This document shows positions 1-39,442 of a DNA stretch of 39,442 nucleotides, in pieces. Location: the NCBI GenBank assembly GCA_945787105.1, contig CALZGZ010000233.1, forward strand, positions 1 through 39,442, given 5' to 3'. Position numbers and translations under genes: made by a program. The DNA is from an uncultured Gammaproteobacteria bacterium. GTDB taxonomy: Bacteria; Pseudomonadota; Gammaproteobacteria; Arenicellales; JAANXG01. Below the pieces are notes generated by a model. It did no database searches and was not told the origin of the DNA. It worked only from the letters and a program-made list of their open reading frames with translations. Position 1 is the stretch's first letter; each line of letters begins with the position of its first letter.

Positions 1-165
1 ACTGGCTTCTACGGCCGGATGACGGTACCCGAGGAAACACGTAATTACTTGGAGGCGACGGGTATGAGCGTGGTCAGCGCTCCTACCCGGGAGGCTATCG
101 ATGAATTCAACCGCTTACAGCAAGATTGCGCCAACATCGTTGCGGCATTACATCTAACCTGTTAG
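1..165 (+). CDS. Mth938-like (DUF498/NDUFAF3-type) protein, C-terminal part
   Basis: Frame 1 is open from the window edge to a TAG at 163-165, giving the last 54 residues of a protein. The tail has the Mth938-like pattern: a TG near the start of the fragment, a Pro-Glu-Glu helix start, a Leu-Glu-x-x-Gly-Met turn, a 'PTREAIDEFNRL' segment and the ending 'AALHLTC', close to the 'ALHLTC' end of this small single-domain family. The molecular role in bacteria is not established; the eukaryotic relative NDUFAF3 is a respiratory complex I assembly factor. The gene stops 9 bases before the DUF1820 start, so the two are probably co-transcribed. The 5' end lies outside the window. Family assignment is by motif memory, hence moderate confidence. 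Confidence 0.65.
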   Translation, partial: TGFYGRMTVPEETRNYLEATGMSVVSAPTREAIDEFNRLQQDCANIVAALHLTC

Positions 166-174
166 GTTCCCATC

Positions 175-510
175 ATGGGTAAGAAGAAAAGTATTTTTCG
201 GATAATTTTTCACAATCAGGGAAACGTCTACGAGCTTTATGCTCACGAGGTGAATCAAAGCGGGATGTTCGCATTCGTGGAAGTGGCGGATATCATCTTC
301 GGTGAACGCTCTAAACTCGTTGTCGATCCGTCCGAGGAACAACTAAAGTCGCAATTCGCAGGAGTCAAACGTACCTATATCCCCTTGCATAGTGTGGTAC
401 GAATTGACGAGGTGGACAAAGAAGGGAAAAATAAAATTATATCCAGTGGCGAAGACAAGGGGAACGTCACGCCATTCCCGATTCCGGTCACTCCACCCAA
501 GAGTGAATAA
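175..510 (+). CDS. DUF1820 family protein
   Basis: A 111-residue soluble protein with no signal peptide or membrane segment. It has the DUF1820 layout: a basic N-terminus ('MGKKKSIFRIIFHNQG'), a Tyr-Glu-Leu-Tyr-Ala strand, a 'FVEVADIIFG' segment and the 'Y(I)PLHSVVRIDEV' strand near residues 68-80, followed by a low-complexity Pro-rich tail. DUF1820 occurs mainly in gammaproteobacteria and has no known biochemical function; the PLHSVxRIDEV region resembles what is seen in small RNA- or protein-binding beta folds, but that is only an impression. ATG is preceded by a weak AGG 8 bases upstream. It follows the Mth938-like gene by 9 bases and converges with the radical SAM gene, 8 bases away. Confidence 0.8.
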   Translation: MGKKKSIFRIIFHNQGNVYELYAHEVNQSGMFAFVEVADIIFGERSKLVVDPSEEQLKSQFAGVKRTYIPLHSVVRIDEVDKEGKNKIISSGEDKGNVTPFPIPVTPPKSE

Positions 511-518
511 GCCGGGTC

Positions 519-1487
519 TCACCGGCGCCCATCAAACCGCCATAGCCCAGCTTCGGTCGCCAACTTACGCGCGTTCGTCACCTCCCTGGAGCCGGGGCGG
601 CGATTAATGGCAGCGTATTTCGGATGTTGTCCGACTTCGTGCGCGGGGCGGTACTGGTTCATGATGTTGACATAGGTGTCTCTTGATAACTCCGTGGCCA
701 ACCAGCGAAAAATCGCTTCGGCCTCGTCGAGTTGGTCGGGCATCACCAGATAGCGGACCAGCAATCCACGCCGAGCCAGGCCATCGCGCCCGAAACGCAA
801 CGATCCCACTTGCCGGTGCATCTCGACAATCGCCGCGCGCGCACGCTCCGGATAATCCTTGGCCTTGACGTACGCGCGTGCGCTCTCTCGGCGCCAGAAT
901 TTGAAATCCGGCATGTAGATATCAACCAGACCGTCAAGTAACCGGAGTGACGCAATGGCGTCATAGGCACTGGTGTTATAAACGATAGGCAGGCGCAATC
1001 CCCGCGGCACTGCCTCGGCAATGGCTTCCGCCACCTGGGGGGCAACATGCTCCGGGGTGACGAAATTGATGTTGTGACATCCGCGATCTTGCAACGCAAG
1101 CATATGGTCGGCGAGCTGATTCGCGCGAAATACCTGACCTTGATTGCGTTGAGAAATATCCCAATTCTGGCAGAACACGCATCGCAGATTGCACAATCCG
1201 AAAAAGATCGTGCCCGAACCGTTCCAACCACGCAGACAGTCTTCCTCACCGAAATGCGGGAATACACTTGAAACGACGGCATGACGGCCGGTATGACAGA
1301 CACGCATCTCATCCCGCAAACGGTTTACGTGACAGTTTCGGGGGCAAGCACAGCAATCCTCCAATTCATGCAGAGCCAACTCCGCCCGCGATCGTAATGC
1401 TTCTTTACTCATGCGCGAGTAGGCTGGTTTGAAATTTTCAATCACAAACCGACGATCTGGGGCTGGTGGCGTTCGCAGTGCAAACAT
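519..1487 (-). CDS. PflX-type radical SAM protein (COG1313)
   Basis: A 322-residue protein with the radical SAM cluster motif CxxxCxxC at Cys99, Cys103 and Cys106 ('CNLRCVFCQNWD'). An N-terminal Cys-rich stretch at residues 45-64 (CCACPRNC...C) is typical of the COG1313 group, and 'PHFGEEDCLRGWNGSGTIFF' precedes the cluster. These enzymes are relatives of pyruvate formate-lyase activase, and their substrates are mostly unknown. The ATG at 1487 is kept because the family normally has the 'FKPAYSRM' segment before the first cysteines, although no clear ribosome site precedes it. No pyruvate formate-lyase or other partner is adjacent. It probably acts in the cytoplasm on a protein or small molecule; I cannot say which. 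Confidence 0.85.
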   Translation of the reverse strand: MFALRTPPAPDRRFVIENFKPAYSRMSKEALRSRAELALHELEDCCACPRNCHVNRLRDEMRVCHTGRHAVVSSVFPHFGEEDCLRGWNGSGTIFFGLCNLRCVFCQNWDISQRNQGQVFRANQLADHMLALQDRGCHNINFVTPEHVAPQVAEAIAEAVPRGLRLPIVYNTSAYDAIASLRLLDGLVDIYMPDFKFWRRESARAYVKAKDYPERARAAIVEMHRQVGSLRFGRDGLARRGLLVRYLVMPDQLDEAEAIFRWLATELSRDTYVNIMNQYRPAHEVGQHPKYAAINRRPGSREVTNARKLATEAGLWRFDGRR

Positions 1488-1533
1488 GGCAACTATCTGT
1501 TTATCATAGTCTGCAAGTATTCAGACACGTCAT

Positions 1534-1644
1534 CTAACCCGCATTTTGCACCATGGACCCCGGATGGTGGCGACGGGACGTGCCCGGCGCGAAGTTCCCC
1601 TGCTGTGCGGGGACAAGCGCCGCGTTGGTGCGTTATGCGGATTA
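1534..1644. mobile_element. MITE-like inverted-repeat element, copy 1 (short form)
   Basis: An about 111-bp intergenic element with imperfect terminal inverted repeats. The left end reads CTAACCCGCATTTTGCACC (1534-1552) and the right end is its approximate reverse complement (1624-1644, GGTGC..TATGCGG). Inside are two blocks shared with the copies at 2775 and 18984: 'GGATGGTGGCGACGGG' and TTCCCCTGCTGTGCGGGG (1595-1612). No ORF of its own and no transposase in the window, so any movement would need an enzyme supplied elsewhere. It fills most of the gap between the radical SAM and DUF99 genes. No flanking direct repeat was found here. Confidence 0.6.
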
Positions 1645-1691
1645 AAACCACAATGCTGCCGATCATCTATTTCGTCCTCGAGTACATCAAT

Positions 1692-2258
1692 TCAGGCACG
1701 ATGGCGGCTTTCACCTTGCGTGATCCCGCTGGCGATAAGATGGGCTACGCGAATCGGTTCCGGCAATAATCCATGAACCGAGAGACGCGCTAATATATCT
1801 TCGACATCGCGCAGCCCGATACCAATGCGTTGCACATACACGCTCGATACCGGCTCCATCGGTCCCAACCGCTCTATAAGCTGCCATTTACGTCGTCCGC
1901 CAGGTACCTTGTCCAGCAACGCCTTTCTTATAGCCATGTAATTCGGCCGTTTGCGCGCCACCGCGATCACCGGGACCGCCAATTCAGAGTGCACACGGTT
2001 TAAATCAACTACGTTGAATCCCGCTACCGCCACACCCTGCAACAACACAGCATTCAAGTGACTGACAAAGCGTGACCGTTGAATCAAACCAACAATCGTG
2101 TCCGTGGCGTTGCGTCCGTCGCGCCTCACCCTACCCGAAAGCACTCCCTCTAAACGCAGATTGGCAAACACGGCGCCTACCAACAGCACGTCGCCGCGAT
2201 GTTGACGATCAAATGCGCCATCGTCAAACCCGATGACGTGCGACCAGCGTGTTCCCAT
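1692..2258 (-). CDS. DUF99 family protein (endonuclease dU-like)
   Basis: A 188-residue protein with the DUF99 signature in order: an N-terminal 'VIGFDDGAF' (acidic pair at residues 11-12), 'VGAVFANLRLEGVLSG', 'DGRNATDTIVGLI', 'GVAVAGFNVVDL', 'PVIAVARKRPN' and the C-terminal 'YVQRIGIGLRDVEDIL'. DUF99 proteins are found chiefly in archaea, have an RNase H/endonuclease V-like fold, and some are annotated as endonuclease dU; the Asp residues of GFDDG are likely metal ligands. A repair role on deaminated DNA is therefore family knowledge, not visible here. The ATG at 2258 is separated from the YbhB stop by 16 bases, so the two are likely one transcript. Copies of the same repeat flank the pair. 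No membrane or signal segment. Confidence 0.8.
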   Translation of the reverse strand: MGTRWSHVIGFDDGAFDRQHRGDVLLVGAVFANLRLEGVLSGRVRRDGRNATDTIVGLIQRSRFVSHLNAVLLQGVAVAGFNVVDLNRVHSELAVPVIAVARKRPNYMAIRKALLDKVPGGRRKWQLIERLGPMEPVSSVYVQRIGIGLRDVEDILARLSVHGLLPEPIRVAHLIASGITQGESRHRA

Positions 2259-2274
2259 GAATAACGCCGCGGAC

Positions 2275-2745
2275 CTAGCGCTGATACGTTCCGATTAGCT
2301 CGGCCTGGTCAAGGATGTGGTCAGCCATCGCCTGTTCAAGCTCCCGCTTGGTGGGGCTGCTCAGATCCGGCAGTTGCACATCAAGTGCGTATAACTTATG
2401 AAAATAGCGATGGCTACCGATCGGTGGACACGGACCGCCATAGCCGGTTCGTTGCCAGTCGTTGATTCCTTCCCGGGTTCCCGGGTGCAAATCGACGCTG
2501 CCTACACCCTCAGGAAGATCCGTGTCGCCCGGCGGCAGGTTGTAAAGCACCCAATGTACCCAGGTCATTTTCGGTGCCGCAGGGTCCGGGGCATCGGGGT
2601 CATCCACAATCAACACCAGGCTCTTGGCCGCCTCCGGTACACCGTGCCAACTCAGTGGTGGCGAGATATCGTCTCCATCACAGGTATATCGAGTCGGTAT
2701 CTCTCCATTCGGTGCGAAGGCGGCCGAGGTAATAACTAGTGTCAT
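2275..2745 (-). CDS. YbhB/YbcL family phosphatidylethanolamine-binding-like protein
   Basis: A 156-residue PEBP-fold protein. The ligand-pocket motifs are present: 'DDPDAPD' at residues 48-54, 'WVHW' at 62-65 and 'GYGGPCPPIGSHRY' at 101-114. The start is set at the ATG at 2745, which has a GGAG about 9 bases upstream; the longer open frame back to 2916 runs into the repeat element and reads as low-complexity sequence. E. coli YbhB and YbcL are small monomeric proteins of unclear function; the eukaryotic relative RKIP binds phospholipids and kinases. No signal peptide, so this one should be cytoplasmic. It is the upstream gene of a pair with the DUF99 gene, with the repeat just upstream, where it may supply or displace promoter sequence. 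Confidence 0.9.
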   Translation of the reverse strand: MTLVITSAAFAPNGEIPTRYTCDGDDISPPLSWHGVPEAAKSLVLIVDDPDAPDPAAPKMTWVHWVLYNLPPGDTDLPEGVGSVDLHPGTREGINDWQRTGYGGPCPPIGSHRYFHKLYALDVQLPDLSSPTKRELEQAMADHILDQAELIGTYQR

Positions 2746-2774
2746 GGCATTTGTCTCCACTGAGTCGCTAGCGT

Positions 2775-3047
2775 CTAGCCTGCATATTGCACCAAGGATC
2801 CCGGATGATGGCGAAGGGGTCGGGCGGCTGGACCCCCTGCTGTTCCCCTGCTGTGCGGGGACAGGCGCCGCGCTGGAGTGAAACCCGTAGCTAGCTATGG
2901 GTAGAGTGAAGCGCAAGTCCAGACGTTCGAGACCAAGCCAGCGCCGGGATAGGCGCAGACTGTCACACGAGATATTGCTCGAATTTCCTCATTCAAACAA
3001 ATCTTTAGTCTCTTCTTTACGCCGCCTTGGTGCAATATGCGGGCTAG
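2775..3047. mobile_element. MITE-like inverted-repeat element, copy 2, with 4-bp flanking repeat
   Basis: A 273-bp element bounded by 23-bp terminal inverted repeats (2775-2797 and 3025-3047) that differ at one position; the left end begins CTAGCCTGCATATTGCACC. The sequence GCGT stands directly outside both ends (2771-2774 and 3048-3051), as expected for a target-site duplication. Inside are the shared blocks 'GGATCCCGGATGATGGCG' (2796-2813) and TTCCCCTGCTGTGCGGGG (2843-2860), plus a local hairpin GGGGTC/GACCCC (2816-2836). There is no convincing ORF. The rest of the gap up to 3118 holds only an imperfect inverted repeat (GGTCAC 3065, GTGACC 3094) without a T run, just beyond the end of matA. 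Confidence 0.75.
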
Positions 3048-3118
3048 GCGTCCCGCTAGGTTTTGGTCACCACATGATTGGCCAAGTCCATCAGTGACCG
3101 CTAAGCTAGGCGTGAATT

Positions 3119-4519
3119 TTACGCAGCTGCGTCCAACATAGACTTGACCCGCTGGTAATCCCTGGCCATCGACTTTGACATCGCAATGGTGCCCGCATTA
3201 ACGAAATTTTCGTGATTGGCGATTACCATATCCGGATCGTATCGATAATTCACCATACATCCAAAAGATTGTCGAAGACCTCGTTCTGACACATCGGCAA
3301 ACGTATTGATTCGTTCTATGGCCGCGCCGTTTGCGAGATGAAACGCAGCCACCGGATCATGCAGGCTTCCGTCTTCACGACGCGCCCTAGTCAAATAAGC
3401 CAACACCGTTAATCGAAGCGCTTGCCGCAGTTCTTCGTGTTGTTGATTGCGCTCATCGCCCACTGCCGCTAACAAGGCCTCGATCACATCCTCCAAACCA
3501 GTGAGGTTGCGCAAATCATCGGCGAAAGCTCCCAAGACATTGCGCACCAAATTGGAATCAAAACCAGTTGGCAAGCCTTCAGTCGCGATGTTTTGCAACG
3601 CACTGGAGAATCTGGGAATTGGAGAAAGCGTGGTGAACGTATTAAGTGACGGAAATTCTTGCTGTAATTCGGCTAACACTTGCTTAATCAAGAAGTTCCC
3701 AAACGATATCCCACGTAATCCACGCTGCGTATTATTTATTGAATAAAAGATCGCAGTGTCGGCTTGTTGAGGCTCCGCAATAGGCAAATTCTGATCAATT
3801 AATGGTGGGATAGTTGTTGCAATCCCCTTCATTAGCGCCACCTGCACGAAAATGAGTGGCTCATCCGACAAGGCTGGATGGAAAAAAGCGAAACAGCGTC
3901 GATCCTCCGCTAATCGTCGACGCAGATCGTCCCAGCCCTTAATTTCATGCACTGATTCATACGCTATCAATTTCTCCAAGATGTGCGCCCGACTAGTCCA
4001 TTCGATGCGTTCGAGCCGCAAAAACCCGCGATTGAACCAGGAGTCGAATAGATGCTTCAGATCCGCATCTACAAGTCGTAGGTGGGGCCGGGCTCGTGCC
4101 AAACGAATTAAATCAGAACGCATGTCGACTAATGCCTTGGTTCCATACGGCGCCATATTCAATTGTCGAAACAGCTCTTGTCTGGGAGGCTCCACCGCTT
4201 GAATTAACTTGAGCAAATCATCGTCATGCTTCGTTTCAAAATATCTCTGTGCAGTACCGCTAATTTCACTTAGGTTCGGTCCGAAACGTGAATACAGTAG
4301 CTCGAAAAACTGAATGCGTTGTGCATCGTCCATGTCTGAATACCATTGCAAAATATCCCTCGCTATGGCGATTGATGACGCCTCACCATAGCCATCGAGC
4401 AGTTTTTGACACCATTCCTCCATTGAATGGCCATCGCTTTTCCCTGCTTGCATGCGTAGCAGTTCACGACCGCGGTCGGCGACGGTCTCCATAAGACGGT
4501 CCAGCCACTGCGTTCTCAT
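3119..4519 (-). CDS. matA: Malonyl-CoA decarboxylase
   Basis: A 466-residue protein of the malonyl-CoA decarboxylase family, which converts malonyl-CoA to acetyl-CoA and CO2. The first two thirds are the helical domain; the catalytic domain carries 'TLSPIPRF' with Ser299 and 'FHLANGA' with His394. These match the Ser-His dyad described for the human enzyme, with the same spacing. 'GISFGNFLIKQV' and 'SFGCMVNYRYD' are further family motifs. The start is the ATG at 4519, which overlaps the stop of matM (TAATG); an upstream extension would read through the transporter gene. It is the last gene of a matP-matQ-matM-matA operon, the order known from rhizobial malonate loci. Cytoplasmic. Very confident about the family, and context supports malonate use. 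Confidence 0.95.
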   Translation of the reverse strand: MRTQWLDRLMETVADRGRELLRMQAGKSDGHSMEEWCQKLLDGYGEASSIAIARDILQWYSDMDDAQRIQFFELLYSRFGPNLSEISGTAQRYFETKHDDDLLKLIQAVEPPRQELFRQLNMAPYGTKALVDMRSDLIRLARARPHLRLVDADLKHLFDSWFNRGFLRLERIEWTSRAHILEKLIAYESVHEIKGWDDLRRRLAEDRRCFAFFHPALSDEPLIFVQVALMKGIATTIPPLIDQNLPIAEPQQADTAIFYSINNTQRGLRGISFGNFLIKQVLAELQQEFPSLNTFTTLSPIPRFSSALQNIATEGLPTGFDSNLVRNVLGAFADDLRNLTGLEDVIEALLAAVGDERNQQHEELRQALRLTVLAYLTRARREDGSLHDPVAAFHLANGAAIERINTFADVSERGLRQSFGCMVNYRYDPDMVIANHENFVNAGTIAMSKSMARDYQRVKSMLDAAA

Positions 4520-5835
4520 TATTGTTTTGTTCCCATCAGGTAGTCCGGTAACCACGTGGCAATTTGAGGAAACACGCACAAAAGTACAATACCGATGACC
4601 ATGCAGAGCATAAATGGCAGCGCCCCCCATAGCACTACCGGTAGCTTTACATCAGGAACAATACCGTTGATGACGTACAAGTTGAGGCCTACAGGAGGAG
4701 TTATCAGGCCTATCTCCATATTCACCGTCAATACAACGCCGAACCATATCGGGTCAAATCCGGCCTGCGTAATGATCGGCAGGAGCGTCGGCGTGGTCAT
4801 CAAGATCACCGCCACCGGTGGCAAGAAGAACCCGGCGACGAGCAAAAAGATATTGATGAACAGCAACAGTGTCCACCGGCTCACGTCTAGCGTAGCAATC
4901 CACTCGGCGATCCCTTGGGTAATGTACAAGGTCGACATCATGTAACTGAACAACGCCGCCATCCCAATGATCAGCATCAGCATCACGGATTCGCGGGTGG
5001 CGGTCCTCAAGATCGCCCACAACGCAGCCGGCCGCCACACCTTGTAGATCAGCATCACCAACATGATCGCAAAAAAGGCGCCGACACCCGCTGCCTCCGA
5101 AGGCGTCGCAACACCACCATACAATGCCCACAACACGAGCACGATGATGATCAGAAACGGGATGACCTTAGGCAAGATGATCAGTTTTTCTTTCAGTGAG
5201 AAACTCTTATCCTCTTCGGTAAATCTATAGCCCTTGGTGTACGCGTATATCCACGCCCAGGCCATAAACAACAACGTCAGCATGATGCCGGGCAGCAAAC
5301 CAGCGATGAACAACCGGCCGATAGACGTCTCGGTTGAGATGCCATAGACAATCATGGTGATACTGGGGGGGATCAGAATCCCGAGCGTGCCACCGGCGGC
5401 AATGGCCCCTGTCGCCAGTCCCGCGGGGTATCCGCGCTTGCGCAGCTCGGGAATCCCCATTTTACCGATGGCCGCGCAGGTCGCCGGTGACGAGCCGGTC
5501 AATGCCGCGAACACACCACATGCGCCGATATTGGAGATCAGCAAACCTCCCGGGACCCGATACAGCCAACGGTCCAGCGCCTCATAGAGATCTGCACCGG
5601 CGCGGGATGCGGCCACCGCGGCGCCCATCAACAGAAACATGGGGATCGACAACAACGCGAATTCATCTAGGCCGCCAAACAGGGTCTCGGCAATGACGTT
5701 AAAACTGCCGGGGCCGTCGACAATCAGCAGAAACACAATCGCCACCGATCCCAGTGCAAACGCCACGGGCATGCCGGTGATCAAGAATAGTATTAACGTG
5801 CCCGCCGCCAGTACGCCCCAGCCCAGTTCGGACAT
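4519..5835 (-). CDS. matM: TRAP transporter large permease (DctM type), probably for malonate
   Basis: A 438-residue, very hydrophobic inner-membrane protein with about twelve predicted membrane spans. It has family landmarks: 'LFLITGMPVAFALG' at the N-terminus, 'LSIPMFLLMGA' near residues 62-72, 'GSSPATCAAIGKMGIPELRKRGYP' and 'AAGGTLGILIPPSITMIVYG'. DctM subunits form the ion-coupled channel of tripartite ATP-independent periplasmic transporters. Its ATG overlaps the TGA of the small permease gene (TGATG) and its own stop overlaps the matA start, so translation of the three is coupled. The substrate is inferred from the adjacent malonyl-CoA decarboxylase; other C3-C4 dicarboxylates such as methylmalonate are possible. 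Confidence 0.9.
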   Translation of the reverse strand: MSELGWGVLAAGTLILFLITGMPVAFALGSVAIVFLLIVDGPGSFNVIAETLFGGLDEFALLSIPMFLLMGAAVAASRAGADLYEALDRWLYRVPGGLLISNIGACGVFAALTGSSPATCAAIGKMGIPELRKRGYPAGLATGAIAAGGTLGILIPPSITMIVYGISTETSIGRLFIAGLLPGIMLTLLFMAWAWIYAYTKGYRFTEEDKSFSLKEKLIILPKVIPFLIIIVLVLWALYGGVATPSEAAGVGAFFAIMLVMLIYKVWRPAALWAILRTATRESVMLMLIIGMAALFSYMMSTLYITQGIAEWIATLDVSRWTLLLFINIFLLVAGFFLPPVAVILMTTPTLLPIITQAGFDPIWFGVVLTVNMEIGLITPPVGLNLYVINGIVPDVKLPVVLWGALPFMLCMVIGIVLLCVFPQIATWLPDYLMGTKQ

Positions 5836-6347
5836 CAGGGCCCTTCCTCGATCCCAAACGGCAAATCGCGTCCGGACAACAAGTTAATGATATCGACCAG
5901 GTATTGCAGCGACAGGATACCGAAACCAAGGGGCATCGCCAGGTAGGGTATCCATAACCGCACTTCCCAAATGGTGTCCGACACCCAGGCGCTGTCCCAG
6001 GACTCCAGCCACAACTCATATCCCAACCAAGCAATCAGTACACAAAAAACAAATGCGAGGGCATACGCCACTACTGCCAGATAAAACCTGGGCCGGGAAG
6101 CGAGATACATCGGCACTAGCTCGACATTGACGTGACCCCGAGTCAACAACACATAGGGGCTGCCCACGAACGTGGCCGCAATCAAAAGATAGGTCACGAA
6201 CTCGGTTTGCCAGTAAGATGATTCCTGCAACACGTAGCGGACCCACACCATGTGGCACACAACGGCTACCGAAACCAGGATCATCAACGCTGCAATGACC
6301 CCGCAAACCTTGGACAGGAACTCCACACCCTTTGCAAAGTGTTTCAT
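5835..6347 (-). CDS. matQ: TRAP transporter small permease (DctQ type)
   Basis: A 170-residue membrane protein with four hydrophobic segments (about residues 12-35, 48-66, 88-110 and 130-152). It matches the DctQ layout, including 'W(V)RYVLQESSYWQTEFVTYLL' and 'LTRGHVNVELVP' in the loop before the third span. DctQ joins DctM to form the membrane complex that accepts substrate from the binding protein. The start ATG at 6347 lies 80 bases after the end of the binding-protein gene, and the stop overlaps matM by one base. The intervening 80 bases contain a strong stem-loop, described separately. Function is assigned by family and by position between matP and matM. Confidence 0.88.
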   Translation of the reverse strand: MKHFAKGVEFLSKVCGVIAALMILVSVAVVCHMVWVRYVLQESSYWQTEFVTYLLIAATFVGSPYVLLTRGHVNVELVPMYLASRPRFYLAVVAYALAFVFCVLIAWLGYELWLESWDSAWVSDTIWEVRLWIPYLAMPLGFGILSLQYLVDIINLLSGRDLPFGIEEGP

Positions 6348-6372
6348 CGTCCTAACCTACACGCGTACCAGA

Positions 6373-6406
6373 AGCGAACTGCCAATACAACGATCGGCAG
6401 TCCGCT
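6373..6406 (-). promoter_or_regulatory. Intercistronic stem-loop between matP and matQ
   Basis: AGCGAACTGCC (6373-6383) and GGCAGTCCGCT (6396-6406) pair as 4 + 6 base pairs around one mismatch, with a 12-base loop. The hairpin sits between the binding-protein gene and the permease genes. Such stem-loops in transporter operons often protect the upstream message, so that the binding protein is made in excess over the membrane subunits. No T run follows on the transcribed strand, so it does not look like a full terminator. The structure is seen; the role is inferred. Confidence 0.6.
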
Positions 6407-6427
6407 CACATCCCGTTGACGCACGTT

Positions 6428-7435
6428 TTAATCGACCGACAAAGCTAGGTCCAGCAGTTCGCGGCCGCCCTTAACCTTGTCCGCAAACGCCTTGTACGAG
6501 CTAATATTGGCAATATCACGCCACATCTTGGCTTGCTCAGCGGTCATGGTGACCACCTTCACGCCCGCTTTTTTATAGACATCGACCAGACGATCGTCGG
6601 TCTTCTTGGCTTCAACAAAGGCATATTCCTCCGCCTTTTTCGCCGCCTTCATGAGCGCGTCCTGTTGCTCGGGGTTCAGCTTATTAAAGCTCTTGATCGA
6701 CATCAAAATTGGCTCGTACATCACCCACAAGGCATGGTCGCCCGGGGCGGTGAGACACTTGACCTGTTCGTAGAGACGATAGGAGACGAAGCTGGCCGAG
6801 CTGGTGTTGGCGGCGTTCAACACGCCGGTCTGCAACGCCGTATAGATCTCCGAACTGGGCATCGACGCAATCGAAGCTCCGGCCGCTGCCAGCATTTGTT
6901 CAAATGCCTTGCCAGCCGCGCGAAATTGCTGACCTTTCACGTCCTTCGGCTCCAGGATACAGGTGTCTTTCGACGCAAAACCACCCGCTAGCCAAGTATC
7001 CGCCAACACCATCACACCGGCTTCATTCATGATCTTCTTGATTCGTTGCATAAACTCCGAGTTGTTCAGGCGTTTGGCGTGATCATGGTTCTTCACCAGT
7101 CCCGGCATCAAAGTCAGATTGAATTGAGGATGTTTACCGCCGGCATAGGCAAGTGGAAACGCGCTGATATCAAGGTTACCTCGGGTCATCGCGGTCCATT
7201 GTTCCTTGGGTTTGAACAGGGACTTACCGGGAAACACCTTGATGTCCAACCCAATGTTGGCGTTGTTCACTTCCCGGGCGATGATCTGCACCATTTCATC
7301 GCGAATATCGCCCTTACCACCGGGCCACTGATGAGATGCCCTCAGTTGCATCTCCGCCGCCACCCCGGCTGCGGGCACCGCCAGGCATAATGCACCCAGT
7401 GCCGCCGCCAAGGTCGAAAAAATCAACTTTCTCAT
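6428..7435 (-). CDS. matP: TRAP transporter periplasmic substrate-binding protein (DctP type)
   Basis: A 335-residue exported solute-binding protein. Residues 1-27 are a Sec signal peptide (basic MRK, hydrophobic core, 'AGVAA' before the likely cut). The mature part has the DctP features: an opening 'LRASHQWPGG', 'GDIRDEMVQIIAREV', a middle 'KDVKGQQFRAAGKAFEQMLAAAGA', then 'PSSEIYTALQTGVLNAAN', where an Arg and Asn usually hold the substrate carboxylate. It binds the acid in the periplasm and hands it to MatQM. A GGAGG lies 7 bases before the ATG. As first gene of the operon it is transcribed from the long divergent gap shared with the acyltransferase gene. Malonate as ligand is inferred from matA next door. 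Confidence 0.9.
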   Translation of the reverse strand: MRKLIFSTLAAALGALCLAVPAAGVAAEMQLRASHQWPGGKGDIRDEMVQIIAREVNNANIGLDIKVFPGKSLFKPKEQWTAMTRGNLDISAFPLAYAGGKHPQFNLTLMPGLVKNHDHAKRLNNSEFMQRIKKIMNEAGVMVLADTWLAGGFASKDTCILEPKDVKGQQFRAAGKAFEQMLAAAGASIASMPSSEIYTALQTGVLNAANTSSASFVSYRLYEQVKCLTAPGDHALWVMYEPILMSIKSFNKLNPEQQDALMKAAKKAEEYAFVEAKKTDDRLVDVYKKAGVKVVTMTAEQAKMWRDIANISSYKAFADKVKGGRELLDLALSVD

Positions 7436-7734
7436 GTCTAATCCTCCAATCGGTTATGTTTAAATACTGCGAACCGCCCATTTTAAGGCAGATTGGGTCA
7501 TTTCCCGAAATCCGATCAGCGCTGTACCCGGGGCGGTTAACATTTTCCGCCAATCTTACGACAGCACTGGCACCTCCGTGCGCCCGCGGTCAACGTAACC
7601 CTGGTCGATATGGGCTGTGTATCGTGAGGCATCTCGATGATTGATACCAGGCCACCGCGGGCGGATCTGCCGCGCATCTGCTCGGCGATTAGTAGTTTAT
7701 TGATACCAACGATCTCATCGACCCGTTTCGGTCC

Positions 7735-7763
7735 ATGACACCGCTATTTGTAATAGCTATCAT
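7735..7763 (+). promoter_or_regulatory. Putative sigma-70 promoter for the malonyl acyltransferase gene
   Basis: ATGACA (7735-7740) and TATCAT (7758-7763) each match the sigma-70 hexamers at five of six positions and are 17 bases apart. Transcription would begin near 7770, giving a leader of about 85 bases before the ATG at 7856. Sequence match only. Confidence 0.5.
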
Positions 7764-7812
7764 TGCAAGTGCGGCGTCCGTCGCGAACATCACTGCTTTT
7801 TGCTCGGCGCAG

Positions 7813-7825
7813 TTAGATAATCTAA
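7813..7825. promoter_or_regulatory. Perfect 13-bp palindrome, operator candidate
   Basis: TTAGATAATCTAA is a perfect palindrome around a central A. It lies about 45 bases downstream of the inferred transcription start and 30 bases before the acyltransferase ATG. Such AT-rich dyads are typical sites for small dimeric repressors; malonate loci are often governed by GntR-type MatR, but this dyad is not its described motif. Confidence 0.4.
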
Positions 7826-7855
7826 TGAGTGGTAACAACCTGGAGAACGACTGCT

Positions 7856-8842
7856 ATGTCCGCCGATGATCATCGCGTTATGTATGTCTTTCCCGGTCAG
7901 GGTTCTCAGTACAAAGGAATGGGAAGTGATCTATATCGGGACTATTCGTCGGCCCGACGTATCTACGATCAAGCGAGCGAAGTACTGGGGTACGATATGG
8001 TCAGCATTTCTTTTACGGACCCTGACAAACAGCTTGATCTCACGCGATATACGCAACCAGCGCTACTCACCCACCAGATCGCATGTCTCGAGGTCTACCG
8101 GGAAGTAGCGGAGCATCATCCCGTTCCTATTGCAGCGGCGGGTCACAGCCTTGGAGAATATACGGCACTGGTCGTTGCCGACGCCCTTAGCTTTGATAAT
8201 GCCCTGCATCTGGTACAAAAACGCGGAGAATTGATGGGTGAATATGGAGAAGGTGGGATGCTCGCAATGGCGCTCGACCTCGACTCCGCACGACCCTTGG
8301 CGGACAAACACTACTGTGGTATCGGGAGTTACAACCTGCCTGAACAAACCGTGATCGGCGGGATAGGCACGGACATGGATGCGCTCGCGAAGGAAGCCCG
8401 GGACCTGTATCCCCGACGGCGTTTGGTGCCGTTGAAGACAGAAGGCGCATTTCATACCTATTTTATGGTGACCGCCGCACGGCACTTTAGGCCGATATTG
8501 GAAGCCACTGATATCGCGGCTCCGAAGATGCGGGTGTTGTCCAACTACACGGGTGACTACCACGATGCCGACGCCACGAGCATTAAGTCACGCTTGTTCT
8601 TTCAGCTGTTCAACACGGTGAATTGGGTTCGCTGCTTGCAGACAGCGATCAACGACGGCATCAATACCTTTGTTGAGTTTGGAGGAGGCATCGGTCGTTC
8701 CGACACGCCCGATGGGATGCGCCCAAATCTGGAGAGCATATTAAAAAAGACGTGTCGCATCTCCAACCATGAGGCGCTTTACGTACCGGCAATAAACTGC
8801 AAGACCATAGACAAGGCCGCACATTTTTTTATTGACGCTTGA
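7856..8842 (+). CDS. Free-standing malonyl-type acyltransferase (FabD/MdcH-like)
   Basis: A 328-residue acyltransferase of the FabD fold. Visible active-site parts are 'GQGSQYKGMG' (residues 14-23), nucleophile Ser98 in 'GHSLGEY', Arg123 in 'QKRGELM' (the position that holds the malonyl carboxylate in FabD), His200 in 'EGAFHTYFM', and 'FVEFGGGIG' near the end. It should transfer a malonyl (or methylmalonyl) group from CoA to an acyl carrier protein or another thiol. The start is the ATG at 7856, with GGAG 10 bases upstream; the longer frame begins in the leader. No carrier protein, ketosynthase or Mdc subunit is adjacent. It stands alone on the plus strand between minus-strand operons, so its partner is unknown. 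The housekeeping fabD normally sits in the fatty-acid cluster, so this is likely a second copy. Confidence 0.82.
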   Translation: MSADDHRVMYVFPGQGSQYKGMGSDLYRDYSSARRIYDQASEVLGYDMVSISFTDPDKQLDLTRYTQPALLTHQIACLEVYREVAEHHPVPIAAAGHSLGEYTALVVADALSFDNALHLVQKRGELMGEYGEGGMLAMALDLDSARPLADKHYCGIGSYNLPEQTVIGGIGTDMDALAKEARDLYPRRRLVPLKTEGAFHTYFMVTAARHFRPILEATDIAAPKMRVLSNYTGDYHDADATSIKSRLFFQLFNTVNWVRCLQTAINDGINTFVEFGGGIGRSDTPDGMRPNLESILKKTCRISNHEALYVPAINCKTIDKAAHFFIDA

Positions 8843-8951
8843 GGCGTCGGTCCCGGGCATTACAAGATGATTGCCGATGATGCCGCAAGACACCAGTCTG
8901 AAAGCCCAAATCTCAACAACGCCGGCGCGCGTTTTTAGTTTTACCCAGCTA

Positions 8952-9356
8952 TCAAACCTGCTCCAGCTCTATCAAGGTGCCGCAAAAATCCTTGGGATGT
9001 AGAAACAACACCGGTTTGTTGTGCGCACCGATCTTGGGGTTGGCGTCACCGAGCACGCGCGCTCCGGCCGCGATCAGCTTGTCGCGAGCGGCGACGATAT
9101 CTGCCACTTCGTAACAGACATGATGCATCCCTCCATTGGGATTCCGGCTCAAGAATTTTGCAATAGGTGAATCGTCACCCAGCGGATGCAGCAACTCGAT
9201 TTTGGTATTTGGAAGTTCTACAAATACTGTAATTACGCCGTGTTCGGGCATATTCACCGATTCGGATACCTTGGCCCCTAGCATGTCGCGATAAATCGCA
9301 CTACCGACCGCCAGATCCGGCACAACAATAGCAACGTGGTTCAATCTGCCAATCAT
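8952..9356 (-). CDS. mce: Methylmalonyl-CoA epimerase
   Basis: A 134-residue VOC-fold protein that interconverts (S)- and (R)-methylmalonyl-CoA. The metal ligands are in place: His7 ('LNHVAI'), Glu54 ('KIELLHPL'), His79 ('GMHHVCYEV') and Glu130 ('TLIELEQV'). 'DSPIAKFLSRNPNGGMHH' and the final 'LHPKDFCGTLIELEQ' are characteristic of the epimerase rather than other glyoxalase relatives. It is the last gene of the run mutase - pccB - pccA - meaB - mce, 49 bases after meaB, and converges with the acyltransferase gene. It links the carboxylase product (S form) to the mutase substrate (R form). Confidence 0.95.
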   Translation of the reverse strand: MIGRLNHVAIVVPDLAVGSAIYRDMLGAKVSESVNMPEHGVITVFVELPNTKIELLHPLGDDSPIAKFLSRNPNGGMHHVCYEVADIVAARDKLIAAGARVLGDANPKIGAHNKPVLFLHPKDFCGTLIELEQV

Positions 9357-9405
9357 TAGGGGCCCCTGTATTCAATTTGTCGATGCGCGTCGAGTGGTAA
9401 TCGGG

Positions 9406-10392
9406 TCACGCCTTCGCCTTTGCGCTCAGAAATATATCGATCAATTGCTCTGCTGCCAAAGTTGGTGGAAGACGACCGTGGGTAACAGCATCTTCCAAGT
9501 CTCGAACGCGCGATTTGACCCCCGAGTGTTCCTCGAGCTGGACTCTCAGGCTCGCGGCGGTCTCGGCCCACATCCAGGCACGTGACTGTGCGGCGCGCCG
9601 CGCTGCGATTTCTTCGCGCGCGGACAAGGCGTCGCGATAGCGTAACACCGTCTGCCACACCTCGGCGATACCATCACCCTGAAGGGCGGAACAGGCCTTA
9701 ACCGGCACCTGCCAACTTGGGGACCGCGGGGTAAGAAATTGTAGTGCATTGGAGTAATCGGCAACCGAACGCTTCGCCGCAGCCGCAAACCCGCCGTCCG
9801 CCTTGTTCACTAGGACCATGTCTGCTAATTCCAGATTGCCGCGTTTGAGCCCCTGCAGTTCATCGCCGCCGCCAGGTAACAACATCAAGATAAAGATGTC
9901 GGTCATCTCCGCCACTGCAGCCTCGGACTGACCGACACCGACCGTTTCGACGATGATCACATCGAAACCGGCCGCTTCACAGATCAAGATGGACTCGCGG
10001 GTGCGCCGGGTGACCCCGCCGAGGGTCTGGCCGGCTGGGGAAGGCCGGATGAAGGCCCGGCGGCGGCGGGCAAGTCTCTCCATGCGCGTCTTGTCTCCCA
10101 ATATCGATCCACCGCTCACGGCCGAGGACGGGTCTACCGCCAATACCGCCACCTCGTGTCCCTGGTCGATCACGTGATTGCCTATGGCCTCGATGAAAGT
10201 GGATTTGCCCACTCCAGGTACCCCGGATATACCGATACGAATCGAATTTCCGGTGTGCGGCATGAGCCGCTCCAGCAATCTAGCTGCTGCAGCGCGGTGT
10301 TCCATGCGCGTGGATTCGATCAGAGTTATCGCGCGCGCAAGCGCGCGACGATTACTGCTGCGAACGGCATCGGCAAGTGCGTCGGGGTCCAC
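9406..10392 (-). CDS. meaB: MeaB/ArgK-type GTPase, methylmalonyl-CoA mutase chaperone
   Basis: A G3E-family GTPase that protects and reloads B12-dependent methylmalonyl-CoA mutase. The P-loop 'GVPGVGKST' is at residues 57-65. Other motifs are 'AVDPSSAVSGGSILGDKTRM', 'ETVGVGQSE' with the switch Glu, and 'NKADGG' for guanine recognition. I place the start at the GTG at 10392, ten bases after the pccA stop; this gives 328 residues and aligns with the N-terminus of E. coli YgfD. The open frame continues upstream into pccA without a family match. No obvious Shine-Dalgarno site is present, so coupling to pccA is likely. Its place directly downstream of the carboxylase and mutase genes agrees with the role. 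Confidence 0.9.
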   Translation of the reverse strand: MDPDALADAVRSSNRRALARAITLIESTRMEHRAAAARLLERLMPHTGNSIRIGISGVPGVGKSTFIEAIGNHVIDQGHEVAVLAVDPSSAVSGGSILGDKTRMERLARRRRAFIRPSPAGQTLGGVTRRTRESILICEAAGFDVIIVETVGVGQSEAAVAEMTDIFILMLLPGGGDELQGLKRGNLELADMVLVNKADGGFAAAAKRSVADYSNALQFLTPRSPSWQVPVKACSALQGDGIAEVWQTVLRYRDALSAREEIAARRAAQSRAWMWAETAASLRVQLEEHSGVKSRVRDLEDAVTHGRLPPTLAAEQLIDIFLSAKAKA

Positions 10393-10402
10393 GGATGCAG
10401 TC

Positions 10403-12388
10403 TTATGCGAACTCGACGATGGGCTGATCGACCGCCAGTGTGTCGCCTGGCCACGCATGGATAGTAAGCACCTTGCCGTCGCGCTCCGCACGCAAGGTGT
10501 TCTCCATCTTCATCGCCTCAACCACAGCTATTTCTTCGCCTGTTTTAACCTCCTGTTCGGGCTTGACTGCGAGGGAAGTAAGGAGCCCGGGCATGGGAGA
10601 CAGCAGGAACTTCGACATATCCGGCGGCTGTTTAATCGGCATATGCTGATACAACTCGGCCACGCGTGGGGTCAGGACCATGACCGCGGCTTCCGAGCCA
10701 CCATGAAACAACATATAACTCATATCGCGACGTTCCACCTGCACGCATAGCTCAACGCCGTTGAATGTGCCTTCGAACAGGGGCCGCCCAAACTGCCAGT
10801 CACTGCGTACCGCGAAGACCTCGCCGTTGTATTCAATATCATGGCCGCCATCGGCGACGGTTACGGAAACCGGGTGGTACTGCCCATCTATAACCACCAC
10901 CCAGTTATCCCGCACTTCACGTTCGTGCCCTGGCATCTGACCGGTGATCTTAGCGGCACGATCACGATAGTGGCGATTGATGGACGCGGCCACGGCAATA
11001 ATCTTCGCCGGATCTTCGTGCGGGACGTCTGAGGCGTGGAAACCATCCGGATATTCTTCGGCAATCAAGTTGGTGCTTAGTCGGCCCTCGATGAATCGTG
11101 GATGTAACATTAGTGCAGCCAAAAAACTGATATTGTGCGCTACACCGCGGATATAATATCGGTCTAGCGCTTCACGCATATGTTCGATCGCTTGATCACG
11201 CGTCGCACCGTGGGTAACCAATTTAGCGATCAACGGATCATAGTACATCGACACTTCTCCGCCCTCGAACACGCCGGTATCGACACGCACATGAGCATTC
11301 TCCTCGGGTGGTAAGTACCGAAAAAGACGACCGGTGGACGGCATGAAATTACGAAATGGATCCTCGGCGTATACCCGGCACTCGATTGCCGAACCATTTA
11401 TACTAACGTCACCCTGAGTAACAGGTAACTTCTCGCCATTAGCCACACGGATCATCAATTCAACCAGATCCAATCCGGTGACAAACTCCGTGACCGGGTG
11501 TTCGACTTGCAGCCGGGTATTCATCTCGAGGAAATAGAAGTTCTTGTCTGCGTCGACAATAAACTCAACCGTGCCCGCTGATTTGTAGTGCACCGCCTCC
11601 GCTAGGGCCACCGCCTGCTCACCCATTGCAGTTCTCATCACCTCGTCGACAAACGGTGACGGCGCCTCTTCGATCACTTTCTGATGACGACGTTGGATTG
11701 AGCACTCACGTTCGCCCAAATACACAATGTTTCCATGTTCGTCGGCAATGACTTGAATCTCTATGTGGCGCGGTTCCTCTATGAATTTCTCTATGAAGAT
11801 ACGATCATCGCCAAAACTGGACAACGCCTCACTCGCGGCCCGTTGGAATCCATCGCGGCATTCATCGTCGTTCCAGGCCACACGCATCCCTTTACCACCA
11901 CCGCCGGCACTCGCCTTTAGCATTACCGGATAACCAATTCCCGTGGCAACCTCCACCGCGTGATCGGAATTCTCGATGACACCGGCGAAACCCGGTATCG
12001 TATTGACACCGGCTTCTTCGGCGAGTTTTTTGGAGGTAATCTTATCCCCCATGGCCTCGATCGCGTCCGGCCCGGGACCGATAAATACGATCCCCCGTTG
12101 TTGTAACGCCCGGGCAAACCCAGCGTTCTCGGACAAGAAACCGTAGCCTGGGTGCACCGCTTGCGCGCCGGTGTCCTGGCACACCTGGATGATGCGATCG
12201 GCCACCAGATAACTCTCGCTACTCGCAGCGGGGCCGATATGGACCGCCTCGTCCGCCGTCTGAACGTGCAAGGCGCCGCGATCGGCATCCGAATAAACGG
12301 CCACCGTATCGATACCCAGCTTACGTGCGGTCTTGAACACCCGGCAGGCTATCTCGCCGCGGTTTGCAACCAAGATTTTCTTGATCAT
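10403..12388 (-). CDS. pccA: Propionyl-CoA carboxylase biotin-containing alpha subunit
   Basis: A 661-residue acyl-CoA carboxylase alpha chain. In order: a biotin carboxylase domain (residues 1 to about 445) with 'MIKKILVANRGEIACRV', the glycine-rich 'GGGGKGMR' at 162-169 and 'EMNTRLQVEHPVTE'; a BT linker domain; and a C-terminal biotinyl domain with the biotin lysine at about 627 in 'EAMKMEN'. It charges biotin with bicarbonate and ATP for transfer by PccB. The ATG at 12388 is preferred, with AAGG upstream; it lies 41 bases after the pccB stop. Family members act on propionyl-, acetyl- or methylcrotonyl-CoA; the neighbouring epimerase and mutase point to propionyl-CoA, while acetyl-CoA as a side substrate cannot be excluded. 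Confidence 0.93.
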   Translation of the reverse strand: MIKKILVANRGEIACRVFKTARKLGIDTVAVYSDADRGALHVQTADEAVHIGPAASSESYLVADRIIQVCQDTGAQAVHPGYGFLSENAGFARALQQRGIVFIGPGPDAIEAMGDKITSKKLAEEAGVNTIPGFAGVIENSDHAVEVATGIGYPVMLKASAGGGGKGMRVAWNDDECRDGFQRAASEALSSFGDDRIFIEKFIEEPRHIEIQVIADEHGNIVYLGERECSIQRRHQKVIEEAPSPFVDEVMRTAMGEQAVALAEAVHYKSAGTVEFIVDADKNFYFLEMNTRLQVEHPVTEFVTGLDLVELMIRVANGEKLPVTQGDVSINGSAIECRVYAEDPFRNFMPSTGRLFRYLPPEENAHVRVDTGVFEGGEVSMYYDPLIAKLVTHGATRDQAIEHMREALDRYYIRGVAHNISFLAALMLHPRFIEGRLSTNLIAEEYPDGFHASDVPHEDPAKIIAVAASINRHYRDRAAKITGQMPGHEREVRDNWVVVIDGQYHPVSVTVADGGHDIEYNGEVFAVRSDWQFGRPLFEGTFNGVELCVQVERRDMSYMLFHGGSEAAVMVLTPRVAELYQHMPIKQPPDMSKFLLSPMPGLLTSLAVKPEQEVKTGEEIAVVEAMKMENTLRAERDGKVLTIHAWPGDTLAVDQPIVEFA

Positions 12389-12429
12389 CGTGACCTTGTA
12401 AATATTATTATCGATTAGAGTTGGTACCG

Positions 12430-13962
12430 TCAGAGGGGCAGATTCTCGTGTTTGCGCCACGGATTTTCCAGTTTCTTATCGCGTAACATGGCGAGGGAGC
12501 GGCAGATACGCTGACGCGTGGCGTGGGGCGCAATGACATCATCAATATATCCCCGGTGTCCGGCAATAAACGGATTGGCAAATTTGCGCCGATATGCTTC
12601 GGTATGTGCCGCGATTTTTTCCTCATCATTGATGTCTTTGCGGAAGATGATCTCTACCGCACCCTTCGGACCCATGACCGCTATCTCGGCACTGGCCCAA
12701 GCGAAATTAACGTCGCCGCGCAGGTGCTTGGAACTCATCACGTCGTAGGCACCCCCATAAGCTTTGCGCGTAATTATCGTCACCTTCGGGACCGTGGTCT
12801 CGGCGTAAGCAAATAAAAGCTTGGCGCCATGTTTGATAATGCCACCATATTCCTGAGCGGTACCCGGAAGAAAGCCCGGCACATCCACGAATGTGATAAT
12901 CGGAATATTGAATGCATCACAAAAGCGCACGAACCTCGCCGCCTTGATGGACGATTTTATGTCCAGGCAACCGGCCAACACTAAGGGCTGGTTCGCGACG
13001 ACACCGACCGGATCCCCGTCCATGCGCCCGAACCCAACGATAATGTTCTGCGCGTGCTCGGGTTGGATCTCAAAAAAATCAGTGTCATCCACTACTTTGT
13101 AAATCAATTCCTTCATGTCATAGGGCACATTAGGATTATCGGGTATCAATGTGTCCAGCGACATTTCGAGTCGATCGGCATGATCCGGCGTCGGCCTGAA
13201 GGGCGGCTTTTCCCGGTTATTGGCGGGTAAGTAGTTCATGAAGCGACGCACCATTAACAACGCCTTCACGTCGTTCTCAAACGCCCGGTCACAAACTCCG
13301 GAGACCGTTGAATGGGTGACCGCGCCGCCAAGCTGCTCGGCGGTAACCGTCTCGTGGGTCACCGTCTTCACCACATCAGGCCCGGTTACGAACATGTAGG
13401 ATGTGTCCTTGACCATAAAGATAAAATCGGTCATCGCCGGTGAATACACCGCACCCCCTGCGCAGGGCCCCATAATCACGGAAATCTGCGGTATCACTCC
13501 TGATGCCATCACGTTGCGCTGAAACACTTCGGCGTATCCCCCGAGTGAGGCAACGCCTTCCTGAATGCGCGCGCCACCAGAATCATTGAGTCCGATCACC
13601 GGCACACCGATCTTCATCGCATGGTCCATGATCTTGCAGATCTTTTCGGCATGGGCCTCGGATAATGAACCTCCGAACACGGTGAAGTCCTGGCTAAATA
13701 CAAACACCACACGGCCGTTGATCGTACCGTAACCCGTTACCACACCGTCGCCGGGGATCTTGTTGTCGGCCATACCGAAGTCGACGCAACGATGTTCCAC
13801 GAACATGTCCCACTCCTCGAAACTCCGTTCGTCGAGCAGCAACTCGATCCGTTCTCGCGCTGTCAGCTTTCCCTTTTTGTGTTGCGCATCGATCCGCTTT
13901 TGACCCCCTCCAAGCAGGGCGGCGGTTCGCTTTTCTTTTAGTTGTCCGATGATGTCCTGCAT
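12430..13962 (-). CDS. pccB: Propionyl-CoA carboxylase beta (carboxyltransferase) subunit
   Basis: A 510-residue carboxyltransferase subunit with two crotonase-like halves. Landmarks are '[16 protein letters not shown]', the first oxyanion region '[24 protein letters not shown]' (about 146-170), '[16 protein letters not shown]', and in the second half '[21 protein letters not shown]' and '[14 protein letters not shown]'. It moves CO2 from biotin on PccA to propionyl-CoA to form (S)-methylmalonyl-CoA. GGAGGGG lies just before the ATG. The gene is upstream of pccA and 91 bases downstream of the mutase gene, on the same strand. The sequence resembles propionyl-CoA carboxylase and the 12S subunit of transcarboxylase; the presence of PccA next door favours the carboxylase. 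Confidence 0.94.
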
Positions 13963-14053
13963 GAGCCCCTCCCCATGTCGATTATGATCATTTTCCGGGG
14001 CCGCTTACCGGCGGACCCGCATGGCTTTGGTGACGAGTTTCCCAGAATCCTGG

Positions 14054-16207
<2,154 letters not shown>

Positions 16208-16540
16208 GTTTTATCTGACCTTACCAGGCATGGTGTGCAACAAAACCGTTCTCCCCGTTGCATCTGCTTGTCACATTGTCGCGTCGCCCTTGAGCGCGGC
16301 ATTCACCGCTTAAGTATTCGCGTCGATGTCCGGGGTGGGATAGCAACCCTAGCAATTCCGGGTAATTATAACCACAAACGAGGCAGACGGCGCCGGATTG
16401 CGGGGGGCGCTTAAAAATAAAAGAAAATTTGGAGTCGGGGTGGGACTCCGATACCAATTTTTGCCGACCCCGAGATTCTTAATCTTTCTATAATACACAC
16501 GAAAACACCCGCTGCCGTCACCACATCGGAGGACATAAAC
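16208..16540. other. 333-bp divergent region between scpA and scpB
   Basis: No gene. A perfect TATAAT for the minus strand lies at 16370-16365 and another for the plus strand at 16489-16494; neither has a good -35 at normal spacing, so activators may be needed. Between them, GGAGTC (16431) pairs with GACTCC (16444), while the overlapping TCGGGGT (16435) pairs with ACCCCGA (16467). The two hairpins exclude each other. This resembles the GGGGTCGGAGTC-type dyads that recur elsewhere in the window. Confidence 0.4.
16489..16494 (+). promoter_or_regulatory. Putative -10 element for scpB
   Basis: TATAAT, a full consensus match, 46 bases upstream of the TTG start. The nearest -35-like TTGCCG (16461) is 22 bases away, too far for a standard promoter. 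Tentative. Confidence 0.35.
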
Positions 16541-17320
16541 TTGCCAAAGGTATTAACCGAATTTCGGGACGCGATTGGCGTAATCACGCTCAATTATCCG
16601 GACAAACACAACGCACTCAGCGCGGCGCTCATCGATGATCTGGTAAATGCTCTGGAGGACTTCAAGCGACAGCAGGCGCGAGTCGTGATCCTGCGCGCTC
16701 CCGAGGGCGCGAAGGTGTGGTCTGCCGGTCATGATGTTCGAGAGCTACCCCGCACCCGGCGGGATCCGCTTGCTTACAGCGATCCACTACGCAGGGCGGT
16801 GCGCGAGGTCGAGAGTTTCCCGGCACCGATTATCGCCATGATCGAGGGCGGGGTATGGGGTGGCGCGAGCGAGGTAGCGCTCGCCTGTGACCTGTTAACC
16901 GCTACACCCAATGCAACCTTTGCCATCACGCCGTCCAAACTGGGGGTTCCATATAACCTGACCGGAATCCTCACGGTTATGAAACGGGTGAATATGGCCA
17001 TCCTCAAAGAGATGTTCTATACCGCCGAGCCTATTGACGCCAGGCGCGCCGAGCATCTCGGCATTATCAATTATGTCGTCGACGCCGAGCAGCTCGAGAA
17101 ATTTACCTGGGATCTGGCATGCCGTATCACTCAGAATTCGCCTCTGAGCATTTCGGTCATCAAAGAGGAATTGCGGCTGCTCGCCGGCGCTCACCACCTT
17201 TCGGCGTTGACTTATGAGCGTATTCAGAGCCTGCGCCGTCGAGTCTACGACAGTGAAGATTACCAGGAAGGGATCAACGCCTTTTTGGAAAAACGCAGGC
17301 CTGAATTCAAAGGAAGGTAA
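16541..17320 (+). CDS. scpB: Methylmalonyl-CoA decarboxylase (crotonase family, YgfG type)
   Basis: A 259-residue crotonase-fold protein that closely follows E. coli ScpB/YgfG along its whole length, including 'SAGHDVRELP', 'RDPLAYSDPLR', 'EGGVWGGASE', 'LGVPYNLTGI' and the ending 'RRVYDSEDYQEGINAFLEKRRPEF'. The residues tied to catalysis in YgfG are present as His64, Gly107 and Tyr137. It decarboxylates methylmalonyl-CoA to propionyl-CoA without biotin. The start is a TTG at 16541 with a clear GGAGG 8 bases upstream; no ATG fits. It is divergent from the mutase gene and convergent with matB. In E. coli scpB is in one operon with the mutase and ygfD; here the same set is kept but split over two strands. 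Confidence 0.92.
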   Translation: MPKVLTEFRDAIGVITLNYPDKHNALSAALIDDLVNALEDFKRQQARVVILRAPEGAKVWSAGHDVRELPRTRRDPLAYSDPLRRAVREVESFPAPIIAMIEGGVWGGASEVALACDLLTATPNATFAITPSKLGVPYNLTGILTVMKRVNMAILKEMFYTAEPIDARRAEHLGIINYVVDAEQLEKFTWDLACRITQNSPLSISVIKEELRLLAGAHHLSALTYERIQSLRRRVYDSEDYQEGINAFLEKRRPEFKGR

Positions 17321-17400
17321 GCCATCGATCGTCCAATGAAGTCATAGCGACTCAAATGCCGGCTCTCTAATAAAGCGAGAATGAGCTTAAAAGCGCATCG

Positions 17401-18927
17401 TCAAGGCCCGGTGTTCCGGAAGATATCCGAATATCGCTCCCGCAGCAGATTCTTTTGTACCTTACCCATCGTGTTTCGCGGCAGTTCGTCAACGAAAAAG
17501 AATTTTTTGGGAATCTTGAATCTCGCGAGTGAGTCCGCCAACGCGTCTTTTATGGATCGTTCGCTGACATTGGCATCTCGATGCAGCACCACGAATCCAA
17601 CCGCGCCCTCTCCAAAATCCGGGTGCGGGATACCAATGACTGCAGACTCGGCGACGCCCTCCAGGTTATCGATACAAACTTCCACTTCTTTTGGATACAC
17701 ATTGTAACCACCGGAAATAATCAGATCCTTAGCACGGCCAACGACGGAAATTCGACCCTCTTGGTCCATCCGTACCAAATCTCCGGTAATGAAATATCCA
17801 TCATCACGAAATTCCGCTTGAGTTTTATCTGGCGCCCGCCAGTAGCCCTGAAATACGTTCGGGCCTTTGATTTCAAGCACCCCTACTTCATCGGTTCCCA
17901 GGGCTACCCCGTGTTCATCGGCAACCCGAGCTTTAACATCAGGCAGCGGAAAACCGACAGTTTCCGGCAGTCGCTCGCCGTCCAGTGGGTTCGAGGTAAT
18001 CATGCCCGCCTCGGTCATACCGTAGCGTTCTAAGATGCGATGACCGGTACGCGTCTCAAAGGATTCAAACGTCTCCTTCAACAACGGCGCCGACCCAGAG
18101 ATGAATAACCGCATGTTGCGGCATGCATCGTGGGTCAAGGCGGGATTGTGCAACAGACGCGTATAGAATGTCGGGACACCCATCATCACCGTAGCCCTTG
18201 GTAGGAGATTAATAATTTTATCGGCATCAAAGCGCGGCAAGAACAATATCCGGCTCGCGTTCAACATCGCGGTGTGAAGCGCCACGAACAACCCGTGTAC
18301 ATGAAAGATTGGTAATGCGTGAATCAACACGTCGCCCGGGATCCATCCCCAAATGCGGTGCAACGCCAGCGCGTTACTGGACAGGTTGCCATGACTCAAC
18401 ATTGCCCCCTTCGATCTCCCCGTGGTTCCCGATGTATACAAAATGGCGCCCAGATCGCCGGACTTCAGGCTCAAGATATCGTTCTTGGGCGGCAGCGTCC
18501 CGGCTTGTTCCATCAACGTACCTGCTCCTCGTTCATCCATGGTCAACACATGCGGCGCACCGATGCGAGCCGCCTCTAGTTCGATCTTATCCGCCGCCTG
18601 TGGACCGCAAACCACCAGCCGGGGCTCGCTGTCAGATAGAAAATAGGCCAACTCGGTGGCGGTATATGCGGTGTTCAACGGCACATAGACCATGCCCGCG
18701 CGCAGACACCCTAGATACAACATTACGGCCTGCGGTGATTTGTCCACTTGTACCAGGACCCGGTCTCCCGGCACTAAACAAAGCTCTTGGAACAACTTCG
18801 CAATCCTTGCTGACCCATTATCGAGATCGGCATAGCTGACGGTTTTACCACCCACAATCTCCAGGCCGAGATCAACGGGGCTCTTTAGAGAGCGTTCTCG
18901 CAACAGATAGTAAAGGTTTTCTTGCAT
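17401..18927 (-). CDS. matB: Malonyl-CoA synthetase
   Basis: A 508-residue acyl-adenylate-forming enzyme that ligates malonate to CoA with ATP. Motifs are the phosphate loop 'YTSGTTGRSKG' (residues 164-174), 'ERYGMTEAGMITSNPLDGERLPETVGFPLP', 'GYFITGDLVRMD', the hinge 'GRAKDLIISGGYNVYPKEVE' and the C-terminal lysine in 'PRNTMGKVQKNLLR'. The run after YGMTE ('SNPLDG.R.P.TVGFPLP') is typical of MatB rather than general acyl-CoA ligases. The ATG at 18927 is preferred to a TTG at 18945. Characterised MatB enzymes also accept methylmalonate, which would feed the neighbouring mutase and ScpB. It converges with scpB (80-bp gap) and lies about 10 kb from matPQMA. Confidence 0.9.
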   Translation of the reverse strand: MQENLYYLLRERSLKSPVDLGLEIVGGKTVSYADLDNGSARIAKLFQELCLVPGDRVLVQVDKSPQAVMLYLGCLRAGMVYVPLNTAYTATELAYFLSDSEPRLVVCGPQAADKIELEAARIGAPHVLTMDERGAGTLMEQAGTLPPKNDILSLKSGDLGAILYTSGTTGRSKGAMLSHGNLSSNALALHRIWGWIPGDVLIHALPIFHVHGLFVALHTAMLNASRILFLPRFDADKIINLLPRATVMMGVPTFYTRLLHNPALTHDACRNMRLFISGSAPLLKETFESFETRTGHRILERYGMTEAGMITSNPLDGERLPETVGFPLPDVKARVADEHGVALGTDEVGVLEIKGPNVFQGYWRAPDKTQAEFRDDGYFITGDLVRMDQEGRISVVGRAKDLIISGGYNVYPKEVEVCIDNLEGVAESAVIGIPHPDFGEGAVGFVVLHRDANVSERSIKDALADSLARFKIPKKFFFVDELPRNTMGKVQKNLLRERYSDIFRNTGP

Positions 18928-18983
18928 AGACAATGGCGTCTGCAAAACAATCTAGAACCGACTCATGTTCTTAACAACATGTT

Positions 18984-19307
18984 GGCCCGCATATTGCGCC
19001 CAGGCGGCGAACGTAAAACAAAAATAATTGTATGGCAAAATTAATCTGATCAATGGCCAACATAACGCTTGGTGTCCAAGCCGGTACCTATCCCAGCGCT
19101 GGCTTGGTCTCGAACGCCGGGACTTGCGCTTTATTCAACAGCAAAGACGGGGTCGGAGTCACCGACCCGGACCCCCATTCCTCATCGCTCCAGCGCGTCG
19201 CCTGTCCCCGCCTTGTCCCCGCACAGCAGGGGAACAGCAGGAGAACGACGCGCAGGAAAAGTCCCTGCGCCATCATCCGGGATCCTAGGTCCATAGTTGC
19301 GGGCTAG
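18984..19307. mobile_element. MITE-like inverted-repeat element, copy 3 (long form)
   Basis: A 324-bp element with diverged ends: GGCCCGCATATTGCGCC (18984-19000) on the left, and on the right (19284-19307) the approximate complement, ending GTTGCGGGCTAG. The shared internal blocks occur in reverse orientation relative to copies 1 and 2: CCCCGCACAGCAGGGGAA (19217-19234) and CGCCATCATCCGGGATCC (19268-19285). A 7-bp hairpin GGGTCGG/CCGACCC lies at 19150-19168. A tandem TGTCCCCGCC/TTGTCCCCGC duplication occurs at 19203-19222. It takes up most of the 483-bp gap between matB and rimO; the remaining about 100 bases before rimO hold nothing recognisable. Confidence 0.6.
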
Positions 19308-19410
19308 GACAGGATGGCGAAACGAAAATTCTATACCAAACACCCAACCCCGGGTAGGAAGATCGGCACGCGGTGCTATTGGTGTCCGTTCGTTGCTAAA
19401 ATGCGGCGCT

Positions 19411-20757
19411 ATGAACCCCACGCCGAAGATAGGCTTTGTCAGCCTGGGCTGTCCCAAGGCGCTGGTCGACTCCGAACGCATACTGACCCAGCTGCGCATC
19501 GAGGGTTATGACGTCGTCCCCAACTACGACCAAGCAGATCTGGTGGTTGTCAATACCTGCGGCTTTATTGATGAGGCGAAAGCCGAATCTCTCGAAGCAA
19601 TCGGTGAAGCCATCGACAGGAACGGTAAGGTCATCGTCACCGGTTGTCTTGGCGTGCAGGCCGACGACATCCGTGCGCACCAGCCACGGGTGCTTGAGAT
19701 AACCGGACCCCATGCCTACGACCAAGTCGTCGCAGCGATCCACCGCCACCTGCCTGCACCGGAGCAAAACGATCCGTACACCAGCCTGGTTCCACCGCAG
19801 GGAATCAAATTGACCCCGCAACACTATGCCTATGTAAAGATCTCGGAGGGCTGTAATCACCGCTGCACGTTTTGCATCATTCCGTCCATGCGTGGCCCGC
19901 TGACGAGCCGGCCTGCGGGGGATGTGTTGACGGAAGCAGAGCGCCTGGTATCGGCGGGGGTCAAGGAGTTACTGATTATTTCTCAAGACACCAGCGCCTA
20001 TGGCACCGACCTCAAGTACGCAACCAGTTTCTGGCACGGCCGGCCGGTCAAATCGCGACTTAGCGAACTGTGCCAGGCGTTGTCGACCTTTGGCGTATGG
20101 ATTCGTTTGCACTACGTCTATCCCTATCCCCATGTGGACGAGCTGATACCGTTGATGGCGGCGGGCGGGCTGTTGCCGTATCTCGACATTCCCTTCCAGC
20201 ACGGCAGTGCAAAAATTCTGAAATCGATGAAACGTCCCGCTGCTACCGAAGACACCCTCGGTCGGATACGGTCTTGGCGCGACCAATGTCCTGATCTGAC
20301 CTTGCGCAGTACTTTCATCGTTGGATTCCCGGGAGAGACCGAAGACGACTTCGAACAATTGTTGGATTTTCTCGAGCGGGCGCAGTTGGATCGAGTGGGA
20401 TGTTTTCAATATTCGCCGGTAGCCGGCGCCAAGGCCAATGCGTTTCCCAACGCAGTGCGCGATGAGATCAAACAACAACGGTATGACCGCTTCATGCAAA
20501 CCCAAGCACGGATCAGCGCCGAACGGTTGGCACAAAAGATCGGCCGCCAGATCATGGTGCTCATCGACCGGGTGGAAGGTAGCCGTGCGGTCGGACGTAG
20601 CACCGCCGACGCCCCCGACATTGACGGATGCGTGTATCTGCAAAATAACGGTTTCCAGCCTGGCGACATGATCGCGGCGGTAGTCGAACACTCCGATGAT
20701 TACGATCTGTGGGCGCGACCATTAATCAATACCGCTGGCTACGCAACCGCGCCGTAG
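19411..20757 (+). CDS. rimO: Ribosomal protein S12 methylthiotransferase RimO
   Basis: A 448-residue radical SAM methylthiotransferase that modifies Asp89 of ribosomal protein S12. The N-terminal UPF0004 domain holds Cys14 ('[12 protein letters not shown]'), Cys50 ('NTCGFID') and Cys79 ('TGCLG') for the auxiliary cluster. The radical SAM domain has Cys148, Cys152 and Cys155 ('[11 protein letters not shown]') followed by '[13 protein letters not shown]'. A TRAM domain ends the protein ('[13 protein letters not shown]...DIDGCVYL'). '[12 protein letters not shown]' separates RimO from MiaB. The ATG at 19411 starts the family's usual '[11 protein letters not shown]'; the open frame upstream enters the repeat element. 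No strong ribosome site was seen. Confidence 0.96.
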
Positions 20758-20794
20758 ACTAGTAAGACGCCCTTTGTCAGCCGTTTTTCGGCGG

Positions 20795-21976
20795 CTAGAG
20801 CCGAGCCTCTAGCACCGACTTGATCTCTTCGTCGGTTAGTACGATCGGAGTGGTCTTCATACTGCTCCCCCGGGAGTGCGCTACCACACGATCCAATCCG
20901 TGGTTCGTCAGTCCAAATTCGGATAAACGCGGCAAGTGCAAATGCTCGGTCCAGTTACTCAGCAACTGCAACAGAGCGGCGCGCGCGAGCTGTGGCGATG
21001 AGTGTCGCTTTTGACACAGCACTTCACCAACACGCGCGTATTTCGTTAATGACTGATTATCGGGATCGCGCATCAACATGGTTTTTATATTCACCCGCGT
21101 CGCCGCCGCCACCAACGTGCCGCACACGACACCGTGAGGAATAGGATAGAACGCACCCAATGGAGACGCCAACCCATGTACCGAAGCGAGACCTGTTTGT
21201 GCCAGACATATGCCGGAGATCAAAGACGCATAGGCCATTTTTTCCCGCGCCGCCGCATGATTGTGCTGATAAAGCGGCAACAATCCATCGCGCGCGGCAC
21301 GCATCCCACTGATGCACAACGCATCCGTGAACACATTGGCACGGATTGACACGTAGGATTCAATCAGCTGTGTCAGGGCATCCATGCCATTGGCGGCAAT
21401 CACATCGACGGGGCACGTCGCTAACAAGTCCGGGTCGACAACTGCGTATTGCGCGACCAATGTTTCGTGTCGAAAGGATTTTTTAAACCCGCCATCGCCT
21501 TGAGTACTGAGCACCGCATTCTTGGTAGCCTCACTGCCGGTGCCTGCGGTGGTTGGCGCGGCAATAAAAGGCACCGCCGGTCCGTCGTAAGGCAACTCTG
21601 GCCCTACTCCTTCCAGGTAATCCATCACCGATCGCTGCACTTTGAGCAGCCCGGCGATCGCCTTGGCAGCATCTAAGGCGCTGCCACCACCAATACCGAC
21701 TACCACATCGAATGCATCCTTGGCGTAAGCACGAACGATATCGTCTATCCGGCGCGGAGACGGTTCACCGGAGATTTTTACCTGTTCGAAGGCCAATCCC
21801 TTGGTCTCCAAGGCCGACCGCAGACGAGGCCACGCCTCACTGTCTAACAAAGATTGATCGCCGGTCACCAATAGCAGGCGGCGTCCATATTGGACCGCCA
21901 CGTCCGGCAACACACGAACGACGCCGCAACCGAATTCGATACGCGGCAACCTGGAAATTGAAAAGCCGTCGGTCAT
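20795..21976 (-). CDS. Iron-type alcohol dehydrogenase family protein
   Basis: A 393-residue group III (Fe-ADH) dehydrogenase with an N-terminal dinucleotide-binding domain ('GIGGGSALDAAKA', 94-106; 'APTTAGTGSEAT', 140-151) and a helical metal domain. Metal ligands Asp199 ('NGMDALTQLIESY'), His267 ('SVHGLASPLG') and His281 ('IPHGVVCG') are present. The position of the second classical ligand, His in 'DALTH', is Gln203, a substitution seen in part of the family. Substrate is unknown; candidates are short alcohols, aldehydes or hydroxy acids. Its ATG overlaps the TGA of a short upstream frame (ATGA), and it converges with rimO, 37 bases away, where only a weak GCCG-TTTTT-CGGC hairpin is present. 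Confidence 0.88.
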   Translation of the reverse strand: MTDGFSISRLPRIEFGCGVVRVLPDVAVQYGRRLLLVTGDQSLLDSEAWPRLRSALETKGLAFEQVKISGEPSPRRIDDIVRAYAKDAFDVVVGIGGGSALDAAKAIAGLLKVQRSVMDYLEGVGPELPYDGPAVPFIAAPTTAGTGSEATKNAVLSTQGDGGFKKSFRHETLVAQYAVVDPDLLATCPVDVIAANGMDALTQLIESYVSIRANVFTDALCISGMRAARDGLLPLYQHNHAAAREKMAYASLISGICLAQTGLASVHGLASPLGAFYPIPHGVVCGTLVAAATRVNIKTMLMRDPDNQSLTKYARVGEVLCQKRHSSPQLARAALLQLLSNWTEHLHLPRLSEFGLTNHGLDRVVAHSRGSSMKTTPIVLTDEEIKSVLEARL

Positions 21977-22179
21977 CGGTGGGAGGTTTTTGATAGTAAT
22001 TCACGACGCGGGACTACTTGTCGCGGCTTCGCTATCCAGTCTGCCACGGTCTCGCGAAACATGAACTCCTCCATATATTCTGGTTTTACGTCAACATGTA
22101 CTCTGGCGACACGCTTGTTCTCGTCCGATGCGAGGCTTAGGTGCTGCGAGGAATACGATCTACCAATTACAAATAACAC
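21973..22179 (-). pseudogene. Short frame with ABM-like segment, possible gene remnant
   Basis: An open frame of up to 68 codons, from a GTG inside the end of msrA to a TGA that overlaps the Fe-ADH start as ATGA. The part 'RVARVHVDVKPEYMEEFM' resembles the first strand and helix of antibiotic-biosynthesis-monooxygenase (ABM) domains, but the remaining 30 residues do not continue the fold. It may be a truncated relic, or a short leader peptide coupled to the dehydrogenase. No ribosome site is visible. Weak call. Confidence 0.25.
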
Positions 22180-22799
22180 ACGCCGGTACCACCCAGACCA
22201 CAATATCCGCGGGGATTCTTGGCGAGATACTGTTGATGGTAATGCTCTGCGTAATAAAACTCCGGGGCATCCAAAATCTCGGTGGTGATCATTCCTAAGC
22301 CCGATTCGTCGAGCCTTTGTTGATAAGCGTGTTTCGAGGCCAACGCCGCGGAATGCTGTGCCGGAGTATAGGTATATATTCCCGACCGGTACTGCGTCCC
22401 CACATCATTACCCTGCCGCATCCCCTGCGTCGGGTCGTGGGATTCCCAGAATATTCTTAACAACTGCTCATAGCTGATCACCTTGGGATCGTAGACCACC
22501 AGCACCACTTCATTATGTCCAGTCTTTCCGCCACACACCTCTTCATACGTGGCGTTGGGCGTATAACCGCCGGCATAGCCTACCGCTGTCGTGTAGACAC
22601 CCTGTGTCTGCCAGAAAGTACGTTCGGCGCCCCAAAAACATCCCAGACCGAATAATGCCTGCTCACTGCCCGCCGGGAATGGTGGTGTTAGCGAATGTCC
22701 AGTGACGTGGTGTTTCTGTGGCACCTCCATTGCCTGTGTCCGCCCCGGCGGGGCCTGCTCCCGGGGGGGCATATCGGTCTTGTTTCTGAATAGCAACAT
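22167..22799 (-). CDS. msrA: Peptide methionine sulfoxide reductase MsrA, cytoplasmic type
   Basis: A 210-residue MsrA that reduces the S-epimer of methionine sulfoxide. The nucleophile is Cys54 in 'GLGCFWGAE', and the C-terminal '[13 protein letters not shown]' supplies the recycling cysteines Cys200 and Cys208, as in E. coli MsrA. '[18 protein letters not shown]' and '[13 protein letters not shown]' are standard motifs. No signal peptide: the first 30 residues are polar. The ATG at 22799 is used; Met24 is an alternative. It is divergent from the VOC gene across 271 bases without clear promoter matches. A second, exported MsrA of the other (GCFWCME) subtype lies 1.9 kb downstream. Confidence 0.95.
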
Positions 22800-23070
22800 G
22801 GCTCGGTCTCACTTGTCGCGCTGCTTATCTCAAGCAAATAAATTCAATACATGGTTCGATTGCCGCATCATTGTAGTGGAAAGATACAAGAGCACGATGA
22901 TAAGCGCAAAGTAATATCATCATCTGAGCCGGATCATGGTCAGCGAGTCTGATCAACATGGACGCTCCGAATGCGACTTGGTATCTTAAGTGCGAAGGAT
23001 GTACTTGACTGTACTCACGGAGGAAGAAACAGATAAAGATGCGCATATTTTTAGTCAGCGAAAAAATGCT

Positions 23071-23511
23071 ATGCCTGAACTCGGTCACGTCGTGCTCTAT
23101 GTCCGCGAATTGCAACGCTCGGTGGATTTTTACACACATGTAGTGGGTCTGACGGCCCAAGGAAATATGTTCAACGACCGCGCCACCATGCTCAGCGGCG
23201 GGCGCGCTCATCATGAACTGTTGTTAATTGAAGTTGGCGATGCCCCAGGCCCTTTGCAGGGCAGACGAGTGGGTCTCTATCACATCGCCTGGAAGATTGG
23301 TGAGTCGTTAGACGTCTTGCGCGAGGCAAAGCGGCGCATTCTCGAACTTGGCCACCAACTCGATGGCCAGTCCGATCACACGGTCAGTCAGAGCCTTTAC
23401 CTTCGCGATCCTGACGGCAACGAGGTCGAACTGTTCGTGGATGATCCGACGGTCGATTGGAGAGCATCCAAAGCGTGGATGGAACAGCCGGTCAAACCCT
23501 TGAAGTTGTAA
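23071..23511 (+). CDS. VOC (glyoxalase/dioxygenase superfamily) protein
   Basis: A 146-residue two-module VOC protein. It starts 'MPELGHVVLYVRELQRSVDFYTHVVGL'; likely metal ligands are His6, the His of 'GLYHIAWKI' and the Glu of 'DGNEVELFVD'. The pattern is closest to catechol-2,3-dioxygenase-like or bleomycin/fosfomycin-type VOC proteins, without enough to fix the substrate. The ATG at 23071 is chosen because the fold starts there; the frame remains open to 22990 but those codons look non-coding. The gene is followed by DUF427 after 44 bases on the same strand, so the two may be co-transcribed. Confidence 0.85.
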   Translation: MPELGHVVLYVRELQRSVDFYTHVVGLTAQGNMFNDRATMLSGGRAHHELLLIEVGDAPGPLQGRRVGLYHIAWKIGESLDVLREAKRRILELGHQLDGQSDHTVSQSLYLRDPDGNEVELFVDDPTVDWRASKAWMEQPVKPLKL

Positions 23512-23555
23512 CAGCTTGCTCAACTCGCAATGACTGCCGCGAATCGAAATCGGTA

Positions 23556-24047
23556 ATGGTAAAACATGTGTCGGCTGTCCGCAGCCGTGAATCGGTGTGG
23601 GACTATCCACGGCCTCCAGCGCTGCAAGCCGTGCTTGACCTCATCGTTGTTGAATTCGACGGCCGCACCATTGCCGAAACCCGAAAGTCATACCGCGTGT
23701 TGGAGACCAGTCACCCGCCCACCTACTACTTCCCACCGGCAGATGTGGATGCAACATTCCTGGTGCCAAGTCCACGGCGGACGTTTTGCGAATTCAAGGG
23801 TCATGCGCAGTATTGGTCGCTACGGTCCGGGGAACGGGTCGTCGAAAACGCCGCATGGTTTTATCCGGCGCCGACCGACCCCTTCGCGCCAATCAAGAAC
23901 TATATCGCATTTTATCCGCACCGCGTCGATGCCTGTTTCATCGCTGGAGAACGCGTCATCGCCCAACAAGGTGATTTTTACGGCGGCTGGATCACGAGCA
24001 ATGTCGTCGGGCCGTTCAAAGGCGGCGCCGGGACCGCCGCATGGTAA
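23556..24047 (+). CDS. DUF427 family protein
   Basis: A 163-residue protein of the DUF427 beta-rich fold. Recognisable parts are 'W.YPRPPALQ', 'VVEFDGRTIAETRKSYRVLETSHPPTYYFPPADV', 'FCEFKGHAQYWSL', 'AAWFYPAP...FAPIKNYIAFYP' and a final 'GDFYGGWITSNVVGPFKG'. The family is widespread in soil and marine bacteria and has no proven function. The ATG at 23556 begins the conserved part; upstream codons overlap the end of the VOC gene. No signal peptide or membrane segment. It converges with the DUF488 gene, 10 bases away. Confidence 0.88.
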   Translation: MVKHVSAVRSRESVWDYPRPPALQAVLDLIVVEFDGRTIAETRKSYRVLETSHPPTYYFPPADVDATFLVPSPRRTFCEFKGHAQYWSLRSGERVVENAAWFYPAPTDPFAPIKNYIAFYPHRVDACFIAGERVIAQQGDFYGGWITSNVVGPFKGGAGTAAW

Positions 24048-24057
24048 TTACCGCTAG

Positions 24058-24597
24058 TCAAAGATCAAGTTTGCTTTGCACACCCCGATCGTAAATAAGG
24101 CCATCTGCGACCTTACGAGCTTCCGGTCTTAGACAATGCCGCTGGGTTTCTCCATCGGCAATAGCGTGCATCACTGTTACACCGCGAGCCGTCAAATAAT
24201 CTGCAATCAAGCCACGATGGCAGTGTTGAAAAGACCGCTCGGCACACATAATGACCACTTGCGTCAGCGTTGCGAGATTGATGAGTTGGCCAATGCCGGT
24301 CTTGAACGTATGGGTATTCATGTAGTCAGCATAACCACGCAGGCCGCTCTCGAGCATGTTGTTCGGCGATTCTTCAGCCGGTCTTCGCATACCCCCCAAT
24401 TGCCTGCCGGCCCAATGATAAGCGATTGACACCTGCTGACAAGCCTCGCGCAACGCTGCAATGTTGAACTGTGGGTGTCGCACGGAACGTGGGATAGCAC
24501 GAACGTCAACCAGTGCCGTCACATCAAGACGCCGTAAAAGCGTGACTAACTCCTGCTGTGAGCGGTTACTGTGGCCAATGGTATAGATAGTGGTCAC
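24058..24597 (-). CDS. DUF488 family protein
   Basis: A 179-residue DUF488 protein. It opens with the hallmark 'TIYTIGHSNRS', then 'LVDVRAIPRSVRHPQFN', 'YHWAGRQLGG' and 'VIMCAERSFQHCHR' (Cys-Ala-Glu ... Cys-His-Arg), and ends in the usual 'ADYLTARGVTVMHA'. The CHR cysteine and histidine look like a metal or catalytic site, but no activity has been established to my knowledge. The start is a GTG at 24597 that places the family's N-terminus exactly. It is divergent from the exported MsrA gene, with a 99-base gap and no clear promoter. Confidence 0.9.
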   Translation of the reverse strand: MTTIYTIGHSNRSQQELVTLLRRLDVTALVDVRAIPRSVRHPQFNIAALREACQQVSIAYHWAGRQLGGMRRPAEESPNNMLESGLRGYADYMNTHTFKTGIGQLINLATLTQVVIMCAERSFQHCHRGLIADYLTARGVTVMHAIADGETQRHCLRPEARKVADGLIYDRGVQSKLDL

Positions 24598-24696
24598 GCT
24601 GCGATAACGAATGGGGAATTATGAAGACGTGGTAAGAAACAAATTCGTTAATCAGTGGTCAAAGATTCAGCTAACAAACAACTATTGGCAAGAAAC

Positions 24697-25326
24697 ATGC
24701 GTAACTATTATACCTTGATCGCTCTACTACTCCCTTGGACTGTTGCAGTCACGGCCGCACAAGCGGAGACCTCCCCAAAGACGAACACCGACGGCGATGG
24801 CTATGCAGTCGCGACATTCGCCGGTGGTTGCTTTTGGTGTATGGAGCATCCGTATGATGAGCTGGACGGGGTGATATCCACTACATCCGGTTATACCGGG
24901 GGCAGTACCAAGAACCCGACTTATCAGCAGGTGTCTGCGGGCATCACCGGTCACACCGAGGCCGTGCAAATCAAATACGATCCACGCAAGATTACCTACC
25001 AGGAATTATTGGCGGTGTTTTGGCCAAACATCGATCCGACCACATCCGATCGTCAATTTTGCGACAGAGGCAGTCAATATCGTCCGGGAATCTTCTATCA
25101 TGGTACCGATCAAAAACGTCTTGCGGAAGAGTCCAAAACACATATAGAACATACCAAGACGTTTCCCGAGCCGGTGGTCACCGAGATCACACAGGCTACC
25201 GAGTTCTATCCCGCGGAGAAATATCACCAGGATTATTATTTAAAGAACCCGCTACGTTATAAGTTGTATCGCCATGGTTGCGGTCGTGACCGTCGGCTCG
25301 AACAGCTTTGGGGTAAAACAGGTTAA
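24697..25326 (+). CDS. Exported MsrA-type methionine sulfoxide reductase
   Basis: A 209-residue MsrA with an N-terminal Sec signal peptide (hydrophobic residues 5-20, 'TAAQA' before the likely cut at about 23). The catalytic motif is 'GGCFWCMEHPYDELDGV' with Cys45 and Cys48; the rest includes 'TTSGYTGG...NPTYQQVSAG', 'CDRGSQYRPGIFY' and the tail 'GCGRDRRLEQLWG'. This is the subtype seen in MsrA proteins of the cell envelope, so it probably repairs oxidised periplasmic proteins. The ATG at 24697 is chosen because it gives a clean signal peptide; a GTG at 24655 is an alternative. It has only moderate similarity to the MsrA at 22167, so this is not a recent duplication. Confidence 0.9.
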   Translation: MRNYYTLIALLLPWTVAVTAAQAETSPKTNTDGDGYAVATFAGGCFWCMEHPYDELDGVISTTSGYTGGSTKNPTYQQVSAGITGHTEAVQIKYDPRKITYQELLAVFWPNIDPTTSDRQFCDRGSQYRPGIFYHGTDQKRLAEESKTHIEHTKTFPEPVVTEITQATEFYPAEKYHQDYYLKNPLRYKLYRHGCGRDRRLEQLWGKTG

Positions 25327-25381
25327 AGCGCTGGTCTCGCGCATTACCGGGCGACGCGTGGCATGCCTTCGCAGCCACAAA

Positions 25382-25900
25382 TCATCGTGACTCCATCTGT
25401 TTCGGACGCACGAGCTCGAGGAAGTCACAGCTTTCCTGCTTAAAATTGTGCCAATTATCCGGCATTGCAATCCGCGCAATAGCGGCGGTGACCAAGATCT
25501 TTCCATCCCGAGCCCGAGGCGCCGCATCGCCACACAGATAAAGCAACAAATCTTCCAGACCCGGATTGTGTCCCACGATTAGTCCGCATTGCGACGTATC
25601 AGGAAAGTTCGCTAACGCGTGCAATAATGCGTGACAATCACCCAGATATAGAACGTCGTCAAAAACAACACCATCCTTGGTCAAACCTAATTCCCCGATC
25701 ACTGCATTCACGGTTAATTCTGCGCGCCTTGCCGGAGAGCTGACGATGTGATCCGGAATAAGCCGTTTTTCTTTCAGCCAACGGCCCATACGGGGCGCAT
25801 CACGAAGTCCGCGCTTGTTTAATGGACGATCAAAATCACGTTTCGCCCCGCTATCCCACGATGACTTGGCGTGTCGTAACAAAATCAGTTGTCTACCCAT
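25382..25900 (-). CDS. SixA-like histidine phosphatase (branch 1)
   Basis: A 172-residue phosphohistidine phosphatase-family protein. The RHG-type motif is 'LILLRHAKSSWD' with the phospho-acceptor His10; the second His is in 'GLIVGHNPGLEDLL', and 'SSPARRAELT' carries an active-site Arg. 'DFDRPLNKRGLRDAPRMGRWL' is typical of SixA-like rather than phosphoglycerate mutase proteins. E. coli SixA acts on phosphohistidine of nitrogen-PTS or histidine kinases; the target here is unknown. It converges with the exported MsrA gene, 55 bases away. A second family member is at 33541. Confidence 0.9.
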   Translation of the reverse strand: MGRQLILLRHAKSSWDSGAKRDFDRPLNKRGLRDAPRMGRWLKEKRLIPDHIVSSPARRAELTVNAVIGELGLTKDGVVFDDVLYLGDCHALLHALANFPDTSQCGLIVGHNPGLEDLLLYLCGDAAPRARDGKILVTAAIARIAMPDNWHNFKQESCDFLELVRPKQMESR

Positions 25901-26339
25901 CTTGAATTAGTTACAAATCCAGTGAACTTACAAAGTTCGATTATTACTAGGTGCTCCCAAAGCATAAAAGAACACCACATATCTCACTCATTTCGGTCAC
26001 TTCACTTGCCGAATTTAGATACCGTTATTAACTCGAAGCCGTCATCCCACGGCTTTATGGGTTAAATTTTCCGGGCCCCTGCAACGAACCCTTGATTCTC
26101 TGAGAGATCACACGATTTCGGCTCCATTACTTCAACATGACATAATTCTCTCGCTAGTCAACGACAGCTTGCCATCTACCGGCGAGTTATGTCCGTAACA
26201 GACAAACGGTGGCGGGATTATAGCGCTTAGATGTGACAAACTATGCCCACAACTACCCATGTGCGCCTAGACCGATTTCATCGATCGTCCGAAGCCACGT
26301 TAATTGACCGGCTTGCGTCCCCAGTCCCGACACCAACAG
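25901..26339. other. 439-bp AT-richer intergenic region upstream of ydbH
   Basis: No gene or RNA family recognised. Close to the SixA-like start there is a dyad GAACTT-ACA-AAGTTC (25924-25938), which could be an operator for that gene. A small stem-loop AAGCCGT/ACGGCTT lies at 26036-26055 without a following T run. I found no promoter pair with good hexamers and spacing for ydbH. The length and lower GC would suit a regulatory RNA, but nothing shows one directly. Confidence 0.35.
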
Positions 26340-28664
26340 ATGCCTGACGCAAGAAAACTCGTTTTTCGTCTGAGCGGTGTCCTGGCCCTGCTGGCACTGC
26401 TGGCCGCCAGCACTTGGCTCGCTCTCCCCTATATCACGCGGGTGATTATTCACTCGGCAGCCGAGCGCAACGGACTCGGATCAGTGATTATCGATATCGA
26501 ATCGGTGCGCTGGGATCACACCACCATCCGCCGGCTAGCCTTTGAAACCGAAACCCCGTATGGGCCCATTGCTTTGGACTTACGCGGGCTAACTGCCCGT
26601 TATCAGCTCACCGCCATGGCGCTCACCGCGGTCACCGTAGAATCGGGCGACCTCACCTGGCGCCAGGAGTTAGCGAAAAGCCCAACTCCGGCCAGCGCCG
26701 CCACGCCGCGCTTGCCGCCATTACCGCCCATGAATGTCAAACGCATGGAGATCTCGCTCAACTCTCAATGGGGGCGCAGCACGTTCAGCGGGGAACTGGA
26801 ACTAGCAAAACGGGCAGACAAAATCGCTGTGCTGTTATCAGATAAGCGCCAAACCCTGCAATTAGTCGCTGATCCCGAATTACTCTCCGCAGCGTTCACA
26901 CTCGCCTTCAACGGCGAATCGGTTGCCAGCCTAACAGCGACCCACCCATTCACCGCGAATACTACCCTCGATGGATCTGCGCAACTTCATCGATTACGGA
27001 AGTGGTCGCAAGGCAACCAGCTGGTACCCCGGGACGTGCACACCACCCTGCAACAACTCACCATGGATAGCGGATTACTCAGCGTGCGTGGTCAACTGAC
27101 CGGCGATGGCGGCCAATACGAGTTCGAAGGATTGGGACAAGGCTCGTGGCGCGGCTGGCGGCAACAAGGGATGGTGCTCAGCGGACAGATCGATTTCCGC
27201 TTACACGTGAACAACGATCAGTGGCGGCTTGCGGCGATACCAAAATCTCGATTGTTGTTGGCGGATGTCCATTGGGGAGACGAAAATGCGTCGATTGATA
27301 TTCCCAAAGCAGAGTTTGACATAGAAGCCGAAGTACGAACAATTAACGGCGATAACGGTTGGCGTACGACCGTCGACTCATTCGTAGCGCGCACAAACTC
27401 GCTGGAGATCTTCCTCGATCCAGATACGCCGGTGCATACCAAGCAACTTCAGCTAACGGGGAAAGTTATACCATCGGGTGACCACAGTCGAGTGGAACTG
27501 CACGCGTCCGCGTCGCAACCATTGCTTCCGTCACTTGAGATGACCGCTGAAAGTCTGCAAGTCAATGCCGCGTTTGACACCGATCGCCGGCTACGCGCCA
27601 AGGGAACGTTTTCCGCCGCCGGGGTGAGAATGCAGGATTGGCCGAAAGCAATGAGCGCTTTGTCATTAACAGGTCAGTTCGATCATCACGATCGCAAAAT
27701 AACCGCGCTAGGCGCGGCTCAAATTGGACAAACAAAGATCGCAAGCTGGCGTATCGAACCAAAACATCCGTCCATGACCGCTGTAACGACCATTGCTGAG
27801 TTCGATGTCACAACCTTGTGGTCATACGTGAAACCCCTATTCGACAAAAGCTGGGACGGTTTATCGTTCGCGTCCGGGGCCTTTTCCGGAGACGCCCAGT
27901 TCATCTGGGACGGCGGCGCTACTAGCACGATGACACTACGCGGCGCGGGAATCAAAGGTCGCTATGAAACCACCGATTTTACGGACCTGGACATCGAGCT
28001 TACCAGCCAAGATGTTTTCGATGCTAACTACGATGTGCGAATTAACATCGAGCAGGCTAAGGCCGCAAGCGAAATTGCGATCTCTGACGTGGGTATCAAT
28101 TTTCATTTACGTGACGACACAATTAAACTCACCGCGGGCCACTGGCACATCCTCGGCGGGGGGTTCGCCGTCCAGCCCACGATCCTAAAATTAGGAAGTA
28201 AAGAGCACCGCTTAACGGTTAGTGTGGCCGGCCTTGATTTCGGCCAAGTCTTGGCAATGTTCGATCAACGGGGATTGTCCGGTAGTGGCCGGCTTACCGG
28301 GACGATTCCACTCGCGTTTGTAGGTGACGGAGTAGGAATCAAAGCTGCCGAGCTTCACAGCACTGGTTCCGGAACACTGCGTTATCGCGCCGGTGAGGAC
28401 GCAGCGGCGCCGATAGATAATATTGCGCTACAGGCGTTGCAAGATTTTCGCTACGACGCAATGAATATATGGATTAACTATGAGCCCGATGGCGCCTACC
28501 GGGTTCGATTACGGCTGGAAGGACGGAATCCCGGCCTATACAATGGTTATCCCATAGCGTTCAATCTCAACCTTTCCGGCGAATTACCCGGCCTATTACG
28601 CACTGGTATACTAACAGGTGATTTCAGCAAACAAATATTGAAAGATATTCAGTCTGACCGATAA
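26340..28664 (+). CDS. ydbH: YdbH family intermembrane phospholipid transport protein
   Basis: A 774-residue AsmA-like bridge protein. Residues about 8-30 are the inner-membrane anchor ('LVFRLSGVLALLALLAAS'), followed by a very long periplasmic beta-rich region with repeated amphipathic strands. The C-terminus ('IDNIALQALQDFRYDAMNIWINYEPDGAYRVRLRLEGRNPGLYNGYPIAFNLNLSGEL') is the YdbH-specific signature. In E. coli YdbH is one of three partly redundant proteins, with TamB and YhdP, that carry phospholipids to the outer membrane. The ATG at 26340 begins just before the anchor; a TTG at 26304 is possible. It is followed by ynbE and ydbL, the conserved partner order. Confidence 0.92.
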   Translation: MPDARKLVFRLSGVLALLALLAASTWLALPYITRVIIHSAAERNGLGSVIIDIESVRWDHTTIRRLAFETETPYGPIALDLRGLTARYQLTAMALTAVTVESGDLTWRQELAKSPTPASAATPRLPPLPPMNVKRMEISLNSQWGRSTFSGELELAKRADKIAVLLSDKRQTLQLVADPELLSAAFTLAFNGESVASLTATHPFTANTTLDGSAQLHRLRKWSQGNQLVPRDVHTTLQQLTMDSGLLSVRGQLTGDGGQYEFEGLGQGSWRGWRQQGMVLSGQIDFRLHVNNDQWRLAAIPKSRLLLADVHWGDENASIDIPKAEFDIEAEVRTINGDNGWRTTVDSFVARTNSLEIFLDPDTPVHTKQLQLTGKVIPSGDHSRVELHASASQPLLPSLEMTAESLQVNAAFDTDRRLRAKGTFSAAGVRMQDWPKAMSALSLTGQFDHHDRKITALGAAQIGQTKIASWRIEPKHPSMTAVTTIAEFDVTTLWSYVKPLFDKSWDGLSFASGAFSGDAQFIWDGGATSTMTLRGAGIKGRYETTDFTDLDIELTSQDVFDANYDVRINIEQAKAASEIAISDVGINFHLRDDTIKLTAGHWHILGGGFAVQPTILKLGSKEHRLTVSVAGLDFGQVLAMFDQRGLSGSGRLTGTIPLAFVGDGVGIKAAELHSTGSGTLRYRAGEDAAAPIDNIALQALQDFRYDAMNIWINYEPDGAYRVRLRLEGRNPGLYNGYPIAFNLNLSGELPGLLRTGILTGDFSKQILKDIQSDR

Positions 28665-28743
28665 CAGAATCACACGATATGTTCAGTTATGGTTCAGGAA
28701 TAAACGGGTACAATACCCGCCAATATTAAGATACCTAGCTGCT

Positions 28744-28947
28744 ATGACATATCGAGACACAATATACACTGCCGCGGTGACCATGGTGGCCGCCAGTTTG
28801 TTACTCGCCTGCGCGCCGACCGTGAAGGTACAGGCACCCGACAAACCCATAGAAATCAACATGAATGTCAAGATCGAGCATGAGATCAGGGTCAAGGTTG
28901 AGAAAGATATTGATAACCTATTATCGGAAAATAAGGGCCTGTTTTGA
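28744..28947 (+). CDS. ynbE: YnbE family outer-membrane lipoprotein
   Basis: A 67-residue lipoprotein. Its signal peptide ends in a lipobox 'LLAC' (Cys23), and the mature part carries 'PDKPIEINMNVKIEHEIRVKVEKDIDNLL', very close to E. coli YnbE. YnbE is reported to extend the YdbH beta sheet and so complete the bridge at the outer membrane. ATG at 28744, 79 bases after ydbH, no clear ribosome site. The 'IEINMNVKIEHEI' strand is the likely contact with YdbH. The gene is short but the match and context make it secure. Confidence 0.92.
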   Translation: MTYRDTIYTAAVTMVAASLLLACAPTVKVQAPDKPIEINMNVKIEHEIRVKVEKDIDNLLSENKGLF

Positions 28948-28961
28948 TGAGGAGAGGCACA

Positions 28962-29279
28962 ATGAAGACAATGCCGATATTCAAATTACTTAACGCGATA
29001 ATTTTGCTGGCCGGCCTGTTGTTTAGTGGTTTCGTGCTCGCCGCTGACATATCACAGGCGAAATCCGCAGGCTGGGTATGCGAGCAGGATAACGGCTATG
29101 CGCGCGTAGCCAAGCCCAACGCGCCTGCAGACGTGCAGGCGACGGTCAACTCTGTGAACAGTCAACGAAAGGCCGAATATCAACGCATTGCGCAACAAAA
29201 TGGCGTCGCGGTGGATCAAGTAGCGCGTCTGACTGCGCAAAAGGTGATCGGCGCCGCGCCACAATTTCGATGTAAGTAA
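28962..29279 (+). CDS. ydbL: YdbL family (DUF1318) periplasmic protein
   Basis: A 105-residue exported protein. Residues 1-28 are a Sec signal peptide ending 'FVLAA'. The mature part is the DUF1318 pattern: 'AKSAGWVCEQDNGYARVAKPNAPADVQATVNSVNSQRKAEYQRIAQQNGVAVDQVARLTAQKVI'. In E. coli YdbL works with YdbH and YnbE and is thought to prevent YnbE from forming runaway multimers. The ATG at 28962 has AGGAG 7 bases upstream, better than the overlapping TTG/ATG at 28944/28947. The gene starts 14 bases after ynbE. Two cysteines in the mature protein could form a disulfide. Confidence 0.9.
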   Translation: MKTMPIFKLLNAIILLAGLLFSGFVLAADISQAKSAGWVCEQDNGYARVAKPNAPADVQATVNSVNSQRKAEYQRIAQQNGVAVDQVARLTAQKVIGAAPQFRCK

Positions 29280-29436
29280 CACCCCGAAAAATATCAACAA
29301 ACGGAGCAAACCTACGTAGCAAGATTGATCATCACTATCCTGCGTCACGCAGACCCCGACGCCGTGACGGCAAGCCAACGCCGATGGTCAACAATCTATA
29401 TTGCGTCGTTATCTAGATACTCAGAAGAAGCGTTAA

Positions 29437-30834
29437 ATGAAGCTCGAGTTTTTCGGCGCTGCCGGCGAAGTCACGGGTTCCTGTCATATTCTTCAAGTCG
29501 GACCACACAAGATTCTGCTCGATTGTGGAATGATTCAAGGAAGCAGGAAGGACGAAGACCGCAATCGCGATCCGTTTCCTTTCGCTGCCGATACTATCGA
29601 CGCCGTTGTATTGAGCCACACACACCTCGACCATTCTGGCCGGTTGCCAGTACTCGTCAAACGCGGATTCAAAGGACCGATATATGCCCAAAATGCAACC
29701 AAAGACCTGTGCCGGATATTGTTGCTGGACGCCGCTGATCTGAACGAACGCGACACCGAGGCCGAGAACCGCCGCCGCTTGCGCAAAGGACTGGTGACCA
29801 TAGAACCCCTCTATCGACGCGAGCATGTGCTCGATACATTAAAACGATTGGACGGCCTTGGTTATCGCGAGCGAAAGGAAATCCTGCCCGGCATCACCGT
29901 GTGCTTTTACGACGCCGGACATATCATGGGCTCGGCCATCGTCGAAGTGACCCTGCGTGAAGGAGCGTTGCAGCGAACACTGGTCTTCAGCGGTGATCTC
30001 GGCCAGTACGACACACCCATCTTGCACGACCCAGCTGTGATTGAAACTGCCGATTTGGTTTTAATGGAAAGCACTTACGGTGGACGCCTGCATCGTGATC
30101 GGGACAGCACGATCAGTGAAATCGGCGATATCATCCAGAGCGCCGCCCATGAACACGGCAACATCTTGATACCTGCCTTCGCGATCGGCCGCAGCCAGGA
30201 TGTCCTGTACATGCTGGGCAATCACTACCAACCATGGAAACTCGATAACTGGCGGGTGTTTCTCGACAGCCCGATGGCGATCGAGGTGAGCAAGGTCTAT
30301 TGGGACTACCCCCATCTCTACGATGAGGAGGCAACCAAGCTACGCAAGCGACTCAACGAAATGCCAGAGTTGAAAAACCTGCACCTCACGGAAACCGTTC
30401 AAGAATCACGAGTCATCAACCGGCTGAAAAGTGGCGCGATCGTCATCGCCGGCAGTGGCATGTGCAATGGCGGCCGTATCGTGCACCATCTTAAACACAA
30501 TCTGTGGCGGCGGGAGTGCCACGTCATTATTGTCGGCTATCAGGCGCGGGGCTCGCTGGGCAGACAGCTGGTTGACGGCCGCCAGCGGGTCCGGATTCGC
30601 GGCGAGACCATCAAGGTGGCGGCAACGATTCATACCGTCGGTGGACTGTCGGCCCACGGTGACCAGAGCGATCTGGCCCGCTGGTACCGCGGATTCGAGA
30701 ATCAACCGCCCCTGTACTTGGTCCATGGTGAAACCGCGTCCGCCCAAGCCCTGGCGGAAAAGCTCAATACCGAACTCCGGGCGCCAGTCACGGTTGCGCA
30801 TACCGGTCAGACCGTTGATTTGGCGAGCCTGTGA
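29437..30834 (+). CDS. Metallo-beta-lactamase/beta-CASP family RNA exonuclease-like protein
   Basis: A 465-residue nuclease-family protein. The metallo-beta-lactamase metal site is 'SHTHLDHSG' (His61, His63, Asp65, His66) with 'YDAGHIMGSA' and 'FSGDLG'. A beta-CASP domain follows ('ESTYGGRLH', 'LIPAFAIGRSQDVLYML'), and the C-terminal motifs are 'GSGMCNGGRIVHHL' and 'VHTVGGLSAHGDQ' type, here 'IHTVGGLSAHGDQSDL'. Relatives are CPSF-73-like RNases and bacterial 'RNA specificity domain' exonucleases. Activity on RNA is likely but unproven for this bacterial subgroup. It heads a run of plus-strand genes with the HhH protein and a phosphoribosyltransferase, a grouping I associate with stress or storage loci in other proteobacteria. 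Confidence 0.92.
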   Translation: MKLEFFGAAGEVTGSCHILQVGPHKILLDCGMIQGSRKDEDRNRDPFPFAADTIDAVVLSHTHLDHSGRLPVLVKRGFKGPIYAQNATKDLCRILLLDAADLNERDTEAENRRRLRKGLVTIEPLYRREHVLDTLKRLDGLGYRERKEILPGITVCFYDAGHIMGSAIVEVTLREGALQRTLVFSGDLGQYDTPILHDPAVIETADLVLMESTYGGRLHRDRDSTISEIGDIIQSAAHEHGNILIPAFAIGRSQDVLYMLGNHYQPWKLDNWRVFLDSPMAIEVSKVYWDYPHLYDEEATKLRKRLNEMPELKNLHLTETVQESRVINRLKSGAIVIAGSGMCNGGRIVHHLKHNLWRRECHVIIVGYQARGSLGRQLVDGRQRVRIRGETIKVAATIHTVGGLSAHGDQSDLARWYRGFENQPPLYLVHGETASAQALAEKLNTELRAPVTVAHTGQTVDLASL

Positions 30835-30962
30835 GGGCGACGAGTGGCGCGTCGTCTGGTTACCGGACCCGCTCCGATGGCGAAAATGTTGCACTGCACA
30901 AAAATTATTGCTATAAAGGCGCCCATACATCGGCACTCAATGCAGCCAGGAGATATACCCCC

Positions 30963-31670
30963 GTGCAACAACGAATTTTTGAAGATTTCAGCAATTATTG
31001 GCGGCAAACGCAGCAGCGCTTGTGGGCGTCGTCCCCGGATTTCGGTGTCCCTACATATTGGTCCCGGCTGTGGGGCCAGAACGCATGGACCAATACCGAC
31101 TGGACTGGTTTGCACGCGCCCTACCGTGCACTACCGACAGACTGGGCGGTTCGGTCTGCGGATCAAATCAAGCAGACCTTGGCGCCGGGACCGTACCTGC
31201 AGGCCTCGCGCTATGCAACCCGCACCGTCCACACCTGCCTCGAGATCCAAAAGCAGACCTGGGATTACTGGTTCGGTCTGGTCCTGAGCGGCGCCAAGAC
31301 TTCGGCTGCGTTACCGTCAAAGACCAAAGCCACGAAGCGCGATTCTAAGGCCGCTACACGGACGCGCAGTCAAGCACCTGCCAAGACCCAACCCGAGACC
31401 CGGCCGGCCAAGAAACCGGCAGTGCGGGCAAAAGCCGCCACGGCATCGGTTCAGCTTCAGCTCGGCGCCAATGATGATCTCAAAAGAATCGCCGGTATTG
31501 GTCCCGGTTTGGAGAAGAAGCTCAAGACCGAAGGCATCGTTTCCTACCGGCAGATCGCCGACTTGTCACCGCTAGACATTCAGCATCTAGAGGCAACCAT
31601 CATCAAGTTCCCGGGTCGAATTCTACGCGACAACTGGATCGGACAAGCGAAGGCACTTTGCGAGCGCTAA
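30963..31670 (+). CDS. Protein with phasin-like N-terminus and C-terminal helix-hairpin-helix domain
   Basis: A 235-residue protein in three parts. Residues 1 to about 110 are Trp/Tyr-rich and helical ('RIFEDFSNYWRQTQQRLW', 'EIQKQTWDYWFGLVL') and recall granule-binding phasins. Residues 115-165 are a Lys/Ala/Pro/Thr-rich linker like those that bind DNA or disordered partners. Residues 170-235 are a helix-hairpin-helix domain, 'DDLKRIAGIGPGLEKKLKTEGI..YRQIADLS', of the type fused to many unrelated proteins, ending 'NWIGQAKAL'. The GTG at 30963 is chosen because AGGAG lies 10 bases upstream; the frame back to a GTG at 30831 overlaps the nuclease stop but reads as non-coding. Function unknown; the phasin comparison is an impression, the HhH call is firm. 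Confidence 0.75.
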   Translation: MQQRIFEDFSNYWRQTQQRLWASSPDFGVPTYWSRLWGQNAWTNTDWTGLHAPYRALPTDWAVRSADQIKQTLAPGPYLQASRYATRTVHTCLEIQKQTWDYWFGLVLSGAKTSAALPSKTKATKRDSKAATRTRSQAPAKTQPETRPAKKPAVRAKAATASVQLQLGANDDLKRIAGIGPGLEKKLKTEGIVSYRQIADLSPLDIQHLEATIIKFPGRILRDNWIGQAKALCER

Positions 31671-31723
31671 TCCGCTCGTGGCGGGAGGCTTGCCTCTTGC
31701 GTTACTGTTGACTGGCATACCGC

Positions 31724-31745
31724 GCAACCCGCTAACGCGGGTTGC
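31724..31745 (+). terminator. Stem-loop after the HhH gene, possible terminator
   Basis: GCAACCCGC-TAAC-GCGGGTTGC forms a perfect 9-bp stem with a 4-base loop 54 bases past the stop. The following sequence (GTCGCTTTGTTT) has only a broken T run, so termination may be partial. It lies 100 bases before the phosphoribosyltransferase start. Confidence 0.45.
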
Positions 31746-31846
31746 GTCGCTTTGTTTGCCGCGCGTTTCGCTGGCCGCATGCCAATAAGTCGGTGCAACG
31801 CGCGCAAAACATCCATCAAATTGCAAAATTCCATGATCGAGTTCGC

Positions 31847-32518
31847 GTGTTCCGCGAGCGTGCGGATGCGGGCGAAAGATTGGCCGAAATGCTCCATCAC
31901 CACCGCGATTTGCATCCGTTGTTGTTGGCGATTCCGGCAGGAGGCGTGCCGGTGGCGGCGGCAATCGCAGCCAAGTGGAAGCAACCGCTCGACGTCGCGG
32001 TAGTCAGCAAGATCTTGTTGCCATGGACCACAGAGGCGGGGTACGGCGCAGTGGCGTTCGACGGCAGTGTGTGGATTGATGAGCAACAAGTTGCCCGCTA
32101 CGGCCTGAGTAGCGCCCAGGTCGGGCAAAGTACCCAAAACGCAATAGACAAGGTATCCCGCCGTGTTGAGCAATTCCGCGGTGGCCGGCCGTTTCCCGAG
32201 CTGGCGGGCCGCATTGTCATTATCGTCGACGATGGATTAGCTGCCGGTTCGACGATGCGGGTGGCGATTTCCGCCCTGCACCGTCTCGCGGTGGAGCAAG
32301 TAATCGTGGCGGTACCCACAGGACATGACCAATCGGTTCATCTGATCGCCGGTCTCGCGACAAAGGTATATTGCGCAAACATCCGCAGTGGGCTGAGTTT
32401 TGCGGTAGCCGATGCCTACCAACGCTGGCGCGACATCGAGGAGCAGGAAGTGATGGAAATCTTAGCCCGTTATGGACCGGGATCGGGATCGACTTGCGGG
32501 TCCGGAGACTCCGGTTGA
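31847..32518 (+). CDS. Phosphoribosyltransferase family protein (COG1926)
   Basis: A 223-residue PRTase-fold protein. It begins 'FRERADAGERLAEML', then 'LLLAIPAGGVPVAAAIAAKWKQPLDVAVVSKI' and the PRPP-binding loop 'VIIVDDGLAAGSTMRVAISAL' (two acidic residues then the GLAAGST loop), and ends with a Gly/Ser-rich tail. The family is annotated as predicted phosphoribosyltransferase; the base it uses is unknown. The GTG at 31847 aligns with the usual family N-terminus but has no strong ribosome site. An open frame extends back to a TTG at 31742 through the hairpin. A strong bidirectional terminator follows 10 bases after the stop. Confidence 0.8.
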   Translation: MFRERADAGERLAEMLHHHRDLHPLLLAIPAGGVPVAAAIAAKWKQPLDVAVVSKILLPWTTEAGYGAVAFDGSVWIDEQQVARYGLSSAQVGQSTQNAIDKVSRRVEQFRGGRPFPELAGRIVIIVDDGLAAGSTMRVAISALHRLAVEQVIVAVPTGHDQSVHLIAGLATKVYCANIRSGLSFAVADAYQRWRDIEEQEVMEILARYGPGSGSTCGSGDSG

Positions 32519-32527
32519 TGACAAACT

Positions 32528-32568
32528 AAAAACAGGGGTCGGAATCACAGAGTCCGGCCCCTGTTTTT
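32528..32568. terminator. Bidirectional intrinsic terminator
   Basis: AAAAACAGGGG (32528-32538) and CCCCTGTTTTT (32558-32568) pair, with an additional CGGA/TCCG step after a one-base mismatch, around a short loop. A runs and T runs flank both arms, so it can end the phosphoribosyltransferase transcript and the opposing isoaspartyl peptidase transcript. The remaining 99 bases to 32668 hold nothing else. Confidence 0.85.
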
Positions 32569-32667
32569 GCGTTGTTTGCATTAGATCAAATGCTGATAAC
32601 GGCAAGCCCGAAGACCTCGGGATGAGACCACATGCCGCCCATCGCCTACAGCTTGAAACCTGTCTAC

Positions 32668-33519
32668 TTAGATATCCGTCACCAAGTCGCCACCGTCACG
32701 CACCCAACACACCGGCATGTGCGTCGTATTGCGTGCATAGCCAACATCACCCCGTTCGTTGACCACGATCACGCCGCCCTCGTCACCGGTTTGCTCGGCA
32801 AGTATGCCGATTGCCTGTTTGGCGGTAACCTGTATGGGCACACCGGGACGCATCAGATCGACCACCGTTTTCGCCAATACCACTCGGATAATCGCCTCGC
32901 CGATACCGGTACACGACACGCCACTGTCGTGATTGGCATAGGTGCCACAACCGATCAGTGCCGCATCGCCCACGCGACCCGGATACTTGTTGGCGATTCC
33001 TCCGGTCGACGTAGCGGCTGCGAGTCGACCCGCGTGATCCAGTGCGACACAGCCTACGGTCCCGTGCTGTTGCTCGGGACGCCGCGGATGCGGGTTGATC
33101 AAGTCTTGCGGATCACACAGCGTTATACCGTGTGCGCGGGCGAATCGCTCCGCACCCTCTCCGACCAGTAATATATGACGTTGATCCTGCATAATCCGGC
33201 GCGCCAAACGTATGGGATTTTTGATTCGCTTGACCGCCGCCACCGCCCCGGCGGCGCCTTGTGCACCGTCCATGATTGATGCATCGAGTTCAACCTGACC
33301 ATCGCTGTTTGTCGGTGACCCGACTCCGGCATTGAACAGGGGGTTGTCCTCGAGGGTCACCACCGCCGCCTCCACCGCGTCCACTGCAGACCCGCCATGC
33401 GACAGCACCATCCAACCTGCCTGCACCGCCTCTCGGCATCCCAACAGGCGCGCCGGCACCGTGTCTTCGGCAATCGGACCGGCGCCGCCATGCACTATTA
33501 ATGCTGCTGAACCAACCAC
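32668..33519 (-). CDS. Isoaspartyl peptidase / L-asparaginase (Ntn-hydrolase)
   Basis: A 283-residue plant-type asparaginase family protein, made as a precursor that cuts itself before a threonine nucleophile. The Thr is in 'HGTVGCVALD' (about residue 153). 'VHGGAG' at the N-terminus, 'NPLFNAGVGSPTNSDGQVELDASIMDG', 'GIANKYPGRVGDAALIGCGTYA' and 'SCTGIGEAIIRVV' are all typical. It hydrolyses beta-aspartyl dipeptides and asparagine, in the cytoplasm here since no signal peptide is seen. GTG at 33519 with AGGGG 7 bases upstream is preferred to a TTG at 33525. It lies 21 bases downstream of a sixA-like gene on the same strand. Confidence 0.92.
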   Translation of the reverse strand: MVGSAALIVHGGAGPIAEDTVPARLLGCREAVQAGWMVLSHGGSAVDAVEAAVVTLEDNPLFNAGVGSPTNSDGQVELDASIMDGAQGAAGAVAAVKRIKNPIRLARRIMQDQRHILLVGEGAERFARAHGITLCDPQDLINPHPRRPEQQHGTVGCVALDHAGRLAAATSTGGIANKYPGRVGDAALIGCGTYANHDSGVSCTGIGEAIIRVVLAKTVVDLMRPGVPIQVTAKQAIGILAEQTGDEGGVIVVNERGDVGYARNTTHMPVCWVRDGGDLVTDI

Positions 33520-33540
33520 AAACAAACCCCTTTTCTGTTG

Positions 33541-34008
33541 TTAATCAACACCGAGCAAAGCCGGATACATCAACCACTCAATCAACCACATACCCGCATC
33601 ACTCCTAAGCAAACACGTTATCGCAGTGGTGTGAAGTTCCAAGATTGCGTCGTCCCCACCATAGACCAGGTGTCCGGCCAGCTTGGCCATAAAGGGCAGG
33701 TGTCCAACAACCATGAGGTCCGAACCAGTGCGGCTCAATCGCGCGGCGACTGGCGCCACCGGATCGTTTGGATGTAGGCCCGGCCAAACGTCGAGTTTGA
33801 TATTGCCATCCAGACCATCAGTCAAGATCTCTGCGGTTTGCGCCGCGCGGGCCTTACCGCTATGCACGATGGTGCCGATGCACACGCCGGCATGGGCCAG
33901 GAAATCGGCCATCCGTTGCGCCTCACGCCGGCCCAGGTCACTCAGCGGTCGGTCGCCGCTAGGATGGGCGGACACCGCATCACCATGTCGCACCAGATAA
34001 ATATGCAT
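33541..34008 (-). CDS. sixA: Phosphohistidine phosphatase SixA family protein
   Basis: A 155-residue branch-1 histidine phosphatase. 'MHIYLVRHGDAVSAHPSGDRPLSDLGRREAQRMADFL' contains the RHG motif (His8), 'HSGKARAAQTAEIL' the active-site Arg region and 'MVVGHLPFMAKLA' the second His. Its length and the 'PLS.LGRREA' motif match E. coli SixA better than the protein at 25382. It probably removes phosphate from phosphohistidine on a signalling or PTS protein. ATG at 34008; divergent from the ATP adenylyltransferase pseudogene by 45 bases and upstream of the isoaspartyl peptidase gene. Confidence 0.92.
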   Translation of the reverse strand: MHIYLVRHGDAVSAHPSGDRPLSDLGRREAQRMADFLAHAGVCIGTIVHSGKARAAQTAEILTDGLDGNIKLDVWPGLHPNDPVAPVAARLSRTGSDLMVVGHLPFMAKLAGHLVYGGDDAILELHTTAITCLLRSDAGMWLIEWLMYPALLGVD

Positions 34009-34053
34009 CGCCGCCTCCGCACCAGTTGAACGATTCCTTTACTATATAACGTC

Positions 34054-34980
34054 ATGAAAGATCCGTCTTCAAAACTCGTCCACCGTCCCGGCACGCAGAC
34101 ATTCCAACCCGGCACGCTTTGGCAATTAATCATCGATCAGTCGCGGCTCGCCATTGAACACGGGGTGCTGCGTACCATCGATACCGAGCAAACATTCCTT
34201 GAGGACCACGGTGTTGCTTTCGTGATCCGCGTAGTGTCCAGCCTGGCACGCAAGGAACAAAACCAACGAATACAACAAGTGAAACCCAGTGGGCGGCACG
34301 TAAATCCCTTTCTGCCGCCGGAACCGGCACTATTCGTCAGCGACGTCTCCAATACTCATCTCGCCGTGCTCAACAAATTCAATGTCATTGAACATCATCT
34401 GCTGATTGTCACGCGGAAATTCGAACACCAGGAGATGCTACTCAACGAGTCTGATTTTGCCGCGCTATGGCGTTGTCTAGGAGAATTCCCCAGCCTGGGT
34501 TTCTATAATGGCGGCACGGTGGCCGGCGCCAGTCAATCACACAAACATCTGCAGCTCGTGCCTCTGCCGTTCGTCGCTACCGGACCGCGTATTCCTGCGG
34601 AACCCTTGTTGCGGTCGGCGTCGCCGATCGGGCGGGTCGGTGTGTGCGATCAATTGCCGTTTCGTCACGCCTTCGTGTGACTCGGGCCGCAAGCGCCCAA
34701 GCCAGACATGCTGCTCGCTTTTTATTCGGCGATGCTGGAGACCGTCGGCCTGGATCCCGTCAAGCGGCCGGACGGCATTTACCAATCCGGTCCCTATAAT
34801 CTATTGGTCACCGGCAAGTGGATGTTATTGATACCGCGTTCCAGGGAATTTTTTGACGCGGTTTCGATCAATGGCCTGGGTTATGCGGGATCGCTGTTCG
34901 TGAAAAATCAGCAGCAATTAGCACTCATAGAACAACACGGACCCATGTCAGTCTTGACGGAGGTTGGGTTCGGCAGTTGA
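34054..34980 (+). pseudogene. ATP adenylyltransferase (Ap4A phosphorylase), interrupted by one in-frame TGA
   Basis: Reading from the ATG at 34054, one frame gives a complete Ap4A phosphorylase of 308 codons except for a TGA at 34678-34680. The first part (208 residues) contains 'NVIEHHLLIVTRKFEHQE' and the HIT-like catalytic 'SQSHKHLQLVPLP' with the His-x-His-x-Gln core. The second part after the TGA continues the same frame: 'LLAFYSAMLETVGLDP...YNLLVTGKWMLLIPRS...INGLGYAGSLFVKN'. The sequence before the stop, 'LPFRHAFV', is followed in this family by Arg, so CGA to TGA is the simplest change. The family splits Ap4A into ADP and ATP and tunes stress-related dinucleotide levels. The N-terminal fragment alone holds the active site but lacks the C-terminal domain. 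Confidence 0.85.
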
Positions 34981-35037
34981 GCCATCGACACCGCCAAATC
35001 AATTATTTGACATTCGCCTGAATATCCAAACACGGCA

Positions 35038-35130
35038 CTCGAGAAAGACCTTATTCGCCTGTTTGATTTTACAAAGGCGACAGCAAAGCAGCTGTTCGAT
35101 GACAAATCGGAAGGCGGCGGGAAGGTATAG
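35038..35130 (+). pseudogene. Decayed 5' copy of the kbp (BON-LysM) gene
   Basis: The 72 bases at 35059-35130 match the start of the intact kbp gene (37161-37232) at about 60 positions without a gap, and a weaker match extends upstream over the ribosome site to 35038 and probably beyond. The start ATG has become ATT, and the codon for Lys26 has become TAG. The copied protein segment would read 'LFDFTKATAKQLFDD' against '[15 protein letters not shown]'. Nothing beyond residue 25 is recognisable. The remaining bases of this 312-bp gap (34981-35292) show no gene on either strand. Confidence 0.8.
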
Positions 35131-35292
35131 TTCGACACCCCCAGCGAAGCGATGAACTCCGATGCGTGGCGGACCTTGCCGGTGCGCCGATCGACGCCTG
35201 CTATCGTAATACGCAGAACATCCCTGCGCTTGCTCGACTTGCCCCGGACTCCTTGCAAGTTGCCGGCCGGACCTGTGCTTCACGCCGCAAAT

Positions 35293-36861
35293 TCACAACT
35301 GCCCTTCAATCGGCAGCAACGACAAGAACCACGCCCGAACGCGCTGCCATACGCTGGTATCCGGCTCGGTATCGAAACGCACCTCTTCACCATCTTTCTC
35401 GGTGACCCATTCGATCACCGAGCGTGTACCGCCGACCCCATCGCCTGCCGGAATCTCTTTGAGCTCCAACCTGAAAGCCACTTGGCCCAAGACGTCGTCC
35501 AATCGTCTCGCGACAAATTCGGCAAACTTCGCATCCTCGAACAGGATACCCAACTCGGTATTGATTCGCCTCGACCGCGGATCCAGGTTATACGACCCGA
35601 TGAAGATCCTGCGCCGGTCGAAGATATATGCTTTGGAATGAAGGCCCGCTCGCGACGAACCACCCAGACCTATCTTGGATTTACGGCCGGGCGCCACGGC
35701 TGTGCGCTTGATCTCGTACAACTCCACACCGGCACGCAGCATCGGCTTGCGGTATCGCGCATAACCCGCGTGTACCACCGGCACATCGTTGGAGACCATC
35801 GAGTTGGTCAAGACACGAACGCGAACTCCGCGCTCGCGCAACTGCCTGAACAGACGCAGGCCTTCTTTGCCGGGCACGAAATATGCCGAGATGGCAAACA
35901 ACTCCGAATTGGTATCCAGTGCCACTGGCCGCATTTGCGCTTTGATATACCCCGAGGGATCCGCAGCGTCTCCGGCGGCCTTACGTGGGTCGTCGTAGAC
36001 CGCCCAGGCTCCGCCCCAATAATGGACAAGACCTCCGCGCTCCAGCCGTGCCGCGAACTCCGATCTCCGGACGGCATCAATATACTCCGATTTCCGCATC
36101 GCCTCGGCATGTCGCTCCAGGACAGCGCGAATCTGGTCGAGCCCTTCAGGGGGGCCTGGTGATTCAAGCACGTTAATCGGCACCGCAAAGTCGCTGTTCC
36201 AATATGTGTCAAAGGCTTCGGAAACGCTGCGCACCACGGGACCGACCGCCATTACGTCGAAATCGGCGTAATTGACGTCGGTGCGAGCTTCGAAGTAGAT
36301 GTCCCCTATGTTTCGCCCGCCCACTATCGTTACCTGATTGTCGGCGGTGAACGACTTGTTGTGCATGCGTCGGTTGATGCGGCGAAAACTGGTGATCCCT
36401 TCCAGGAACCGACGCTTGCGCGCGAGAAATGGGTTGAATACACGCACCTCGATGTTTGGGTGCCGGTCTAACGTGGATAGCCTCAAGTCATAGGTTGATG
36501 TATAGATATCATCAAGCAGCAGTCGAATCCGCACACCCCGATCCGCCGCACGCATCAATTGACCAAGCAGCAGTTTTCCCGTGTCATCGTCGTGCCAGAT
36601 GTAGTACTGCACATCGAGACTGCGCTCCACCACATCGGCGAGTATCCAACGGGCGGCGAATGCATCGGTACCCTTGACCAGTGGTTCGAGACCCGATTCA
36701 CCCGGGTGGCGACTCACGCGGGGCGAAAGACTCCGGCCGAGTCTTGTATCATCGGTGTCCGAAAACGCATTGGAAGGTGCGCGCTCGTAATCCTTGGGCA
36801 GCGTCGTGCATGCCGATAATATCGCTACCAAACCCGCAACTATCAGTGATAAATGTCTCAA
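35293..36861 (-). CDS. Phospholipase D family lipoprotein (cardiolipin synthase C-like)
   Basis: A 522-residue protein with a lipoprotein signal ('LVAILSACTT', Cys18) and two PLD catalytic motifs. HKD1 is 'MHNKSFTADNQVTIVGGRNIGD' in the first half and HKD2 'LHSKAYIFDRRRIFIGSYNLDPRS' in the second; each has His-x-Lys-x4-Asp. 'DVQYYIWHDDDTGKLLL' and 'RINTELGILFED' are typical of ClsC/YmdC. E. coli ClsC makes cardiolipin from phosphatidylglycerol and phosphatidylethanolamine. The lipid anchor would place this one on the periplasmic face of a membrane, which is unusual compared with ClsC of E. coli. It is transcribed opposite to kbp across a 293-bp gap. Confidence 0.88.
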   Translation of the reverse strand: MRHLSLIVAGLVAILSACTTLPKDYERAPSNAFSDTDDTRLGRSLSPRVSRHPGESGLEPLVKGTDAFAARWILADVVERSLDVQYYIWHDDDTGKLLLGQLMRAADRGVRIRLLLDDIYTSTYDLRLSTLDRHPNIEVRVFNPFLARKRRFLEGITSFRRINRRMHNKSFTADNQVTIVGGRNIGDIYFEARTDVNYADFDVMAVGPVVRSVSEAFDTYWNSDFAVPINVLESPGPPEGLDQIRAVLERHAEAMRKSEYIDAVRRSEFAARLERGGLVHYWGGAWAVYDDPRKAAGDAADPSGYIKAQMRPVALDTNSELFAISAYFVPGKEGLRLFRQLRERGVRVRVLTNSMVSNDVPVVHAGYARYRKPMLRAGVELYEIKRTAVAPGRKSKIGLGGSSRAGLHSKAYIFDRRRIFIGSYNLDPRSRRINTELGILFEDAKFAEFVARRLDDVLGQVAFRLELKEIPAGDGVGGTRSVIEWVTEKDGEEVRFDTEPDTSVWQRVRAWFLSLLPIEGQL

Positions 36862-36972
36862 TTTCTCAGAGTTTCACACGCAAAATTGTCAGACTTGGTT
36901 GTGTATCCGTTCAGATCTACTGATTAGACAAGGTTACCTCCGGTGCTGCTTGAGTTGCAATCACCGCCGGGG

Positions 36973-36994
36973 TCTTGGCTAAACCAAGATCTTG
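36973..36994. promoter_or_regulatory. Overlapping dyads in the cls-kbp divergent region
   Basis: TCTTGG-CTAAA-CCAAGA (36973-36989) is a perfect 6-bp inverted repeat, and it shares its right arm with the palindrome CAAGATCTTG (36985-36994). Three related half-sites therefore stand in a row, as in operators bound by a dimer in two registers. It lies 112 bases upstream of the ClsC-like gene start and 160 upstream of kbp. Confidence 0.35.
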
Positions 36995-37085
36995 CCCACG
37001 GAGTCGTTGGGTACGCTAGTCACGCTTGCACGTGTGTCACCACCTCGTTAAGAACGCGCACGGGTTTTCCCACCGCGTGTACACG

Positions 37086-37115
37086 GCGACAGTGCCATAC
37101 CTAATACTTTATACT
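37086..37115 (+). promoter_or_regulatory. Putative promoter for kbp
   Basis: TATACT (37110-37115) is a good -10 (five of six), preceded at 18 bases by a weak GCGACA (37086-37091). E. coli kbp is under RpoS, and a strong -10 with a poor -35 would suit that sigma factor. The start of transcription would be near 37122, giving a leader of about 33 bases. Confidence 0.4.
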
Positions 37116-37154
37116 CGCCCAGCGATATAACCATACCAACTCGAGGAGGACTTT

Positions 37155-37586
37155 ATGGGGCTGTTTGATTTTGCAAAGGCGATAGGAAAGAAGCTGTTCG
37201 ATGACGAGGAGGAAGGCGGCGAGAAGATCAAGCAACATATCGAAACCGACAATCCGGGGATTGATGGCCTCGATATCGTGGTCTCTGATGGTATCGCCAA
37301 GGTTAAGGGTAAAGCGAGGGACCGCACGGCCATGGAGAAAGCGGTACTGATGGCGGGCAACGTACTCGGTATCGAAGCCGTGAATGCCGACGAACTCAGC
37401 GCGCCGCCAGAAGAACAAAAAGTCGAGTATTACGAGATCCAAAAAGGTGACACGCTGTGGGCGATCGCCAAGCGGTTCCTGGGGAACGGCAGCAAATATC
37501 CGGAGATATTCGAGGCCAATCGAGAGGTGATCAAGGATCCGGATTTGATCTACCCCGGCCAGAAGATCCGCATTCCATTACCTTGA
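37155..37586 (+). CDS. kbp: BON-LysM potassium-binding protein Kbp (YgaU)
   Basis: A 143-residue protein close to E. coli Kbp/YgaU. The N-terminal '[17 protein letters not shown]' leads into a BON domain (about 20-85: '[50 protein letters not shown]'), followed by a LysM domain (about 92-143: '[49 protein letters not shown]'). Kbp is a cytoplasmic K+ sensor in E. coli and rises under osmotic stress. The ATG at 37155 has GAGGAGG 8 bases upstream. The gene is monocistronic and ends in a strong terminator. An inactive copy of its 5' end is at 35038. Confidence 0.95.
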
Positions 37587-37606
37587 TCCGTCTCGAGCAC
37601 TAACCG

Positions 37607-37651
37607 AAAAAAAAGAGGGCTCAGAGTTGTAGACTCTGGCCTCTATTTTTT
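37607..37651. terminator. Bidirectional intrinsic terminator after kbp
   Basis: Eight A residues, then AGAGG (37614-37618) and CAGAGT (37622-37627) pair with ACTCTG (37633-37638) and CCTCT (37640-37644), followed by ATTTTTT. An unequal internal bulge separates the two stem parts. It serves kbp on the plus strand and, with its T run from the A tract, the patatin operon on the minus strand. Confidence 0.88.
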
Positions 37652-37719
37652 CTCATAGGTGGACACGCCGCGCGAACCGTGCGTGGGTTCCGAGGGAAAT
37701 GACCGCCCGGGTGCGCGGG

Positions 37720-38334
37720 CTATTTCGGGCGTACGCGTGTTTCTATGCTGCCGACGGTCATGAACTCGCTTGCCCCCAAGCGCGCGAGCGGGTCCAAGCG
37801 ATCGGCATGGATCTTCAAACGTCCCTTTTCGTCTTGGGTGGTGATCGAATCAGCGACGTACACGCCTTTAACCAGGCCCAGTATCAACGACTGGGGCACG
37901 CCACCAATCTCCTTTATTTCATGGCACTCACATCCGAAGGCGACGCGGCAATCTGCCAACCTCGGTAATCGTGAACCCTCGAATGCAAGGGTATCCATGC
38001 CTAGCGCCTCCAGTTCCGATTCCTCGGCGGGCAGAGTCGCCGAGCTCTGATTCATGTCATCGAGCACCTCCCGATGGGCGATATGTACCACGAAATCCCG
38101 GCGCTGCTCGATGTTGACGCGAGTGTCCTTGAATTCCCCATTTGGCTTTTTACCCACTGATATCATGATCAGCGGCGGCTCGCTACTCACCGCATTGAAG
38201 TAAGAAAACGGTGCTAAGTTATAACCGCCTTGGGCATTCTCCGACAGCACCCAAGCGATGGGCCTTGGGATCACGGTTTGAATCATCGTGAAATACACCT
38301 GGGCGGGGTCCAATTCGTTGAAATTGATATACAT
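37720..38334 (-). CDS. Flavin reductase-like FMN-binding protein
   Basis: A 204-residue split-barrel protein of the flavin reductase-like (DIM6/NTAB) family. Recognisable are 'VIPRPIAWVLSENAQGGYNLAPFSYFNAVSSEPPLIMISVG' (FMN phosphate and isoalloxazine contacts), 'DTRVNIEQRRDFVVHIAHREVLDDMNQSSATLPAEESE' and 'GVPQSLILGLVKGVYV'. Members reduce flavin with NAD(P)H or bind FMN for an unknown reaction. The ATG at 38334 follows the small unknown gene by 3 bases, with GGAAAG upstream, so it is the last gene of the patatin operon. The operon ends at the terminator 37607-37651. The substrate is not evident. Confidence 0.9.
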   Translation of the reverse strand: MYINFNELDPAQVYFTMIQTVIPRPIAWVLSENAQGGYNLAPFSYFNAVSSEPPLIMISVGKKPNGEFKDTRVNIEQRRDFVVHIAHREVLDDMNQSSATLPAEESELEALGMDTLAFEGSRLPRLADCRVAFGCECHEIKEIGGVPQSLILGLVKGVYVADSITTQDEKGRLKIHADRLDPLARLGASEFMTVGSIETRVRPK

Positions 38335-38337
38335 GGT

Positions 38338-38625
38338 TTAGCTTTCCGGTTTTGTTGGTGGCGCGAGATTATTCGATGGGCCTTTTTTCAACCACTCCAA
38401 GAGATAGTAAACCGATTGTCCCTCCGATGACTTCGATGGCCCAATCACACGAGCCGGGTATCGCTTTGCATTGCGGTCCGCATGATTCAATGCGTCTTGT
38501 GCTGACGTCATCAGTTCGACGCTGCCCGCCGGAAAACGGCTTCTACTCCGTCGCGGCACATAAACCACTGCATAGTGGGCCTGCGACACATCGGTTTCCG
38601 GATCTGGCGGTACCAATCCACGCAT
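38338..38625 (-). CDS. Small protein of unknown function
   Basis: A 95-residue protein I do not recognise. The start is the ATG at 38625, two bases after the patatin stop, and the end is 3 bases before the flavin reductase start, so it is in the middle of a tight operon. The sequence is polar with a beta-like 'AHYAVVYVPRRSRSRF', a Lys/Arg-rich central 'ADRNAKRYPARVIGPSKSSEGQSVYYLLEWL', and a Pro-rich tail. No signal peptide, membrane span or cysteine. The segment 'RVIGPSKSSEGQSVYYLLEW' reads like a strand-turn-helix and suggests a compact alpha/beta domain. The gene boundaries are convincing; no function can be given. Confidence 0.7.
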   Translation of the reverse strand: MRGLVPPDPETDVSQAHYAVVYVPRRSRSRFPAGSVELMTSAQDALNHADRNAKRYPARVIGPSKSSEGQSVYYLLEWLKKGPSNNLAPPTKPES

Positions 38626-38627
38626 GC

Positions 38628-39442
38628 TCAATACCCGGGAATCGTGGCGTTCCATCGACGCGTACGTTTGTCGCGAGCCCTCTGCAGGAGAAGTTGTTTG
38701 ATCTGGAGGATCGACGCTTGCGCTGCCTGCTCACCCTCCTTCATCGCAGTTTCTCTTTTGTCAAATGCCATAAGTGATATCTCACTCACGTCAGGACGAA
38801 TCACGACATCCGCATCTTCAAGTTCGGCGCCCACCATCGCTTGAGACATGATGAGAAATGACTGGTGCAATACTTGCAGAGTACTGTCGATGTTCGCATC
38901 CTGTTTCGGCAACTTAGATACGTCCACTGCGATAACAAACTCGGCGCCGAGTTCACGCGCCACCGCCACTGGAACCGGGCTCACGACCCCACCGTCAACA
39001 TACTCCTGACCGTTGATGGTTACTGGGCGAAATACACCGGGAAAGCTGCTGGAAGCGCGAACCGCCATCCCAGTGTTACCGCGTGTAAATACCGTGCGTT
39101 CACCGGTGCGTAACGCAGTTGCCACACAGGCAAAGACAATGTCCAGTTGCTCGATGGCGCGGTTATTGAGGCGCTCGTTGACCAGCCGTTGCAGTAACAT
39201 GCCGCGAATGACGCCACGGTTAGGCAGTGCCCAGTCAGCCACATCGCTACGCTCCAGCTCCAACGCGGCTTGCATCAACTCCTCACCCCGAATACCGCCT
39301 GCGTACAATGCGCCCACCAAACTCCCCGCGCTGGTGCCGACTATGATATCTGGCCGTATCCCGTGCTCTTCCAAGATCTTGAGTACACCGACATGAGCGA
39401 AACCGCGCGCTGCGCCGCTACCCAGAACATAGGCAACCACCG
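38628..39442 (-). CDS. Patatin-like phospholipase (RssA-type), 5' end outside window
   Basis: The last 270 residues of a patatin-family lipid acyl hydrolase; the frame is still open at the window edge. The oxyanion loop 'LGSGAARGFAHVGVLKILEEHGI' is at the start, the nucleophile Ser is in 'GTSAGSLVGAL', and the catalytic Asp in 'YVDGGVVSPVPV'. The compact form of about 270-320 residues and 'FACVATALRTGERTVFTRGNTGMAVRASSSFPGVFRPV' match the bacterial RssA/YchK group. A GTG at 39440 is the first usable start codon visible, but the family usually has some residues before the oxyanion loop, so the true start is probably upstream. It heads a three-gene operon with a small unknown protein and a flavin reductase. 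Confidence 0.9.
   Translation of the reverse strand, partial: VVAYVLGSGAARGFAHVGVLKILEEHGIRPDIIVGTSAGSLVGALYAGGIRGEELMQAALELERSDVADWALPNRGVIRGMLLQRLVNERLNNRAIEQLDIVFACVATALRTGERTVFTRGNTGMAVRASSSFPGVFRPVTINGQEYVDGGVVSPVPVAVARELGAEFVIAVDVSKLPKQDANIDSTLQVLHQSFLIMSQAMVGAELEDADVVIRPDVSEISLMAFDKRETAMKEGEQAAQASILQIKQLLLQRARDKRTRRWNATIPGY

Follow-up and report, generated by a model that had tools for sequence, protein, structure and literature searches.

A patchwork family of non-autonomous transposons with YTAR target sites, probably mobilised by IS1380-family transposases, in uncultured Gammaproteobacteria

An inverted-repeat element in the analysed window, that is, the whole 39,442-nucleotide stretch of DNA studied here (contig C233 of genome G000), is a member of a new family of non-autonomous transposons (MITEs) of a known kind: fairly ordinary as mobile DNA goes, but unusual in how patchwork its interior is. 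We consider it very likely, judging from sequence comparisons, that the element is a MITE with the ends CCYGCATATTGCACCA that duplicates a YTAR target and would be mobilised in trans by an IS1380-family transposase. No host function is indicated. The MITE reading had been put forward in an earlier note made from the letters of the window, and it is upheld by the high copy number, the inverted ends, the 4-bp duplication and the pairs of filled and empty sites described below.

Anatomy of the window copy

The element proper is 265 bp long (positions 2779-3043) and is bordered by CTAG at 2775-2778 and 3044-3047. Its near-perfect inverted ends, which the earlier note had recognised, are the complementary arms 2775-2797 and 3025-3047, which differ by one mismatch at the seventh base (CTAGCCT versus CTAGCCC); these arms of 23 bp consist of the terminal inverted repeats plus the outer CTAGs, and the inverted repeat of this copy reaches 26 nt at 92%. 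The element was also correctly described as lacking coding capacity; it carries no transposase gene. Its parts are as follows.

2775-2778, no strand: left copy of the target-site duplication, CTAG
2779-3043, + strand: MITE proper, 265 bp; left boundary identical in the orthologous copy of G005
2779-2797, + strand: left terminal inverted repeat, CCTGCATATTGCACCAAGG
2833-2865, + strand: inner hairpin-repeat block, 33 bp (CCCCCTGCTGTTCCCCTGCTGTGCGGGGACAGG); absent in the orthologous copy of G005
2871-2951, + strand: conserved inner module (consensus length 83 bp), common to both end-types of the family
2952-3024, + strand: variable 3' arm, one among several exchangeable types
3025-3043, - strand: right terminal inverted repeat
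3044-3047, no strand: CTAG, the target-site duplication on the right; this may instead be a CTAG from further downstream that a ~180-bp deletion moved up to the element

The host locus at 1692-5835 encodes an endonuclease dU-like protein, a phosphatidylethanolamine-binding protein, a malonyl-CoA decarboxylase and a TRAP transporter DctM component, and two MITE copies occupy intergenic gaps of this endonuclease dU-like/DctM locus. Elsewhere in the window, 35037-35124 and 37139-37226 form an 88-bp direct repeat with 83% identity, 2.1 kb apart, which is probably duplicated coding sequence.

Target-site duplication and insertion boundaries

Flank statistics were collected over 105 unique paired elements. 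The flanking tetramer was YTAR on the left in 69 of the 105 and on the right in 65, with an order of preference of CTAG over TTAG and CTAA, and of these over TTAA. Identical direct 4-mers stood at both flanks of 26 of the 105 copies, compared with 16.3 expected by shuffling (P 0.003). Among non-palindromic 4-mers, for which only 8 copies are informative, 7 were direct and 1 was inverted, compared with shuffled means of 3.0 and 3.4, respectively (P 0.02).

Comparison of empty and filled sites, which the earlier note had proposed, confirmed in relatives that the ends are insertion boundaries. The empty locus L109 reads AATTCC-CTAG-CGAA and the filled locus L089 reads AATTCC-ATAG-element-CTAG-CGAA; in the reverse case, L113 is filled and L027 is empty, and in such pairs excision and non-insertion are indistinguishable without an outgroup. 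Because the flank statistics and these two clean empty sites agree, we delimit the element to 2779-3043, with CTAG as its duplication. The identification of the flanking 4-mer as a YTAR target duplication is thus supported.

The GCGT that had been noted directly outside the ends does adjoin both of them (2771-2774 and 3048-3051), but this is a coincidence and not a target duplication: an identical 4-mer occurs in that place in 1 of the 105 paired copies, the window copy alone. In the sister species G005, GGGT stands to the left of the element, while the GCGT on the right lies ~180 bp away from it, so that GCGT cannot be read as a duplication; the left GCGT of the window copy is a substitution of GGGT. 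The element is found at the same place in G005, in the order GGGTCTAG, element, CAAG, followed by the ~180 bp missing from the window. In G003, the ~180 bp is present and the element is absent. Since G005 is filled and G003 is unfilled with the ~180 bp in place, the window copy was inserted before the split of G000 and G005, and a deletion of ~180 bp possibly joined its right end later to the downstream CTAGGCGT.

The same boundaries bear on a REP/RAYT-type or other single-strand transposition of a hairpin element by an HUH Y1 transposase, which would suit the hairpin-rich interior and the palindromic inner units. HUH elements leave no target duplication and do not need terminal inverted repeats, whereas the precise boundaries found here, with both of these features, are signs of DDE cut-and-paste transposition. 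We give the single-strand route next to no credence.

Copies in the genome and in relatives

Copy numbers were derived from searches and fetched regions, the genome G000 being a 4.8-Mb assembly, 97% complete, in 388 contigs broken at repeats. The earlier note had made its reading depend on further copies in the genome, and these are plentiful, well above what chance would give: a 281-bp query (the whole element with flanks) gave 49 matches, the inner block CCCCTGCTGTGCGGGG gave 219 versus 0 for a reversed-pattern control, and the end motif YTARCCYGCATATTGCACCA, at up to 3 mismatches, gave 405 versus 2 for its reversed pattern. With two ends per intact copy, the 405 end matches correspond to ~200 copies, or ~1% of the genome; single unpaired ends are truncated copies or contig ends. 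Both related copies that had been located in the window, at 1534 and 18984, are present.

1538-1641, + strand: short second MITE copy of 104 bp, flanked by CTAA (1534-1537) on the left and TTAA (1642-1645) on the right
18986-19303, - strand: third MITE copy, of 318 bp, with CTAG (19304-19307) as its right flank and a degenerate TTGG as its left

The place corresponding to the second copy carries no element in G003 and G005, and the third copy has a GGGGTC palindrome in its inner hairpin.

Loci with the same element in relatives came from genomes of uncultured Gammaproteobacteria bacterium. The end motif is plentiful in four of five congeners (164-337 matches), with 25 matches in the incomplete G002; it varies across the same family from 3 to 250 matches per genome and is rare across the order, G017 and G083 being among the few exceptions. 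Most of the present copies are old, the best within-genome identity of near-full-length pairs having a median of ~81%, and a few are near-identical and recent: sequence 98-100% identical was found at contigs C2, C3, C205 and C326 of G000, two of which have the same flank and may represent one site. At L200 (contig C205), a recent copy is nested in the conserved module of an older one. A truncated 3' half lies directly upstream of a valS-like gene (L055, 1501-1700), and another copy sits amid a tRNA gene cluster identified with Rfam (L074, contig C91 of G000).

An IS1380 partner in congeners

The PF13701 profile yielded good matches in G001, G004 and G006, all of which are IS1380 transposases by NCBIfam NF033539. 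The one in G001 (L164) is intact, a 437-aa frame with no stops, and its insertion sequence has TTAG-CCCGGATATTGCACGA at one end and a counterpart to it on the right; the right flank has no clean duplication. Its ends differ from the MITE end at 2 and 3 of 16 positions, and in shuffled 50-bp windows 3 or fewer mismatches arise with P ~3e-4 per end. A search for a full-length element with matching ends, as the earlier note had advised, therefore led to an IS1380 insertion sequence in a congener with nearly identical ends; an autonomous element whose ends are identical to those of the MITE was not found. The IS1380 copy in G004 (L165) has CTAG-CCTGGATTTCTCACC at both ends and that in G006 (L166) has the end CCCGCATTTCTCACC, and this second end type also occurs on MITEs bearing the same 83-bp inner module. 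Decayed 5' remnants of the L164-type insertion sequence are present in the MITE-rich G004 and G007. MITE abundance does not track IS1380 presence, G005 and G003 being MITE-rich without a strong match. Derivation of the MITE interior from the insertion sequence was rejected, there being no similarity past the ends save one 14-nt match. At L164 (1395-1470), the transposase start lies downstream of an inverted repeat, AAGGCGAAGCC..GGCTTCGCC, which in the mRNA might hide the start codon.

Because the ends and the target are shared, we infer mobilisation by the IS1380 transposase of L164 or a near relative of it and, because no IS1380 gene is assembled in G000, mobilisation in trans. Under the proposed mechanism, a gene-less DNA transposon would integrate at YTAR tetramers and duplicate them, its copies being moved in trans, most likely, by an IS1380-family DDE transposase, and the family would have been amplified by an IS1380 element since lost from G000 or missing from its assembly. 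No IS1380 gene, whole or broken, and no autonomous IS1380 element was detected in G000 (97% complete, 388 contigs) by profile and protein search, which would also fit a transposase of some other YTAR-duplicating family, such as the IS5 group, whose elements duplicate YTAR tetramers. However, the IS1380 copies of congeners bear both MITE end-types, one of them flanked by CTAG left and right, and we know of no resemblance between IS5-group ends and CCCGCATATTGCACCA; we regard such a source of mobility as unlikely.

A mosaic interior that changes in place

MITE copies are ~100-390 bp long and modular, running from a left end with an GGATCCCGGATGATGGCG segment through a stretch of hairpin units, the 83-bp module and a 3' arm to the right end. 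The hairpin units, of 11 or 22 bp (TTCCCCTGCTG / GGGGACAAGGC), number from zero to several per copy, and the 83-bp module is combined with either of two end-types, GCATATTGCACCA or GCATTTCTCACCA. A CRISPR-like reading of the palindromic CCCC-TGCTGTGC-GGGG unit was discarded, as the units are spaced at 11, 22 or 33 bp with no unique spacers. A further dispersed palindrome, smaller than these units, reads GGGGTCTGAATT..AATTCAGACCCC or GGGGTCGGAGTC..GACTCCGACCCC; its flanks are rich in A/T, it occurs alone or within MITE copies, and it may be a REP-like element.

32521-32575 and 19149-19180 of the window, and L018, L042, L051, L108, L151 and L225: sites of the smaller dispersed palindrome

Orthologous sites differ in their interiors. 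The 11/22-bp hairpin repeats are present or absent at such sites, and the 33-bp hairpin block of the window copy is missing from its G005 orthologue; the inner block is thus not, as the earlier note had held, among the best conserved inner parts, a position that belongs to the 83-bp module. The pairs L063/L112 and L058/L158 have common flanks and differing 3' arms. Interiors would accordingly have been altered after insertion by recombination between copies, with 3' arms exchanged at orthologous sites, and the 11/22-bp repeats gained or lost, probably via replication slippage.

The type-b 3' arms comprise several distinct stem sequences, each with a matching partner: on average, 12.2 of 14 stem positions pair within their own arms versus 10.6 when arms are swapped, and the maximum of 2000 shuffles was 11.2. 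Whole-arm exchange between copies, together with palindrome correction, is sufficient to explain this matching, and selection on the fold of the arm is possible. It is rather unlikely, in our estimate, that the foldback arms are cassette-like, kept complementary by selection or active exchange and swapped as units between copies at fixed sites, with the extruded hairpin or its RNA acting in transposition or serving the host.

The stems covary, and the element folds far better than shuffled controls do (z -7.2 for one strand and -6.1 for the other); both could also point to a repeat selected primarily as a structured RNA or regulator, such as a terminator, processing site or riboregulator, and mobile only incidentally. 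Yet no Rfam family matched the window or the elements, and neither a known family nor a conserved covarying fold was found for the 83-bp module, for which 86 aligned sequences gave a consensus fold of -0.75 kcal/mol, that is, no consensus RNA structure. By crude open-reading-frame gene calls, all four gene-pair layouts harbour copies, with no bias in orientation or layout, and many copies are truncated or degenerate. Moreover, the fold energy is owed largely to the terminal inverted repeats, and covarying stems can arise through palindrome-perfecting template switching and whole-arm exchange. Selection for a structured RNA as the primary explanation is very unlikely.

Comparison with known systems

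The family has the hallmarks of bacterial MITEs: it is short (~100-390 bp, against about 30-400 bp for such elements), present in many copies and devoid of a transposase gene, with terminal inverted repeats and a 4-bp YTAR target-site duplication; empty sites show its insertion to be precise, and its ends are shared with an autonomous element (the G001 IS1380, at 2 and 3 mismatches of 16). Bacterial MITEs can make up to ~2% of a genome (PMC3281130). Size, copy number, lack of coding capacity and ends of an IS family are common to Correia/NEMIS, Nezha, Chunjie and the TIMEs of Pseudomonas, from which the present family differs in IS family and target site and in its mosaic interior, built of hairpin repeats and arms that can be exchanged.

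Within the IS1380 family (PF13701, NF033539), the terminal inverted repeats of L164 are nearly those of the MITE, and the second MITE end type matches L165 and L166, with CTAG duplications at L165; unlike these insertion sequences, the MITE has no transposase gene, and its interior is unrelated to theirs. For IS1247, another IS1380-family element, the tabulated repeat is 5 bp (PMC3281130), in contrast to the 4 bp of the MITE family. IS1380 transposases have been regarded as remote prokaryotic kin of piggyBac transposases and have served as an outgroup to them (PMC10140906). The eukaryotic piggyBac superfamily resembles the MITE in a 4-bp TTAA-type duplication adjoining CCC...GGG ends, whereas the MITE is bacterial, has the looser target YTAR, most often CTAG, and contains no transposase.

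Our search of the open-licence literature brought up no bacterial MITE family that is both abundant and linked to IS1380. The present family is such a case, joined to these prokaryotic relatives of piggyBac by a tie that very likely reflects mobilisation in trans. The same insertions with different interiors in sister species record, in nature, the evolution of MITE interiors at fixed sites, and the copies explain contig breaks and repeated intergenic sequence in the genomes of these uncultured bacteria.
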